From NCBI RefSeq assembly GCF_900176435.1, contig NZ_FWYE01000002.1:62001-126000 (forward strand): 64,000 nt of DNA, given 5' to 3'. The DNA comes from Picrophilus oshimae DSM 9789. GTDB lineage: Archaea; Thermoplasmatota; Thermoplasmata; Thermoplasmatales; Thermoplasmataceae. Both the position numbers and the translations under genes were made by a program. The notes under the pieces were generated by a model. It saw nothing but the letters and a program-made list of their open reading frames with translations, was not told the DNA's origin and did no database searches. Positions 1 through 64,000 of this stretch are shown here, one piece after another. Each line of letters opens with the position of its first letter. Position 1 is the stretch's first letter.

Positions 1-1503
1 AATGTAAGGTTTGGTGACATTGTACCGGCAGACTGTGCAATAATCTCAGGAAACGTTGAAACAGACCAGTCAGCACTCACAGGCGAATCATTATCTGTTT
101 CAAAGGGTGTTTCAGATCAGCTCTTTTCAGGCTCTGTTATAAAGCGCGGTGAGGCAACAGCCGTGGTCATGGCAACCGGGGATAAAACATACTTTGGCAA
201 AACGGCAATGCTTGTAAGTGAAGCAGGTTCCAGATCACATATAGAATCGCTTATCTTTAATATTGTGAAATATCTTATAATACTTGATGTCTCGCTTGTT
301 ATTATAACAACAATTTATTCAATTTTAATTAATGTTCCATTTAATGATATTATCCCGTTTTCACTTGTGCTTCTTATAACTTCAATACCCGTGGCACTGC
401 CCGCAACCTTTACGATAGCAATGGCCATTGGTGCAATGGACATGGCAAAAAAGGGAGCCATTGTAACAAGGTTAAATGCAATAGAGGATGCCGCATCAAT
501 GGATATACTTTGCTCAGATAAAACAGGAACGATAACAGAGAATGTTCTTACAGTAAGGGATCCGTATCCTGTTGGATGCAGCATCAACGAACTCATGGAA
601 CTGGCCATGTATGCATCAGAGGAGAAATCAGAGGATCCAATAGATATTGCAATAATAAATTTTGCAAGGAATATTAAAATAAATATTGATTATAATAATG
701 TAAAAAATTTTATTCCCTTTGATCCGGCAACAAAAAGAACCGAGGCTGTTGTTTTAAAAAATGGTAAAACAACAAGAATTTTAAAGGGTGCACCGCAGGT
801 TATAGCAGGCCTTTGCGGTTTTAATTATTCAGGGATATCATCAAAAATTGATGAGTTTGCCCGCTTTGGCTACCGTGTAATAGCTGTGGCCACCATTGAT
901 GAAAAGCCTGCTTTTAAAGGCTTAATACCAATGTATGATCCTCCAAGAAAGGATTCCGCTGAGTTAATAAAGGAGCTTGGAGATCTTGGAATTTCAGTAA
1001 AAATGGTTACAGGTGATAATAAGGAGATAGCCGCAAAGATAGCAGGCGAGGTTGGTATCTCTGGAATGGCATGCAATGTCCATGAGAATTTTGATGTAAA
1101 TAAATGCTCTGTTTTTTCTGAGGTTTTCCCTGAGGACAAGTTTAAAATAGTAATGGAGCTGCAAAAAGATGGTCATGTCACCGGAATGACTGGAGACGGC
1201 GTTAATGATGCACCTGCACTCAAGCAGGCCGAGGTTGGCATAGCCGTTAGCAATGCGACTGATGTTGCAAAGGCCTCTGCAAGCATAGTTCTTACACATC
1301 AGGGTATAGTTGATATTGTTGAATCCGTAAAGGATGGGAGAAGAATATACCAGAGAATGTTAACATATACATTAAATAAAATTATAAAGACAATACAGGT
1401 TGTTCTGTTTTTAACAACAGCATTTTTTGCGGTAAAATTCTTTGTTACAACGCCGTTTGACATAATTTTACTGCTCTTTGCAAATGATTTTGTGACCATG
1501 TAA
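1..1503 (+). CDS. P-type H+-ATPase (plasma-membrane type), 5'-truncated by window edge and 3'-interrupted by an in-frame stop
   Basis: Reading frame is open from base 1, so the true start lies left of the window. Visible in order: actuator-domain LTGES (codons 26-30), a membrane hairpin with the PVALP motif, the phosphorylation site CSDKTGT (Asp near codon 173), KGAP in the nucleotide domain, the hinge TGDGVNDAP, then membrane helices M5-M6. Family knowledge: type III (plant/fungal Pma-like, also archaeal) proton pumps exporting H+ with ATP. The frame stops at TAA 1501-1503, five codons after the Asp of FAND, which aligns with the proton-carrying Asp of M6 in plant pumps. The same frame continues without shift into the remaining helices, so the sense codon lost was probably Ser (one-base change TCA to TAA). 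As drawn, the product would lack M7-M10 and is probably non-functional. The family call is very secure; functionality is doubtful. Confidence 0.93.
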   Translation, partial: NVRFGDIVPADCAIISGNVETDQSALTGESLSVSKGVSDQLFSGSVIKRGEATAVVMATGDKTYFGKTAMLVSEAGSRSHIESLIFNIVKYLIILDVSLVIITTIYSILINVPFNDIIPFSLVLLITSIPVALPATFTIAMAIGAMDMAKKGAIVTRLNAIEDAASMDILCSDKTGTITENVLTVRDPYPVGCSINELMELAMYASEEKSEDPIDIAIINFARNIKINIDYNNVKNFIPFDPATKRTEAVVLKNGKTTRILKGAPQVIAGLCGFNYSGISSKIDEFARFGYRVIAVATIDEKPAFKGLIPMYDPPRKDSAELIKELGDLGISVKMVTGDNKEIAAKIAGEVGISGMACNVHENFDVNKCSVFSEVFPEDKFKIVMELQKDGHVTGMTGDGVNDAPALKQAEVGIAVSNATDVAKASASIVLTHQGIVDIVESVKDGRRIYQRMLTYTLNKIIKTIQVVLFLTTAFFAVKFFVTTPFDIILLLFANDFVTM

Positions 1504-1932
1504 ATTGCAACCGATAATGTAAGATATTCAAAAAAGCCTGAAAAATGGAATGTTATGTCCCTTGTTTACTCATCAGGATTGATTGCAGCCCTTATGGTAA
1601 TTGAGGGGTTTTTAATTCTTTACATAGGCATCTATGAATATTTACCTGTTAATGGTATACATACCATAATCTTTGACATGCTTGTTTTTTCAGGATTATT
1701 TAATGTTATAATGGTAAGGGAAAGAGGACATTTCTGGCATTCAAGGCCAAGCAACACCCTGCTTCTATCGATAATCATTGATATAATTTTTGTATCCTTT
1801 ATATCATATTATGGAATACTTATCAGTGCAATACCATTATATTTAATTATCATCACTGTTTTAATTGCATTTTCCTGGATGGCCGCTGTTGATCTTTTGA
1901 AAAACCTTGTTTTTAGAAGATTTAACCTTTAG
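1504..1932 (+). pseudogene. C-terminal membrane part of the same P-type ATPase, beyond the premature TAA
   Basis: This continues the ATPase frame directly after the TAA. The first codons read IATDNVRYSKKPEKWNV, the normal loop after M6 in this family, followed by hydrophobic helices matching M7-M10 and a short basic tail ending LVFRRFNL. The first ATG in the fragment is at 1555 (125 codons), with no obvious promoter or ribosome-binding site just before it, so separate translation is doubtful. Together with the upstream part it makes one full-length pump interrupted by one nonsense codon. Alternatives are a sequencing error at 1501-1503 or a truly split two-chain pump. TAA is not a selenocysteine or pyrrolysine codon, so recoding is unlikely. 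Confidence 0.8.
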
Positions 1933-1990
1933 ATTGTTTTTATAATAATTTTCCTGAAACGTTTAAATAAAAATATTGTATAAATATAAA

Positions 1991-2176
1991 ATGAACTGCG
2001 ATGATATAGGCTTTATCAGAATATACGACAGGAACGGTCATTACGTTGATATAAGCCATGAGGACAGTGTTAATATATGCAGTGAGGCTGTAGAAACAGG
2101 AAACGATATAGCAGACATAATAAGAAAAAGATATATGAGAAACCTAAAATTAATAAAATTTATGGATATGGATTAA
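1991..2176 (+). CDS. small acidic protein of unknown function, 61 aa
   Basis: Starts at ATG 1991, which sits 22-29 bases after a TTTAAATA box (1962-1969), the spacing expected for a leaderless archaeal transcript. A TTG at 1976 would add five residues but lies inside the promoter spacing. The product begins MNCDDIGFIRIYDRNG, has an Asp/Glu-rich middle and ends in a basic stretch (IIRKRYMRNLKLIK). It has no membrane segment or recognisable domain. It follows the broken ATPase by about 60 bases on the same strand. I do not recognise a family. Promoter position and codon use make it a likely real gene. Confidence 0.6.
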   Translation: MNCDDIGFIRIYDRNGHYVDISHEDSVNICSEAVETGNDIADIIRKRYMRNLKLIKFMDMD

Positions 2177-2245
2177 TTTTAATGAATAATATTTATTTAA
2201 CCAGTAATTATATTTATATGCCTTATATTTTATTTTAAATAATTT

Positions 2246-2377
2246 ATGTTCCCGCTTTTTACATTTAATATCCATAAAGATTTAAAATTGGGCAGCATGC
2301 GCAGAAAGATAATATGGCTTTCTTTTGCACTCTTAATCCTTAAGGATATTATTATACAATCTTATAAATATCCTTAA
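2246..2377 (+). CDS. possible small membrane protein, 43 aa (tentative)
   Basis: ATG 2246 follows a TATATTTATAT-like stretch at about 2209-2219 with leaderless spacing. The 43 codons include a basic stretch (MRRK) followed by a hydrophobic run (IIWLSFALLIL) that could be one membrane helix. The end of the ORF overlaps the palindromes at 2336-2376, so its codons may be fortuitous. No family is recognised. Low confidence: in DNA this AT-rich, short hydrophobic ORFs arise by chance. Confidence 0.25.
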   Translation: MFPLFTFNIHKDLKLGSMRRKIIWLSFALLILKDIIIQSYKYP

Positions 2378-2453
2378 TTTATGATAACATTTACCATGGA
2401 TATAATTAAGATAATGACAAAGAGGCCTGGCCAAATAGGATAACAATTATCCT
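2336..2453. repeat. cluster of palindromes and hairpins
   Basis: Three perfect symmetric elements lie close together: a 12-base palindrome ATCCTTAAGGAT (2336-2347); a 10-base inverted repeat TAAGGATATT / AATATCCTTA (2341-2350 with 2367-2376, 16-base loop) sharing bases with it; and a short hairpin AGGATAA-CAA-TTATCCT (2437-2453). The shared core AGGATA/TATCCT suggests one protein-binding or processing element, or remnants of a mobile end. No target duplication or transposase is visible. Confidence 0.5.
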
Positions 2454-2651
2454 GCAATTTCAGATCTCTTTGATCTCAACATATTGTCAAGATGAATGTT
2501 TTAAGTAAATAATTCCATGGTTTCTATGAATCTATTAAATAAGATGATTATTCTAAAAATTAAAAAAATGATGCTATAATTCCCCAGGATTGCGCAATGG
2601 AAATCATTTAAAAGTGATTCGATTTTAATGATTTTTAATGCCTGAGAAATG

Positions 2652-2687
2652 TATAAATATTAGATTTAACTTACACATCAGGAGGTG
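2652..2687 (+). promoter_or_regulatory. TATA box (2652-2660) and strong Shine-Dalgarno (2680-2687) of the poly-Asp ORF
   Basis: TATAAATAT at 2652-2660 would place the transcription start near 2680-2685 or slightly earlier. AGGAGGTG (2680-2687) is an extended match to the 16S rRNA 3' end, five bases before ATG 2693. Most genes in this window show no such site, so its strength in front of a 23-codon ORF is notable and argues that the ORF is translated. Confidence 0.6.
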
Positions 2688-2692
2688 TTAAT

Positions 2693-2764
2693 ATGGTAAA
2701 ATTCGTCAGGTTTTATGATGACGATGATGACGATTACGATGACGACGATGACGATGACTTCTAA
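2693..2764 (+). CDS. poly-aspartate microprotein, 23 aa
   Basis: Reads MVKFVRFY, six Asp, Tyr, seven Asp, Phe, stop: 13 of 23 residues are Asp, with a short basic and aromatic head. It is preceded by a TATA box and one of the best Shine-Dalgarno sites in the window. The flavoprotein gene starts 28 bases downstream and could be co-transcribed or use its own TTTAAATAAT box (2766-2775). No known family. Possible roles (inference only): metal or polyamine binding, a pH-titratable acidic peptide in a cell with acidic cytoplasm, a nucleic-acid mimic, or a regulatory leader peptide. The alternating GAT/GAC codons could also be a simple-repeat expansion, but the in-frame stop, start and Shine-Dalgarno favour a gene. 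Confidence 0.55.
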   Translation: MVKFVRFYDDDDDDYDDDDDDDF

Positions 2765-2792
2765 TTTAAATAATAGTTTATAATTTATTTTT

Positions 2793-4091
2793 ATGAAGAT
2801 ACTTGTTATAGGTGGTGGCGCTGCCGGCATGTCCGCGGCATCAAAGGCAAGGCGCATGGACAGGGACGCTGATATAACTGTTTTTGAGGATGGCCCATTT
2901 GTGTCATACGCGGAATGCGGGATGCCATACTATCTTGCCGGATATTTTAATGATTACAATGACCTTTTACATTATAAAATCGAGGAATTTACAGAGAAAA
3001 GAGGTATAAATGTAATAACAAATGAGAAAATTAAAGACGTTGATGTAAAAAATAGGATTGTTTATTCAAAAAACAGATCATATGAATACGATAAGCTTGT
3101 TATAGCCAGCGGTGCATCCCCAAGAATTCCAGATGAGTTTAAAGATTATGCGTTATCATTAAGAAGCATGGAGGATGCAATAAGATTAAATGATATGCTT
3201 AAAAGATCCAGGGATATAACAATAGTTGGTGCAGGTGTTCTTGGCACCGAGCTTTACAGCCTACTAAAAAAAAGGCATCATGTTAGACTAATATCAAAGC
3301 ATGATCACGTTCTGCCCTACTTTGATGATGATATGTCAGATATATTAAAAAACATATGCGATGATAATATAGAATACAATTCATTACCCATTGAAATATC
3401 ATACAACGGCAGATACAAAATAAAGACCTCTCTTGGTTCACATGAGTCCGACCTTGTAATATTTGCAACAGGCATAGAGCCGAACACATCATTTATAAAA
3501 GATGGAATAAAAAAGGATGGTTATGGCAGAATAATCGTTGATGATTATTTAATGGCCTGTGATGATGTATATGCTGCCGGGGATGCTGTTACAACAAAGA
3601 ACATCGTCACTGGTTTAAATGATTACTTTCCACTGGCCCAGGTTGCAAACAAGATGGGGAGGATCATAGGCGTAAATCTATTTGGCAACAGGATAAAATT
3701 TCCCGGGTCCCTTGGGACAACGATAATAAACTTAAATGATTACCAGGTTGGCTACACAGGAATAAATGAAAGAACGGCAAGAAAATTAAACATAAAATAT
3801 GACAGGATACTTATAAAGGGTGAGAGCCGTTCAAAGTATCTTCATGGCAGTGATGTTTACACAAAGATCATTTACAGTGAGGATGGCAGGCTGATTGGTG
3901 CACAGGTAATATCAAGGGAGAATGGTGCGTGGAGATTAAATGTGCTTGCAACTGCAATATATTCAAAAATGCACATAGATGATTTGTTCTTTAATGACCT
4001 GGGCTACGAGCCTGAATACGGTCCTGTATGGGATCCAATAGTTATTGCCGGCAGTCTTGGCCTAGATAAACTTCAGGGCTATGGTAAATGA
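2793..4091 (+). CDS. FAD/NAD(P)-dependent disulfide oxidoreductase, CoA-disulfide reductase / NADH oxidase type
   Basis: 432 aa. The N-terminal FAD site GGGAAGMSAASKARR is followed by the redox Cys in YAECGMPYY (about residue 43), the single-cysteine signature of CoA-disulfide reductases and NADH oxidases. A second Rossmann motif, VGAGVLGTELY, near residue 148 binds NAD(P)H, and CDDVYAAGDAV marks the second FAD contact. The C-terminal dimerisation domain is complete, and no rhodanese domain is fused. Family role: NAD(P)H-dependent reduction of CoA disulfide or of oxygen/sulfur species, giving thiol and redox balance in an aerobic thermoacidophile. ATG 2793 lies 18-27 bases after TTTAAATAAT. 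Its 3' end overlaps the convergent glycosyltransferase by 30 bases. Substrate cannot be fixed from sequence. Confidence 0.9.
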   Translation: MKILVIGGGAAGMSAASKARRMDRDADITVFEDGPFVSYAECGMPYYLAGYFNDYNDLLHYKIEEFTEKRGINVITNEKIKDVDVKNRIVYSKNRSYEYDKLVIASGASPRIPDEFKDYALSLRSMEDAIRLNDMLKRSRDITIVGAGVLGTELYSLLKKRHHVRLISKHDHVLPYFDDDMSDILKNICDDNIEYNSLPIEISYNGRYKIKTSLGSHESDLVIFATGIEPNTSFIKDGIKKDGYGRIIVDDYLMACDDVYAAGDAVTTKNIVTGLNDYFPLAQVANKMGRIIGVNLFGNRIKFPGSLGTTIINLNDYQVGYTGINERTARKLNIKYDRILIKGESRSKYLHGSDVYTKIIYSEDGRLIGAQVISRENGAWRLNVLATAIYSKMHIDDLFFNDLGYEPEYGPVWDPIVIAGSLGLDKLQGYGK

Positions 4092-4814
4092 TGCAAGTAT
4101 TGCAATTGTTACAATAACGGCCACTGCGAAGTATTTAACAAGATTGCCATTAAAGAACACGAATAAAAAGAAGTTTACTATCTCCTTCATTTTTAACTTT
4201 GACTTTCCATCCTCTCTCTTGACAAAGTTAACAGGGTATTCCTCTATTTTAAACCCGTTTTTGTGAAGCCTGTTTAATATATCTATCTGACCAACGTAGC
4301 CGTTTTCTATATCCACCTGCCTTGCAAGGAAGTCGCATGCCCTCCTGCTGTATATCCTAAAGCCTGATGTGCAGTCATGCACATTTAAATTAAATGACAG
4401 TCTAAAAAGCCTGTTTGCGGTCTTGCTTATTATCTGCCTTATAAATTCATCATGTGTTTCACCGTTGTCTATGTACCTTGATCCGATAACAAGATCTGCA
4501 TTTGTTTTAATGGCCTTTTCGATCATGCCCTTAATATCCTCAGGTCTATGGGACAGATCAGCATCCATTATAACAACATAATCAGATCTTGTTGCACGCA
4601 TGCCATCAATTTCAGCACTTATCAAACCAAGCTTCCCGCTTCTTACTATGAAATGGACTCCTGGATATGATCTGGCAACCTCATCACTGCCATCATGTGA
4701 GCCATCATCTATAATATATATTGAGTTTAAGCTCTGCTTATGGAGCCTCGGAATTAATTTTATTATATTGTTTTTTTCATTTAGTGTAGGTATAACCACA
4801 CTTACATCCGGCAT
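4062..4814 (-). CDS. family 2 glycosyltransferase, dolichyl-phosphate mannose/glucose synthase type
   Basis: 250 aa. The GT2 fold starts at VSVVIPTLNEKNNI, has nucleotide-binding VVIMDADLSHRPEDI (DxD-like) near residue 80, the acceptor motif IGSRYIDNG, and SGFRIYSR. The C-terminus carries one membrane helix (about residues 225-249). Enzymes of this class move mannose or glucose from a nucleotide sugar to a polyprenyl phosphate on the cytoplasmic face of the membrane. In Thermoplasmatales this feeds N-glycosylation or glycolipid synthesis. It overlaps convergently with the flavoprotein gene. The donor sugar is not determined by sequence. Confidence 0.9.
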   Translation of the reverse strand: MPDVSVVIPTLNEKNNIIKLIPRLHKQSLNSIYIIDDGSHDGSDEVARSYPGVHFIVRSGKLGLISAEIDGMRATRSDYVVIMDADLSHRPEDIKGMIEKAIKTNADLVIGSRYIDNGETHDEFIRQIISKTANRLFRLSFNLNVHDCTSGFRIYSRRACDFLARQVDIENGYVGQIDILNRLHKNGFKIEEYPVNFVKREDGKSKLKMKEIVNFFLFVFFNGNLVKYFAVAVIVTIAILASFTIALKFI

Positions 4815-4879
4815 AAAAAAGATATGGTAACTGTGTATATATAATTTTATTTTAAAATTTTATATATTTTCTATAGAAA

Positions 4880-5440
4880 CTATTTATTATAAATCTTCCT
4901 AAGATCCTCTATTGTATCTATGTCATAAAGAACATTTGGTTCAACAGGATAAAAAAGGGCATCATTTTTATTTTCCATTATTATTTTTTTGCCGCCGGCA
5001 TCACCGCGGAGATTCATAATCTGATTAAAATATTTTCTTGAAAATGCGCTTGGAGGCGAGTATAATTCGCCTGAAAAGAACATTCCAAGACCCTTATTAT
5101 TAAAATTCATTTTTTCCACAAAGTCATCTATTATAAATCCAGGGACAAAGGGCATATCCGCAAGTGTAAAGACTGCAAGCCCGTTTTTAACGAAATCAAT
5201 TGCAAGCCTTATTGAATATGATATCCCAAGATCCGGCCTGTCATTTATAATAATTTTATAATCCTCTGTATTATAATAATTTGATTTGCTGAAAACTATG
5301 ATCTTTTCATCGGCATGTGATCCTTTAAGATTTTTTAATGTATACCCTATTAATGGCATTCCATAAAGATCTGAAAGGAGCTTGTTTGAGCCAAAACGCC
5401 TGGAAAGACCTGAAGCAAGAACTATGAGCGTGTAATTCAA
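4880..5440 (-). CDS. MobA/MocA-like nucleotidyltransferase
   Basis: 186 aa. The N-terminus LIVLASGLSRRFGSNKLL is the nucleotide-binding signature (GxxxRxGxxK) of the NTP_transf_3 family, and LADMPFV near residue 98 gives the metal-binding Asp. These proteins transfer GMP or CMP to molybdopterin or similar phosphate acceptors. The length matches MocA/MobA. The upstream radical SAM gene on the same strand ends 4 bases inside this gene (5437-5440), so the two are translationally coupled and probably act in one pathway. Molybdenum cofactor maturation is possible but not proved; no moa/moe gene is in the window. Confidence 0.85.
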   Translation of the reverse strand: MNYTLIVLASGLSRRFGSNKLLSDLYGMPLIGYTLKNLKGSHADEKIIVFSKSNYYNTEDYKIIINDRPDLGISYSIRLAIDFVKNGLAVFTLADMPFVPGFIIDDFVEKMNFNNKGLGMFFSGELYSPPSAFSRKYFNQIMNLRGDAGGKKIIMENKNDALFYPVEPNVLYDIDTIEDLRKIYNK

Positions 5441-6477
5441 TAAAGTGCCTCCCTTATATTGTATCTTGAAATCCTGGCATCGGTTTCTATAAATTTTTCT
5501 ATACTCTCGTTGCTTCCTGTTAGGCTGACATCGTTATAATAGGCGTACTCCCTGAGCTCAAAGCCCGGAATTAACCTTGATATGTATAAAATATCATCCT
5601 TATCAAGGTTCAATGATTTTATAAACCTTGATGTTTCCCTGACATGGCTTTTATAAAGATCGCCTTTAATATCCATTATTATGATGCCAAGGTTTATTCC
5701 AGACTCCTTTATCATGTTTATATATCTCTTGGTTGTCTCAATACTCAGATTTTTATTAAAGAATTTTAAAACGTATCTGCTTGCACTTTCAAGGCCTATA
5801 TAGATCATTTTAAAACCATGATTTTTAAGATTTATTAAATCACCGTATCCTGTATTTAACGGGCTTGTAAAGCTATCTGAAAATGCATAAAATGGCATGT
5901 CGAAATGCTCTTTTATAATTTTAATATCCTTAAAAAGTATGTTTTTATTAATTCCAATGGCATTTGCATCACCAAGGAAGATTCCTGTCCTTGATTCCAT
6001 TGAATTTTTAAAGTAATCCTTTAATGCCTTTATCTGATCGCACAGATATTTGTTAAAACCGTACTTTACATCCTTATACAATGAACAGAATGTGCACCTG
6101 TTCCATGGACAGCCATTGGTTATTCTAATATACAGTGAATGATACCTGTCCGGTGGAACCACAGGGATTTTACCATTGTATATATTAAAAAGTTTTTTTG
6201 ATTCGTTTACCAGGAAACTGTAGCCATCCTCTATCCTTGGTAAATACCCTTCATTTGTATTATTTAATATATCATAGAATTCATTAATCACATCAATTTT
6301 TTCCCTTTCATTTAAAATTTTAAATTTGTTTGCCTTCATTCTTATAACATCGTTCATTAATGTTCTTCTATAGGTATAATAACCATCATTATAATACATC
6401 ATCCTGCCATCGGCGTCAAGCGAGAGTATTCTGCCCGAGGCCTCTATTCTTATTATACCGCGAGAGATGTTTATCAC
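5437..6477 (-). CDS. radical SAM protein with CX4CX2C cluster motif
   Basis: 346 aa. An N-terminal region of about 110 residues precedes a radical SAM barrel whose cluster-binding cysteines are Cys123, Cys128 and Cys131 in NGCPWNRCTFCSLY. The spacing is CX4CX2C rather than the common CX3CX2C. A later GLESASRYVLKFFNK matches the SAM-contact region of COG1032-like radical SAM proteins. The substrate is unknown. Translation of the downstream nucleotidyltransferase overlaps its stop, suggesting a two-enzyme pathway that may modify a small molecule or cofactor. Family assignment is firm; function is not. Confidence 0.9.
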   Translation of the reverse strand: MINISRGIIRIEASGRILSLDADGRMMYYNDGYYTYRRTLMNDVIRMKANKFKILNEREKIDVINEFYDILNNTNEGYLPRIEDGYSFLVNESKKLFNIYNGKIPVVPPDRYHSLYIRITNGCPWNRCTFCSLYKDVKYGFNKYLCDQIKALKDYFKNSMESRTGIFLGDANAIGINKNILFKDIKIIKEHFDMPFYAFSDSFTSPLNTGYGDLINLKNHGFKMIYIGLESASRYVLKFFNKNLSIETTKRYINMIKESGINLGIIIMDIKGDLYKSHVRETSRFIKSLNLDKDDILYISRLIPGFELREYAYYNDVSLTGSNESIEKFIETDARISRYNIREALY

Positions 6478-6510
6478 AGAATAAGATCAATAAAATATAT
6501 TAATATTTTT

Positions 6511-7596
6511 TTATATAAACTGATCCAGATTGCCCCTATAAAGAATGTTTAGCACATCGTTTACACGCTTATTAACATCATTATAGCTTTCACCTGTTAT
6601 ATTAACGTGCCCCATCTTTCTCTTTCTTCTTATCTCTGGTTTTCTGTACCAGTAAACATCATCGGCAGTTTTCATTATTTCATTGTAAACATCATCTATA
6701 CCCCGGCCAAGTATGTTAACTATACCGGATGGTTTGTAAAGCTCTGGCATGATTATATTCATATTTGATATTGCCCTTATATGCTCCTGAAACTGTGATA
6801 TCGAGCTTCCCTTTAATGTGTGATGACCGGTATTATGAACCCTTGGGGCGATCTCATTTACAAGAACCTTATTATTTACAATGTAGAATTCTATGCCCAT
6901 TACACCTATGTAATTTAAATTGTTCATGATCTTTTTTGCAATTTCCTGCATCTCTGATTTTTTATCATTAAAAGGCGCAATGTTATAAATCAGGATGCCG
7001 TTTTTGTTGTAATTAAAGGACGGGTCAAAGAATTGAAATTCACCTGATTCTGATCTTACAGCAATTATCGAGGCCTCACTTTCATAGTTTATAAAATCCT
7101 CGACAATAAATCTTCCCAGAACATCAAGCCCCTCGAATTTGGATGTATCAGAATCATGAACGTAGAATTGACCCTTGCCATCGTAGCCACCGGCACAGGT
7201 CTTTATCACAGCATTGCCCTTGTCCCTGGCAATCTTCAATGCTTCATTAAAATTATCTGCCTTTTCATAATCAGCCTCTGGAACGTTTATAGATCTTAAA
7301 AAGTCCTTTTCAAGTGAGCGGTCCCTCTTTATTTCTATTGCCTTAAGACCCGGTCTTAATTTATTTGATTTCTCTGAATATTCCAGCGTTCTGCCATCAA
7401 CGTGCTCGAATTCATATGTAATATAATCACATGAATCAACAAATTCTTTGTATTTATCGGGCGTGAAAAATTTTCTTGCCATGTATGATGCCGGTCCCGG
7501 CTCATTGTCGAGCATGTAAAAATCAACCGGCAAGTTATATGATTCGAGCATCATCATCCAGCCAAGCTGACCTGAACCAATAATGCCTATCTTCAT
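6511..7596 (-). CDS. purK: N5-carboxyaminoimidazole ribonucleotide synthetase
   Basis: 361 aa ATP-grasp enzyme. It starts [15 protein letters not shown], the PurK N-terminal fold, with the ATP-grasp lid [12 protein letters not shown] near residue 140, metal-binding [15 protein letters not shown] near residue 267, and a C-terminal lid domain ending near the GHVNITG motif. It carboxylates AIR with ATP and bicarbonate to N5-CAIR in purine synthesis. Its start overlaps the purE stop by 4 bases, so the two consecutive enzymes are co-translated. Confidence 0.96.
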
Positions 7597-8060
7597 ATCT
7601 TTTCACCAAGAACCCTGTTTCTTTCATCATTATTATATTTTTCTAAATACGATCTTATCTTATCATACTTTATTGACAGTATTCTTAGCGCTAGCAATGC
7701 CGCATTTTTTGCATTGCCTATTGCAACGGTTGCAACCGGAACGCCTGATGGCATCTGCACTATCGATAGCAATGAATCGAGGCCGTTTAGATGCCTCGAT
7801 GGCACCGGAACGCCTATGACAGGCAATGTTGTCATGGATGCAACCATTCCGGGCAGATGCGCGGCACCTCCTGCACCTGCTATAATAACCTCGATGCCAT
7901 TGTTTAATGCACCTTTTGCAAATTCATACATAAAATCCGGGGTTCTGTGCGCCGATACTATTTTTGATATGACCTCAACGCCAAATGATTCAAGGGTTTC
8001 AATTGCGGGTTTCATGGTTTCAAGATCAGATGAGCTGCCCATAATAACCGCTACCTTCAT
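7593..8060 (-). CDS. purE: N5-carboxyaminoimidazole ribonucleotide mutase
   Basis: 155 aa, normal for class I PurE. The substrate-binding motifs are clear: [12 protein letters not shown], the active-site [20 protein letters not shown] and [10 protein letters not shown]. The enzyme converts N5-CAIR to CAIR. The class I form fits the presence of purK immediately downstream. The start at 8060 is the first Met before the fold. The AT-rich 8061-8130 region upstream holds several TATA-like stretches for a leaderless promoter. Confidence 0.97.
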
Positions 8061-8208
8061 GGCTGTATATCATTTAATGGTTAATAAATTATCATTTGAA
8101 AAATTATGATATATTTTATATAAATATTGATACTATAATATAACAAATGTATATTATAATATTAATTTTATCATTAAGTTTTTAAATTCAATTTGCTACC
8201 AATCATTA

Positions 8209-8282
8209 TTCGTTTTTATTGCCAGTGGTTATCATGTTTACTAATTTCGTATTTTTTGTATTAAATTCGTATATTTTAAATA
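8209..8282. promoter_or_regulatory. lysW promoter with repeated TTCGTA elements
   Basis: TTCGTA occurs at 8246-8251 and 8266-8271, exactly 20 bases apart, with a weaker TTCGTT at 8209-8214. The TATA-like TTTTAAATA (8274-8282) follows at once and lies 21-29 bases before the lysW ATG at 8303. The same pair with the same 20-base spacing stands before the homocitrate-synthase gene (15360-15385). The inner copy would touch the pre-initiation complex, so the likely role is a regulator-binding site in control of lysine/arginine synthesis. Confidence 0.6.
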
Positions 8283-8302
8283 TCATGATGCAATTACATA
8301 TC

Positions 8303-8476
8303 ATGAATGGAAAATGCAAGATGTGTGGTGAGTCAATAGAGATACCTGACGATGCCATTGTCGGTGAGCTTGTTGAGTGCGGCGGCTGCGGTATGACCTA
8401 TGAGATCAGCGCAATATCAAATGGAAACGTATCATTAAAAAGTGCAGAGCATGTTGGAGAGGACTGGGGAGAATAA
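8303..8476 (+). CDS. lysW: LysW amino-group carrier protein
   Basis: 57 aa. The start at ATG 8303 (MNGKCKMCGES) is set by homology and by the TATA box 21-29 bases upstream; an upstream extension of 28 codons is hydrophobic, lies in the promoter and is rejected. Two zinc knuckles, CKMC and CGGC, and the C-terminal EDWGE are hallmarks of LysW. The gamma-carboxyl of the terminal Glu is joined to the amino group of alpha-aminoadipate or glutamate, which stays protected while the other enzymes of this cluster act on it. First gene of a six-gene operon. Very secure. Confidence 0.97.
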   Translation: MNGKCKMCGESIEIPDDAIVGELVECGGCGMTYEISAISNGNVSLKSAEHVGEDWGE

Positions 8477-8479
8477 AAG

Positions 8480-9523
8480 ATGCAGGTTGGCATTGTCGGT
8501 GGTTCAGGATACATTGCAGGCCAGTTGCTAAGAATGCTTGCCTTCCATAAAGATATTGAGATAAAAATTGTCTCATCAAAATCCCATGCCGGAGAAAAAT
8601 TATCAAGGGTCCATCCTGATCTTTTAAATATTTTGGATTTAAGGTTCAGTGATATGAATCCTGTGGATCTTGCCTCCAGGGTTGATCTTGTCTTCCTTGC
8701 ACTGCCACATGGCACATCAATAAATTATGTGCCTGATATCTATGAGATCGGAACAAAGATTATAGACATGAGTGCTGACTTTAGGCTAAAGGATCCTGAT
8801 CTTTACAGGGAATGGTACGGGTTTGAACACAATTATCCTGATTTGCTGGAAAAGTTTGTTTACGGCATGCCTGAGTTCCATAGGAACGAGATAAAAAACT
8901 CAAGGTATGTATCTGTGCCAGGCTGTATAGCATCATCAACAATTTACAGTGTTGCACCATTTTCCATGCTAAATCTTGATAATAACATTGTTACTGTTGA
9001 TGCAAAGGTTGGTTCATCAGGTTCAGGTTCAGGCACAGACAGCTCAAAGAATTACTCTGAAAGGTACAATTCTGTCAGGGCCTACAAACCAGTGCACCAC
9101 AGGCACACACCGGAGATAGAGCAGGAAATAAAGTATATATCAGGTAAAAATATTAAAATAGCAATGTCCGCGCATTCTGTAAACATGGTGCGTGGCATAT
9201 TAACAACATCTAATATCTTTATCGACCTTGATGAGCCTGATGCCCTTTCACAGCTAAGGGAGTTCTATAAAAACGAGAAATTCATCAGATTAATATTTGA
9301 CAGGAAAAGCAATTTCAGGTACCCTGATCCAAAGACCGTGATAGGCACAAATTTTGCAGATCTTAGCGTGATAAGTGATGGCTACATAAAAAGAATAGTA
9401 TCAATTGGCGCAATAGACAACATGATAAAGGGCGCTGCCGGCAATGCCATACAGTCAATGAATATTATGAACCATTTTGACGAGTCAGAGGGTTTGTTAA
9501 TACCAGCAGCTTTTCCGGTGTGA
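8480..9523 (+). CDS. lysY: LysW-aminoadipyl/glutamyl-phosphate reductase
   Basis: 347 aa, ArgC family. The Rossmann motif GIVGGSGYIAGQLLRML starts at residue 3, and the catalytic Cys lies in SVPGCIASSTIY (about residue 149). The aldehyde-forming region SSGSGSGT and the His in HHRHTPEIEQE follow. It reduces the LysW-bound acyl phosphate to the semialdehyde with NADPH. Lies 3 bases after lysW. In archaea with one copy, the enzyme often serves both lysine and arginine synthesis; substrate range cannot be read here. Confidence 0.95.
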   Translation: MQVGIVGGSGYIAGQLLRMLAFHKDIEIKIVSSKSHAGEKLSRVHPDLLNILDLRFSDMNPVDLASRVDLVFLALPHGTSINYVPDIYEIGTKIIDMSADFRLKDPDLYREWYGFEHNYPDLLEKFVYGMPEFHRNEIKNSRYVSVPGCIASSTIYSVAPFSMLNLDNNIVTVDAKVGSSGSGSGTDSSKNYSERYNSVRAYKPVHHRHTPEIEQEIKYISGKNIKIAMSAHSVNMVRGILTTSNIFIDLDEPDALSQLREFYKNEKFIRLIFDRKSNFRYPDPKTVIGTNFADLSVISDGYIKRIVSIGAIDNMIKGAAGNAIQSMNIMNHFDESEGLLIPAAFPV

Positions 9524-9525
9524 TC

Positions 9526-10284
9526 ATGCAGGTAATAAAGATTGGCGGAAGCCTTGTTTCTGAGATCCTTAAAAATAATGATATAATAAATAACTTCGAT
9601 TTAAATGGAATAATTGTCCATGGTGGTGGCAATTACATAAATGAGTTCTCAAAGAAATTTGGAATGGAGCAGCGCTTCGTAACGTCGCCGCAGGGCATAA
9701 GGAGCAGGTACACAGATAAAGAAACCCTTGAGTTCTTCATCATGGTCATGGCCTATATAAATTATAAGATATGCCATATACTTGAAAATCACGGAATAAA
9801 AACGGTTTCAATTTCAGGTATAAACAACAGAATGGCAGAGGCTTCAAGAAAGGAAAGGCTTGTTATTATAAATGAAAGGAACAGAAAGATGGTTATCGAC
9901 GGCGGCTATACAGGAAAAATAAATAAAATAAACTATGATTTTCTTAAAAATCTTGTTGATTCTGGCTATACGCCTGTGGTTTCACCTGTGGCCTTTTCCG
10001 TGGAATCTCCACTTAATGTTGATGCTGATAAAATGGCAGCAAACATAGCCGCGGCACTGCATGCCGAGAGGCTGCTAATTTACACAAATGTTGATGGAAT
10101 ATACATAAACGGTGAAAAATTAAGTAAAATGGATATAGTTTCATTAAAATCAATGAAGATAGGCAATGGAATGATTCAAAAGGTTATGGCAGCCGATATA
10201 GCCGTCTCCTCCGGTGTAAGGGAGGTTTTTATTGGCAATCCAGGTAATATATATCAAGGAACAGTGGTGTTGAATGAACTATGA
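9526..10284 (+). CDS. lysZ: LysW-aminoadipate/glutamate kinase
   Basis: 252 aa, amino-acid kinase fold, ArgB family. KIGGSL at the N-terminus binds phosphate, HGGGNYINEF follows, and the C-terminal NVDGIY and GNGMIQKV contact nucleotide and substrate. It phosphorylates the free carboxylate of LysW-bound aminoadipate (or glutamate). ATG 9526 is preferred because KIGG normally sits a few residues from the start; an overlapping GTG at 9520 would add Met-Ile. Overlap or near-contact with lysY shows tight operon coupling. Confidence 0.95.
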   Translation: MQVIKIGGSLVSEILKNNDIINNFDLNGIIVHGGGNYINEFSKKFGMEQRFVTSPQGIRSRYTDKETLEFFIMVMAYINYKICHILENHGIKTVSISGINNRMAEASRKERLVIINERNRKMVIDGGYTGKINKINYDFLKNLVDSGYTPVVSPVAFSVESPLNVDADKMAANIAAALHAERLLIYTNVDGIYINGEKLSKMDIVSLKSMKIGNGMIQKVMAADIAVSSGVREVFIGNPGNIYQGTVVLNEL

Positions 10285-11446
10285 GGATGATTTTATAGCA
10301 AATACATACCAGAAGCTGCCTGTTGATATAGAATACGGTGAGGATTCATATTTAATAGGCAGTGATAATAAAAGGTATATTGACTTAATGTCCGGCTACG
10401 GCGTTGCGATACTTGGTTATTCAAATAAACATGTTAAGGATTCAATAACAGATCAGTTAAATAAAATTCCAATTCTTCATGCGTCAGAATACAACAAAAC
10501 AAGGTCAGACTTTGTTGAAAAGCTTCATAATATACTGCCCGGGAAGTTCGATAAGATGTACCTTGGCAATACAGGTGCCGAGGCCATAGAGGCGGCAATA
10601 AAAGCAGTGATAAGATCCACCGGAAGAAGGAAGATCATTGCAATGACAGGATCGTATCACGGAAAAACCCTTGGGGCCCTTTCAATTACACATTCATTAA
10701 AATATAGAAAACCATTCATGGATCTTTTAAACAAGAACGTTGATTTTATAAAGTACAACGATGTAAATGATCTTGATAAAATAGATGATGACACGGCGGC
10801 TGTCTTCTTTGAACCGGTCCAGGGCGAGAGCGGAATAAACATACCTGATAAATCATATGTGATTGAATTAAGAAAGGTTACGGAAAGACACGGCACCGCC
10901 CTGGTTGCCGATGAGATACAGAGCGGTCTTGGCAGAACAGGTACAATGTGGGCTTTCGAAAATTTTGGCATAGTGCCTGATATAATAACAATAGGCAAGG
11001 GCATAGGTGGCGGCATACCATTATCGGTAACTGCCGGAAAATCAGAATTTATGATGCTCGAAAAAGGGGACCAGTCATCAACCACAGGCGGTAATCCAAT
11101 AGCATGTGCAGCCGGCTCCGCTGTTATAGATGAGCTGAAACCAGAGCTCATAAGATCGGTAAGGCACAAGGGTGAATTGTTTAGATCAATGTTAAATAAT
11201 GATCTTAATGGCCTTAAAGTAAAGGAGATAAGGGGCCTAGGCTTGATGAACGCCGTTGAGTTAAGGATAAGATTCCTGCCTGTTCTATTAAATATGATAA
11301 ACAATGGTGTTATATCACTTTATTCTGGAATATCAATAATAAGGATGCTGCCGCCATATATAATAAAGGATGAGGATCTTGAAATGGCATCCAAAATAAT
11401 AGCGTCCTCGATAAGGGAGGCTGAGGAAAATTGGCAATCTCAATGA
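10274..11446 (+). CDS. lysJ: LysW-aminoadipate semialdehyde/glutamate semialdehyde aminotransferase
   Basis: 390 aa, class III PLP aminotransferase (ArgD family). The cofactor region GNTGAEAIEAAIK, VADEIQSGLGRTG and the PLP lysine in ITIGKGIGGG (about residue 242) are all present. It transfers an amino group to the LysW-bound semialdehyde to make LysW-lysine or LysW-ornithine. It overlaps lysZ by 11 bases at the 5' end and the next ligase gene at the 3' end. Length is typical. Confidence 0.95.
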   Translation: MNYEDDFIANTYQKLPVDIEYGEDSYLIGSDNKRYIDLMSGYGVAILGYSNKHVKDSITDQLNKIPILHASEYNKTRSDFVEKLHNILPGKFDKMYLGNTGAEAIEAAIKAVIRSTGRRKIIAMTGSYHGKTLGALSITHSLKYRKPFMDLLNKNVDFIKYNDVNDLDKIDDDTAAVFFEPVQGESGINIPDKSYVIELRKVTERHGTALVADEIQSGLGRTGTMWAFENFGIVPDIITIGKGIGGGIPLSVTAGKSEFMMLEKGDQSSTTGGNPIACAAGSAVIDELKPELIRSVRHKGELFRSMLNNDLNGLKVKEIRGLGLMNAVELRIRFLPVLLNMINNGVISLYSGISIIRMLPPYIIKDEDLEMASKIIASSIREAEENWQSQ

Positions 11447-12273
11447 TTTATGATATAATAAGATGGGAGGAGAAATCAATTATAAAGGCACTTAAGGAAC
11501 GTTATATTGATATCAATTTAATCAATGTAAATGATCTTGACCTTGATATAAACGCTGAGAATGGTTCTGGAACAATAATACAGAGAACAACAAGCTATTA
11601 CAAGAACCTTCACTCAACGGCTTACTATGAATCTAAAGGATATAATGTTATAAACAACTTCATATCAACGATCATAACCGGAAATAAGATGTTTACATCG
11701 CTATGGATAAAACGCAAGGGTGTTAGAATCCCGGAAACCTTTGTAACCTTTGACAGGGAATCATTTTTAAGATCATTTAATAATGATCTTGATGGCCGTG
11801 GTGTTTTAAAGCCCGTGGTGGGCAGCTGGGGGAGAATGAATGCCCTTTTAAATGATTATTATGCTGCGATGGACATTGTTGAATATAAAGAATACATGTA
11901 TCCAATATACCAGATAAACTATCTTCAAAGGTATATAAACGATTTTAACCGGGACCTGAGGGTCTTTGTTGTGGGCAGCAATGTTGTTGCCGGCATATAC
12001 AGGTACAGGCCTGAAAATGACTGGAGAACAAACACAGCGCTTGGAGGCAGGGCGGAGCCGCTTAAGATCACCGATGAAATAGAGGATGAATGCCTCAGGG
12101 CGATAGAGCCCATTGGAAATGGCATTTACGGAATAGATTTCCTTGAATCAAAGGACGGGCTGTTTTTAAACGAGATAAATGGCAACACGGAATTCAAGAA
12201 CACCGTGCCTGTAACAGGAATAGACATACCAGGACTGATAGCGGATTACATAATAAAAGAGGATAAAAAATGA
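11431..12273 (+). CDS. lysX: LysW ligase, LysX type (alpha-aminoadipate-LysW ligase)
   Basis: 280 aa, RimK-like ATP-grasp ligase. YDIIRWEEKSI near the N-terminus, KPVVGSWGRM (ATP-grasp loop), NTALGGRAEP and the metal-binding NEINGNTEFKN are diagnostic. It joins LysW's terminal Glu to alpha-aminoadipate with ATP. The C-terminal TEFKNTVPVTGIDIPG resembles, from memory, LysX rather than ArgX, so I assign lysine synthesis to this copy. TTG 11431 follows a GAGG-like site and gives the usual few residues before YD; ATG 11443, overlapping the lysJ stop, is the alternative. A second paralogue lies at 13283-14116. Confidence 0.9.
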   Translation: MAISMIYDIIRWEEKSIIKALKERYIDINLINVNDLDLDINAENGSGTIIQRTTSYYKNLHSTAYYESKGYNVINNFISTIITGNKMFTSLWIKRKGVRIPETFVTFDRESFLRSFNNDLDGRGVLKPVVGSWGRMNALLNDYYAAMDIVEYKEYMYPIYQINYLQRYINDFNRDLRVFVVGSNVVAGIYRYRPENDWRTNTALGGRAEPLKITDEIEDECLRAIEPIGNGIYGIDFLESKDGLFLNEINGNTEFKNTVPVTGIDIPGLIADYIIKEDKK

Positions 12274-13304
12274 ATACAATGGACATGCTATATAACCTTG
12301 TTAATACATATTCACCGAGCGGGCACGAGGATGATATATCAAAACTTATAAGGGAATATTTAACAGAGCTTGACTTTGAGGATCCTGTTATAGACAGATC
12401 AAAGAATGTAATTTCAGATAATGGTTCAGGAAAATCAATTTTGCTTTGCGGTCATGAGGATACAGTTCCGGGCTTTATAGAGCCAAGGATTAAAAACAAT
12501 TTAATTTACGGACGTGGCGCCGTTGATGCAAAGGCCTCACTGCTTGCACTCATGCTGGGGGCACACAGGGCCATTAGGAACGGTTTCAATAAAAGAATAC
12601 TGTTCGTTGCGGCCGCAGGTGAGGAGAGCACTAGCAAGGGCATAAACAGCATTATAAAGAGCTATAAACCCACGGACTATGCAATTTTTGGCGAGCCAGG
12701 CAACTATAATAACATAACATGTGGCTACCGTGGAAGAATGCTAATAAAGATCTCAATGAGCTCTGAGACACATCATGCCAGTGCATCAAACCTTTACGAA
12801 AATCCTGTTTCATACCTTATAGATGTCTGGAATAAAATAAGGGAATTATACAGTAACAACCATTTTGACCAGATCAGTGCGGCAATAACAAGATTTTCAG
12901 GTGGAAAATACCATAATGTCACGCCTGAAAGCGCTTACATGTACATTGATGTAAGGTACCCTGCATCAGAGTCAGAATCATTTATTGATAATATATACAG
13001 GGCCGCGGGAAGGGCAACAGTGAAGGTTGTAAGCAGGGTTCCACCATACATATCGAATTTCAAGAGCGATTTAATAAGATCGTTTAAAAATGCGATATCA
13101 TACTATTCAAGCCCGGGATTAATAGTAAAGAGCGGTACCGGCGATATGAACATTTTGGGTTCATCATGGAAAATACCTTCCATTACATATGGTCCCGGCG
13201 ATACAAGATTATCACATACCAAAAACGAGGTAATAAACATAAATGAGGTTGAGAGGAGCATAGATATTATATCAAGAGCGCTTCAGCACCTTGCAAGCCT
13301 GTAG
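12270..13304 (+). CDS. lysK: LysW-lysine/ornithine hydrolase (M20 family)
   Basis: 344 aa metallopeptidase of the ArgE/DapE family. Metal ligands lie in LLCGHEDTVPG (about residue 68) and GRGAVDAKAS, and the general-base Glu-Glu is in AAGEESTSKG (about residue 118). It releases lysine or ornithine from LysW and regenerates the carrier. Its ATG overlaps the lysX stop by 4 bases. Last gene of the operon; its 3' end overlaps the convergent ArgX-like gene by 22 bases. Confidence 0.95.
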   Translation: MNTMDMLYNLVNTYSPSGHEDDISKLIREYLTELDFEDPVIDRSKNVISDNGSGKSILLCGHEDTVPGFIEPRIKNNLIYGRGAVDAKASLLALMLGAHRAIRNGFNKRILFVAAAGEESTSKGINSIIKSYKPTDYAIFGEPGNYNNITCGYRGRMLIKISMSSETHHASASNLYENPVSYLIDVWNKIRELYSNNHFDQISAAITRFSGGKYHNVTPESAYMYIDVRYPASESESFIDNIYRAAGRATVKVVSRVPPYISNFKSDLIRSFKNAISYYSSPGLIVKSGTGDMNILGSSWKIPSITYGPGDTRLSHTKNEVININEVERSIDIISRALQHLASL

Positions 13305-14116
13305 ATAAAATCAACAATGCCGGTCACAATTTTTCTTCCATGCACCTGGGCAGCACCCTTAAATTCAACCCTGCTGTTTATCTCATGCACTGTTATTTCA
13401 TTTTCATCTTCCATGGCATCTATGCCAAGTATCGAATCCTTAAAAATAGATGCAGTTTTTATTATAATCTCTTTTTGCTCTTCCGATAGGTTTGCCCTTT
13501 CAACGCGGCCGCCAAGATGCGTATTTGTTTTCCAGCTCTGACCCTGGTACCTGTATGTTGCCGCTATGATGTTTTCACCTGCAACGATTGCCCTTATATC
13601 CCTTGCAGGCCTGTTTACATATTTTTGAATGTAAAAAACGTTTGATATATTTTCATAGTATTCAAGAAAATCACGGAGCTCTGTCCTGCTCCTGCATATT
13701 GATACCATCCTGCCCCAGCTTCCAGAGACCGGCTTTATTACAACAGGGTATCCAAGTTTTTCCGCTGTTTCAATGGCCATATCCATTGAAAATGATATGT
13801 ATGTCTCAGGCGTTTTTATACTATTTTTTTCAAGGATCATTGATGTTATTGCCTTGTTTGATGATATGTTAATTGTATTGTAATTATTAACCGGGAAAAA
13901 TCCATAGGTCTCGGCTATCTTTGAAAAGTAAAGGGATCTCGTGCTGCTTATACACCTTATCATAACAAGATCGTTTTTTTCCATGCTTTTTATTTTAAAT
14001 GAGTTCTTATTCACATTTATTGTATCGTAATCTATATTCCTGTTTGATAGTTCCTTAATTATTTCCTTTTCCTCCCATGCAGGAATATCATATGCAAGAT
14101 GGATCATACTGATCAA
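13283..14116 (-). CDS. second LysW ligase, probably ArgX type (glutamate-LysW ligase)
   Basis: 277 aa, clearly paralogous to the ligase at 11431 over its full length: YDIPAWEEKEI, KPVSGSWGRM, NTHLGGRVER and HEINSRVEFKG. The substrate-side segments differ (NTHLGGR versus NTALGGR; NSRVEFKGAAQ versus NGNTEFKNTVP). Family knowledge: archaea that make both lysine and arginine through LysW can keep separate ligases, LysX for aminoadipate and ArgX for glutamate. By elimination this copy is the ArgX candidate. It is convergent with lysK and has its own AT-rich upstream region (14117-14200), so it can be expressed apart from the lysine operon. Confidence 0.85.
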   Translation of the reverse strand: MISMIHLAYDIPAWEEKEIIKELSNRNIDYDTINVNKNSFKIKSMEKNDLVMIRCISSTRSLYFSKIAETYGFFPVNNYNTINISSNKAITSMILEKNSIKTPETYISFSMDMAIETAEKLGYPVVIKPVSGSWGRMVSICRSRTELRDFLEYYENISNVFYIQKYVNRPARDIRAIVAGENIIAATYRYQGQSWKTNTHLGGRVERANLSEEQKEIIIKTASIFKDSILGIDAMEDENEITVHEINSRVEFKGAAQVHGRKIVTGIVDFIYRLARC

Positions 14117-14200
14117 TTTTTATATATTATTAAAAACTTGTGAAATATATTGTTATTTTAAATATAAATACATGTAAAAATTATATTATAATATAATATT

Positions 14201-15328
14201 TTACATTGAAACAGCAGATCTTTTTATTGATTCTGCCATGGCATATAATTCATCATCATTTAATTCCCTATTTTTATTTTTTATCATCTTCATTAATATT
14301 TTTAAATGCTCATCGTTAAGGGATATTCCAAGCTCCTGCAATCTTGTAATTACTGCATGCCTGCCACTGTAGCTGCTTATTGTATAATACCTTTTATTTC
14401 CAAATAAACACGGGTCCATGAATTCATATGTTTCAGGTTTGTTTATTATACCGGCTATATGAACGCCTGATTTATGTGTAAATGCATTCTTGCCCGTTAC
14501 CGGATAATTGTATGGAACCATTACCCCACTGTATTTTTCAACAAGATTTGACAGGCTGTAGAGCCTTTTTAAATCGATAACGTCCTCATTGTAATGGTAT
14601 TTTAGTGCCGGGCCTATTATCTGTGTTGGCGTTATACCGCTGCGTTCACCAAGACCGTTTACCGTTGAATGTATTATTGTCGCGCCTGCACGATATGCCG
14701 CAATGCTGTTTGCAACTGCCATTCCAAGATCGTTATGCGCATGTATGTCAAACTCAACGTTTTTTACGTCTTTTATTATCATTTTAAAAAGTTTATATGA
14801 TGTGTCAGGATTTAATATTCCAACGGTGTCCGCTATGGATATTCTTTTTGCACCTGCATCCCTGGCGGCCCTTGCAACATCCAGTAAATAATTATAATCA
14901 GTTCTTGTGGCATCCTCTGCGGTGAATCTTACATTTAAACCATATGACCTTGCATAATCAATGCTATCAACGATAATTCTTATTGCATCCTCGCGGGTCT
15001 TTAACGTTTTGTATTTTAAATGAAGATCACTTATTCCATAGAATATTGCTATCATGTCGATATTGAGCGAGGCCGCAACATCTATATCTGATCTTACGGC
15101 CCTGCTGTGTGCAACTATCGTTGATCTTATTATTCCTGATGATTTTAATTCCATGATGCTTTTTATTGATTTTAAAACTGTTTCTGAAACTGCCGGATGG
15201 CCGGCCTCTATCATTGAAACGCCAGCATCTGAAAGCGCCCTGGCTATTTCCACCCGGGCATCCATGGAAAATGAAACGCCAGGGGTCTGCTCTCCCTCTC
15301 TAAGTGTACTGTCAAGTAAGCCTATCAT
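14201..15328 (-). CDS. homocitrate synthase-type enzyme (DRE-TIM metallolyase)
   Basis: 375 aa from ATG 15328 (MIGLLDSTLREGEQTPGVSF). A longer reading to 15403 would run through the promoter: AAATATAAATATATA lies about 14-28 bases before this ATG. The motif DSTLREGEQ, the metal ligands in HAHNDLGMAVAN, and GLGERSG define the 2-isopropylmalate/homocitrate/citramalate synthase family. The neighbouring LysW operon and homoaconitase-type genes point to homocitrate synthase, the first step of the aminoadipate route to lysine. An isopropylmalate or citramalate synthase cannot be excluded by motif alone. A TTCGTA pair lies 32-57 bases upstream. Confidence 0.88.
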   Translation of the reverse strand: MIGLLDSTLREGEQTPGVSFSMDARVEIARALSDAGVSMIEAGHPAVSETVLKSIKSIMELKSSGIIRSTIVAHSRAVRSDIDVAASLNIDMIAIFYGISDLHLKYKTLKTREDAIRIIVDSIDYARSYGLNVRFTAEDATRTDYNYLLDVARAARDAGAKRISIADTVGILNPDTSYKLFKMIIKDVKNVEFDIHAHNDLGMAVANSIAAYRAGATIIHSTVNGLGERSGITPTQIIGPALKYHYNEDVIDLKRLYSLSNLVEKYSGVMVPYNYPVTGKNAFTHKSGVHIAGIINKPETYEFMDPCLFGNKRYYTISSYSGRHAVITRLQELGISLNDEHLKILMKMIKNKNRELNDDELYAMAESIKRSAVSM

Positions 15329-15359
15329 AAAATGGTATATATTTATATTTAATAAAATT

Positions 15360-15385
15360 TTCGTATTATTAATACTAATTTCGTA
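15360..15385. promoter_or_regulatory. paired TTCGTA elements upstream of the homocitrate-synthase gene
   Basis: TTCGTA at 15360-15365 and again at 15380-15385, exactly 20 bases (two helical turns) apart, upstream of the TATA-like stretch and ATG 15328 of the minus-strand gene. The same pair and spacing precede lysW. The second copy lies at the boundary with the end of the leuD-type gene (stop near 15387). Likely a binding site for a lysine-responsive regulator; no candidate regulator is encoded nearby. Confidence 0.55.
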
Positions 15386-15386
15386 A

Positions 15387-15884
15387 TTAAAGTGGACCTC
15401 CAAGAAGGCCCTTACCTTTTAGCAGATTTATTATACCGCCTGCATTTATTATTTCCATTAATGATTCTGGTATCGCCCTGAATTTTATGCTTTTATTTTT
15501 TGCCTCGTTTATTATTAATGAATTTTTAATATCTATTGTTATTATATCTGGCTCATCCGCGATGTTTAATATGCCAGGGCACTGTATGCATAAAAGTCCT
15601 GAGTTAACACTGTTTCTAAAAAATAGACCATTCACGGATTCTGCTATTACGGCAGATATGCCAAGGGCTTTTAGATTATCCGCCGCCGGTCTTGATGATC
15701 CGGTCCCAAAGTTTTTACCTGCTATTATTATATCACCATTTTTAACCATTGATGACCAGCCAGGCCTGTTTGCACTCATTGTATACAATGGCTTTTTATC
15801 GTCACTCATTGTATAGCATATCTGCGGGTACATTAAATCCGTATTAATATCATCGCCAAACTTCCATACACGGCCTTTTATCAT
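15387..15884 (-). CDS. leuD: homoaconitase/isopropylmalate dehydratase-type small subunit
   Basis: 165 aa, normal for archaeal small subunits. GRVWKFGDDINTDLMYP opens the swivel domain, and GKNFGTGSSRPAADNLK is the GSSR substrate-phosphate/carboxylate motif. The specificity loop after NTDLMYP reads QICYTMSDD rather than the YLRT- or YLVY-like loop of well-studied homoaconitases and isopropylmalate dehydratases, so substrate cannot be inferred from it. Its ATG overlaps the large-subunit stop by 4 bases. Context supports homocitrate to homoisocitrate conversion in lysine synthesis. Confidence 0.92.
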   Translation of the reverse strand: MIKGRVWKFGDDINTDLMYPQICYTMSDDKKPLYTMSANRPGWSSMVKNGDIIIAGKNFGTGSSRPAADNLKALGISAVIAESVNGLFFRNSVNSGLLCIQCPGILNIADEPDIITIDIKNSLIINEAKNKSIKFRAIPESLMEIINAGGIINLLKGKGLLGGPL

Positions 15885-17104
15885 TGTAAATCACCTGGAT
15901 CCGTTATATAACCATTTAATGCAGATGCTGCCACTGTTGCAGCCGAGCCAAGGTATATTCTTGCCCCTGGAGATCCCATTCTTCCCTGGAAGTTCCTTGT
16001 GGTTGAGCTTATTATAACATCATTATCAGATGCAATGCCCATATGACCGCCAAGGCATGCACCGCAGGTTGGGTTTGTAACAATACCGCCTGCATCAATT
16101 ATATCCTTTATATAGCCAAGCTCCAGGGCCCTTTTATATATCTCCATGGATGCTGGTGTAACAATCAACCTTACATTTTTATTTATCTTTTTATTTTTTA
16201 AAATCCTGGCCGCATCCCTTATATCTGAGAGCCTTCCATTGGCACATGAACCTATAACAGCCTGGGTGATCTCTGTTTTTTCATCTCCGGCATTGACTAT
16301 ATTATCTATGATCTTTCCAGGTCTTGCAACCATGCTTTGAACCTCGTTTAGGTCTATTTCATATTGATCTGAATAATCACCATCTGAGACAACATTATAT
16401 AGAGACCTGTTTGACATGTAGGCCCTTAAAACATCATCGTTTGGGAAAAGCGCAAATTCCACATTCATCTCCGCACACATTGTCGATATCGATGCCCTGT
16501 CATCAATGGTGAGGCTTTTAAGATTTCCAGAGAATTCTATGTTTTTATTTGGTATGCTTCCTATAGTCTTTGCCATGTAAAAGAAGATGTCCTTTGCACT
16601 GACATTGCTTTTTAAATAATTTTTAAAAACAACATTTATTGTTTCGCCAACAATGAACCAGGTCCTTCCTGTTGCTATCACGCTCATTATTTCTGGTGTG
16701 CCGAGGCCACGGCCAAGGCTGTTATATGCACCGGTGTTAACGGTATGCGAATCCGTATTTGCTATTATGCTTCCTGGAAGTATCCATCTGTTCTCCGCGG
16801 CAAGAACATGTGATATGCCACCGCTATAATCAAAAAAATTCTTTATGTTCCATATTCTTGCAAGCTTTCTTATCTTGTCAAGCCTGTTTGCGATTTCTAT
16901 GCTTGGCGCCGGCACAAAGTGATCAAAGATTATTGCTATCTTATCTTTATCAAACGGTTTTAATGGCGGGTTGTTTATAAACTCATTGTGCATTGCTATT
17001 ATATCAAGTATTATTGCCATATCAACGCTTACCTCAACAATATCGCCTGGTGATACATTTTTTTTATCTGAATGCAATGCAAGTATCTTTTCAATGGCAT
17101 TCAT
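15881..17104 (-). CDS. leuC: homoaconitase/isopropylmalate dehydratase-type large subunit
   Basis: 407 aa, aconitase superfamily. The [4Fe-4S] ligands are the Cys in VIGSCANGRLSD and the pair in NPTCGACLGGHMG, and the N-terminal DHFVPAPSIE matches the family. With the small subunit it isomerises a tricarboxylic acid hydroxy group; next to LysW genes the likely substrate is homocitrate. First gene of a large-small-synthase minus-strand set, although the synthase may also have its own promoter. It faces the glutamate synthase gene across a 136-base divergent promoter region. Confidence 0.93.
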   Translation of the reverse strand: MNAIEKILALHSDKKNVSPGDIVEVSVDMAIILDIIAMHNEFINNPPLKPFDKDKIAIIFDHFVPAPSIEIANRLDKIRKLARIWNIKNFFDYSGGISHVLAAENRWILPGSIIANTDSHTVNTGAYNSLGRGLGTPEIMSVIATGRTWFIVGETINVVFKNYLKSNVSAKDIFFYMAKTIGSIPNKNIEFSGNLKSLTIDDRASISTMCAEMNVEFALFPNDDVLRAYMSNRSLYNVVSDGDYSDQYEIDLNEVQSMVARPGKIIDNIVNAGDEKTEITQAVIGSCANGRLSDIRDAARILKNKKINKNVRLIVTPASMEIYKRALELGYIKDIIDAGGIVTNPTCGACLGGHMGIASDNDVIISSTTRNFQGRMGSPGARIYLGSAATVAASALNGYITDPGDLQ

Positions 17105-17240
17105 AAAGGATTAATTATTATCACTATATTACTATTTACATACTTTTTATACTATTTTCGTAATTAATATTTTTTTATTCAAGGTAATAAAACGGTTAAT
17201 TTTGTAAATTTATAAATAGTATGATAGATTATATCTTACA
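17105..17240. promoter_or_regulatory. divergent promoter region between leuC-type and glutamate synthase genes, with one TTCGTA element
   Basis: On the plus strand AATTTATAAATA (17207-17218) lies 23-34 bases before ATG 17241 and fits a leaderless glutamate synthase transcript. Between the two genes one TTCGTA (17157-17162), followed by ATTA, matches the core of the paired elements at lysW and the homocitrate-synthase gene. A partner at 20 bases is not conserved (TACATA at 17137-17142). Confidence 0.6.
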
Positions 17241-19283
17241 ATGGGAAATAGGAATTTTATACCTGTACCAAAGCAGAAGAATCCAGAATTTTGGGATATA
17301 AAAAGGATAGATCATATAAGAAGATTATCAATGACTGGAGAGCCATATGAAATATTTGTTAATAATTCTGGAAACAGGATACTGGACAGGATTTCATTTA
17401 ATGTTAATGACAGAACAATCAACGATGATTATGGCAACACCGAAACAGAGCTTGCAGGTTTAAAAATGAGCGTTCCGCTTTACCTTGGGGACATGTCATA
17501 CGGTGCCTTGAGCGGGAATCCAAACATTGCAATAGCAAATGCCGCAGAAAAAACTGAAACAATGGCAGGAACCGGTGAGGGTGGCCTTCTGCCGGAGCTC
17601 TATGATAAAAAAAGGATCTTTGTGCAGTGGGCATCCGCACGGTTTGGTGTTACTCTTGATACACTTAATAGAGGATCTGCAGTAGTAATAAAGATAGGCC
17701 AGGGTGCAAAGCCGGGCATAGGCGGTCATCTCCCTGGAATAAAGGTGACAGGGCCAATATCAACCACAAGGAAGATCCCAGAGGGTCTTGATGCAATATC
17801 GCCGGCACCGCATCATGATATTTATTCAATAGAGGATATAGCCCAGAGAATAGAATCGCTGAAGATTGCAACAAAGAAGCCTGTTTTTGTTAAGGTTGCG
17901 GCAACAAATTACATACCGTACATAGCAGCAGGCATAGCAAGATCGGGTGGTGATGGTATAATAATAGACGGCCATGGTGCAGGTACAGGTGCAACACCAC
18001 TTGTGATAAGAAACAACTTCGGAATACCGGTGGAGCTGGCCGTTGCATCAGCACATAAAATGCTTTTAAAGGATGGCAATAGAAGGAAATTTAAGATAAT
18101 TGCAGCAGGCAGGGTATCGAATTCAACAGATGCAGCCAAGCTGATGGCCCTTGGGGCAGATGTAGTAAGCATGGGTACCGGTGTTCTAATAGCCATGGGA
18201 TGCATCATGGTAAAAAAATGCAATCTTGGATTCTGCCCGGTTGCACTGACAAGCAAGATAGATGGCAAAAGGGTATTTGATGAATCCTATGGCACGGATA
18301 ATTTAATAAGATTTATCAATGGATTTACAAAGGAATTATCATTAATTGTTAAAAGGCTTGGCTTGAGATCAATTAGAGATTTAACAGGAAGAAGCGATTT
18401 GCTTTATTCCGATGGCATATCGGAAAAGGATCTTGATATACTCTCGATAAATGGAGAGCCCGCTGAGGTTAGTCCTGAGTACGGCAGGGTAGATCCAGAT
18501 TATTCATATCTTAACCATCTTTCAAACACTGGAAGTGCATATATAACAAGTATGGGCAGTGATGCACCGCCTGAGATAAAAAGTCCCAGAAGAATAATAG
18601 ACTTTTTAAGGCTTGATGGTGCCCAGGTAACAAGGCCGCCAATAGATCCATACCGTGAGGAAATAGACATATCGTTTAGGCTTCATTCCATTGATCTTGA
18701 AATGCCATTGATAATAGATATAAGGAATGCGCATGGCAGGACAAAGATGATGCTTAGATTTGCAGCCCAGGCTTCAGGCATAGCTGTAATAGATAATGAA
18801 ACGCTTGAGGATTACAATGACATAACGATAAGGTACATTGACGGTATTTACATACATAGATCATCGATATATACAGAAAAAACACTGACCAAGGGGTTTT
18901 CAGGTTATATAATAAACAGCGAGATTAATTTAATCAAAATAGATAATTATCTAAGATCGATAAATAAAAGAAACGAATACGATATAATATTCAATCTTAA
19001 TGATAATTTTCTTAATTCCGGGGATATAGCAAAGCTGATAGCGCTTGGCGCGGATGCCGTGATAATAAGCCATAAAATATTTATGGAATCAACCACGGAC
19101 CCGAATTATAATAAAGCATTGAACTTTGTTAATGCGATAAAAAAGGAGTTATTACTAATATCCGGTGCCATGGGCATGTATGATATGCAAAATTCATTGA
19201 CAGGCAACCATGAGATATTAAGATCAATTTCGTTGAACTATTCATTACCTGAAATAAATGTAAAGGAGGCTGGTTCACAGTGA
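17241..19283 (+). CDS. gltB: glutamate synthase, FMN-binding synthase subunit (archaeal split type)
   Basis: 680 aa. The central FMN barrel (LGDMSYGALSGNPNIAIANA, GEGGLLPE, GIGGHLPG, VKVAATNYI, IIIDGHGAGTG) is complete. The 3Fe-4S ligands are conserved as CX5CX4C in GCIMVKKCNLGFCPVAL. It forms glutamate from 2-oxoglutarate and channelled ammonia. The glutaminase and GXGXG domains are absent here and lie in the next gene, which overlaps by 4 bases. The last roughly 250 residues are a less conserved extension. Leaderless start after TTTATAAATA. Role: ammonia assimilation, feeding the adjacent amino-acid pathways. Confidence 0.95.
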   Translation: MGNRNFIPVPKQKNPEFWDIKRIDHIRRLSMTGEPYEIFVNNSGNRILDRISFNVNDRTINDDYGNTETELAGLKMSVPLYLGDMSYGALSGNPNIAIANAAEKTETMAGTGEGGLLPELYDKKRIFVQWASARFGVTLDTLNRGSAVVIKIGQGAKPGIGGHLPGIKVTGPISTTRKIPEGLDAISPAPHHDIYSIEDIAQRIESLKIATKKPVFVKVAATNYIPYIAAGIARSGGDGIIIDGHGAGTGATPLVIRNNFGIPVELAVASAHKMLLKDGNRRKFKIIAAGRVSNSTDAAKLMALGADVVSMGTGVLIAMGCIMVKKCNLGFCPVALTSKIDGKRVFDESYGTDNLIRFINGFTKELSLIVKRLGLRSIRDLTGRSDLLYSDGISEKDLDILSINGEPAEVSPEYGRVDPDYSYLNHLSNTGSAYITSMGSDAPPEIKSPRRIIDFLRLDGAQVTRPPIDPYREEIDISFRLHSIDLEMPLIIDIRNAHGRTKMMLRFAAQASGIAVIDNETLEDYNDITIRYIDGIYIHRSSIYTEKTLTKGFSGYIINSEINLIKIDNYLRSINKRNEYDIIFNLNDNFLNSGDIAKLIALGADAVIISHKIFMESTTDPNYNKALNFVNAIKKELLLISGAMGMYDMQNSLTGNHEILRSISLNYSLPEINVKEAGSQ

Positions 19284-21052
19284 ACTATGTACCATCAGGA
19301 TGCGGTTTATTCGCCATGCTAAGAAAGGATCATGCGCATAAAATACCTGGTAAATACATTGTTTCAGGTATAACAGAGGTAAAACACAGGGGAAGCGATC
19401 GTGGTGCCGGCTATGCAATGTTTAATCTAAACGATAATAATTATTACATCAGGGCATTCAGCAATAAAGATATAAAAAAGGATCTTGAAATGCTTGGCAT
19501 AAATGTTATTAAATCATATAAAATTAATTTAAACGGTATAAAGGATAGATGCTATGATGTATCAATAAATAACAATATGATGTCTTTGGAAATGATAAAC
19601 AACGAGCTCTGGAATGATAAATCAAGGATATACAGCTATGGAAGGTTAAATGTAATGAAGGGTGTTGGATATCCAGAGGATATAGCAAGGCTTTACAAAA
19701 TAGAGGAATTAAGCGCGGACATGTGGCTTGCCCATACAAGGCAGCCAACGAATTCGCCCGGGAACCTGCCATTCTGGTCGCATCCGTTCTCTTCATTCAA
19801 TGTTGCGATAGTTCATAACGGCGATATCAGCTCTTTTGGCTCAAATGCAAGGTATGTGGAATCACTTGGAATAAAAAGCCTTGTTGGAACGGACAGTGAG
19901 GTGGTTTCATATCTTTTTAATGACCTTGTTAATAAGAATGGTGTGTTAAACGCTGTAAGAATACTCTCAGGCGCGTCAATGGATCTAAAAAGAAGTTACA
20001 AAAATGCAATGCTTGACGGGCCATACAGCATGGCAATAGGCTATGATTCTGGGGACGATCTTTATCTAATAGCAATGGTTGATAAACATAAGTTCAGGCC
20101 TCTGTACATAGGTGAGGATGATGATTATTACTATGCCGCAAGCGAGATAAGCCAGATAACGGAGATATCAAAAAATGCATTAATATGGCCGCTTCCTGCA
20201 GGTTCATACTTTATAGCATCAATGCACAGGGGAATAATATCAGGCATAAAAGGGAATATAAATGTATCATTCAATGGTGAATATGACATAGATGCATCAG
20301 GAATACCATATAATGAAATTAATAACGAAATAAAAAGGCTGAATAAAAATTCAGTAAGTATAATAAATGTCCATGGGCATAAATACATAGGCATGGGTCT
20401 TAGAAATTTAAACATAAAAATATATGGAAATCCAGGGAACTGCCTTGCAAATGTAAACGATAACAACAATATAGAGGTGTTCGGCAACGTGCTTGATGAC
20501 TGCGGTGATGCAATGTCATCCGGTAACATATTTATTCATGGCAGTGCAGGGGATTCGCTTGGACAGGCCATGAGCGGCGGTTCAATATATGTAAAAAATA
20601 GCACGCAGGCCAGGACAGGCATACAGATGAGGTCATATTTAAATGTACCATATATAGTCATAGGCGATACCTTTGGTGATTACCTTGGGGAGTACATGGC
20701 AGGCGGCAGGATAATAGTTCTTGGCAATAAACATACTGGAAGATTCATAGGAACAGGCATGCTCTCAGGAAAGATATACATAAATGGCAGAATAAACCAT
20801 GAAAACATAGGAATTAAAAATGATGATAAAAGACTTTTAATGGCCCTGAAAACGTTAAAAAAATTCGATAAAAACATAAAAATCAACGATTACATAAAAA
20901 ACGATGATAATTTAAATATTGAATACAGAAAACTAAACAATGAGGAATTAAAAGAGGTATCCATGCATGTTAAAGTCTATGATGAGCATTTTAAAACTTC
21001 TTACATTAATAAAATAAAAAACCGCTTTACAATTATATCTGGAAAACATTGA
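19280..21052 (+). CDS. glutamate synthase glutaminase-GXGXG fusion subunit
   Basis: 590 aa with two domains. Residues 1 to about 340 are a class II glutamine amidotransferase: CGLFAML with Cys8 as the catalytic residue, THTRQPTNSPGNLPFWSHP-type motifs (WLAHTRQPTNSPG) and VHNGDISSFGSNARY. Residues about 365-500 are the right-handed GXGXG beta-helix domain (GNPGNCLANV, GDSLGQAMSGGSIYVK, GDYLGEYMAGG). Cys8 follows a seven-residue leader that would have to be removed for a free N-terminal nucleophile. In several archaea these domains are separate genes; here they are fused while the FMN subunit is split off. It overlaps the FMN subunit gene by 4 bases. Confidence 0.93.
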   Translation: MNYVPSGCGLFAMLRKDHAHKIPGKYIVSGITEVKHRGSDRGAGYAMFNLNDNNYYIRAFSNKDIKKDLEMLGINVIKSYKINLNGIKDRCYDVSINNNMMSLEMINNELWNDKSRIYSYGRLNVMKGVGYPEDIARLYKIEELSADMWLAHTRQPTNSPGNLPFWSHPFSSFNVAIVHNGDISSFGSNARYVESLGIKSLVGTDSEVVSYLFNDLVNKNGVLNAVRILSGASMDLKRSYKNAMLDGPYSMAIGYDSGDDLYLIAMVDKHKFRPLYIGEDDDYYYAASEISQITEISKNALIWPLPAGSYFIASMHRGIISGIKGNINVSFNGEYDIDASGIPYNEINNEIKRLNKNSVSIINVHGHKYIGMGLRNLNIKIYGNPGNCLANVNDNNNIEVFGNVLDDCGDAMSSGNIFIHGSAGDSLGQAMSGGSIYVKNSTQARTGIQMRSYLNVPYIVIGDTFGDYLGEYMAGGRIIVLGNKHTGRFIGTGMLSGKIYINGRINHENIGIKNDDKRLLMALKTLKKFDKNIKINDYIKNDDNLNIEYRKLNNEELKEVSMHVKVYDEHFKTSYINKIKNRFTIISGKH

Positions 21053-21115
21053 ATATATTAATGAAAATTATGATATTATTAAGCATTTTTCCAGATTTTT
21101 GTAAATAAACTATAT

Positions 21116-21121
21116 TACGAA
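21116..21121. promoter_or_regulatory. TTCGTA element (reverse) before the ammonium transporter gene
   Basis: TATTACGAATAAT around 21113-21125 contains TACGAA, the complement of TTCGTA, 20 bases before ATG 21141. It extends to nitrogen uptake the element seen before lysW, the homocitrate-synthase gene and glutamate synthase. Single copy, so weaker evidence than the pairs. Confidence 0.35.
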
Positions 21122-21140
21122 TAATGAATTTTATTTTCTA

Positions 21141-22439
21141 ATGTCGTTTGATGTTTCGTGGTTGAATACAGGAAACAACGCATGGATGCTTACAGCCGCA
21201 ACCCTTGTGGGACTTCAGAGCATACCAGGACTTGCATTGTACTATGCAGGCATGACAAAGAGAAAATACATGGTAAATGCCATGATGATGGCATTATACG
21301 CATTTTCTGCTGTTCTTGTCGTCTGGGTGATTGCAGGCTACAGCTTTGGTTTTGGAACGGTTCCGCTTTTAAAGATAGATGGCTATTACATATTTTCAAT
21401 GCCAGTGCCTGTTGGATCGGCATCATTTATAGCAGGCCAGGCAATTGTTGGACCTGAAAGGATAGCACTGAGCATACCAAATTCAACGGTAATATTCTTT
21501 CAATTCGTCTTTGCGGCAATAACACCGGTATTATTAATGGGTGGAATACTTGAAAGGATGAACTTTAAGGCCTGGATGGTCTTTGTTCCAGTATGGTCCT
21601 TCCTTGTTTACAGCCCGGTGGCATACTGGTTATTTGCAGGCGGCTGGCTGAACCAGCTTGGTGCGGTTGATTTCTCAGGTGGCTATGTAATACACCTTGA
21701 CGCAGGGGTTGGTGCACTCGCAGCCGCACTTGCAATAGGACCAAGAATAAAGGAGGATATGAACCTAAAGGCGAACAACCTTGGACTTGTAATGCTCGGT
21801 CTGGGTTTGATATGGCTGGGCTGGGATGGCTTTAATGGTGGGGACCCATATGGAAGCGGAATAGACGCCGCAATAGCCATAATAAACACAAACGTTGCCA
21901 CGGCAGTTAGCATGATAACATGGATGTTAATGGACATGAAGTTCTTTAAAAAGGCATCACTGATAGGTGCATCGGTTGGCGCCATAGCCGGACTTGTGGG
22001 GATAACACCTGCCGCAGGTTATGTAAATATATACGGTGCAATGGTTATAGGCATTGCAACCGGAATAATACCCTGGATAGCATTATATAAAATAGAGCCA
22101 CATTTTAAAATAGATGATGCACTTGGTGTTTTTTCATCACATGCTGTGGCAGGCATTGTCGGTGGTATTTTGACAGGTGTCCTTGCAGATCCATTCATTA
22201 CGCAGTACATTGATCCTGGCCTTAGAGGGGCAATTTACGGCGACTTCTACCAGCTTGGCATACAGGCACTTGCAGCCGCTGTCGTATTTGCATACACATT
22301 TGCAATGACCATTGCAATACTTAAAATCATAGGTTTATTCATACCATTGAGGGAAAAGGAGGAAAATCTCAAACTTGGCGATCTTGCAATACATGGTGAG
22401 ATTGGCTTTGAGGATTCATATCAGGCCGTGAGAAAATAA
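21141..22439 (+). CDS. amt: ammonium transporter, Amt/MEP family
   Basis: 432 aa, about eleven hydrophobic segments with the N-terminus outside. The pore features are present: the conserved histidines of the twin-His site in [17 protein letters not shown] and [12 protein letters not shown], and [15 protein letters not shown]. It mediates ammonium uptake across the cytoplasmic membrane. It lies directly downstream of glutamate synthase on the same strand, 88 bases away, so uptake and assimilation are linked. No glnK/PII gene follows it in this window, unlike many amt loci. Confidence 0.97.
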
Positions 22440-22472
22440 ATTTAATATTAAATTCTTTGTATTTTTAATAAA

Positions 22473-22545
22473 TGCGACTGCCGGGATTTGGACCCGGGGC
22501 ATGAGCTTGGCAAGCTCGCGTGTTACCAGGCTACACCACAGTCGC
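22473..22545 (-). tRNA. tRNA-Gly (anticodon GCC)
   Basis: 73 bases on the minus strand fold as a cloverleaf: acceptor GCGACTG/CAGTCGC, D stem GTGT/ACAC, anticodon loop TTGCCAA (anticodon GCC), T stem CCGGG/CCCGG with loop TCCAAAT, discriminator A. The top pair of the anticodon stem appears to be a C-A mismatch (27-43). CCA is not encoded. An AATTATATA-like box lies upstream (about 22569-22580). No intron. Confidence 0.95.
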
Positions 22546-22670
22546 TTAACATGTAAATACATCAAAGTATATAATTTTTAATGTCAGCCGGATATTTTAG
22601 GACGTATTTAAAATATTTATAATTTTATAATATAAGCAAAAATATTTATACACGGTTATTTTTAACACTT

Positions 22671-23303
22671 ATGAACCTTCAGCGTATACCTGAACTGGAA
22701 ACGGCCAGAACCTATGGTATAATTGGTATAATACTTGATTTCCTTGGCAGTGTTTTATCAATAGTTACACGTGGCTTTGGCCTTATAATAGATATAATTG
22801 GTTTAATCTTTATATTGCTTGCAGTTAAAACAATATCTGATTATTACAATGACCAAAGGCCATTCAGATACATGGTATATTCGATCATATCCGCGGTTAT
22901 TATTGCCGTGGTTGCGATAATATTAATACTGGCTCTTGTCATTCCGGCAAATGCCTCGATATCAACACATTTAAATGGATATCAAATTAGCGCTGCCGCT
23001 CCTGTTTTTTCAGCAATATCATTTTTATTCCTGCTGTTAATAATTATTGTTGTGGCAGCCCTTATTCCAACGGTCTTTGAGTACCTTGCATTCAACACCA
23101 TTGGAGATCTTACAGGCATAGATCAGTTCAGAACCGGTGCAATTCTGCTCATTATTGGAATAATATTAACGATTATAGTAATAGGTGCAATAATATCACT
23201 GGTAGGTATAATACTAATAGCAATAGGCTTTAATGATCTACCATTAAGGGCAAGGCCAAGGGTAATAGATGAAAATATTAATCCTGGAAATGGTTTTAAT
23301 TAA
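22671..23303 (+). CDS. DUF996-type integral membrane protein
   Basis: 210 aa. It starts MNLQRIPELETARTYGIIG, typical of the archaeal DUF996 family, and has five or six hydrophobic segments (about residues 16-60, 70-95, 108-130, 150-180), ending in a short polar tail. The family is conserved in Thermoplasmata and other archaea, with unknown function. A TATTTATAC box lies about 25-30 bases upstream of ATG 22671, so the message is leaderless. Stands alone between a tRNA gene and an acyl-CoA dehydrogenase. Confidence 0.8.
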   Translation: MNLQRIPELETARTYGIIGIILDFLGSVLSIVTRGFGLIIDIIGLIFILLAVKTISDYYNDQRPFRYMVYSIISAVIIAVVAIILILALVIPANASISTHLNGYQISAAAPVFSAISFLFLLLIIIVVAALIPTVFEYLAFNTIGDLTGIDQFRTGAILLIIGIILTIIVIGAIISLVGIILIAIGFNDLPLRARPRVIDENINPGNGFN

Positions 23304-23362
23304 TAAAATATGAAATAAATTCTTGTAATAAACATTTATAAATAAATTTCATATAAACAGGA

Positions 23363-24976
23363 ATGAAATTTGATTTTTCAAATATATTTTTAAGCAGGGG
23401 TGTAAACTATTTCAATGATGATAAAACGCTACATAGTATAATGAAATACCTTAATTACCACGATGATGCGCTAGCAGATATGGGGCTTTACATTTCCAGT
23501 GAAATGATTGAGGATTCAATGTTTATAGACCATTATGCAAAACCTGTTCTAAAAACCTGGGGTATCCTTGACAATGAAATTGAGGGCGTCTGGATATCCA
23601 GAGATCATAAAAATATAATAGAAAGGCTTCTCGACATGGGCGTGGTCTCAAGGATTCTTGATAAAGATTTGATGTTTCATTTTACATCAGGATATTTAAT
23701 CTCAGATTCTGGTTTATTCTGCACACTTACTTTAACAGGTCAAACAGTTTATGCGCTTAAAAAATACAGCAACAATTTAAATGATTTTATAGAGCATTAC
23801 AGAAATGATCACTGGCTTGGTGCAACATATTACACAGAGATTCAGGGAGGCAGCGATCTTGGTGCAAATAAAACCGTGGCAGTCAGCAATGGTGATTCTT
23901 TTATATTAAACGGCGAGAACAAGTACTTTGCCAGCGACGCCGGACTTGCAGATGGTGCCATTGTAACGGCAAGGCTTAACAATAAACCTGGTGTTAAAGG
24001 CATTTCGGTATTTTTTGTGCCGGCACTAAAACCTGACGGAAGTCCAAACTACAATATAAGACGGCTGAAGGACAAGCTTGGGACCATTCTTGTGCCAACA
24101 GGTGAGGTGATATTGAATAACTCGATAGGCTACATGCTTGGCAATGATAATAATGGAATATACATAGCACTTGAGATACTTGAAATATCAAGGATAGATG
24201 ATGCTCTTGCAGCTGCCGGCATAGCCAGAAAGGCACTATGGGAATCATATTTATATTCACTGGAGAGGCATGCCTTTGGAAAAGCAATTATCAAGCATCC
24301 TTTAATAATTAGGGATCTTATTGAAATGCAATCCGAGGTTGATGCATCAACGGTGTTATCATTCATTGCCGCTGATATGTTTTCAAAGGTTACTGATGAG
24401 GAGCCGCCGTATCATGACGATTATCACATGGCGCGGGCATTTACACATATGGCAAAGAATATATCATCATGGGCAAGCGACCATGTAACAAGGTACGCCA
24501 TGGAAATCTTTGGTGGCAAGGGCTTTCTTTATGATTTCCCTGTTGAAAAATTCCACAGGGATTCAATTGTAACATCGTTATGGGAGGGCACAAGCAACAT
24601 ACAAGCACTGGATTTTCTTGAGATATTAATCAAAAAGAAAATCGATAAAAGGATCATTTCAATTATAAACGATATAATAAAAGACCTATCAAAGGAAAAC
24701 GCGGATATTTTAAGCTCTGCATTAAGAAGATCTCTTGAGAATCTTGAATCGATGCTTTCATCCGGAAAAACAGAGTACTTTGCAAAGGATATATTAAACA
24801 CACTTGGCCATTTATCAGCACTGGCCTTCATGCTTTTAATATCTGAAAAAACCGGTAACATGGAGCTTTCAATATCAGGAAAAATTTACTACTATAGGCA
24901 CTTCCTTAACAGTTTCCCATATGATTTTGATTTTAACTCAGCCTCAAGGATTCTTCACTGGATGAAAAGGATTTAA
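23363..24976 (+). CDS. acyl-CoA dehydrogenase, AidB-like subfamily
   Basis: 537 aa, longer than standard acyl-CoA dehydrogenases (about 380) and like the AidB group. GATYYTEIQGGSDLGANKT gives the FAD-binding middle domain, followed by SLERHAFGKAI and the C-terminal YAMEIFGGKGFLYD and LWEGTSNIQALD, both standard FAD contacts. The catalytic Glu position of beta-oxidation enzymes is not clear, so the substrate may be atypical. Single gene with a TTTATAAATA promoter just upstream. No other beta-oxidation gene is nearby. Confidence 0.92.
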   Translation: MKFDFSNIFLSRGVNYFNDDKTLHSIMKYLNYHDDALADMGLYISSEMIEDSMFIDHYAKPVLKTWGILDNEIEGVWISRDHKNIIERLLDMGVVSRILDKDLMFHFTSGYLISDSGLFCTLTLTGQTVYALKKYSNNLNDFIEHYRNDHWLGATYYTEIQGGSDLGANKTVAVSNGDSFILNGENKYFASDAGLADGAIVTARLNNKPGVKGISVFFVPALKPDGSPNYNIRRLKDKLGTILVPTGEVILNNSIGYMLGNDNNGIYIALEILEISRIDDALAAAGIARKALWESYLYSLERHAFGKAIIKHPLIIRDLIEMQSEVDASTVLSFIAADMFSKVTDEEPPYHDDYHMARAFTHMAKNISSWASDHVTRYAMEIFGGKGFLYDFPVEKFHRDSIVTSLWEGTSNIQALDFLEILIKKKIDKRIISIINDIIKDLSKENADILSSALRRSLENLESMLSSGKTEYFAKDILNTLGHLSALAFMLLISEKTGNMELSISGKIYYYRHFLNSFPYDFDFNSASRILHWMKRI

Positions 24977-26082
24977 TTGTTACTTACGCTTACTTAAAAA
25001 AATAAATAACTGGTAATTTTTTATATAACAATGAAAATATACAAATTTAATAATAATGGGCTTACTCTTAATAAGCTTTTTGACCAGACCTTGGTAATGA
25101 TTCTAAGATCATTTACAACGGGTTAAATTTTACATAGGGAGTTTTACGAAAAGATATGTTATTATTCAATTTACAGAAACTTTGGCCCTGGAATGTAATA
25201 TCAGTTATGATGGAACGATTTAAATTTTTTAAATATGCTCTATGCAATATATTATCAGAAATATAATACATCCAGTTGATATAGGGCAGGCCCAGCGAAA
25301 CAATGATTGATAAGGAACATGATAAATCTTTGCATAAAATGAATTTATAAAGCTTGCAGAATCAGATAAAAATTCAAAAATAGAATTGTATTTAGATGAT
25401 TGTTTAGATTACATAAATCGGTATTATTAAAAGGAATAATGCAACATCGATGACATGGTTCCAACGATGTTTATATGATGCATATATTAAAAACATGAAT
25501 GTTTTAACCAGCAGCTCATCTCTGACATCAAATATAAAAGATTATGCAAATAACATAGAAATTACCCTATGGGTTCACGGATGGGCCTACAGCCGCAATA
25601 AGCACTCACAGTGATTCAATGACACCGCTGGTTTTTACGGAATTTGAAACCGGTGGTTAAAGATCAGAAATAGGATTCAGGACCCAATATATTCCAGATG
25701 GATATTTAAATTCCGGAGAACCCGGATACAGGGATGGATGATTTTATCCATGTGATTCCGGTGAAATGACATTATAAAGGAATTAATAAAGAACGCTGGA
25801 ATTCATATCATAATGAATTGAGAATTACTTAACAGGCATGGAAAATACAATAAATGCGGCTCTTGTCAGCCATCCTGATTATAAATATGGTTATAAATCG
25901 AAGAAAGATATTTATAAAAATAACATAAAGAAATATTTGGTACAGGAAAGATCGATAAAAAGGCCCTTAGAAATATTTTGATTGAAAAGCTTATAAAAAT
26001 TATTAAAAGTTTAAATTTGCACATAATTTGCATATAATTTATGCATAATTTTGAAAAATTGTTAAATTTATACTTATGATCC
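24977..26082. other. 1.1-kb stretch without an intact gene; probable decayed coding DNA
   Basis: No ORF of normal length, yet codon-like reading appears in pieces in more than one frame: 25338-25430 (ending LYLDDCLDYINRYY), 25495-25614 (39 codons from ATG), an overlapping frame about 25570-25660 (contains HSDSMTPLVFTEFETGG), then about 25665-25740 (RTQYIPDGYLNSGEPGY), and 25838-25981 (47 codons from ATG, contains ALVSHPDYKYGY). The pieces are separated by stops or frame changes, as in a gene broken by several mutations. I cannot name the ancestor. The left part (24977-25300) is AT-rich with only an AT palindrome (25218-25234). Confidence 0.55.
25338..25981 (+). pseudogene. probable remnant of one or two decayed genes, family unknown
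   Basis: Plus-strand fragments in different frames keep an amino-acid composition and codon bias like neighbouring genes (for example NEFIKLAESDKNSK, GFTDGPTAAISTHSDS, RSEIGFRTQYIPDGY, MENTINAALVSHPDY), with TAA/TGA and frame changes between them. This is what a multiply frameshifted gene looks like. No catalytic motif was recognised. Alternatively some pieces are independent small ORFs. Confidence 0.5.
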
Positions 26083-27564
26083 ATGCCTTTGATAAACATG
26101 AATATGAAAATTGTTGCAGCTGTTTTTATAGCACTGACAATAATATTCGCAGCGGCTTTTGGTGCGGTATACGCACTTGACAGCTCTGCACTGTCACACA
26201 AAAATTCCGAGATAACATCAAAAAACAACCAGATATCATCATTAAAGGCACAGTACGATAATGAAAAGGCTGCCGCTGTTCTTGAGGCGGCATATTCACA
26301 CTGGAATAATATAACAATAGAGAATCTCTCACTTGTTTCCGCTGAGTACACATCAAATGCAACACTGCACTGGATAGGCGGTCCTTTAAGCGGCACGTAT
26401 ACTGGTATATCACAGATAAACGCAACCTGGACAAAGTTCTTCAACCTCTGGAGCGCTGTATGGTTCTATGCAGAGGCTCCGCCAACCGTTATGGTATCAG
26501 GAAACACGGCAACGGTAACATCAATGAACCAATTTGTTTTAACACCCTTCAGCGCCGAGAAGCAGGTGCAGTACCTTAATATAAGCTACACGTTGAATTA
26601 CATCCTTGTAAATAACAACTGGAAGATATACAACGAGGTCTGGCACATAGTCGGTTCAGGATTTATATCATACACGGCAGGTGAGGTGCATTCATTAAAG
26701 GCTGAGGCCGCACTTGAGGCTGCATTCTCTCACTGGAATGATATAGCAATAGAGAACTCATCACTGCTTGAGCCCCAGTACACATCAAATGCAACACTGC
26801 ACTGGATAGGTGGCCCATTAACAGGAACCTACAAAGGTGAGACGTCTGTAATAAACACATGGACAAAGTTCTTTAACATCTGGAGCGCTGTATGGTTCTA
26901 CACAATAGCACCACCAAGTGTAAGTGTCTCTGGAAACACGGCAACGGTAACATCAATGAACCAGTTCATATTAACACCGTACAGTAACCAGAGCCAGGTA
27001 CAGTACCTTAATATAAGCTACACATTAAACTTCGTCTTCATGAATAACTCATGGAAGATATACAACGAGGTCTGGCACATAGTCGGTTCAGGATTTATAT
27101 CATACGCACAGGAATTTGCAGAGTACAATGAGATAAGCTCCCTTGGTTTAAACCATATAAACCAGATAGCGATAGAGAACATATCATTAATAATGCCACA
27201 GTACGCAAAGAATGCAACATTATACTGGGCAAAGGGTCCACTGGCCGGAACCTACACAAACTACTCTGAAATAAATACAACGTGGACAAAGTTCTTTGCA
27301 ATGTGGCAGGCAGTATGGTTCTATGCATCAACAAACATGACGAATAACCCTGTGGTAACAATACATGGAAACACGGCATACTACAATGCAACATTTACAC
27401 AGTTCATAGTGCAGAACTCAACAGGCTTCTATTACATAAATGTTACATATTCAATAAAGTACTACAACTTTGGATTTAATCCAGCAACCGGCCATGATGA
27501 CTATAAAATAGTCTACGAGATCTTTGATAATACTGCACTGGGTCCAATAAGCAAGCTTGAATAA
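26083..27564 (+). CDS. membrane-anchored extracellular protein with three tandem NTF2-like (SnoaL-like) domains
   Basis: 493 aa. An N-terminal membrane helix (about residues 8-30) is followed by a short coiled-coil-like polar stretch (about 35-60), then three related domains of about 140 residues. Each has a helix around EAAxSHWNxIxIEN, NATLxWIGGPLxGTY, a WTKFFxxWxAVWFY core, a beta strand GNTATVTSMNQF and a closing WKIYNEVWHIVGSGFISY. This is the cone-shaped SnoaL/NTF2 pattern. Domains 1 and 2 repeat with an exact 432-base period and share a 39-base identical run; domain 3 is more diverged. No catalytic residue is obvious, so ligand binding outside the cell is the best guess. Leaderless start at 26083. 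Confidence 0.75.
   Translation: MPLINMNMKIVAAVFIALTIIFAAAFGAVYALDSSALSHKNSEITSKNNQISSLKAQYDNEKAAAVLEAAYSHWNNITIENLSLVSAEYTSNATLHWIGGPLSGTYTGISQINATWTKFFNLWSAVWFYAEAPPTVMVSGNTATVTSMNQFVLTPFSAEKQVQYLNISYTLNYILVNNNWKIYNEVWHIVGSGFISYTAGEVHSLKAEAALEAAFSHWNDIAIENSSLLEPQYTSNATLHWIGGPLTGTYKGETSVINTWTKFFNIWSAVWFYTIAPPSVSVSGNTATVTSMNQFILTPYSNQSQVQYLNISYTLNFVFMNNSWKIYNEVWHIVGSGFISYAQEFAEYNEISSLGLNHINQIAIENISLIMPQYAKNATLYWAKGPLAGTYTNYSEINTTWTKFFAMWQAVWFYASTNMTNNPVVTIHGNTAYYNATFTQFIVQNSTGFYYINVTYSIKYYNFGFNPATGHDDYKIVYEIFDNTALGPISKLE
26281..27112 (+). repeat. tandem 432-base internal gene repeat
   Basis: Bases 26281-26680 recur at 26713-27112 with a 432-base (144-codon) offset. Identical runs include 26635-26673 against 27067-27105 and the segment around GCAACACTGCACTGGATAGG. 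The third unit (from about 27113) is shifted to a 423-base period and has diverged. The high DNA identity of the first two units indicates a recent duplication or gene conversion within the gene. Confidence 0.85.
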
Positions 27565-27622
27565 AAATATAAAAATATTTTTTTATAATAATTTTATAAT
27601 CAATGATTAATGGTGTAAATAT

Positions 27623-27907
27623 ATGGAGATAATATGGATAACAAACATAACAATAATTTCGATTGATTTAATAATATTCTCGATAATAGCCTATAATTTC
27701 ATAAAAAGATATAGAGAAACGGGTGCCAAGTTATTTGCACAGTTCTTTGGTTTCTCAATGATTTTTGCCCTGGAGAATGCACTAACAATTTATATTTATT
27801 ACGACTTCTCAAAATTCCTTGGGAAAGATGTTTCACTGCCATTACTTGGAATAAATTTAATAGGTTTAATTGCAATATTAATGCTTTATAAATATTTATC
27901 CCAGTAG
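27623..27907 (+). CDS. small membrane protein, 94 aa, unknown
   Basis: About three hydrophobic segments (residues 5-25, 38-60 and 70-90) separated by short polar loops (KRYRETGAK and YYDFSKFLGKD). No motif is recognised. It follows the triple-domain protein by 58 bases on the same strand and may be a partner. Its stop overlaps the end of the convergent surE by 12 bases. The AT-rich upstream region is compatible with an own promoter or read-through. Confidence 0.7.
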   Translation: MEIIWITNITIISIDLIIFSIIAYNFIKRYRETGAKLFAQFFGFSMIFALENALTIYIYYDFSKFLGKDVSLPLLGINLIGLIAILMLYKYLSQ

Positions 27908-28663
27908 CTCCTTTACATTTATAAATGAGATAAACTCCTCAGTGCTTCTTAAATCATCAAGATAGCCCTTAACAGTTATCGGTGTTATTGAAATAGAATT
28001 TTTTCTGTAAACAACATCGTAATCGCAGTTCTCCGGACATCTTTCATGTCTCTTATTTCCAAACCAGTAATATTCATGACCGTTTGGGTCCAGCCTTTTA
28101 ATTATATTATCATCGAATATATTGTACGACATCCTTGCCGGGAGTATCCTTGTATTTCTGTTTAAATTTCCTGGAAAGTTCACATTTAGTATATCAACAT
28201 CATCAGGAAACCTTTCCATGGCATTCTCTATTATTGCTTTTATATATGGCTCTGCAAGATCTATTTTTTCATTTGATATTCCATTATAGCTCATTGAGAA
28301 TGCTATACCCTTTATGCCTATTAATGCACCTGCCATGGTCGCACCTATCGTCCCGCTGGAGTATAATGATCTTAACGAGATATTATCGCCATGGTTTATT
28401 CCACTGACAATCAGATCGATCTTTTTATCATTATAAAGGGCATACCTTGCCATGTAAACTGAATCTGCCGGGAATCCGGATATTGCATAGCCATAATCAA
28501 ATTTAAATGCCCTCAATGGAACGTTATATGTTGTGCTCATGCCTGTTGCGCTTCTGCCATGATCCGGTGCAACAATATAGCTCTCAGTAATCGAGGATGC
28601 GGCCCTGTAAAGAACCCTTATGCCATATGAATTGTAACCATCGTCGTTTGTTACAAGAATCAT
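27896..28663 (-). CDS. surE: 5'-nucleotidase SurE
   Basis: 255 aa, full SurE length. It begins MILVTNDDGYNSYGIRVL with the metal-binding DD pair (residues 7-8), then APDHGRSATGMS, SGINHGDNISLRSLYSSGTIGATMAGAL (conserved Asn and Ser/Thr) and the C-terminal swap region. It hydrolyses nucleoside 5'- and 3'-monophosphates and polyphosphate in other organisms. The gene is 36 bases downstream of a small zinc-ribbon gene on the same strand. Confidence 0.96.
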   Translation of the reverse strand: MILVTNDDGYNSYGIRVLYRAASSITESYIVAPDHGRSATGMSTTYNVPLRAFKFDYGYAISGFPADSVYMARYALYNDKKIDLIVSGINHGDNISLRSLYSSGTIGATMAGALIGIKGIAFSMSYNGISNEKIDLAEPYIKAIIENAMERFPDDVDILNVNFPGNLNRNTRILPARMSYNIFDDNIIKRLDPNGHEYYWFGNKRHERCPENCDYDVVYRKNSISITPITVKGYLDDLRSTEEFISFINVKELLG

Positions 28664-28699
28664 TTAAATGAATATGCAAAATTAATTATAATACTTTGC

Positions 28700-28864
28700 C
28701 TACAATCTCCTTGGTATTGTATATTTTTCCATTCCATTGTATTCATAAACGTTAAAATTTGCACCACATTTTTCGCACCTGTATCTTTTAACATGGTAGA
28801 TATTAAACTTCCATTCCTTGTAGGGCTGTGATGAAACTTCATTATTGCAAACCGGGCATTTCAT
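28700..28864 (-). CDS. small zinc-ribbon protein, 54 aa
   Basis: MKCPVCNNEVSSQPYKEW opens the protein, and CEKCGANFNVY closes the ribbon, giving two CxxC knuckles at residues 3-6 and 30-33. The C-terminus is YTIPRRL. The start at 28864 follows an AT-rich stretch of the minus strand. Small zinc ribbons with the PYKEWKF and HVKRYRC pattern are, as I recall, conserved in Thermoplasmata and other archaea. A DNA- or RNA-binding role is an inference. It is followed by surE and could share its message. Easily missed because of length. Confidence 0.82.
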   Translation of the reverse strand: MKCPVCNNEVSSQPYKEWKFNIYHVKRYRCEKCGANFNVYEYNGMEKYTIPRRL

Positions 28865-28926
28865 GGTATATAATTATTATTTTTTATAAAAATCTTTGTT
28901 AATATATTTAAAAAATTCATTAAATT

Positions 28927-29337
28927 TTATTGCCCTTTTTCAAGAACTATAAAATCATCAAGAGTGCCAATAAAACTTGATTCGTTATTGATAATAATTG
29001 AGAGTTCATGTATGCTCGGTATATATCTAAAGGTAACATTTGATACATTATCATATTTTTTTATTATCTCATATTTGTAGAATGGTTCCTTCTTGCCCTT
29101 AATTATTGATTTAACATTGTCAGGAAAAAGCTCATAAAATTCGTCCTCTATGGAATCTATATCAATATGTTCTGTAAACTCTATGTAAACAGGTCTTTTC
29201 ATATTGAAATTGATATATATTGAATTTTCAGAACAGTATACATCGCTTTTATCAGATAGGTATAATAATCTTTTAAAAATATCATAGTAATCCTTCAGAT
29301 CAAGATTTTTTGATTCGAGGTAATTAAAAAACTCCAT
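28927..29337 (-). CDS. hypothetical protein, 136 aa
   Basis: I do not recognise the family. The protein is soluble and rich in Asp, Glu, Ile and Tyr, with no Cys cluster or membrane segment. The pattern of strands (YCSENSIYINFNM, YIEFTEHI, NVTFRYIPSIHELSIIIN) suggests an alpha/beta fold. Start 29337 has AT-rich DNA on its upstream side. It faces away from the transporter operon (29575 on), with 237 bases between them holding the transporter promoter. Confidence 0.7.
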   Translation of the reverse strand: MEFFNYLESKNLDLKDYYDIFKRLLYLSDKSDVYCSENSIYINFNMKRPVYIEFTEHIDIDSIEDEFYELFPDNVKSIIKGKKEPFYKYEIIKKYDNVSNVTFRYIPSIHELSIIINNESSFIGTLDDFIVLEKGQ

Positions 29338-29502
29338 AATTATTTAAAAAAATTATATTATATAAACATTTATTAAAATTGTTTTACAGACTTTGGAATG
29401 AAAGTATTATTTATAGGCAATTTTTGGAATAAATTCATAATAAAAAATTGCAATTAATAAATAAGCAACATTTAAATATAATATACTAAAACATTCACAT
29501 AT

Positions 29503-29570
29503 TTACTAAATAATTGAGTAAGAAATAAACATATAAATAGTGCATTATAAATATTTAAAGAATTGAGGTG
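29503..29570 (+). promoter_or_regulatory. promoter and ribosome-binding site of the ABC transporter operon, with possible operator
   Basis: TATAAAT at 29532-29538, or a second AT box at 29544-29556, precedes the Shine-Dalgarno GAGGTGA (29564-29570), four bases before ATG 29575, so this gene has a short leader, unlike many neighbours. Upstream, TTACT-N9-AGTAA (29503-29521) is an inverted repeat that could bind the operon's TrmB-type regulator. The operator role is speculative. Confidence 0.5.
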
Positions 29571-29574
29571 AATT

Positions 29575-31371
29575 ATGAAAAATGGGATGTTTTCTATTGC
29601 GATGGCCATTGCTGTTGCAATTATAATTGCCTCTTCAGGGCTTGTAACTGTCGCTGCAACTGGTTCTTATTTTACACCGGCCAATACAGGAAGTAATGAA
29701 AATGGTACCCTTTACATTTCACCTGGACCTACACCAGCATTTGTTGATAATTTCAATCCTTTTAATATGTGGAGTGAACCTTCTGGAATAATGTCACTGT
29801 TCTATGAACCACTTTTGCAGATAAATACGTACAATGGAACTACAATACCATGGCTTGCGACTTCATACGAATGGTCAAATAACAATACGCTTTTAACATT
29901 GAACCTCAGGCATAATGTTCATTTCAGTGACGGTATTCCATTCAACTCAAGCGATGTTGTTTTTACATTTAATCTTCAAAAGAAGCTCTTTGGCGAGTGG
30001 GGAAACATAAACAATATCTATGCTGTAAATCAATACACAGTTAATTTTAATTTTTCAAAGCCAGATACGCAATGTTTATTCTATCTTGGATCTGACTTCA
30101 TGCTTCCTGAAAAACTGTGGCAGAATGTTAGTGATCCTGCATCGAAAATTATAACGAATCCTGTTGGAACCGGACCGTATGTACTTAGTAGTTTTAGCGG
30201 CCAGAAGATAGTATTAACTGCAAATAAAAACTACTGGATGAGCGGCGAGCCAAAAATAAAAAGGATAGTTTATGTAGATTACACTAGCAACAGTGCACTT
30301 ACACTTGCAATGGCCCAGGGTAAGGTTGACTGGACATCGGTATTCGCACCAAATATAACAACATTGTTCGTTAGCAAGGATCCTAAATATAATCATTACT
30401 ACTTTCCACCAGGACAGCCTGTTACATTAATAACAAACGATGCCGTTTATCCATTTAATTTAAGCTATTTCAGACAGGCAATAAGTCTTTCAATAAATAG
30501 AACTGAGATCTGTCAGGTTGGCGAGTACGGCTATGAAAAACCAGCAAATGCAGCAAACATACTTGCCCAGCAGATGTTCTGGCTTAATTCAACAAATGCT
30601 AAAATGGCAGAATATTTATCAGAGTACAATCCATCAGCAGCCATAAAATTACTTGAAAAACACGGCTTTACGTTAAAGTCTGGAAGATTATATAATCCAA
30701 ACGGTACCGAAATACCGGCACTTACAATAATGTCTGTTGCAGGATACACTGACTGGGATACGGATATATCGATAATAGCATCTGAACTCTCGGCCATTGG
30801 ACTTAAAGTAAACATTGAAACTCCCACATCAAGTGTTGTTGCCTCTGATATTGCAACAGGCAATTTTGAAATGGCACAGGATACAGTCACTGGAATAGGA
30901 CCAAATCCATGGTATGACTACTCAGGTCTTGTAGGGAGTTTAACACCAATTGGTAAAACTGCATATATTAATGAGGAAAGATGGAACTACACATCAACAA
31001 ACTTTATGAAGTACTACGATGAATTCCCTGAAACAAGTAATGTGAACACTGAAAAGAAATTAATAAATGATATGGCAGGTATAATGCTTGATCAAATGCC
31101 TATGATACCACTTGTATACTCTGCAGACTGGTACGAATACGTAAATAGGACAATAGGCGGGTTCCCGAATCAGAATAATGGATACTGGATACCAATGCCA
31201 TGGTACCCTGGACCAATGGAAGTTGTGTTAATGCACCTTTACGTAAAGAACAGCATAAAGAAATCAAATAATTATCTACCTTATGAGGTACTTGGAGCCA
31301 TAGTTGTTATTATAATAATAGGTGCGGTTGCATCATTATATCTAAGAAAGAAGAGAAACAATGATAGATGA
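29575..31371 (+). CDS. ABC transporter solute-binding protein, family 5 (Opp/Dpp type)
   Basis: 598 aa. A signal sequence (residues 5-28) leads to the family 5 fold (DNFNPFNMWSEPSG, LNLRHNVHFSDGIPFNSSDVVF, NPVGTGPYVL). The C-terminus has a membrane anchor (about residues 571-590) followed by RKKRNN, so the protein is held outside the cell at the membrane by a C-terminal helix. Family 5 binders take peptides, nickel or oligosaccharides. The adjoining TrmB-type regulator and GH1 beta-glycosidase favour a sugar such as a beta-linked oligosaccharide, as for archaeal Opp-like cellobiose systems. First gene of a five-gene transporter set. Confidence 0.93.
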   Translation: MKNGMFSIAMAIAVAIIIASSGLVTVAATGSYFTPANTGSNENGTLYISPGPTPAFVDNFNPFNMWSEPSGIMSLFYEPLLQINTYNGTTIPWLATSYEWSNNNTLLTLNLRHNVHFSDGIPFNSSDVVFTFNLQKKLFGEWGNINNIYAVNQYTVNFNFSKPDTQCLFYLGSDFMLPEKLWQNVSDPASKIITNPVGTGPYVLSSFSGQKIVLTANKNYWMSGEPKIKRIVYVDYTSNSALTLAMAQGKVDWTSVFAPNITTLFVSKDPKYNHYYFPPGQPVTLITNDAVYPFNLSYFRQAISLSINRTEICQVGEYGYEKPANAANILAQQMFWLNSTNAKMAEYLSEYNPSAAIKLLEKHGFTLKSGRLYNPNGTEIPALTIMSVAGYTDWDTDISIIASELSAIGLKVNIETPTSSVVASDIATGNFEMAQDTVTGIGPNPWYDYSGLVGSLTPIGKTAYINEERWNYTSTNFMKYYDEFPETSNVNTEKKLINDMAGIMLDQMPMIPLVYSADWYEYVNRTIGGFPNQNNGYWIPMPWYPGPMEVVLMHLYVKNSIKKSNNYLPYEVLGAIVVIIIIGAVASLYLRKKRNNDR

Positions 31372-31383
31372 GAGGATATAATA

Positions 31384-32385
31384 ATGATACCTGTTAAATA
31401 TATTTTAAAAAAAGCAATTATTTTTCTTATAGTTCTTTTTGGAGCCATTACACTTAACTTTTTTATACCAAGAATGATACCTGGAGATCCAGCTGAGATT
31501 GTCTATCTTGATATAATAAAGGAGGGCGGTGGATCAATCAATCCAATTTATATACACCAGCTTGAAGCCGAGTACGGAATATCAAATTCACCAATATATG
31601 TACAGTATATTCAATATTTAAATGATCTTGCACATGGCAATCTTGGTGTTTCAATAGCCTTTTTTCCTGAACCTGTATCATATATACTTGAACAGGCTCT
31701 TCCTTGGACGCTATTTCTTGTAATATCGTCAATGGCAATATCATTCTTTGTCGGAAACAGGCTTGGAAGATATGCGGGCATAAACAGAAATACCGCAAAG
31801 GATCTTGTTATAGATCTTTTCTCAATGCTTATGGCGTCATTTCCAGCTTTTGTTCTTGCATTTATAATACTGGATATATTCTCTGTTGGATTGAAGCTAT
31901 TTCCAATAGCCGGAGCATACTCAACAAGTACAAACATCGGTTTTAATGTTCCATTTATAATAAGTGCAATATATCATTCAGTATTGCCCGTTATGACAAT
32001 AGTTTTAACTTCTATAGGTGGATGGGTTCTTGGCATGAGAAACAATATAATACCAAATGTTAACAGTGATTTTATAAATTTTGCCGAGAACCTTGGGCTT
32101 AGAAAGGATCAGATAAATGCAATAGCCTATAGAAATGCAATAATTCCAAACCTAACAGGCTTTGCCATGTCCGTGGGACTCTCCGTTAGCGGTGTTATAA
32201 TAGAAGAATCGATATTTTCTTATCCCGGAGTTGGTATGTACATGATAACTGCAATAGACAATCTCGATTATCCACTGATCCAGGGAATATTTCTTATGGT
32301 GATAATAGCAGTGCTTTTTGGCAACCTTATAGTTGACATACTATATGGTTTTCTCGATCCAAGAATAAAACAGGAGGGTGAATAA
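31384..32385 (+). CDS. ABC transporter permease, DppB/OppB type
   Basis: 333 aa with about six membrane helices. The N-terminus FLIVLFGAITLNFFIPRMIPGDPAE is typical of DppB. The coupling loop is ENLGLRKDQINAIAYRNAIIP, followed by SGVIIEESIFSYPGVGMYM. It forms half of the translocation pore with the next gene and follows the binding-protein gene by 12 bases. Its stop overlaps the start of the second permease gene. Confidence 0.95.
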   Translation: MIPVKYILKKAIIFLIVLFGAITLNFFIPRMIPGDPAEIVYLDIIKEGGGSINPIYIHQLEAEYGISNSPIYVQYIQYLNDLAHGNLGVSIAFFPEPVSYILEQALPWTLFLVISSMAISFFVGNRLGRYAGINRNTAKDLVIDLFSMLMASFPAFVLAFIILDIFSVGLKLFPIAGAYSTSTNIGFNVPFIISAIYHSVLPVMTIVLTSIGGWVLGMRNNIIPNVNSDFINFAENLGLRKDQINAIAYRNAIIPNLTGFAMSVGLSVSGVIIEESIFSYPGVGMYMITAIDNLDYPLIQGIFLMVIIAVLFGNLIVDILYGFLDPRIKQEGE

Positions 32386-33329
32386 TGAGCATAGCGCACA
32401 AAAACGAAAGGCGACGAGCATTAGCCTTTAATACAGGTAATGCTCTAAAACCAGTAAAAATATTGCTTAACAATAGCAAGGCAAAGGCCGGTTTTATACT
32501 ATTAATAGGCCTAATAGTATTTGCAATACTTGGCCAGTTTTTTACGCCTTATAATCCTGAAAAGTATGAATTTGCCAGATCAATGCCACCATCATATGCC
32601 CATATACTTGGAACCACAGCATACGGTCAGGATGTTTTCTCACAGCTTTTTTATGGTGCTGCCCCAACATTAATGGTTGGCTTTACAGTTGGAATACTTG
32701 GAACATTAATATCAGTATTTGTTGGAATAGCTGCCGGTTTTGCGTCTGAAAGGGTAAATAATGCCATAACAGCAGTTATAAACATATTTTTAATAATACC
32801 AGGGGTACTTTTAATAATGCTCTTTGGATCGTACTTCCTTGGTATACATGAATCTCTAGGCTATATACCAACAGTATTAATACTTGTAATAACAGGCTGG
32901 GCATTTGGTGCGAGAACATTTAGATCTGTAACATTATCTGTTTCAAAAAGGGATTTTATAATTTCATCAATATTAATAGGTGAAAACAGGTTCAGTATAA
33001 TATTCAGACAGATTATAAGGGCAATTTTTCCTGTTATCGTATCAAATTTTTTCTTCACGGCAATGTATGGAACTATGGGGTTAACATTTGTTGAGTATCT
33101 TGGCGTTGGTAATTTACTCCAGGTAAACTGGGGAACAATGCTTTACTGGGCAATAAACAATGAGGCTTATTTAACAGGTATGTGGTGGTGGATACTTCCC
33201 CCCAGCATAATGATATCAATTCTCATGTTTTCATTTATATTACTGAACTTTGGCCTTGATGAGATATCCAATCCAGCTCTTAGAAGATTTTCAAAGGTTA
33301 AGGGTGTTGATGATGATTCTAAAAACTGA
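32385..33329 (+). CDS. ABC transporter permease, DppC/OppC type
   Basis: 314 aa. A polar N-terminus of about 40 residues precedes the first helix (AGFILLIGLIVFAILGQFF), then HILGTTAYGQDVFSQLFYGA, the DppC hallmark, and about five more helices. Second half of the membrane pore. The start shares one base with the DppB stop (TAATG). Its 3' end overlaps the first ATPase gene. Confidence 0.95.
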   Translation: MSIAHKNERRRALAFNTGNALKPVKILLNNSKAKAGFILLIGLIVFAILGQFFTPYNPEKYEFARSMPPSYAHILGTTAYGQDVFSQLFYGAAPTLMVGFTVGILGTLISVFVGIAAGFASERVNNAITAVINIFLIIPGVLLIMLFGSYFLGIHESLGYIPTVLILVITGWAFGARTFRSVTLSVSKRDFIISSILIGENRFSIIFRQIIRAIFPVIVSNFFFTAMYGTMGLTFVEYLGVGNLLQVNWGTMLYWAINNEAYLTGMWWWILPPSIMISILMFSFILLNFGLDEISNPALRRFSKVKGVDDDSKN

Positions 33330-34101
33330 AAACGTTTCAAAATCATTTAATGTTAGATCCGGAATAATAAAAGGAGGTATTATAAACGCATTAAACAATG
33401 TAAACATTGAGCTAAATGAGAGAGAAATAATAGGAATTGTTGGTGCAAGCGGTAGTGGAAAGAGCACACTTGCAAAGGTGCTTGTCCTGCTTTACAGACC
33501 AACAGCAGGCAAAATATTTTACATGGATGATGATGTGACCGGCTATCATGGAAAGAGATTAAAGATGTACAGGCGCAAAATACAGATGGTATTTCAGGAT
33601 CCTTATGCATCGCTGGATCCAAATCATACGGTTGCATGGCATATAGAAAGACCATTAAAGATTACTGGCTATAATAGAAACATACATGAAAGGATAGGTG
33701 AACTTCTTGATATGGTTACACTATCACCCTCAGACTATTTTATGGACAAATTCCCGCATCAACTCTCCGGCGGACAGAGGCAGCGCGTTTATCTTGCCAG
33801 GGTGCTGGCGCTTGAGCCACAGGTACTTATAGCAGATGAACCTGTATCAATGCTGGACATATCAGTAAGAATAGGTATATTAAATCTTTTAAAGGAGATA
33901 CGTGATAACCTTGGCATAAGTATAATATATATAACCCATGATCTGAACACTGTAAGCATGATAACAGAGAGGATATATGTGATGCACAATGGCTTCATTG
34001 TTGAGCATGGTGCAACAGATAGAATAATATCAAACCCATACGATTCGTACACAAAGCGCTTAATAGAGGCTGCGCCAAATCCATACAGGAGGATAGAATA
34101 A
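33313..34101 (+). CDS. ABC transporter ATPase 1 (Opp/Dpp type)
   Basis: 262 aa from ATG 33313 (MILKTENVSKSFNV); ATG 33310 just before adds one Met. Walker A is GASGSGKSTLAKV, the signature LSGGQRQRVYLARVL, Walker B VLIADEPVSMLD and the switch His in YITHDLNT. It powers import with the second ATPase as a heterodimer. It starts inside the DppC 3' end (overlap 17 bases). The aspartate-box C-terminal Cys motif seen in the partner is absent here. Confidence 0.95.
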   Translation: MILKTENVSKSFNVRSGIIKGGIINALNNVNIELNEREIIGIVGASGSGKSTLAKVLVLLYRPTAGKIFYMDDDVTGYHGKRLKMYRRKIQMVFQDPYASLDPNHTVAWHIERPLKITGYNRNIHERIGELLDMVTLSPSDYFMDKFPHQLSGGQRQRVYLARVLALEPQVLIADEPVSMLDISVRIGILNLLKEIRDNLGISIIYITHDLNTVSMITERIYVMHNGFIVEHGATDRIISNPYDSYTKRLIEAAPNPYRRIE

Positions 34102-35064
34102 ATGGCAGCAATACTTAACGTCAGGAACATAAGTGCTGGTTATTACTGGGAGGGCGGGTTCACAAGGATACTCGAAAACCTAAATTTTGATGTTGAAAAG
34201 GGTATTATACTTGGCATAGCTGGGGAATCCGGTTCTGGAAAGAGCACACTGGCCTCTGTTCTGTATGGCTCTCTTAAATATCCAGGCAAAATTATATCAG
34301 GAAGCGTCATGTTTGATGGTGTAGATATACTAAAATTAAAACAATTAGAGCTGAGACGCATCAGAGGGGCAAGATATTCATTTATACCACAGGCAGCAAT
34401 GAATGCATTAAATCCTGTTAAAAGGATTAAGTTCCAGTTCTATGATCTGTTTATGGCACACAACCTTGATAAGAGCGAATACGATAAGAGAATGCTGGAT
34501 GCAATAGAACTTGTCAGGCTTAATGAGAATGTTCTTTATAGCTATCCACACGAACTTTCTGGTGGAATGAGGCAAAGGGTTGTTATATCCATGGCACTTG
34601 CATTATCGCCTGAACTTGTGCTGCTTGATGAACCGACAACAGGGCTTGACGTGCTTGTGGAGCATGACATATTATCAGATATAAAAAGAATACAGCGCAG
34701 CCTTGGCATAACAATGATTTTTATATCACATGACCTTTCTATACTGTTTCAGATATCAGATGAAATGATGATGATGTATGGCGGTGAGATAGTTGAATAT
34801 GGATCATACAAAGACCTGCTTTATGAAACTGCACATCCATACACATACCTGCTTAAAAACAGCATACCGGTAATTGGAAAAAACATCGACAGAAATCTTT
34901 TAATAAAGGGTACGCCTATGAACTTTTCTAATAAAAATCCAGGTTGTTATTTTCTTGAAAGGTGCATCTTTGCGGATGATGAGTGTAAATTAAAACATCC
35001 AGAGCTACAGGGTTCTAATCATATGTATAGATGCTCAAGATACCCTATGTGGAAGGACATGTGA
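34102..35064 (+). CDS. ABC transporter ATPase 2 (Opp/Dpp type, with C-terminal cysteine motif)
   Basis: 320 aa, starting directly after the stop of ATPase 1. Walker A GESGSGKSTLASVL, signature LSGGMRQRVVISMAL, Walker B LVLLDEPTTGLD and switch HD in ISHDLSI. The C-terminus is the oligopeptide-transporter extension with four Cys (GCYFLERC, DDEC, YRCSRYP). In related DppD-type ATPases these hold an iron-sulfur cluster, so the same may apply here. Forms the ATPase pair of the importer. Confidence 0.95.
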   Translation: MAAILNVRNISAGYYWEGGFTRILENLNFDVEKGIILGIAGESGSGKSTLASVLYGSLKYPGKIISGSVMFDGVDILKLKQLELRRIRGARYSFIPQAAMNALNPVKRIKFQFYDLFMAHNLDKSEYDKRMLDAIELVRLNENVLYSYPHELSGGMRQRVVISMALALSPELVLLDEPTTGLDVLVEHDILSDIKRIQRSLGITMIFISHDLSILFQISDEMMMMYGGEIVEYGSYKDLLYETAHPYTYLLKNSIPVIGKNIDRNLLIKGTPMNFSNKNPGCYFLERCIFADDECKLKHPELQGSNHMYRCSRYPMWKDM

Positions 35065-35072
35065 TAAAAAGA

Positions 35073-35080
35073 TTTAAATA
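35073..35080 (+). promoter_or_regulatory. TATA box of the TrmB-type regulator gene
   Basis: TTTAAATA lies 23-30 bases before ATG 35103, fitting a leaderless transcript. It shows that the regulator can be transcribed separately from the transporter operon, whose last stop is only 38 bases upstream of the regulator start. Confidence 0.65.
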
Positions 35081-35102
35081 TTAAATAAAGTTCCAATTAA
35101 AA

Positions 35103-36119
35103 ATGTCAGATGATGATTTATTCGGGGGCCTCGCAAAATTTGGTCTGTCAAATTATGAGATAAAGGTTTACAAAACACTTCTTCTTAAGGGTCCAAATAC
35201 ACCAACAGGTACTGTAAAAATAGCTGGGATACCACAACCAAGGATATATGATCTATTTTCATCACTTCAGGAAAAGGGCTTTGTTGATACAGTTACCGGG
35301 AAAAAGCATCTTTACAGGGCAGTTCCAGTTTCCATAGTACTGCGCCGTCAGGTGGCATGGATGGACAATTATGTTAACAGCCTTGAAGAATATGTTGAGA
35401 AATACCGTGAAACAGAGGATGTAAAAGAACCCTACATCTGGTTTGTTAAGGGAAACAAAAACGTTGAGGATAGAATGAAATCCATGTTTTATTCTGCAAG
35501 GGATGAAATTATCTTATCATTATCAAAACAATCATTTTTAAACATGTCTGGTTTTATATCAAGGACCATAAAGAAAGGCATAACGATAGCACTTGTTCTA
35601 TTCTCAGATTCAAGCGCTGATGTAATAGAAAAGGTGCCGAAGGGTACAATATTGAAAATAAGAGATCAAAAGCCCTTGGAAATGATGATGGTGGACAGGT
35701 CATATATATTATCAAATCTTAAAAGCGGAGTTGAGAATTCTGATTATTCAATATATCTTGAGGAGGACCAGCTAATGCACGTTTTAAGCTATTATTTTTT
35801 ATATAATATATGGCAGCCCTCAGAGTATAGATACTATCCTGATAATGGTGGTTTTTATTATAGATTTACAACGATATGGCTTGCATGTGATGTTATTGAT
35901 TATTATCTTAGATTAGGAATTAAAGTTAAGGGCCAGCTTTCAGGCATATATAAAAATAACAGAATAAACATCACAGGAATAATAAAAAGAGTTGAAAGAA
36001 TTAACGGTGTTAAGCAAAGTTTTTTTATTGAATCCAGTAATGGTAATTTCTCTGTTGGTGGAAAATCTGCAATACTAGAGGATGTAAAAATGCTGGATCT
36101 TGAGATATCAAGACTTTAA
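35103..36119 (+). CDS. TrmB-family transcriptional regulator
   Basis: 338 aa. The N-terminal winged helix-turn-helix (residues about 10-80: FGLSNYEIKVYKTLLLKG and IPQPRIYDLFSSLQEKGFV) is the TrmB type. It is followed by a linker helix and a C-terminal effector domain with the PLD-like fold typical of sugar-sensing TrmB proteins. These bind sugars such as maltose, trehalose or glucose and repress or activate sugar genes. It lies between an ABC importer and a beta-glycosidase, so local control of both is the natural reading. The effector sugar is unknown. Confidence 0.9.
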   Translation: MSDDDLFGGLAKFGLSNYEIKVYKTLLLKGPNTPTGTVKIAGIPQPRIYDLFSSLQEKGFVDTVTGKKHLYRAVPVSIVLRRQVAWMDNYVNSLEEYVEKYRETEDVKEPYIWFVKGNKNVEDRMKSMFYSARDEIILSLSKQSFLNMSGFISRTIKKGITIALVLFSDSSADVIEKVPKGTILKIRDQKPLEMMMVDRSYILSNLKSGVENSDYSIYLEEDQLMHVLSYYFLYNIWQPSEYRYYPDNGGFYYRFTTIWLACDVIDYYLRLGIKVKGQLSGIYKNNRINITGIIKRVERINGVKQSFFIESSNGNFSVGGKSAILEDVKMLDLEISRL

Positions 36120-36178
36120 AAAATACTATGCAAATAGTAAGATGCAAAGATATTAATAAACAAAAAAATTTAAAAATA

Positions 36179-37612
36179 ATGGTTGATAAAAACTTTAAAT
36201 TTGGTTTTTCTGAATGCGGTTTTCAGTTCGAGATGGGCCTGTCAAATCCGGATATGAATTCAGACTGGTACATATGGTCAAACGATAAGAGAAATATAGC
36301 TGAGCATTATGTTTCAGGTGATCTGCCACAGAATGGTGTTGCATACTGGGATTTATATGAAAAGGATCATGACATAGCATCTTCTCTTGGCATGAATGCA
36401 GCAAGGCTGGGTATAGAATGGTCCAGAATATTTCCAGAATCAACAGAATCTGTTGACATAGACGTTGAATATAATGGTGATGATATAGTAAGTACTGAAA
36501 TTAGCATTGATACAGTAAAGGAATTGGAAAAACTTGCAAATAATGATGCAGTTAAGCACTATAGGGAGATGTTTGGTGACTTTAAGTCCAGGGGAAAATT
36601 TCTTATAATAAATCTTTACCACTGGACAATACCATCATGGCTCAATGACCCCTCAAAGCAAGATTACAGCGGAAGAAGGGCTATTGGGGGATGCTTTAAC
36701 AATAAAATAATAGTAGAATTTGCAAAGTATGCTGGTTATATATCATATAAATTTAATGATCTCGCCGACAGATGGTCAACAATGAATGAGCCAAACATGG
36801 TTTATGAAGGTTGTTCAATAGATCATTCAAATAATGGCATATCAAAAAGAAAGAAAAAATTTGCAGAGGGTCATGCAAGGGCATACGATGCAATAAAAAC
36901 ATTTTCAAAGAAACCTGTTGGTGTAATATTTGCAAACGGCGATATACAATCGCTAAATAATGATCTTGAACTTGAAGAAGATGTTAAGTTCTTCAGGAGG
37001 TATTCTTTCTTTGATTCAATAATAAGGGGAGATCTTTCATGGTACAGAGAATTTGCAGGAGATGATGGATCAGAAAAAAGGCATGACATGGTTAATAAAG
37101 TTGACTGGCTTGGTCTAAACTACTATAGCAGGGATGTCGTTTCCAGAAATAATGGGAGCTGGGAAATGGTAAAGGGATATGGCCATTACTGCGGGGATAT
37201 GGAAAAATCCCGGGATGGCAGGTCTGTAAGTGATACTGGCTGGGAGATATATCAAGACGGAATATATAATATAATAAAAGATTACTGGAAAAGATATAAA
37301 ATACCTATAACAATAACCGAAAATGGTATAGCCGATTCCAATGATCGTTACAGATCAATGTACATAATATCACACTTTGGAAATATAGAGAGGGCAATTG
37401 AGGATGGTGCCAAGGTTGATGGCTATTATCACTGGGCATTAACAGACAATTATGAATGGGCCAGCGGGTTTTCAAAAAAATTTGGACTTGTGGTGGTTGA
37501 TATGAAAACAAAGGAGAGACATGTAAGGCCCAGTGCACTCATATACCGTGAAATAATAGAAAACAGTGGTGTACCGGATAAATTTAGATGGATAATAGAT
37601 GAAAAAATCTAA
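36179..37612 (+). CDS. glycoside hydrolase family 1 beta-galactosidase/beta-glycosidase (LacS-like)
   Basis: 477 aa from ATG 36179 (MVDKNFKFGFSECGFQFEMG), aligned with the start of Sulfolobus LacS; a longer reading from ATG 36128 adds 17 residues but covers a TATTAATAAA box (36151-36160). The acid/base Glu lies in TMNEPNMVYEG and the nucleophile Glu in ITENGIADSND. Substrate-binding motifs of archaeal GH1 (DWYIWSND, GDLPQNGVAYW, NAARLGIEWSRIFP) are present. It cleaves beta-galactosides or beta-glucosides, probably inside the cell since no signal peptide is seen. Downstream of the TrmB gene by 9-59 bases depending on the start. Confidence 0.95.
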   Translation: MVDKNFKFGFSECGFQFEMGLSNPDMNSDWYIWSNDKRNIAEHYVSGDLPQNGVAYWDLYEKDHDIASSLGMNAARLGIEWSRIFPESTESVDIDVEYNGDDIVSTEISIDTVKELEKLANNDAVKHYREMFGDFKSRGKFLIINLYHWTIPSWLNDPSKQDYSGRRAIGGCFNNKIIVEFAKYAGYISYKFNDLADRWSTMNEPNMVYEGCSIDHSNNGISKRKKKFAEGHARAYDAIKTFSKKPVGVIFANGDIQSLNNDLELEEDVKFFRRYSFFDSIIRGDLSWYREFAGDDGSEKRHDMVNKVDWLGLNYYSRDVVSRNNGSWEMVKGYGHYCGDMEKSRDGRSVSDTGWEIYQDGIYNIIKDYWKRYKIPITITENGIADSNDRYRSMYIISHFGNIERAIEDGAKVDGYYHWALTDNYEWASGFSKKFGLVVVDMKTKERHVRPSALIYREIIENSGVPDKFRWIIDEKI

Positions 37613-37671
37613 TTAATAAATTTCAAATTTTAGAGTTATTTTAATATATGTTAAATCGATTAACATCAAGG

Positions 37672-37756
37672 GCGGAGATTGCCGAGCCAGGACAAAGGCG
37701 ATGGATTCAGGGTCCATTTCCGCAGGGATTCGGGGGTTCAAATCCCCCTCTCCGCA
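37672..37756 (+). tRNA. tRNA-Leu (anticodon CAG)
   Basis: 85 bases with a long variable arm, typical of type II tRNA. Acceptor GCGGAGA/TCTCCGC, anticodon stem ATGGA/TCCAT with loop TTCAGGG (anticodon CAG), T-arm with GGTTCAAATCC, discriminator A. TTTTAATATATG (about 37639-37650) upstream is the likely TATA box. CCA is not encoded and no intron is seen. Confidence 0.96.
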
Positions 37757-37853
37757 TTTTAATTTATTTATAGTATTAAATGGAAAATTTCTATATTTTA
37801 CAAGGTAAAATGATCTTAAACACATTTAATATATCATATGTTTATTACGTTTT

Positions 37854-38450
37854 ATGAGGGCAATATTAATAAGACATGGCGAGAGTGATATAAACATCGC
37901 AGGCTTACTATCACATGATATTGATAATAACAAACTAACAGAAAGAGGAATAAAACAGGTTGAAAGAACTGCAGAACAATTAATTGGTCTTAAAATAGAC
38001 AGGATCGTTTCAAGCCCTGTTAAAAGGGCAGCCCAAACAGCTGATATCATAGGAAAAATAATAAATGTAAACGTTGTTTATGATGACAGATTAAAAGAAA
38101 TAGACCTTGGAAGTGCAAACAATCACCATGTAAGTGAATACAGGGATGAACTGTATCCGAATGCGCATATTCACGGTGATTTAAGAAATGATCTTGGATT
38201 TGAGCCATGGGATCATCTAATAAAAAGGATGATCGATTCTTTATTAAGTTATGACGGGAACAATATATTTGTATCGCATTCAGATCCCATAAGGGCAGCC
38301 GCCTCATATTACCTTAATATTGATGAGCCATGCAGCTTCGGTATAGACATAAAAAATGCGTCAATGACCGTTATAGATATAGATAATAAAAAACTCCTGT
38401 GCCTTGGTGCAATATACCTTGATGATGGTATAAAAAAGATGTTTTCATAA
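37854..38450 (+). CDS. histidine phosphatase family protein (phosphoglycerate mutase-like)
   Basis: 198 aa. Catalytic LIRHGESDIN (His near residue 8) and a C-terminal FVSHSDPIRAA supplying the second His; VSSPVKRAAQTADIIG is the usual phosphate pocket. The fold includes cofactor-dependent phosphoglycerate mutases and broad phosphatases. A paralogue lies at 59165-59734 with the same order of motifs and a similar tail (PIRAAASYYLN versus PIRAAISYYLN). Which, if either, is the glycolytic mutase is not decided by sequence. A TTTAATATAT-like box about 20-28 bases upstream suggests a leaderless start. Confidence 0.92.
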   Translation: MRAILIRHGESDINIAGLLSHDIDNNKLTERGIKQVERTAEQLIGLKIDRIVSSPVKRAAQTADIIGKIINVNVVYDDRLKEIDLGSANNHHVSEYRDELYPNAHIHGDLRNDLGFEPWDHLIKRMIDSLLSYDGNNIFVSHSDPIRAAASYYLNIDEPCSFGIDIKNASMTVIDIDNKKLLCLGAIYLDDGIKKMFS

Positions 38451-38972
38451 ATATTTATAATATTCCAGGGCCTTTTTATAATCATCCATTGTATTTACAT
38501 TAAAGAAGCCGGGATCATCCATGTTTATATCAAGGTATTTTTCGAAGGCCATCCTGTTGAATATTGATACCCCGGTAAAATTATTTTTAATCTTCATGTT
38601 TATTATATCGTAATTATTGTTATTCATTGAAATGAATTTAACAATTAATCCAATATTAAAAATGATATCTGCCGGCATTACAAGCAAAGGAAATCTATCT
38701 ATTCTTTTCAGAGATAAAAGAAGGTCGCCTGAATAATCACCAGAGCCCTGTATGTAATTTAAATCAAAAAGATTCAATAAGAATTCTGTGTTTTTAGATA
38801 TACAGATATAAATACTGTCCGATATCGATCTTATTAATGATATTTCACGCTCTATTATCGATGAGCCGAAAAAATCAAGAAGCATCTTTTTTTTGTTTAA
38901 CCTTGAGCCAAGGCCTCCGGCCATGATTAAACATGCGATCTTATTCGATGATTGTCCCATTGCAGGTCCCAT
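38445..38972 (-). CDS. cobY: GTP:adenosylcobinamide-phosphate guanylyltransferase-like protein (CobY type)
   Basis: 175 aa. [20 protein letters not shown] is the nucleotidyltransferase loop (GGxGxR), and VMPADIIFN near residue 115 gives the metal-binding Asp region. This resembles archaeal CobY, which activates adenosylcobinamide phosphate with GTP for the lower loop of cobalamin. Overlaps the end of pyrH by about 32 bases at its 5' end (ATG 38960 would reduce this). The corrinoid-ring genes lie 9 kb away (47558 on). Identification as CobY rather than another small nucleotidyltransferase is likely but not certain. Confidence 0.75.
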
Positions 38973-39618
38973 TGTATAATATATTTATGTATTCATCTAT
39001 TTTTAAGCCGTTAATAACGAAGATCTTTATACCTGATCTTTTTGCTATGCTCAGTGATGTTATATCCATGAAAACGTTTGATCCTGCACCTATAGAGCTA
39101 TCAATTGAGAGCTTTATTGCATCATCGTAGTTCATTCTATCAATCTTTTTTGCATTTCTGTTTTTCCTTGGGTCCTCTGTATAAACGCCGTCCACGGAAG
39201 TGCCATTTATCATAACATCGGCATTTATCCTTTCTGCAAAAAGCATCGCAACAGTATCTGTTGTATGCCCTGGCTCAGTTCCGCCCATAACAACGTATCG
39301 ATAATCATGCATCATCTCTGCGGCGTCGTTTACCGTTGTCGGTATCTTTGAATTTACATCGTCTAAAAATGTGGTCATTGCCAGTGCATTTATCCTTGTA
39401 GCGTTAATTCCTATTTCATCCAAAATATTATCATTTACGTTGTATTTTCTAAGGTCTGATATGTATGTTCTGGCCAGCTTTCCGCCGCCGACAACAATAC
39501 CGAAGCCATCGTAGCCCTTTATATTTCCAAGCATCCTTGAGAATTCCTCCATGAATTCAAGATTTAATTTTTCCATTGATATTATTGATCCGCCAAGCGA
39601 AATTACAACCCTCTTCAT
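38941..39618 (-). CDS. pyrH: uridylate kinase
   Basis: 225 aa from ATG 39618 ([13 protein letters not shown]). A longer reading to 39657 would leave only 2 bases to the divergent aRF1 gene and no promoter. Archaeal UMP kinase features: VVGGGKLAR, the [24 protein letters not shown] region and [14 protein letters not shown]. It converts UMP to UDP. A TATA-like TTTTATAAT (minus strand, 39642-39650) lies 24-32 bases upstream. Confidence 0.95.
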
Positions 39619-39659
39619 CCTTGGATTAAGGTTAAATATTATTATAAAATTTTCCATAT
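39619..39659. promoter_or_regulatory. compact divergent promoter of pyrH and aRF1
   Basis: A 41-base region serves both genes. Plus strand: TTAAATATT (39632-39640) lies 20-28 bases before the aRF1 ATG (39660). Minus strand: the complement of 39642-39650, TTTTATAAT, lies 24-32 bases before the pyrH ATG (39618). The two boxes almost touch, so the two promoters may compete. Confidence 0.65.
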
Positions 39660-40892
39660 ATGGAAAGCGAGGATTATAAAAGATATGAATTCAAAAAGGC
39701 CCTTGAGGAATTAAAGGATCTTCACGGCAGGGGCACTGAACTAATATCACTTTACATACCGCCTGACAAGCAGATATCAGATGTGGTGCAATATTTAAGG
39801 GAAGAATATTCAACATCATCAAATATAAAATCAAAGTCAACAAGGAAGAATGTGCTTGCAGCAATAGAATCAATAATGTCAAGGTTAAAGTATTATAAGC
39901 AGCCTCCTGAAACCGGGCTTGTGTTCTTCGTAGGTCACATAGCAACACGAGGTGATCAAACAGAGATGTACACAAAGATCATAGAACCGCCTGAACCGAT
40001 ACAAACATTCATGTATAAATGTGATTCAAATTTCCATCTTGAGCAGCTTGAATCACAGTTAAAGGAGAAGGATATATACGGTCTAATAGTAATAGATAGA
40101 AAGGAGGCCACGGTTGGATTTTTAAAGGGTACCAGAATTGAGGTCGTGGATTATGAACAGTCGCTGGTACCGAGCAAGCATCACCAGGGAGGGCAGTCAT
40201 CACGAAGGTTCGAGCGTTTAATAGAAATAGCCGCAAATGATTTCTTTAAAAAGATAGGTGAAATAGCAAACAATGCATTTATGCCATTAATAAAGGACAT
40301 AAATGCAGTCTTCATAGGCGGTCCTGGGGCAACAAAGGAGTACTTTCTTGAAAAGGATTATTTAAGAAATGAGATAAAGCAGAAGGTAAAGGATCTTTTT
40401 GATATTGGATACACGGACGAATCTGGACTCAGGGAGCTTGTTGAGAAGGCCTCTGAATCAATAAAGGATATGAAGATATCAAGGGAGAAGGATATAATAA
40501 ACAGATTTCTAAGGGAGATAAAAAAGCCTGAGGGCGGCCTTGGGGTTTACGGTGAGGATGCAATAATAAATGCCCTGAAGAGCAAGAACCTTGATCTTTT
40601 AATAATATCAGACACGTTAAAGAAACGAAGGTATACATACAAATGCCCTGTTTGCAATGATACAAAAACATTCACAGAAAAGCCAAGGGAGACGCCTTTA
40701 TGTGATAAGGATAATTCAGAAATGGAGCTTGTTGATGAGGATGACCTTGTTGAGGATCTTTACAAACTCGCTGATGAGGCGGGCACAAACGTTGTTTTTG
40801 TCTCAGAGGACAGCGATGAGGGCAGGTTAATAAAAACGGCATTTGGTGGCCTTGCCGGAATAATGAGGTATGTTCCTGCAATAGCGCCGTAA
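39660..40892 (+). CDS. prf1: peptide chain release factor aRF1
   Basis: 410 aa. NIKS (in [12 protein letters not shown]) reads stop codons, GGQ (in [11 protein letters not shown]) triggers peptide release, and the C-domain has a zinc-ribbon-like CPVCNDT...PLCDKD. It recognises all three stop codons in archaea. Full length, in good order, single gene from a compact divergent promoter shared with pyrH. Very secure. Confidence 0.98.
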
Positions 40893-40948
40893 TTTTTAAT
40901 TTATATCATTTTCTTTAAAATATTATATTTAAATGCATTTCATTTATC

Positions 40949-42196
40949 ATGATAGAGAATTATAATGATATAGCAATAACAGATACAAGAAGGAAAATAC
41001 TAAATATTATAGATAAAACACTTATTGCAATGGATCCTGAAAATGCAATAAAAAATTTTATTGAAAAAAATAATATAAAATTTGATTCAAAAAGAATATT
41101 TTTAATAGGCTTTGGCAAGGCTGCATTTAAAATGTACTCCGGTATAAGACCTTTTATATTGAAGGATCTTGTTTACGCATCAATAATAGTTCCTGATGAT
41201 GAAAAAACAAATGATTACAATGAATTAAGGATACTTAGGGGCACACATCCTTTCACGGGCGATCTCTCCGTTTCATCGAGCATTTCAATGCTCTCCGGGC
41301 TGAAAAATTTAAATGAAAATGATCTTGTGATAGTTTTAATATCCGGTGGAGGATCATCACTCTTTGAGATTCCAGAGGATGGTATAAACATAGATGATAT
41401 AAAAAACATATCAAAAACCATGATGGATAAGGGCTGCGATATCTATGAATTAAACATGGTTAGATCCATGCTTTCAAAGGTTAAGGGTGGAAAGCTTGCA
41501 ACGATGCTTTATCCTGCCAGGGTTATATCATTTATAATATCAGATGTAAAAAATGATGACCTTTCAATAATAGCATCCGGGCCTTTAACAAGGATTGATT
41601 ATAGGATTGAAGATCTAATGGAAACAATAAAAAAGTACCTTGGCAATGATGAAAGGATTAAAATGTACAGGAACATTGATGATATATACTTTAACAATGT
41701 AAAACAGTATATAATATTAAAAAACAGGGATTTTCTGGATTATATCTATTCGAACATAAATGATGATGCCGTAAACCTTGGAAGCAACTTTTCAGGAAAC
41801 GTTGAGGATCTATCATTGATTCTGCATAATATATTAAAAAATATATATTCATCAAAGAGGAAACCATTTTATTTCATGCTAGGTGGTGAGACAACGGTCG
41901 ATGTAAAGGGCCATGGTTCAGGTGGCAGAAACCAGGAGCTTGTCCTAAGGTTTATGAAGAACTCATCAAACAGCGAGGTTTACACAATAGCAAGCTTCGG
42001 CACGGACGGCATCGATGGGGTCAGCCCTGCTGCAGGGGGCATCGTTGATTCAGATCATAAAATTGATAATATAAATGAATATTTAAATAGAAACGATAGC
42101 TATAATTTATTAATAAAGAACCATGGTGCAATAATAACAGGAAGAACAGGAAATAACGTTTCTGATATAATCATTGGTCTTTATTATAATAAATAG
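40949..42196 (+). CDS. glycerate 2-kinase (MOFRL family)
   Basis: 415 aa. N-terminal domain with GKAAFKMYSGI, middle motif VLISGGGSSLFEIPEDGI, the KVKGGKLA stretch, and the C-terminal MOFRL domain LGGETTVDVKGHGSGGRNQELVL and FGTDGIDGVSPAAGGIVD. It phosphorylates glycerate to 2-phosphoglycerate, the step joining the non-phosphorylative Entner-Doudoroff pathway to lower glycolysis. This fits sugar oxidation in Picrophilus, where such a kinase has been studied. Its end overlaps a convergent unknown gene by 26 bases. Confidence 0.95.
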   Translation: MIENYNDIAITDTRRKILNIIDKTLIAMDPENAIKNFIEKNNIKFDSKRIFLIGFGKAAFKMYSGIRPFILKDLVYASIIVPDDEKTNDYNELRILRGTHPFTGDLSVSSSISMLSGLKNLNENDLVIVLISGGGSSLFEIPEDGINIDDIKNISKTMMDKGCDIYELNMVRSMLSKVKGGKLATMLYPARVISFIISDVKNDDLSIIASGPLTRIDYRIEDLMETIKKYLGNDERIKMYRNIDDIYFNNVKQYIILKNRDFLDYIYSNINDDAVNLGSNFSGNVEDLSLILHNILKNIYSSKRKPFYFMLGGETTVDVKGHGSGGRNQELVLRFMKNSSNSEVYTIASFGTDGIDGVSPAAGGIVDSDHKIDNINEYLNRNDSYNLLIKNHGAIITGRTGNNVSDIIIGLYYNK

Positions 42197-42530
42197 AATC
42201 GATATTATCTATTTTGCTTCTTATGCATTTGTTTTTGGCTATTATTTCATAAAAATCTTTGATATTGCCATGTGAATTTATGCATTCACCAAGGGCATCA
42301 GCAAAGATCTGATTATTCTTTGAATACTCTATTATAACATTTTTTTCATTATCGTTTAATTTATTATATAAATAAAAGACCTCTATTGCAAGGGCCCTTG
42401 ATATGTTTGGAAACATTTTTAATTCATTTAAAACATCAATATTGATGCCGAATTTATTTATAACGGATGATGCTATTTCATTATAGCTTTTTTTATACAT
42501 CATATTATAAATAAGTTCCCTTACGGTCAT
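42171..42530 (-). CDS. hypothetical protein, 119 aa
   Basis: A helical, soluble protein without Cys clusters or membrane segments; sequence begins MTVRELIYNMMYKKSYNEIA. No family is recognised. It overlaps the 3' end of glycerate kinase by 26 bases in the opposite direction. It has normal codon use and an AT-rich upstream region (42531-42624) shared divergently with the next gene. Confidence 0.7.
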   Translation of the reverse strand: MTVRELIYNMMYKKSYNEIASSVINKFGINIDVLNELKMFPNISRALAIEVFYLYNKLNDNEKNVIIEYSKNNQIFADALGECINSHGNIKDFYEIIAKNKCIRSKIDNIDSIYYNKDQ

Positions 42531-42624
42531 TGTTTATGATAATTATAATATAAATATAAAATGTTCTCATTTCCCAAGAAAAAAGTTAATATCTGTTCTT
42601 ATAATTTTAAAATAAGATGGTATT

Positions 42625-42999
42625 ATGCCAAACAATGAAAATGAAAAAAAGATTTTAAGGGTAGAGATGGATTATTCGTACCTTTATAAAAAAGATGTCG
42701 AGGAGACATATGAAAAATTATTAAATTACTGGAAAAATTTCCTTAAGCCGCATATAACAAAAAAGCTTTCGGACCCAAGATGGAAAAGGCCGAAATGGCT
42801 TATAAACAGCAGCTTCGTTGCAGGTGAGAAGCTGGAAAATGGGAACCTTACAAACTATGAGCTTGACAGGATATTTGACACGTTCCTTGAATGGTATTCG
42901 CCTAGGTACATAGACGAGAGCATCTTCTCAATGAAGGACTTCTTTGGAAAACCAGACATGGTTAATCTCTGGTACATAAAAAAGCTGTGGAATGTTTAA
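42625..42999 (+). CDS. hypothetical protein, 124 aa
   Basis: Basic, aromatic-rich protein (KLSDPRWKRPKWLINSS, YWKNFLKPHI) starting MPNNENEKKILRVEMDYSY. It has no motif I recognise and no membrane helix. Divergent from the 42530 gene and convergent (4-base overlap) with the next. Probably a lineage-specific Thermoplasmatales protein; Trp/Tyr richness suggests a compact globular domain. Confidence 0.7.
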   Translation: MPNNENEKKILRVEMDYSYLYKKDVEETYEKLLNYWKNFLKPHITKKLSDPRWKRPKWLINSSFVAGEKLENGNLTNYELDRIFDTFLEWYSPRYIDESIFSMKDFFGKPDMVNLWYIKKLWNV

Positions 43000-43442
43000 A
43001 TTATTTTTAGATTATCATGATACATATTTTTCAGGCAGTTTAAGGTTTCTATATCAAGCTTTCCAAGAAGGATAAAGTTTTCATTTCCTATAGATATGTT
43101 TGATATGCCATTTTTTTCCTTTAAAACTATTTTTTCATTTTTTATTTCCATTTCTGATTTTTCAACGCCTTTTGACAGAATTTTTTTATTATATTCATCA
43201 GAGAAGTATTCTATAATCTCGTTTATTTTGCTGTAAAGCTCCTCGGGCATTAATGGGTCCATTGCTGTTGGAACGTCCATTGACATTATAACCTTATCAT
43301 ATTTTTCAGGTTTTAGTTTTTCCTCTATGTATTTTCCACTAAAGACCCTGTAAAATGCAATCTTATTGTTATCAAATGATAGACGGTATATGCCACCATT
43401 ACCAAGGGGGATCTTCCATAACTTATCTATAGAACATACCAT
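42996..43442 (-). CDS. hypothetical protein, 148 aa
   Basis: Begins MVCSIDKLWKIPLGNGGIYR. Mixed alpha/beta pattern, many Lys/Glu, no transmembrane helix, no metal-binding cluster. No family recognised. Its 3' end meets the 42625 gene tail to tail (4-base overlap), and its start is 68 bases from the divergent dehydrogenase gene. Real by length, codon use and neat packing. Confidence 0.72.
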   Translation of the reverse strand: MVCSIDKLWKIPLGNGGIYRLSFDNNKIAFYRVFSGKYIEEKLKPEKYDKVIMSMDVPTAMDPLMPEELYSKINEIIEYFSDEYNKKILSKGVEKSEMEIKNEKIVLKEKNGISNISIGNENFILLGKLDIETLNCLKNMYHDNLKII

Positions 43443-43510
43443 TTTTGGTTATCATAATATTGATTATAAACCTTGGGCAACTCTTATTTATAATAAATGG
43501 TTCTTAGATT

Positions 43511-44443
43511 ATGTACAGGGTATTAGTAACCGAGAAAATACCATTTACAGATTATTATAAAGATATAGATTTTATTTACAAACCCGAAAACATGGATTCA
43601 CATCAATGGCTAATGGAATCGATAAATGATGCTGATGGAATATTAATAACGCTCTCTGATAGAATAGATAGTGAGATCATTGATGCGGCAAAAAAATTAA
43701 AGGTTATAAGCACGTACAGTGTTGGATATGACCATATAGATGTTAAGTATGCATTAAGCAGGAACATAAAGATAGGATACACACCTGATGTGCTTACGGA
43801 AAGCACCGCGGACTTCATCTTTGGATTAATAATATGCATTGCAAGAAGAATATGCTCCGGATATGAAACAATAATTTCAAATAAATGGGAATACCGCTGG
43901 AAGCCTGATTTTATGCTCGGCCATGATGTTTATGGTAAAACGCTGGGCATACTTGGCCTTGGTAGAATAGGACATGCCGTTATGAGAAGGGCCTCGGGTT
44001 TTGACATGAATGTAATATATTATAATAGAACAGAAAGGGATGTAAATGGCCATGTAGGCCTGAATGAACTCTTTTCAAGATCAGATTTTATTGTAATTAC
44101 ATTACCGTTGAATGATGAAACAAGGAACATTGTTAATAAAGATTTAATATCAAAAATGAAGAAAACCGCTTATATTATAAACGCATCCAGAGGCCACATA
44201 GTAAACGAGGACGATCTTTATAATGCACTGTTAAATAGAGACATAGCCGGTGCAGCACTTGATGTCTTTGATAATGAGCCCGTAAGAGCCGATAACAGAT
44301 TTGTTAAACTTGATAATGTCCTTTTGACGCCCCATATGGCAAGCGCATCATATGAAACCAGAAGGGACATGGCAAACCTTGCATTAAAGAATCTTGAGCT
44401 TGGGCTTCATGGGTTAAACCCTGAAAAATATGTAAATATATAA
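43511..44443 (+). CDS. D-2-hydroxyacid dehydrogenase (glyoxylate/hydroxypyruvate reductase type)
   Basis: 310 aa. NAD(P)-binding LGILGLGRIGHAVMRRA near residue 146; the catalytic Arg in NASRGHIVNEDDL, Glu in DVFDNEPV, and His in TPHMAS complete the active triad. It reduces 2-oxoacids such as glyoxylate, hydroxypyruvate or phosphohydroxypyruvate; substrate not fixed. Lack of an ACT domain argues against a classical 3-phosphoglycerate dehydrogenase. The stop is 2 bases from the end of convergent ilvD. Confidence 0.92.
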   Translation: MYRVLVTEKIPFTDYYKDIDFIYKPENMDSHQWLMESINDADGILITLSDRIDSEIIDAAKKLKVISTYSVGYDHIDVKYALSRNIKIGYTPDVLTESTADFIFGLIICIARRICSGYETIISNKWEYRWKPDFMLGHDVYGKTLGILGLGRIGHAVMRRASGFDMNVIYYNRTERDVNGHVGLNELFSRSDFIVITLPLNDETRNIVNKDLISKMKKTAYIINASRGHIVNEDDLYNALLNRDIAGAALDVFDNEPVRADNRFVKLDNVLLTPHMASASYETRRDMANLALKNLELGLHGLNPEKYVNI

Positions 44444-44445
44444 AT

Positions 44446-46104
44446 TTATTCCAGAACCGCCCCCCTTGAGGCACTGCCGACGAGTTTTGCGTACTGGCTT
44501 AAATAACCGGTACTGTATTTTGGCTCGGGCGGCCTCCATGATTCCCTTCTTCTTTTAAATTCATCATCGCTTACACTGGCCTTTAATAGACCGTTTTCGC
44601 CATCTATTGTTATTACATCACCGTCCTTAAGCAGGGCTATCTCACCACCAACAAATGCCTCGGGTGCAACGTGGCCGATCATGATCCCGCGTGTTGCCCC
44701 GGAAAAGCGTCCATCAGTGATCAGTGCAACGTCCCTGTCAAAGCCCTTGCCGACAACTGCGGCTGTTACAGCAAGCATCTCACGCATACCGGGACCGCCC
44801 TTTGGACCCTCGTACCTTATTACTATAACATCGCCGCGCTCTATCTTATTATCCATAAGTGCCCTAAAAGCAGCCTCCTCACCGTCAAAAACCTTTGCAG
44901 GCCCTGTGTGTTTCATGACGCTTGATGCAGATGCCTTGAAGACCGAGCCTTCCCTTGCTATATTTCCCCTTAATATCTTTATCCCACCGGTTCTCATCTT
45001 TGGTCTTTCTATATCATAAACAATGTCCTGATTTATATTCAAAATTTTTATTTCGTTTAGATTTTCCCTTAATGTTTTTCCTGTTACAGTTAAAACATCA
45101 CCGTGGAGAAATCCCTTATCAAGAAGCTTCTTCATTACAACAGGGACGCCACCGATTTCATTTAACTCGGCCATTGTGTATGGACCGCCGGGCTTCATGT
45201 TTACTATCTCAGGAACCTTATTGCCTATTCTATCAAAATCGTCAAGTTTTATGTTTACATGGGCCTCATGGGCTATTGCCAGAAGGTGCAAAACAACGTT
45301 TGTTGATCCACCAGAGGCCATTAAAAGTGTTATTGCATTTTCAAAGGCTTCGTACGTCATCACGTCCCTGGGCTTTATATCATTTTCAACCAGTGTTTTT
45401 ATTGCAGCACCAGTTTCAAAGGCGAATTTTGTCTTGCCCGAGTCAACTGCCGGCGGTGATGCGCTTCCTGTTAACGCCATTCCAAGACCCTCGCTCATAA
45501 ACGCCATTGTATTTGCGGTGTAAAGACCGCCACAGGCACCTGCTGTTGGAACTGCAGAATTCTCCATTATTTTTAATTCCTCCACGGTCATCCTGCCTGC
45601 CTGATAGCTTCCAACGGCCTCATATACATCACCAACAGCTATCTTTTTACCCATATAATATCCCGGGAGTGTTGAGCCACCATACATAACTATGGACGGA
45701 ACATTTATCCTGGCAGCACCCATTAGCATGCCAGGCGTTGTTTTATCGCATCCGGATATTCCAACAAAGGCATCAAATCCATGACCCTTTATTGTCAGTT
45801 CAACAGTGTTGGCTATTACCTCCCTGCTCGGTAATGAATAGCGCATGCCCTCATTTCCCATGGCCATGCCATCTATAACAAGTGGCGTTGCAAACAGCCT
45901 TGGTGTCATGCCAGAGTGACTAACGCCCTCCGCGGCCTTGTTTCCAAGAGACAGGGCATGTATATTACATGGTCCTGATTCACTCCATGCAACACCGACG
46001 CCAACGAGTCCATTTGATATATCTTTGTCAGTTAATCCCATGGCCTTTAGGAATGATCTGTTTGGGGACTTTTCTATACCGCCGTAGAATTCCTTGGATC
46101 CCAT
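44446..46104 (-). CDS. ilvD: dihydroxy-acid dehydratase
   Basis: 552 aa. [21 protein letters not shown] (cluster ligand Cys) and [14 protein letters not shown] supply the Fe-S site; [13 protein letters not shown] and [15 protein letters not shown] complete the family pattern. Cys in GPCNIHAL is a further ligand. It dehydrates dihydroxy acids in valine, isoleucine and leucine synthesis. In Thermoplasmatales relatives of this enzyme can also act on gluconate or other sugar acids, so a dual role with the Entner-Doudoroff pathway is possible. Very secure family. Confidence 0.97.
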
Positions 46105-46215
46105 AGATTGATAAACACTAGCGTTTATTAAAAATTATTGTTTTGATAAAATCGCAGTTTAAAAAACAATATATAATGAATGAAATATTTAAATATGCAT
46201 AGACATTATCATGCC

Positions 46216-47493
46216 ATGTCATACAGTATTAAGGTTTTGAGCTCCTACAGGAAGAGATTGATTAGATTAACGCCAATGCTATTCTTTCTTTACGTTGTAA
46301 ACTTCCTTGACCGCGTTAATCTATCCTATGCAATAGATGCCGGCATGTTTCAGGATATAGGCGCACCTGCAAATCTTGCATCATTGATAGCTGGCATAGC
46401 CTCTGCAATGTTCTTTGTGGCATATGCAATACCGCAGGTTTTTACAAATTTAAAGATAAACACAATTGGCATAAGAAAGATCTTTGCACTTGCATTTGGC
46501 CTCTGGGGCATAATAACGATACTAACTGGCTTTGTAACGGATGTTCCTGAGATGTATGCACTAAGATTCTTCCTTGGACTTGCCGAGGCACCATTCTACG
46601 CTGGAACGATGTTCTTTCTTGGCATATGGTTTTCAAAGGAGGAGCGCGGCCTCGCAAACGGATTCTTCAATGCGGCAATACCGGTTGCCGGCATATTTGG
46701 CGGCCTGATAGCAGGCTCTGTCTTCACCGTTTATCATGATTATCCTGGATGGAGGTATCTATTTATAATAGAAGGTATACTTGCATTGATATCAATACCA
46801 TTATTATACGTTGTTCTATCTGATTTTCCAGATGATGCAAAATGGCTCTCAAAATCTGAAAAGGAGGAGCTCGACAGTTCAATATTAAACGAGGAAAAAA
46901 ACAAGCCAACAAAGGTTTCATGGAGGGCTGCACTCAGGGACCACGATGTAATATTATATGTTTTAATATACTTCTTTGGCGTCACCGCACTTTATGGTTA
47001 CACGATCTGGCTGCCATCAATAATAAGCTCGTTTTCACATGTTTCAGCGGCAGAATCAAGCTTTTTGTCAGATATACCATACATAGTTGCTGCAATTGCA
47101 TTAATATTTATACTCAGATATTCTGACAGATCCGGAAACAGAAAGATCCTGACATTTTACATATTTTTCATAGCATTTGCAGGCCTTGCCCTAAGCGCTT
47201 TCACAGAGAGTATACCAGACCTTTCATTTGTACTGTTCACGATCTCGGCGATAGGCATATTCACATTCTTGCCGGTATTCTGGACCATGCCGCAGGAGGC
47301 GCTGACCCGCGAGGGGGCATCTGCCGCAATAGGCCTGATAAATGCCCTTGGAAACCTTGGAGGTGTTGCCGGCCCAATAATCGTTGGGGGTCTTGAATCA
47401 CTGACACATTCCTTTGTTTCCGGCGTTTACTCAATGGCAGCCTTTGCTTTAATAGCCGGATTAATCACATTACTGATTAAAAAGGCAAGATAA
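46216..47493 (+). CDS. MFS transporter, anion:cation symporter (ACS)-like
   Basis: 425 aa from ATG 46216 ([15 protein letters not shown]); an upstream ATG at 46180 would cover the box ATTTAAATA (46185-46193) that lies 23-31 bases before 46216. Twelve membrane helices are visible. [11 protein letters not shown] in the first helix is typical of the ACS group, and [14 protein letters not shown] matches the helix 4 motif. ACS members carry organic anions such as sugar acids. Substrate unknown. Divergent from ilvD across a short gap. Confidence 0.92.
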
Positions 47494-47557
47494 ATAAACT
47501 TTATTTTTAATAAATAGATTTCAGTAAATTCATATATGATGTTGCAATAGAAGGTAA

Positions 47558-48727
47558 ATGCCGGTATATATTATAGGTGCAGGCCCTGGAAACGAGGATC
47601 TTTACACCATTGGCTCGATTAGAATTATAGAAATGGCAGATGTAATAATATATGACCATTTGGTAAATCCAGGCATTTTGAGATTTGCAAGAAGGGATTG
47701 CATATTAGTCTATGCCGGTAAAAAACCTTATTCAGAGAAAGTACCTCAGGAAGAGATAAATAAAATGATTTTTGAATACTCAAAAATCTATGAAAATGTT
47801 GTTAGATTAAAGGGTGGCGATCCATTTATATTTGGCCGTGGCGGCGAGGAGGTATCCTTTTTAATAAAAAACAATGTTGACTTTGTTATAATGCCAGGGA
47901 TTTCATCATCAATATCCGTTCCAGAGATGGATTACGTACCATTAACATATAGAGGTTTAAACTCTGGATTGATAATAACCACGGGCCATAATGTAGATAA
48001 TATGATCCAGAATTTTGATTTAAAAAAACTTTCACTGGTAATAATGATGGGCACACATAACGTCGAAGAGATACTTGATAAATTATCCATGGTTTATGAC
48101 ATGAATACAAACGTTTCAATAATAGAAAATGGCACATACGATTTTTCAAATGTTTATCATGGAAGCATAAAAAGCATTGATTTTAATTACAATGGTAATC
48201 CTGGAATAATAGTCATAGGCGATGCTGCAAGGCCGCTTTATAAAAGAAGGAGATCTGAAAATACTGTTATACTTCATTGCATGGATTATTACGATCTTTA
48301 CCCTGGATTTGTCAAGATAAGGCTTGGATACCCTGTTTTATCCTCATTTAGTGACAGCCTGTTCATAGGTGCCGAGTACGTTGAATCTTTCTTTAGACTT
48401 TTAAATGAGAAAAAAATTGATATAAGGAATATAATAAATATAGATTCAGATGAATATGGAAAGAAACTTTTAATGAGGCATGGAATCTTTAAATTTTCCA
48501 GTGCAAGAAAAAATTTTGCGGACATTATAGAAATAAAGGGCACTGGTTTAAATGAATATTATATAGATTACATAAAAAAGGCTCAAAGAATAGTCTTCCT
48601 TGATAAATCATACATGTTTTACAATGATTTACATGAAATAATAAAAGGTAAAAAGATACTTGCCACTGGAGAGGCGCATTCACATATAATTGATTCAAAT
48701 AAAATGGAGTTTGGTGATGATCTTTGA
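47558..48727 (+). CDS. cobA: uroporphyrinogen-III C-methyltransferase fused to uroporphyrinogen-III synthase-like domain
   Basis: 389 aa. Residues 1 to about 230 are SUMT: YIIGAGPGNEDLYTIGSIR, VVRLKGGDPFIFGRGGEEV and PGISSSISVPE, forming precorrin-2 with SAM. Residues about 235-389 match the weak pattern of HemD (LGYPVLSSFSDSLFIGAEYVES, ending in KKILATGEAHSH), which makes the uroporphyrinogen III substrate, so two successive steps may be on one chain. HemD is divergent by nature, so this half is an inference. First gene of the corrinoid operon; its stop overlaps the next gene. Confidence 0.88.
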   Translation: MPVYIIGAGPGNEDLYTIGSIRIIEMADVIIYDHLVNPGILRFARRDCILVYAGKKPYSEKVPQEEINKMIFEYSKIYENVVRLKGGDPFIFGRGGEEVSFLIKNNVDFVIMPGISSSISVPEMDYVPLTYRGLNSGLIITTGHNVDNMIQNFDLKKLSLVIMMGTHNVEEILDKLSMVYDMNTNVSIIENGTYDFSNVYHGSIKSIDFNYNGNPGIIVIGDAARPLYKRRRSENTVILHCMDYYDLYPGFVKIRLGYPVLSSFSDSLFIGAEYVESFFRLLNEKKIDIRNIINIDSDEYGKKLLMRHGIFKFSSARKNFADIIEIKGTGLNEYYIDYIKKAQRIVFLDKSYMFYNDLHEIIKGKKILATGEAHSHIIDSNKMEFGDDL

Positions 48728-49884
48728 TAAATGTAATAGGTATAAATCCATGCAGGAAGCTAAGCAGGAGGGCATTTGAAATAATAGAGAGCTCTGATTT
48801 AATAATATCCGGTGAGAGGAATTCACACATTATAAATAAAAAGATTGATTTTTACATAAAAGATTTAAAAAGCACGGTTGAATTTATAGATAAAAATATA
48901 AACAAAAATATATGCATTATAGCCTCGGGAGACCCTTTATTTTTTGGTATTGGTGCATCTCTTTCATCCAGATACAAAATGAATATTTTAACTGAAACAA
49001 GCTCTATCGCCATTGCAATGTCCAGGATAAATGAGGATTACCATGATGCAGTTTTTATTTCACTTCATGGCAGGAGCATCAATGGTCTGGCACAGAGAAT
49101 AGAGAAGAACAGGAAGATTATTATATTAACAGATGATGAGAACAATCCTTCAAGGATAGCAAAGTATCTTATGGAATTCAATCTAAACTATGAAATGTAC
49201 GTCTTTGAGAACCTCTGCTATGACAATGAAAAAATATATAAATTGAATCCTGAAGAGGCCTCAAAAATGAGCTTTTCCAGGCTTAACATTGTTTATTTAA
49301 AATCGAATAAGGATAACTACATTTATCCTGATGATGATGACCTTTATAAAATCAATTCAAATATTACAAAATCAGAGATAAGGGATATAACATTGAGATT
49401 ATTAAATATAAAAGATAACGATGTTTTCTGGGACATAGGTGCCGGCTCTGGATTTATATCAATAAGCGCCTCAAAGGCTGCACCGGGATCATTAATCTAT
49501 TCCATAGAAAAGAATAAAAATGCACTGAGAAATATATATCTAAATTCAAGGAGATTCCATTCCGATATAAATATTATAGATGGTGAGGCGCCATACTGCC
49601 TTGATGATCTGCCTGATCCGGATGCAGTATTCATAGGCGGCAGCTCAGGTTTAATCGACGATATTATAGAATATTCATATAAAAGGTTAAGGCCTGGAGG
49701 CAGGCTTGTTCTTAACATAGCAACGCTGAACAGCCTTGCCAGGGCAGTGAACAAAATGGAAAAACTATTTTCAAACTTTTCATTTGAGGAGGTATCTGTT
49801 TTTAAATCTTCAAGGATATTAAGCACCTTTAGATTTGAGCCTGTTAATCCGGTGTTTATACTTCACGGTGAGAAAGATGCTTAA
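48724..49884 (+). CDS. CbiE-CbiT fusion, precorrin-6Y/cobalt-precorrin C5,C15-methyltransferase (decarboxylating)
   Basis: 386 aa. The N-terminal half (residues 1-185) is CbiE-like, a tetrapyrrole methylase (NVIGINPCRKLSRRA, IIASGDPLFFGIG). The C-terminal half (about 215-386) is a CbiT-like Rossmann methyltransferase (VFWDIGAGSGFISISASK, FIGGSSGLIDDIIEY). Both halves together are called CobL. It methylates C5 and C15 and removes the C12 acetate carboxyl of the corrin ring. Start is TTG 48724, overlapping the upstream stop; no ATG in this frame lies near. Confidence 0.9.
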   Translation: MINVIGINPCRKLSRRAFEIIESSDLIISGERNSHIINKKIDFYIKDLKSTVEFIDKNINKNICIIASGDPLFFGIGASLSSRYKMNILTETSSIAIAMSRINEDYHDAVFISLHGRSINGLAQRIEKNRKIIILTDDENNPSRIAKYLMEFNLNYEMYVFENLCYDNEKIYKLNPEEASKMSFSRLNIVYLKSNKDNYIYPDDDDLYKINSNITKSEIRDITLRLLNIKDNDVFWDIGAGSGFISISASKAAPGSLIYSIEKNKNALRNIYLNSRRFHSDINIIDGEAPYCLDDLPDPDAVFIGGSSGLIDDIIEYSYKRLRPGGRLVLNIATLNSLARAVNKMEKLFSNFSFEEVSVFKSSRILSTFRFEPVNPVFILHGEKDA

Positions 49885-50503
49885 GGTTGTTGGTCTTGGG
49901 CCAGGTGATCCTGATCTATTAACCATAAAGGGATACAAAGCGATCATGTCCGCGGATTATATAATATACCCTGAAAGCTCATTGAATATTGCATATAATA
50001 TAATAAAAAAACTTGGACCGCCTGGAAGGATAATACCTATGAGGCTTGAAATGAACGGGCAGGACATTAATAACAACATTGAATTAATAAAAAGATTATC
50101 AGAAAGGAATACAGTTTATGCTGTCGAGGGTGATCCAATGCTTTACAGCACATTCAAGGAGCTTTATAATATAAACATAAATTATGAGATTATTCCAGGA
50201 ATAAGCTCGATAAACGCCGCAGCCGCGTCATTAAAACTATTTCTTGGAACTGGAAGCGATATAATAAATATAATACCGGGAATAAATGATTATAAAAAAT
50301 TAAAGGGTTTAATTGATAATTCAGACACATCGATTATATTAAAACCAAGAATGTGCCTTGAGGCCCTTAAAAATCTGCTGGCCTCCGGGAATTACAATTA
50401 TTATATAATTGAGAACATATCATCTGAAAATGAGAGGATTCTTAAAAGTATAGATGATATAGATAAGTACATGACTGTGGTGGTGATAAAACGATACATA
50501 TAA
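49877..50503 (+). CDS. cbiL: precorrin-2/cobalt-factor II C20-methyltransferase
   Basis: 208 aa from ATG 49877 (MLKVVGLGPGDPDLLTIKGYKA). A longer reading to 49835 would lie inside the upstream gene and adds nothing conserved. EGDPMLYSTFKEL and PGISSINAAAAS match the SAM and substrate sites of the tetrapyrrole methylases; the fold position and small size fit CbiL. It adds the C20 methyl group. Overlaps the upstream gene by 8 bases. The stop lies just before the next methylase, whose start is unclear. Confidence 0.88.
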   Translation: MLKVVGLGPGDPDLLTIKGYKAIMSADYIIYPESSLNIAYNIIKKLGPPGRIIPMRLEMNGQDINNNIELIKRLSERNTVYAVEGDPMLYSTFKELYNININYEIIPGISSINAAAASLKLFLGTGSDIINIIPGINDYKKLKGLIDNSDTSIILKPRMCLEALKNLLASGNYNYYIIENISSENERILKSIDDIDKYMTVVVIKRYI

Positions 50504-51249
50504 TAGGTGCCGGTCCAGGTTCCATGGAATTATTAACATTAAAGGCATATGAATTGATTAAAAACACGGATGTGATGATCTATGCTGATTCTCTTGTTAG
50601 CAATGATATAGAGGGCCTGGTAAAGAAATCGTGCATAGTATATAAATCATCCAGAATGACGTTAAACGAGGTATTAAATGTTATTCAAAGGCATTATAAT
50701 GATGGTCTTGACATATGCAGGGTTCACAGTGGTGATCCATCGATATACGGTGCAATAGACGAGCAGATAAAATACTTCAATGAGCATTCCATGGAATACG
50801 AGATCATACCAGGTGTAAGCTCTGTATTCGCCGCTGCCAGCAGAATAGGTGAATTAACAAGACCTGGATTAAGCCAGTCATTGATAATCACCAGGGTTCC
50901 TGTTAGAACCGATTACATAGAAAACGAGGATTTAAGCGAACTCGCAAGGCATAAGAGCACAATGGCAATACTTTTAAGCGCCGCAAGGGCCAGGGAGGTA
51001 ACGGAGAAGCTTATTAATGCAGGATTCTCAGAAAATGATAGATTAATAATAGCTTATAAAATATCCTGGCCTGATGAAATGATTATAGAAACAACGGTAA
51101 AGGACCTTGAAGGTGATCTTTTTAAGAATAGAATATCAAGGCAGGCCATAATCTTTGCCGGTGGTGTTATATCATTTCATGGTGGAAAATCATCAAACCT
51201 TTATAATGAAAACTTTAAACATATGTTCAGGGCCGGCAAAAAATCTTAA
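50494..51249 (+). CDS. cbiF: precorrin-4/cobalt-precorrin-4 C11-methyltransferase, non-canonical start
   Basis: The CbiF fold is complete only if translation begins before the first ATG (50524): the codons ahead of it, from about 50491, read [11 protein letters not shown], the first strand and SAM loop. In that frame the codons back to the stop TAA 50464-50466 contain no ATG, GTG or TTG, so a non-canonical start is needed, perhaps ATA 50494 or ACG 50491. Downstream features [26 protein letters not shown] and [14 protein letters not shown] fit CbiF. It adds the C11 methyl group in the corrinoid pathway. Starting at ATG 50524 (241 aa) would lose the SAM loop. Given boundary 50494 is a best guess. 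Confidence 0.85.
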
Positions 51250-51273
51250 TAATCGTTGTGCATATTTTTAAAC

Positions 51274-52419
51274 ATGTCCAGAAGGCTTTTAATGCATGTT
51301 GGCCCGGTAACGATAGATAATGATGTTCTATCGGCCGGGCTGGTAAACAACGCCGGCTTTGCATCTCCTGAATTTGTTGAGGCCATGAAGTACGCGCTCA
51401 ATGGCTTTTTATACACTGTTAAATCAGGGAACTACATGCCATTCATATTACCAGGATCTGGAACACTTGCAATGGAATCAATGACATCATTTCTTAAACC
51501 AAATGACAGTGTTTTAATAATAAGCAATGGCGTCTTTGGTGACCGCTGGAAAAACATCTTTTCCAGGTATAATTTAAATATAGATTATTTAAAGGCTCCA
51601 CCTGGAAGGGCCGTTTCATTGAATGAAATAGAGAATATAAAAAAGCATTATAGAATGGCCGTTATGACACATGTTGAAACAAGCACCGGTGTAAGATTTG
51701 ATGTTAAGTCCGCGGCAGGGATTCTTAGAAACATCTCTGATATAATAGTTGCAGATGGCGTCGCAAGCATATCCGGTGAAAACATGGAGGCTGATAAATG
51801 GGATGTAGATGTCGTTTTTACCGCAAGCCAGAAGGCCCTTGGTGCACCGCCAGGTGCGGCCCTGCTTGCCATCTCACCGGAGGCTGTCTCCGAGCTTAAT
51901 GATGTATCATTATCCGGATTTTACAACAATTTATATGCCTGGAAGGACATCATGACATCGATACTTGATAATAAATCGGCATATTATACGACACCACCTG
52001 TTCATATAGTATTTTCACTGGCCAGGGCATTCGAGCTGATAAAAAAGGAGGGCATAGATGAAAGAATTAAAAGGCATTATATCGTTGCCGAATCGATAAG
52101 ATCCGGTATAGATGGTCTTGGCCTTGAGATAGTTGCTGGTGATGATTATAAGAGCAATACGGTCACTGCAGTGATGATAGATAATCCATCAGAATTTATA
52201 TCTGGTTTATACTCAAAAAACATAGAGATAGCCTCTGGCGTTGTTCCTGAGCTAAAGGACAGGTATGTCAGGATAGGCCACATGGGCTGGCTTAACATAA
52301 ATGATGCGGCAGCAACTGTTTCTGCCATGGAAAGGGTTCTCCATGAAATGAAATATAATATATCACCAGGCCAGGGTCTAAAAAGAATGCAGGAATTCCT
52401 CTTTAATAACAATTATTAA
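51274..52419 (+). CDS. class V aminotransferase (alanine/serine-glyoxylate type)
   Basis: 381 aa from ATG 51274 (MSRRLLMHVGPVTIDNDVL). The PLP Lys lies in VFTASQKALGAPPG (about residue 190); MHVGPV at the N-terminus and MTHVETSTGV are family marks. Members exchange amino groups between alanine, serine or glycine and glyoxylate or pyruvate. It follows the corrinoid genes by 24 bases but has no known link to them. The MCIFLN extension upstream is not needed. Confidence 0.93.
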   Translation: MSRRLLMHVGPVTIDNDVLSAGLVNNAGFASPEFVEAMKYALNGFLYTVKSGNYMPFILPGSGTLAMESMTSFLKPNDSVLIISNGVFGDRWKNIFSRYNLNIDYLKAPPGRAVSLNEIENIKKHYRMAVMTHVETSTGVRFDVKSAAGILRNISDIIVADGVASISGENMEADKWDVDVVFTASQKALGAPPGAALLAISPEAVSELNDVSLSGFYNNLYAWKDIMTSILDNKSAYYTTPPVHIVFSLARAFELIKKEGIDERIKRHYIVAESIRSGIDGLGLEIVAGDDYKSNTVTAVMIDNPSEFISGLYSKNIEIASGVVPELKDRYVRIGHMGWLNINDAAATVSAMERVLHEMKYNISPGQGLKRMQEFLFNNNY

Positions 52420-52422
52420 AAT

Positions 52423-52674
52423 TTATAAAAATCTGTGCCTTTTCTTTTCCGTGGCATCGTCATTGTTTTCTGTATTGTCATCGCCCCTTGGCTCGTAAAA
52501 ATCTATCTTACCGCAAACATTGCAGCGATAAAGTGAGAACGTCTGTGTCGTCTCGGCAAGATCATTCCAGCCTCCAAGGAACATGCCGCCAAGGCCTGTG
52601 TAGCCACCGACCCTGAAGTTCATGTCGCCAACGTATTCCATCTCGCCATTGCAGTTTTGATTGGAGCACTTCAT
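52423..52674 (-). CDS. small zinc-ribbon protein, 83 aa
   Basis: MKCSNQNCNGEMEYVGDM (CX4C) and YRCNVCGKIDFY (CxxC) form a split zinc ribbon. Between them is a Gly-rich stretch, and the C-terminus is a charged, probably disordered tail (RGDDNTENNDDATEKKRH). No further domain. Possibly nucleic-acid or protein binding. Its 3' end is 3 bases from the stop of the convergent aminotransferase gene. Confidence 0.8.
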   Translation of the reverse strand: MKCSNQNCNGEMEYVGDMNFRVGGYTGLGGMFLGGWNDLAETTQTFSLYRCNVCGKIDFYEPRGDDNTENNDDATEKKRHRFL

Positions 52675-52736
52675 ATTTGTTTATTTACAAATACTATATA
52701 AAATATTGTATAATTTATTTGATTAAATAAAAAATA

Positions 52737-53633
52737 TCATATAATATTATTTCTTCTTAGAGCGACCGTTCTATCATGTGCAATCTTTAATATCTCTGGA
52801 TAATGATCTTTGCCCAGATTCCTTATAAAATTTATGCTTGATTCCAGGGATATCCTGTTTCCAGGACTTACAATTGTTCTACTGTTTATCATATATCCAA
52901 GAGGCATGTTATTATAATATACATATCCATTTTTTATGCTTCCAGTTAACAGGGACTTTGCAACGCCTATTGATGGTTTGTTCATTAGAACACCGGCATA
53001 TGTTGCAAGGCCGCACCTCCTTGGATGAAGAAGGCCGTTTGCATCTATTATCATTGTGCCATCGAAATTTTTTGCCAGCTCTTTTATGTACGGGAACTCC
53101 CTGTATGCAAGGTATCCTGGTATGTATGGAAACCTCGTTTCCTTAATAAAGGTTTTAAAATCGTATTCATTATTTTCAAATGAAACCATTACTGAATAAC
53201 CTATTTCATCTTTATATGAAACGTCAATTGCGCATATTTTATCTTCATTATAATCATCGCTGTAAACTGCGAGCCCTGCTATTTTCTCCTGCTCTTCCTG
53301 CAGTCTTTTTAATGGGTAACTGCTGTCAAAATTATTAAAACGGTACCTTTTTAAATCAATTCTTCCATTGTTTATTTCTATTCCATCATTTCTTAACCGC
53401 CTTATCTTTTCATCGATGCCCAGCGAGTAACCGCCGAGTGATCCATCAGACATTATGACCTTATAGCATGGTATGTTCTCTGTATCATTATTCCTTGAGA
53501 GCATGTAACCGCATGCCCTTGCAGCCTTTACATCGCCAAGGGCAACCGCAAGATCCCCATATGTTGTGACCATGCCCTCGGGTATCTGTCCTAAAAGGGA
53601 GTAAAGATATGAGTATAAATCAATGGACTGCAT
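52737..53633 (-). CDS. AGT (O6-alkylguanine transferase)-endonuclease V fusion protein
   Basis: 298 aa. Residues 1 to about 95 form the AGT DNA-binding/active-site domain: PEGMVTTYGDLA and the acceptor region NIPCYKVIMSDGSLGGYS, with PCYK where PCHR is usual. Residues about 105-298 are endonuclease V: CAIDVSYKDE (Asp), PYIPGYLAYREFP, IIDANGLLHPRRCGLA and IGVAKSLLTG. The combined protein repairs O6-alkylguanine and cuts at deaminated bases. Such a fusion is known from Ferroplasma, to my knowledge with both activities shown. Both domains appear intact. Confidence 0.94.
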   Translation of the reverse strand: MQSIDLYSYLYSLLGQIPEGMVTTYGDLAVALGDVKAARACGYMLSRNNDTENIPCYKVIMSDGSLGGYSLGIDEKIRRLRNDGIEINNGRIDLKRYRFNNFDSSYPLKRLQEEQEKIAGLAVYSDDYNEDKICAIDVSYKDEIGYSVMVSFENNEYDFKTFIKETRFPYIPGYLAYREFPYIKELAKNFDGTMIIDANGLLHPRRCGLATYAGVLMNKPSIGVAKSLLTGSIKNGYVYYNNMPLGYMINSRTIVSPGNRISLESSINFIRNLGKDHYPEILKIAHDRTVALRRNNII

Positions 53634-53705
53634 TTTTATTAATTATTAGTTATCTTAAAAGTTTATCGATAAAATATAAATTTAATAATTCAATACAAGC
53701 ATACA

Positions 53706-56700
53706 ATGTTTGAGAACTTTTTCCATTCGGTTGGCAGCTTCTCAAGAAAACACAGAAAGGCATTAATAGCCTTCTGGATTGTGATCTTTATATTGATGCT
53801 ACCGTTTGCCGAGCAGTTTTTTAATGATACATCTTATAATATATCAAGCTCAATCATAACGAAGAATTCCATGGCCTATAAAGCGAACAGCCTTCTGGAA
53901 AGCCAGTTCAATGGATCTGATCCAAATGAGCTGATAGTTGTTGTTAATAATACAAACATAGACAATTTAACAGTAAACCAGAATATGATTAATTTTGAGA
54001 ATTCATTGAAAGATTACATGGAAAAACAAAAAATAGACTTTATAAACATAACAAGCATAATAACAACGGAGAATAAGACTCTTTTATCATTTTCAAGGGG
54101 CATTTATTCAGAGGAGAACTCCACATATAATTTAATGATGAAACTGCACAATGAAACAACGTCGCTGTTAAATCAATCAGGGAGCCTTGTGAGGCTTGAA
54201 TTTGGGCTTCCACTTGAATATCTATTAATATTTGAAAAGACTAATAATAATACAATAGCATATAAGGATGTATCGACCGGTCTTAAGGGCCTGCCGCTAA
54301 TATATTTAAATTATCTTTCAGGCTACTGGAACTCAACGATTAAAAATCTTAATAATAGCAATGCCATTTATATAATGAATAACGCAATAAATAGTACCGT
54401 ATCAAATAGGGCCTTTGAAAAGATTTTAAACAGCACATTGATGCTTGACCTTTCGAGGAATTACACACTCTATGAGTATTATAAAGACCCTGAAAACATA
54501 AATAGCTCCCTGCCAGGCTTCAGCGTTTCATATGTATCAAACGCCATTAAATCAAATAAGAATGCCACAAAATTCATAGAGGATGATCTGTGCATTAGTC
54601 CATATAAATTTGTATACAAATCATTTAATGTGAGCGAACCTGTATCATTTAAAATGATAACGCCAATGGTTTCAATAATATATAATGCAAGTATAAAGAT
54701 TTTTAAAAACGACCCATTTATAATGATAAATAATGGATCCTACAAATGGTATTTATACAGCCTTTACAATACATCAGGTAAGAACATAGGGTCATTTGTC
54801 TATGGTAATTCCGGCATATTAAAAAATTACCCATACAATGAATATCCTGTGCTGCCATCAAATTATGTAAAAAACTCCCTTCTTGGTTATAATAATTCAA
54901 CACTGCTCTTTATAATAGATTATAAGGGTAATTTAACAGCCTCCGAGATAAATGGAATAAATCATATAACATCAAGGTATGCATCGATTATACCAAATAG
55001 CAAATACTATCTTGCCGGAAATACCGTTGCCGACAGTGAGCTTGGAACCGAGGTCATAAACGGCCTGGTCATAGCCCTTTTAATAGGCATATCCATATCA
55101 ATTGTTATTGTTGGGGTTTTCTTTAGATCTCCTGTTGCGGCGTTTATTCCATTGCTGGTTTTTATACTTTCGGCTGTCATAACTGCCGGAATCAGCGGTA
55201 TAATCTATAAATATATCTTTCATTCCTCGATATCATTTATTACACCAACGTTGCTTATGATACTTTTACTTGGCATATCATCTGATTACACCGTTTATAT
55301 ATTATCAAGATACAGATCAGAATTAAAGGGAAAAAACATGGAGGCATCACAGGAAACTGCAAAGTGGGCCGGCCTTGCAGTTTTCACATCCGGAACGACT
55401 GTTGCAATATCATACATTGTTTTATGGCTTTCTGGTATACCAATATTCAGTGATGATGGATTAACAAATGCCCTTGGTGCATTGATAGCAATAACAATAG
55501 CAAACACGTTTTTAATAGCATTAACTGCATTGCTCGGTAAAAGGGCATACTGGCCATCAAGGTTTGAGGAAAAGAAGAGATTGCCATTTGAGAGCTCTAT
55601 GACCAGGATAGCAGGATTCACACTGAAAAACAGGAAGAAGTTAATAGTATTATTTATAATATTAACCATTGCCGGGCTTTACGTGTATTCTGTAACGCCA
55701 ACAAATATGGATGTTTTTACCCTGCTGCCGCCAAGCAGCGGTATAGAATCGCTGGTCGTTGTAAATGATTCATTTCATTACGACCTCTTTGATCCTTCAT
55801 ATATAATAGTCAATTTCACATCGCCAATAGTATCACATGGAAAATACAATGAAACCGAGTACAATGAAATCGTGAATATAGAAAAAAGATTGCTTGAAAA
55901 CAGTGACGTTCATTCAGTCCTTGGTATAGGATATCCATTTGGATATTATGTAAATTACAGCTTTTTAAGCAGCGATAACAGATATGTAGGCAATTACATA
56001 AACCAAACAAACTCATACATAGGCAAAAATCCCAGGTATGCCGAGATCGTTATATATCTTTCAAATATAGCATGGAGCGGCCAGTCAACAAAGTTTGTTA
56101 ATGAGATGCCATCAATCGCAGGCAATGGCAACAACTACAAAGTATATGTTGGCGGATTAACAGAGTATCTTAACGATGCCTATTCATTTACATCTGCATC
56201 ATTTGAAAAAATGATACCAATACTTGCAGCTTCCGTTTTTATAATATTATTGCTTCAGATAGCGTCCGCCTTTACACCGGTTAGATTAATATTAATGGTC
56301 ATGGCATCAGTTATTGTCTCTTTATCTGTTACATATGCAATATTTTATTATACACTGCATTTGCCAATAATAATATTCCTGCCGCTCTTTGTATTCATAA
56401 CTCTCCTGGCCGTCGGCCTTGACTATGATATATTCATGGTTACCAAGGCAAGGGAGGGTGTAATTAAGGGTTTAAGCAACGATGAGGCAATAAAACAGAG
56501 TATAATACAGAATGGTGGTGTAATAATAACCCTTGGTTCATTGCTGTTTGTTACCTTCGGTGCACTTTACTTCTCCGGTATAGGCATAATGCAGGAGATA
56601 GGCATAGGCCTTGCACTTGGCGTTTTAATAGATACTTTCATAAGCTGGCCATTCTTTGTTCCGTCAATAATGCTTTATCTCGATAAATACAACTGGTGGC

Positions 56701-56729
56701 CATCGAAGATAGGAAGGAATAAAAAATAA
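53706..56729 (+). CDS. MMPL/RND-superfamily membrane transporter
   Basis: 1007 aa. The layout is that of an RND pump: N-terminal helix (about 20-40), a large external Asn-rich loop with many NxS/T sites, five to six helices (about 455-640) including LLGISSDYTVYILSRYR, a second external loop, then a second helix bundle with VGLDYDIFMVTKAREG. Such DY motifs carry protons in MMPL proteins. The likely role is proton-driven export of lipids, peptides or drugs. Many potential N-glycosylation sites fit an acid-exposed protein. Single gene. Confidence 0.92.
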   Translation: MFENFFHSVGSFSRKHRKALIAFWIVIFILMLPFAEQFFNDTSYNISSSIITKNSMAYKANSLLESQFNGSDPNELIVVVNNTNIDNLTVNQNMINFENSLKDYMEKQKIDFINITSIITTENKTLLSFSRGIYSEENSTYNLMMKLHNETTSLLNQSGSLVRLEFGLPLEYLLIFEKTNNNTIAYKDVSTGLKGLPLIYLNYLSGYWNSTIKNLNNSNAIYIMNNAINSTVSNRAFEKILNSTLMLDLSRNYTLYEYYKDPENINSSLPGFSVSYVSNAIKSNKNATKFIEDDLCISPYKFVYKSFNVSEPVSFKMITPMVSIIYNASIKIFKNDPFIMINNGSYKWYLYSLYNTSGKNIGSFVYGNSGILKNYPYNEYPVLPSNYVKNSLLGYNNSTLLFIIDYKGNLTASEINGINHITSRYASIIPNSKYYLAGNTVADSELGTEVINGLVIALLIGISISIVIVGVFFRSPVAAFIPLLVFILSAVITAGISGIIYKYIFHSSISFITPTLLMILLLGISSDYTVYILSRYRSELKGKNMEASQETAKWAGLAVFTSGTTVAISYIVLWLSGIPIFSDDGLTNALGALIAITIANTFLIALTALLGKRAYWPSRFEEKKRLPFESSMTRIAGFTLKNRKKLIVLFIILTIAGLYVYSVTPTNMDVFTLLPPSSGIESLVVVNDSFHYDLFDPSYIIVNFTSPIVSHGKYNETEYNEIVNIEKRLLENSDVHSVLGIGYPFGYYVNYSFLSSDNRYVGNYINQTNSYIGKNPRYAEIVIYLSNIAWSGQSTKFVNEMPSIAGNGNNYKVYVGGLTEYLNDAYSFTSASFEKMIPILAASVFIILLLQIASAFTPVRLILMVMASVIVSLSVTYAIFYYTLHLPIIIFLPLFVFITLLAVGLDYDIFMVTKAREGVIKGLSNDEAIKQSIIQNGGVIITLGSLLFVTFGALYFSGIGIMQEIGIGLALGVLIDTFISWPFFVPSIMLYLDKYNWWPSKIGRNKK

Positions 56730-56755
56730 TATATATAATTCTTATATTATGAAAC

Positions 56756-56977
56756 ATGAAGACCTATCTAAAGGTAATATTTAACAGCGAGGGTACAAAG
56801 CCCAGTGAGGTTGTTGAAAGACTAAGATCGCTAGGTTTCACACTTATAAAGGGCGAGCATGACATGGTATATGAATGGCCCGATTCTGCAACGGCCGAGG
56901 ATGCCATATGGTTTGCAGACAAGATACAGGCAACACTTCAGGGATTTAGGGTCTATTTTGAGCTTGAAACAGAATGA
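56756..56977 (+). CDS. small conserved protein, 73 aa
   Basis: Begins MKTYLKVIFNSEGTKPSEVV and ends FRVYFELETE. The alternation of strands and helices suggests a compact ferredoxin-like alpha/beta fold. No function is recognised. It follows the exporter gene by 26 bases on the same strand. Convergent overlap of 25 bases with the RNase P subunit gene. Its codon use and short but good start support a real gene. Confidence 0.7.
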   Translation: MKTYLKVIFNSEGTKPSEVVERLRSLGFTLIKGEHDMVYEWPDSATAEDAIWFADKIQATLQGFRVYFELETE

Positions 56978-57228
56978 TCCCTTATTTTGATCCTTCTTGT
57001 ATTGCCGCAGTGGTCGCAATGTATTAAAACAAAACCGTTTTTTAATCTTATCACTGGACTTCTGTAAGGCATCTTGCATACCTTGCAGTACTGGAGTTTA
57101 ATATCATGGTTTAATGTAATATCCATCCTTTTTGAGATTTTTTCCATTAAATCTATGCATCTTTCTGGATTGTCTGATACCCTTGAAATATTAATTAAAT
57201 AATTTATCCTTTTTAAGGCAATGTTCAT
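56953..57228 (-). CDS. rnp4: RNase P protein component 4 (Rpp21 homologue)
   Basis: 91 aa from ATG 57228 (MNIALKRINYLINIS); a longer reading would pass the promoter. Helical N-terminus, then a zinc ribbon with four Cys: CKVCKMPYRS near residue 52 and CDHCGNTRR near residue 75. Rpp21 binds RNase P RNA with Rpp29 and helps 5' maturation of tRNA. The TATA-like AAATATATATAC (minus strand, about 57249-57260) lies upstream. Very likely. Confidence 0.88.
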   Translation of the reverse strand: MNIALKRINYLINISRVSDNPERCIDLMEKISKRMDITLNHDIKLQYCKVCKMPYRSPVIRLKNGFVLIHCDHCGNTRRIKIRDHSVSSSK

Positions 57229-57265
57229 GACTAAAGATTTATTTTTTGTATATATATTTACCACC
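57229..57265. promoter_or_regulatory. divergent promoter of rnp4 and the HAD phosphatase gene
   Basis: 37 bases. For rnp4 (minus) the complement of 57249-57260, a TATA-like AAATATATATAC, lies 22-31 bases upstream. For the phosphatase gene (plus, ATG 57266) an ATTTATTTTTT stretch at 57237-57246 lies about 20-29 bases upstream. The two boxes sit nearly side by side. Confidence 0.55.
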
Positions 57266-57931
57266 ATGATAAAGCTTGTTGTGCTTGACGTTGATGGCAC
57301 ATTAACGGATAAATCCAGAATGATCTCTGTAAACGCAGTAAATGCAATAAGGAATTTAAAAACAAAGGTTGCTCTTGTAAGTGGTAATGTCCTGCCTGTT
57401 TTATACGGGCTTAAAATTTACATAGGTTTTGATGGATATATCTTTGCGGAGAACGGTGGAATAGCACTTATAAACAATAATATTGAAAAGTTCTTTGAAA
57501 AGGATGGCCCTGAATCCTTTTTGAATGATATTTCAGGTTACACATCTGCAAGGGGCATACTAACAAACAGGTGGCGGGAAACATCAATGGCCTTTACAGC
57601 CAACCATGATGAAATGGATATAATAGATCGCGAGGCGGCCAGGAGGGATCTATACATAGTTGACAGCGGCTTTACATTGCATATATTAAATAAGGGCCAG
57701 GACAAGGGCTTTGCGGTTAAAAAGATGATGGATATTATGAACATTGATTATAACAATGTTCTTGTTATTGGCGATTCGCAGAACGATGAGAGCATGTTCA
57801 GTCTTGGAACATTAAGTGCATGCCCTGGAAACGCTTCTGAAAAAATAAAAGAAATGAGCAATTATGTATCTGGGAAATGCTATGGTGATGAACTCTTTGA
57901 TGTCTTTAGGCACTTTGATTTAATTCATTGA
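57266..57931 (+). CDS. HAD-superfamily phosphoglycolate phosphatase-type protein
   Basis: 221 aa from ATG 57266 (MIKLVVLDVDGTLTDKSRM); the reading from 57221 overlaps the divergent promoter and is rejected. DVDGT supplies the catalytic Asp pair, ALVSGNVLP the second motif, and VIGDSQNDESMF the metal-binding Asp. The arrangement is that of archaeal phosphoglycolate phosphatases (Thermoplasma TA0175-like), or close sugar-phosphate phosphatases. Convergent with pyrC (26-base overlap). Confidence 0.92.
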   Translation: MIKLVVLDVDGTLTDKSRMISVNAVNAIRNLKTKVALVSGNVLPVLYGLKIYIGFDGYIFAENGGIALINNNIEKFFEKDGPESFLNDISGYTSARGILTNRWRETSMAFTANHDEMDIIDREAARRDLYIVDSGFTLHILNKGQDKGFAVKKMMDIMNIDYNNVLVIGDSQNDESMFSLGTLSACPGNASEKIKEMSNYVSGKCYGDELFDVFRHFDLIH

Positions 57932-59132
57932 TAAATTTTCCTGATCTTTCATCAAGTATCTCCCTATTATCTATAATTACATCACCACGGAGAACTACGC
58001 TGTCTGGAAAGATAACATCAAAGCCGTTAAATGGCGATACCGGGTTCTTTGAATGAAGTTTATAATCATTTAATCTTTCAATGTTGTGGTAATCAAAACT
58101 GAAAAAGTCCGCGTAGTATCCATTGTCAATTACACCCTTCTTTATTTTAAAGAGTTTTGCAGGATTGTATATTGCAGTTTTATAGAATACATCAATTGGA
58201 AGGATCTTTTTTGATACCAGCGCAAGCATTAATGGTATCCTGGTTTCAACACCAATAATTCCTGGAAGCGCATATTCAAAATCCGTTTTTTCATTCTGTG
58301 AATGCGGTGCATGATCCGATGATAAAATATCAAAATTGCCTGATATATAGGAATTCAATAGCAATGACTGGGCACTTCTTGACCTCAATGGTGGATTTAC
58401 CTTTCCATAGGAACCTAGATCCATATCGTTGTTTAGCAGCAAATGATGTGGACTCGCCTCGGATAGCATCTCGATTTTATCGATAAACGTCTTATGGGCT
58501 ATGACCTTTGTGTTTAGATCATAATTCTTTATCTTTTCAACGCTTAAGATCTCGCATTCAACAGGCCTTGATTTATCATATTCCTTTAGGTTTTTTGCAT
58601 TAAAATAATGTTTTTTAAGGCATTCTGAATCCTCGGCATGGAAAAAAACAGGTACATTTAGGTCTTTTATTTTTGATATCTCCTCATTTGTAATGTCGCT
58701 GCCGTTTGTATTTGTTGTGTTTCCCATGTATATCTTTATGCCAGTTGATCTTTTATCAATTATTAATGAATTATCGCCGGTGAACATTGAATAGAGACCG
58801 AAATCACAGTAGGCCTTCCTGCTTACTATGGCAAGTTTGTCCGAGAATGCCTGGTAGTTATCTATTCTTATCTTATTATTTGGCATATCGATAATTGTTG
58901 TTGTGCCGCCAAAGATTGCGGACATTGTTCCTGTGGAAAAATCCTCCTTATATGTTTCACCAGGGTCCCTGAAATGAACGTGTGAATCCGTGCCTGCTGG
59001 CATAACGGCACCATTAAGCTTGATCTTCTTTCCTGGTATGTTCTTTTTTATACTGGTTATTATGCCATTATTTACATCAATTTCAAGGTACTCAAAATGG
59101 TCCTTATAATAAAAGTTTCCCGCGTAAATCAT
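57906..59132 (-). CDS. pyrC: dihydroorotase
   Basis: 408 aa. MPAGTDSHVHFRDPGETYKE holds the metal-binding His pair and Asp; FHAEDSECL and SSDHAPHS give the other metal ligands; the Lys in IKIYMG is where carboxylation is expected. It closes carbamoyl aspartate to dihydroorotate in pyrimidine synthesis. Length is normal for archaeal class I. Overlaps the phosphatase gene 3' end by 26 bases. Confidence 0.95.
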   Translation of the reverse strand: MIYAGNFYYKDHFEYLEIDVNNGIITSIKKNIPGKKIKLNGAVMPAGTDSHVHFRDPGETYKEDFSTGTMSAIFGGTTTIIDMPNNKIRIDNYQAFSDKLAIVSRKAYCDFGLYSMFTGDNSLIIDKRSTGIKIYMGNTTNTNGSDITNEEISKIKDLNVPVFFHAEDSECLKKHYFNAKNLKEYDKSRPVECEILSVEKIKNYDLNTKVIAHKTFIDKIEMLSEASPHHLLLNNDMDLGSYGKVNPPLRSRSAQSLLLNSYISGNFDILSSDHAPHSQNEKTDFEYALPGIIGVETRIPLMLALVSKKILPIDVFYKTAIYNPAKLFKIKKGVIDNGYYADFFSFDYHNIERLNDYKLHSKNPVSPFNGFDVIFPDSVVLRGDVIIDNREILDERSGKFINELNQSA

Positions 59133-59164
59133 ATAAAACGTTAATTTTTATTTATTTATAATAC

Positions 59165-59734
59165 TTATGAAAAGCGTTTTTTTATGCGATCGGTAATCAA
59201 AAGTGACCCTATTGACAGTATTCTTTTGTTTTTTACATCTATTGCGCTCATCGATGCGTATCTTATCTCTATGCCAAAGGATTCCTGCTCATCCATGTTT
59301 AAATAATATGATATTGCAGCCCTTATTGGAAAGGCATGGCTTACAATAATGCATCTTCCATTGTAAGAATCTATAAGATCGATCATTCTGGCCTGCTGTG
59401 ATTCAAATGTTTCCATGCCAAGCTCCTCCCTGGGCTTCATTGGTATTTCATTTATATGCATGCCCTCGTACTGGCCAAAATCAGATTCTATTGCCCTATC
59501 ATCAATTTTTAATTTTAAATTTGTTTCATTTGCTATAATCCTTGCTGTCTCCCTGGCCCTTAGCACAGGACTTGATATAATCATGTCAAAATTCATGGAT
59601 TTTAATTGATAGGCTGTGAATTTTGCCTGTTCTATGCCATTATCAGTCAAACCGTATTTGTTCATCTCCCTTGATAATATGCCGGATCTGTTTGTCATGC
59701 TCTCTCCGTGCCTTACCAGAATAACGTATTCCAT
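59165..59734 (-). CDS. histidine phosphatase family protein (paralogue of 37854-38450)
   Basis: 189 aa. ILVRHGESMTN (catalytic His), ISSPVLRARETARIIA and the C-terminal IVSHAFPIRAAISYYLN match the family. Its tail (SFGIEIRYASMSAIDVKNKRIL) closely follows that of the protein at 37854 (SFGIDIKNASMTVIDIDNKK). The pair could share the roles of phosphoglycerate mutase and a broader phosphatase. The start at 59734 has an AT-rich upstream region. It is upstream of pyrC on the same strand, 33 bases away. Confidence 0.92.
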   Translation of the reverse strand: MEYVILVRHGESMTNRSGILSREMNKYGLTDNGIEQAKFTAYQLKSMNFDMIISSPVLRARETARIIANETNLKLKIDDRAIESDFGQYEGMHINEIPMKPREELGMETFESQQARMIDLIDSYNGRCIIVSHAFPIRAAISYYLNMDEQESFGIEIRYASMSAIDVKNKRILSIGSLLITDRIKKRFS

Positions 59735-59837
59735 AATTATAATATATGTAAATAATATAATAAATTAAGCACTGATTTTTAGAAAATTAGCTTTATATGA
59801 TACATTACCATTGAATATTAATTTAATATCTTAAAAT

Positions 59838-61682
59838 ATGAATCATCTTAAAAATGAGAGGAGCCCGTATCTGTTACAGCACGCTTCAAATCCTGTGGAC
59901 TGGTATCCGTGGTCCGAGCAGGCCTTCGAAAAGGCAAGATCTGAAGGGAAATTAATATTTTTAAGCATAGGTTATTCAAGCTGCCACTGGTGCCATGTCA
60001 TGGAAAACGAGAGCTTTAAGGATGATCTGGTTGCCAGAAAGATGAATAAAACCTTTGTTTCCATAAAGGTTGACCGTGAGGAGAGGCCTGACATTGATAA
60101 TTATTATATAACGTTATCACAGTTGATGACCGGCCAGGCCGGCTGGCCATTAAACTTTATATTATCGCCTGAGAAAAAACCACTTTTTGCATTTACATAC
60201 ATACCAAGGGAAACAAGGAACAATATGATAGGAATGATGGATCTATGCGATACCGTTGATTACCTCTGGAATAATAAGCGTGATGAGCTCCTTGAAAATG
60301 CAAACAAGGCAATAAATGCAATTAAAAATGAGATTAAACCTGAGAGGATCGATTACAATGAGGCCATTGAGAATACATTCTATTCACTTAAAAGAACATT
60401 TGACATAGAATATGGCGGTTTTGGATCCGCACCAAAGTTCCCGGAGTACCATAAATTAATATTCATCATGCTTTATCATAAATACTTCCATGGGGACATT
60501 CACATGGCTGTAAAAACATTGACCGAAATGAGGCTCGGCGGCATATATGATCATGTTTCCGGCGGCTTTCATAGATACTCCACTGATTCGATGTGGATTG
60601 TTCCACACTTTGAAAAGATGATGTATGACCAGGCATTCGCGGTGCTTGCATACACGCAGGCATACCAGTTAACAGGGAAAAAGCTGTTTATGGATACTGT
60701 TCATGAAATAACAGATTTTGTTAATAATGAGTTTTTTGGTGAGGCATTTTACACGGCAATCGATGCAGATTACAAAAACATTGAGGGCTACTATTATACA
60801 TGGGATTACAATGATATAAAAGATATTATAGATGATGATTTTATAAATGACTTTAATATAAAACCAGAGGGGAACTTTATCTCTGATAAAATATCAGGGA
60901 GAAACATATTGTATTTAAAATCAGAGGATAAATTAAATGAAAAAAATATGAAAATACTTAAAAAATTAAAGGAAAAAAGGGTGGACTCACCATTTAAGGA
61001 TAAAAAGATACTTTGCGATGTAAACGGCATGGCGATAAAGGCTTTTAGCTATGCATACTCTGTTTTTAAGGATCGTAAAATGCTTGATATGGCAAGATCT
61101 GCCGCAGATTTTATTTTGTATGAGATGTACCAGGATGGAAAGCTGTATCACAGCTACATGAATGGCCTTGGGCCGCTGGCAAATTTCGATGACCATGCGT
61201 TTTTTATTTCAGGATTGATAGAATTATATAACATAACAAATGAAAAAAAGTATATAGATGCCGCAATTCAGTTAAATAAAAAATGCATTGATCTTTTTTA
61301 TGATGGTAATGGCTTCTTCAATTCAACAGGTGATTTCAGGATGAAGGAATACTATGATAGTGCGGTGCCTTCCGGCCTATCTGCTGAGCTGCAGAATCTA
61401 ATATTGCTATCGTTTATTGATAACAATCTTAATGTCTTTGAAAGGGCAATAGATTCCGTTGGTTACATAATAAAAAACAATCCAGCTTTTGCATCCGCAA
61501 TAGTGAGCTCGTTGATATATTATAAATACAGCTATAACATAAAGGGAAGCAAAGATTTTATAGAAAATATCGAAAAAAAATATGTACCATCAAGATTAAT
61601 AGAACTATCTAATAAAAACCAGGTATGCGATATGAACAAGTGCATTTACAATCCGGATGAGATAGAGAAAATACTAAGGTAA
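59838..61682 (+). CDS. DUF255/YyaL-like thioredoxin-domain protein
   Basis: 614 aa. The N-terminal thioredoxin-like domain contains the redox pair in [14 protein letters not shown] (about residues 51-56), then a large alpha/alpha-toroid-like region with glycoside-hydrolase-like motifs ([42 protein letters not shown]). Family function is unsettled, related to human SPATA20. The region between 59735 and 59838 is AT-rich; a TTTAATATC-like box lies upstream of ATG 59838. Family call very secure. Confidence 0.96.
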
Positions 61683-61713
61683 AACTATTATATTTAAATG
61701 ATATTTTTAAACG

Positions 61714-62688
61714 ATGAAATGCATATTATGCGGCATCAATGAGGCCTATAGGGACGGCATCTGCATTGAATGCCTTACCAGCATGAAGAATGTTTCCTAT
61801 GATAAAATAAATATTACAGTGTGCCCAAAATGTGGTTCAATTAAGATAAATAAGAGGTGGTACTATAACAATCCTGATGATGCTTTATTTAATTTTGTCT
61901 CCAGGATGCTGGAAAAGAAGAATAACAGCATTAAAAAAATTTACAATTACTTAAAGGATGATTACATAAACGTTAACATTGTTTTCGATGATGGCATTGA
62001 AAAAAATGTAAGCATACCAATGGATGTTTCCAGGGAGAGCTGCCCTGTTTGCAATAAATTAACAGGATCATACTACGAGGCCATAATACAGCTAAGAACC
62101 TTTTCAAGGGATAGATCACATTTAATAGATACTGCAAGGGACAATATAATAAATGATATTAAAAGATACAATGTAAATGATCCAAACTCATTTGTTTCAA
62201 AGGTTGTAAATCTTAAGGAGGGCATAGACATATACCTTGGAAAGAGGGACGACGCGGCAAAGGTTATAAAAAATCTTGATTCAAAGTACTTTATTGACAC
62301 AAAGGTAACAAAGTCACTTGCAGGCAAGAAGGATGGAAAGGATGTATTTAGATACACCCATTTAATAAGAATATTCGATCTTGAGCCGGGATCAATAATA
62401 TTCAGCAGGGGAAGAAACTACATGGTAAAATCCGTTGAGCCCGGAAACATAAACATAATGGATTTATCATTGAAAAAAGATTTAACGATGGATGAAAAAA
62501 CATTCTTCTCATCAAACTTTGATCTTATAAGAAGGTCTGAAAAGAGAAGGTTTATTGTCATATCAAACAATGGTTCCGAAACCGAACTTATGGACGAGAA
62601 GAATTTTAATATTGTAACCATAAAGGGAATAATAAAAAGCGATTCAATAGATCTTTACAATTACAATGATGAATATTATATTATATAA
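61714..62688 (+). CDS. NMD3-family protein
   Basis: 324 aa. The N-terminus holds zinc fingers: CILCGINEAYRDGICIEC (two CxxC) and CPKCGSIKI, then SCPVCNKLTGSYYEAIIQLR, which matches the NMD3 core. Eukaryotic NMD3 exports the 60S ribosomal subunit; in archaea it probably acts in large-subunit maturation. It lies in a plus-strand run (59838, 61714, 62734, RPA). Leaderless start near an AT box. Confidence 0.92.
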   Translation: MKCILCGINEAYRDGICIECLTSMKNVSYDKINITVCPKCGSIKINKRWYYNNPDDALFNFVSRMLEKKNNSIKKIYNYLKDDYINVNIVFDDGIEKNVSIPMDVSRESCPVCNKLTGSYYEAIIQLRTFSRDRSHLIDTARDNIINDIKRYNVNDPNSFVSKVVNLKEGIDIYLGKRDDAAKVIKNLDSKYFIDTKVTKSLAGKKDGKDVFRYTHLIRIFDLEPGSIIFSRGRNYMVKSVEPGNINIMDLSLKKDLTMDEKTFFSSNFDLIRRSEKRRFIVISNNGSETELMDEKNFNIVTIKGIIKSDSIDLYNYNDEYYII

Positions 62689-62733
62689 AATGCAAAACAG
62701 TATAATTAAAATAGTTAAAACTGATTGTTTTAT

Positions 62734-63339
62734 ATGGTTGATAAAAGCGAGATAATGGAATGGTTCAAAAATGGGAGCGACGATGCCAAGAATCTTATAG
62801 ATTTAAAATGGAATGCAGTCGATACAGGAAACTATGTAATTTTGCAGAGCGATAAGATCCCGTTTGCACTTTTCATGTCATCGAACAATGATGGAACTAT
62901 ATCATTGATCGTTAGAACCGGAATAGAAACCGCGACAATAGATAACAATGAAAGGTTAAAGATATATAGAATATTATTAATATTAAACAGGCGTGTTGAG
63001 CTTGTAAAATTTATGCTTGATGGTATAAATGAGGAGGTTGTTTCCAGGGTTGATTTCACGGATCAAAATTTAACAAAGGATGTAATGAACATAGGTTTAA
63101 ACACAATATTAAGCGCATTCTATTTAATGGTTCAGGCATTAAACCTTCAGGAGGAATTCAACGAGCAGATCATAGAGAGGATGGCAATGCTTATAAAGAG
63201 CATGTTTGAGAATGGCAAGAGCCGTGATGAAATAAAGGAATATCTAGTTAAAACCACCGGTATACGTGACGAGGATGCGGAAAGGTTAATAAGCGAGGTG
63301 CTTGATTCGAACAAGCCACCAAGCAGCATGTATCAGTGA
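62734..63339 (+). CDS. conserved archaeal protein of unknown function, 201 aa
   Basis: From ATG 62734 (MVDKSEIMEWFKNGSDDAKN). Residues about 1-130 form an alpha/beta domain of the type seen in DUF2299/secretion-chaperone-like proteins, followed by helices and a C-terminal stretch resembling a UBA/CUE-like helical end (KEYLVKTTGIRDEDAERLISE). Function unknown. The gene stands directly before RPA; its stop TGA overlaps the RPA start region (TGATG), so co-translation with the ssDNA-binding protein is likely. It may act with RPA. Confidence 0.75.
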   Translation: MVDKSEIMEWFKNGSDDAKNLIDLKWNAVDTGNYVILQSDKIPFALFMSSNNDGTISLIVRTGIETATIDNNERLKIYRILLILNRRVELVKFMLDGINEEVVSRVDFTDQNLTKDVMNIGLNTILSAFYLMVQALNLQEEFNEQIIERMAMLIKSMFENGKSRDEIKEYLVKTTGIRDEDAERLISEVLDSNKPPSSMYQ

Positions 63340-64000
63340 TGATTATGAAGATATCTGATTTAAATAGTGAAAATAATAACGTTTCGCTTAAGCTTAAGGT
63401 TCTGTCCGTTGATAAGAGGGAGATAAAATCAGAGGAAAAATCAAAGATATACTATTACGGCCTTGTCGGCGATGAAACCGGGGTAATACCATTTACGGCA
63501 TGGGAGTTCCCTGATGTAATAAAATCGGGCGATGTAATAGAGGTAAAATACGCCCATCTAAAAGAGTACCGTGGCAAGTTCAGGCTTTACTTCGACTCAA
63601 GAACGGAGATAATGGTCAAACCCGGTGAGAACATAGAGATTAAAAACACGTACAAGGATTTAAAGATAAAGGATTTGAATCCTGTTACACCATTTGTAAC
63701 GGTTTCCGGTAAGGTAACGAATGTAACAAAGAGGGAAAACGATAAGACAGGTACAATATACTCTGGATATATAGAGGATGACACCGGCAGGGTCAGGTTT
63801 TCATCATTTGGCGTTCCACTGGAGAATAACAGATTTTACAGGATAGAGGGTGCCAGGGTATCAATGTATTCAAATAGAATAGAGATAACAGTAAGCAACA
63901 AAAGCGTTGTAAAAGAAATAGAATCTGATATGAACCTTGAAAGGAACTATAAGATCTTTGATATAAAAAATCCTGTCGGCGGCATAAATATTATGGGATT
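63339..64000 (+). CDS. replication protein A (ssDNA-binding), 3' end cut by window edge
   Basis: Reading open to the window end. Starts at ATG 63339, overlapping the previous stop (TGATG), or at ATG 63345 (MKISDLNSENNN), six bases on. The protein shows two OB-fold repeats: VSLKLKVLSVDKREIKSE...YYGLVGDETGVIPFTAW and FVTVSGKVTNVTKREND...YSGYIEDDTGRVRFSSFG, the pattern of archaeal RPA/SSB, and is long enough for more. It covers single-stranded DNA in replication and repair. Strong call; only 220 codons are visible. Confidence 0.93.
   Translation, partial: MIMKISDLNSENNNVSLKLKVLSVDKREIKSEEKSKIYYYGLVGDETGVIPFTAWEFPDVIKSGDVIEVKYAHLKEYRGKFRLYFDSRTEIMVKPGENIEIKNTYKDLKIKDLNPVTPFVTVSGKVTNVTKRENDKTGTIYSGYIEDDTGRVRFSSFGVPLENNRFYRIEGARVSMYSNRIEITVSNKSVVKEIESDMNLERNYKIFDIKNPVGGINIMG

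Follow-up and report, generated by a model that had tools for sequence, protein, structure and literature searches.

A 23-codon open reading frame in which 13 of the residues are aspartate raises the question of whether such a repetitive sequence is a genuine gene and, if it is, what its product could do. The preliminary description of this locus proposed a microprotein gene that carries a promoter and a Shine-Dalgarno sequence (SD) of its own and might also work as a translated leader for the flavoprotein gene downstream. This study was concerned with the 64,000-nucleotide stretch of DNA that carries the frame, referred to here as the window, and with homologous loci in the family of thermoacidophilic archaea to which the host belongs. 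Our main reading, to which we give a probability of about 0.55, is that the frame is an autonomous microprotein gene whose peptide would act in trans by binding a basic partner.

The open reading frame and its expression signals

The 23-codon frame with its 13 Asp was recovered with exact coordinates, as was the flavoprotein start 28 nt past its stop codon (Table 1), both as first described. The gene has no existing annotation. Its acidic run starts near residue 9 and is encoded by a mixture of GAT and GAC codons in a window with a GC content of 36.4%. Six consecutive Asp codons (GAY x6) occur nowhere else on either strand of the 1,534,155-base genome, all three matches lying inside this frame. 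The peptide had no match in Pfam or NCBIfam at E <= 0.001, which is weak evidence because short, low-complexity queries match poorly.

Table 1. Features of the microprotein locus, in coordinates of the window
Feature	Position	Strand	Basis or remark
Purine-rich BRE-like element GAGAAATG	just upstream of the TATA box at 2652	+	sequence
TATA box of the microprotein gene, TATAAATA	2652..2659	+	sequence; 41 nt before the start codon
Predicted 5' leader of ~13 nt, transcription start expected near 2680	2680..2692	+	inferred from promoter spacing
Shine-Dalgarno sequence GGAGGTG	2681..2687	+	first base 12 nt from the ATG
Poly-aspartate microprotein ORF MVKFVRFYDDDDDDYDDDDDDDF	2693..2764 (stop 2762-2764 included)	+	23 codons, 13 Asp
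TATA box of the flavoprotein gene, TTTAAATA	2765..2772	+	28 nt before the flavoprotein ATG
T5 tract, possible archaeal oligo-T terminator of the microprotein transcript	2788..2792	+	weak in the window
Flavoprotein, CoA-disulfide-reductase-like pyridine nucleotide-disulfide oxidoreductase	2793..4091	+	Pfam PF07992, E 1.8e-44

The expression signals bear out the claims of an own TATA box and of an SD among the best in the window. The TATA box scored 12.0 bits, above the window's 99.9th percentile of 8.2, with a matrix learned from promoters of the host's family, a score that is partly circular because the microprotein's own promoter is one of the 56 on which the matrix was built. The 7-mer GGAGGTG occurs four times in the window and stands complete at SD distance in none of the 58 non-overlapping window ORFs of at least 100 aa. 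The leader is predicted to be little more than the SD. At the 3' end, the oligo-T tract after the microprotein is longer (T6-T9) in many relatives. Tracts of T6 or more fell within 32 nt past the stop at 19 of the 56 microprotein loci, against 6.6 expected from mononucleotide shuffles, and the excess of T5 tracts within 50 nt was small (32 observed, 24.7 expected from dinucleotide shuffles).

Two other features of the window were observed. A P-type ATPase (H+-ATPase-like) gene at 1-1932 contains an in-frame TAA at 1501-1503 (+), at FANDFVTM*IATDNVRYSKKPEKW, past which the frame stays open to 1932; this codon may be a nonsense mutation, a site of readthrough or an assembly error. An ORF of 66 aa at 1976-2176 (+), or 64 aa if counted from the ATG at 1982, is conserved in the sister genome G001 and matched nothing in Pfam or NCBIfam.

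Conservation and gene neighbourhood

Microprotein homologues were present, by our tally, in 19 of 19 genera (g1 to g19) and in 63 of 77 genomes of the host's family, and many of the remaining genomes are incomplete. The sister genome (L032/G001) has an acidic microprotein with the same SD upstream of the flavoprotein orthologue, as does every sampled genome of g19, g10 and g6 upstream of the flavoprotein. Profile searches gave members with the motif KRRDYDDDDD(Y/S)DDDDDF in g5, g15, g17 and g8 and also in g7, g9, g11, g12 and g4. Those of g2, g3, g13, g14 and g18 were added by reading upstream of the Lhr helicase across the order, and those of g16 by profile A5. A class-wide search with a DNA pattern returned mostly chance matches outside the host's family and was replaced by the protein profiles. 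The profile searches detected no member in the order's other families or in the class and phylum samples, which is to be read as "not detected" because the profiles are short and of low complexity and A5 also missed known members, for example that of G000. No acidic ORF was seen ahead of lhr on inspection of three other families in the order, and the literature searched contained no described poly-Asp archaeal microprotein.

The start codon, SD and frame, whose conservation in relatives had been suggested as a check on the gene, are kept across the 19 genera, together with the TATA box. Over the 56 distinct homologues, the distance to the start codon ranges from 39 to 47 nt for the best TATA match and from 9 to 14 nt for the SD; an SD was required for entry into this set, and the upstream-of-helicase reading, made without that filter, also shows one. 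Nearly all homologues have an SD of the GGNGGT or GAGGT type, which is weak or missing in two g16 genomes (G016 and G032), and they start with ATG, TTG or GTG. Because the TATA-to-start distance is 28 nt in leaderless neighbours, leaders of about 11-19 nt are predicted for the homologues.

The peptide is 20-26 aa long in the homologues and has two parts, a short head of hydrophobic and basic residues (M-V-x-F-V/I-(K-R-R)-D/Y) and an acidic stretch of 10-15 residues that are nearly all Asp. Acidic residues exceed 40% of each member kept, D/(D+E) is 0.88 across the homologues, and the C-terminal residue is Phe in 26 of the 56 distinct members and E, D, N, S or L in the other 30. Fifteen independent within-genus pairs gave 94.9 synonymous differences over 153.6 sites and 59.1 nonsynonymous differences over 827.4 sites, a pN/pS of 0.116 by simple count, uncorrected for multiple hits or transition bias. 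The microprotein peptide is therefore under purifying selection. With its own promoter, strong SD and family-wide conservation, the frame fits the earlier claim of a genuine microprotein gene, and from these sequence data it is very probably a real, independently expressed gene selected for its peptide.

The adjoining flavoprotein scored 373 bits against TIGR03385, under that family's cut-off of 578.8. Its TATA box begins at the base right after the microprotein stop, which accounts for the 28-nt gap. When 15-60 nt were scanned in the linked loci, the flavoprotein's best TATA match lay 28-30 nt from the ATG in 18 of 20, and no SD was present before the flavoprotein. With a TATA box at -28 and without an SD, the flavoprotein looks leaderless and is probably transcribed on its own despite the adjoining microprotein. 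Some species separate the two genes by 28-36 nt, others by 100 to ~750 nt, and elsewhere the neighbour is an Lhr helicase. Because of the independent promoters, the variable spacing and the changed neighbours, a leader role for the flavoprotein is unlikely; this part of the preliminary description was abandoned, and the microprotein probably does not regulate the adjoining flavoprotein gene.

The arrangement in most genera places the microprotein directly before an Lhr-type helicase, often in the order Lhr-Toprim-RNase Z. The members from the profile searches that bear this motif, those of g5 excepted, have the helicase immediately downstream, usually followed by the Toprim protein and RNase Z; for g4 the adjacency to Lhr was taken from match coordinates. 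The gene order is microprotein-flavoprotein-lhr in g6 and microprotein-438-aa ORF-flavoprotein-lhr in g5. The flavoprotein is the neighbour in g1, g10 and g19, which we would guess to be Picrophilus-, Ferroplasma- and Acidiplasma-like, and in g16 different genomes have different genes downstream, among them moaC-like or exonuclease-III-like ones. The distance from the microprotein stop to the lhr start is 4-10 nt in g13, so read-through or coupling to lhr is likely there. In the helicase tree g1, g10 and g19 form one clade (100/100) that is sister to g18, which retains the linkage to lhr. Thus, the microprotein has outlived its separation from lhr.

The row of Lhr helicase, Toprim protein (PRK04017-like) and RNase Z was itself found at L174:5209-9378, with equivalents in g7, g9, g11, g12, g15 and g17, and its conservation suggests an RNA-processing operon in the host's family. 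One genome, G025, has two similar microprotein-lhr loci on separate contigs (L173 on C3 and L180 on C6), perhaps from a strain mixture in a metagenome bin.

Proposed mechanism and alternative explanations

In the proposed mechanism, the gene's own strong TATA promoter would give a transcript with a leader of ~13 nt that holds little beyond the near-perfect SD, and translation would yield a ~23-residue peptide with a hydrophobic/basic head and 10-15 acidic residues. The product is probably an autonomous polyanionic microprotein at high expression. The peptide itself, rather than the RNA or the act of translation, would be the target of selection and would work in trans. That its polyanionic chain binds a basic partner is a tentative step, by itself less likely than not, drawn from composition and neighbourhood only. 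The nearby genes for nucleic-acid enzymes and the polyanionic make-up would point, as a first guess, to a nucleic-acid-handling protein or RNP as the partner, such as the Lhr helicase, Toprim and RNase Z set, at which the peptide could serve as an RNA-like mimic or a charge chaperone. Asp may be preferred to Glu for keeping its charge down to a lower pH, and judged by side-chain pKa values the preference is compatible with charge retention in an acidic cytoplasm. In its fullest form, the proposal would make free-standing polyaspartate a dedicated cell component throughout this family of Thermoplasmataceae-like archaea. As an RNA-like polyanion it would titrate basic RNA/DNA-processing machinery, or act as its chaperone, in the acidic cytoplasm, with Asp rather than Glu holding the charge at low pH; we consider this form somewhat unlikely. 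We know of no earlier description of an RNA-like polyaspartate effector of this kind.

The frame might in principle have arisen by chance or as low-complexity sequence, or lie incidentally within a small RNA: it is short and repetitive, and slippage can create GAY repeats. Against this stand the low pN/pS, the 19 genera, the conserved TATA/SD geometry, the mixed GAT and GAC codons and the lack of a second such run in the genome, which leave such an origin a negligible probability. A chance low-complexity ORF was rejected on the unique Asp run and the pN/pS, and the same observations, with the conservation in 19 genera, uphold the earlier judgement that the frame is unlikely by accident. A peptide that binds metals, polyamines or protons, its Asp chain chelating Mg, Ca, Mn or Fe or buffering near its pKa, would suit the composition, the strong Asp bias and the apparent signals of high expression. 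Metal binding and buffering had been suggested in the preliminary description, as had a pH-responsive role. However, the conserved head (V-x-F, KRR and an aromatic residue before the run) and the narrow length exceed what a buffer needs, a 23-mer would require a very high copy number for cytoplasmic buffering, and the steady linkage to one RNA/DNA-processing locus would be left unexplained, so we regard this function as somewhat improbable.

The frame might also be an acidic uORF, or leader peptide, whose nascent poly-Asp destabilises the ribosome, by the intrinsic ribosome destabilisation known from MgtL and MgtQ, and so regulates the downstream gene, originally lhr. By the criteria set for E. 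coli and Salmonella (PMC8092293), the long acidic run from residue 9 ranks as extremely destabilising, the ORF lies directly upstream of lhr in most genera, with the very short gap in g13, and the lhr genes adjoining the microprotein mostly have a low TATA score at -28 while those of g1 and g19, which have relocated, score high. However, the lhr genes of g17 and g2 carry plausible TATA-like elements by eye, the downstream gene varies by genus and, where it is the flavoprotein, has its own promoter, the microprotein persists away from lhr with gaps of up to ~750 nt, and many species have oligo-T tracts past the stop. Regulation of this kind is quite unlikely. Still less probable, and in our view very unlikely, is a role as a short acidic docking tail for the Lhr helicase or some other enzyme, in the style of the SSB C-terminal tip. 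An SF2 helicase does adjoin, Phe is terminal in nearly half of the distinct members (26 of 56), and Thermoplasmatales aLhr2 proteins are reported to have extended C-terminal regions without a Pfam domain (PMC8301817), but the terminal residue is another one in 30 of 56 and the lhr linkage is lost in g1, g10, g19 and g16. An SSB-tip-like identity was rejected on the unconserved terminal Phe. Among functions we rank a basic nucleic-acid-handling partner first, metal or proton binding second and a ribosome-destabilising leader third.

The gene is probably important for the cells, since every genus of the host's family keeps it with a near-constant promoter and SD design. It offers a test case for a near-homopolymeric acidic peptide as a selected product, for the tolerance of archaeal ribosomes to long acidic nascent chains, and for protein charge management in organisms with an acidic cytoplasm.

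Comparison with known systems

The Lhr-type SF2 helicase, Toprim and RNase Z row adjoins the microprotein in most genera, and this proximity is conserved; it is a neighbour only, and stands apart from the microprotein in g1, g10, g19 and g16. The SSB C-terminal tip consists of acidic residues ending in Phe, and the microprotein resembles it in having an Asp-rich run that often ends in Phe and lies near helicase genes. However, the microprotein is a free-standing chain of 23 aa without an oligonucleotide-binding domain, and fewer than half of its members have the Phe end. With DNA-mimic and other nucleic-acid-mimic acidic proteins the microprotein shares a high density of negative charge, which might pass for a phosphate backbone. 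The known DNA mimics are folded and several times longer, whereas the microprotein is far shorter and matches no Pfam or NCBIfam family. MgtL and MgtQ of enterobacteria are likewise very short ORFs with N-terminal acidic residues upstream of another gene, and the microprotein has the same short frame and N-terminal acidic run. A location in the 5' leader of the regulated gene was not found for the flavoprotein (own TATA box in 18 of 20 loci, no SD), nor was the downstream gene constant in relatives, being the flavoprotein, the Lhr helicase or others by genus. The microprotein differs from MgtL and MgtQ in its 13 Asp in two nearly adjoining runs, its own promoter and SD, its inconstant downstream gene, the independently promoted flavoprotein and the conservation that extends along its whole peptide.
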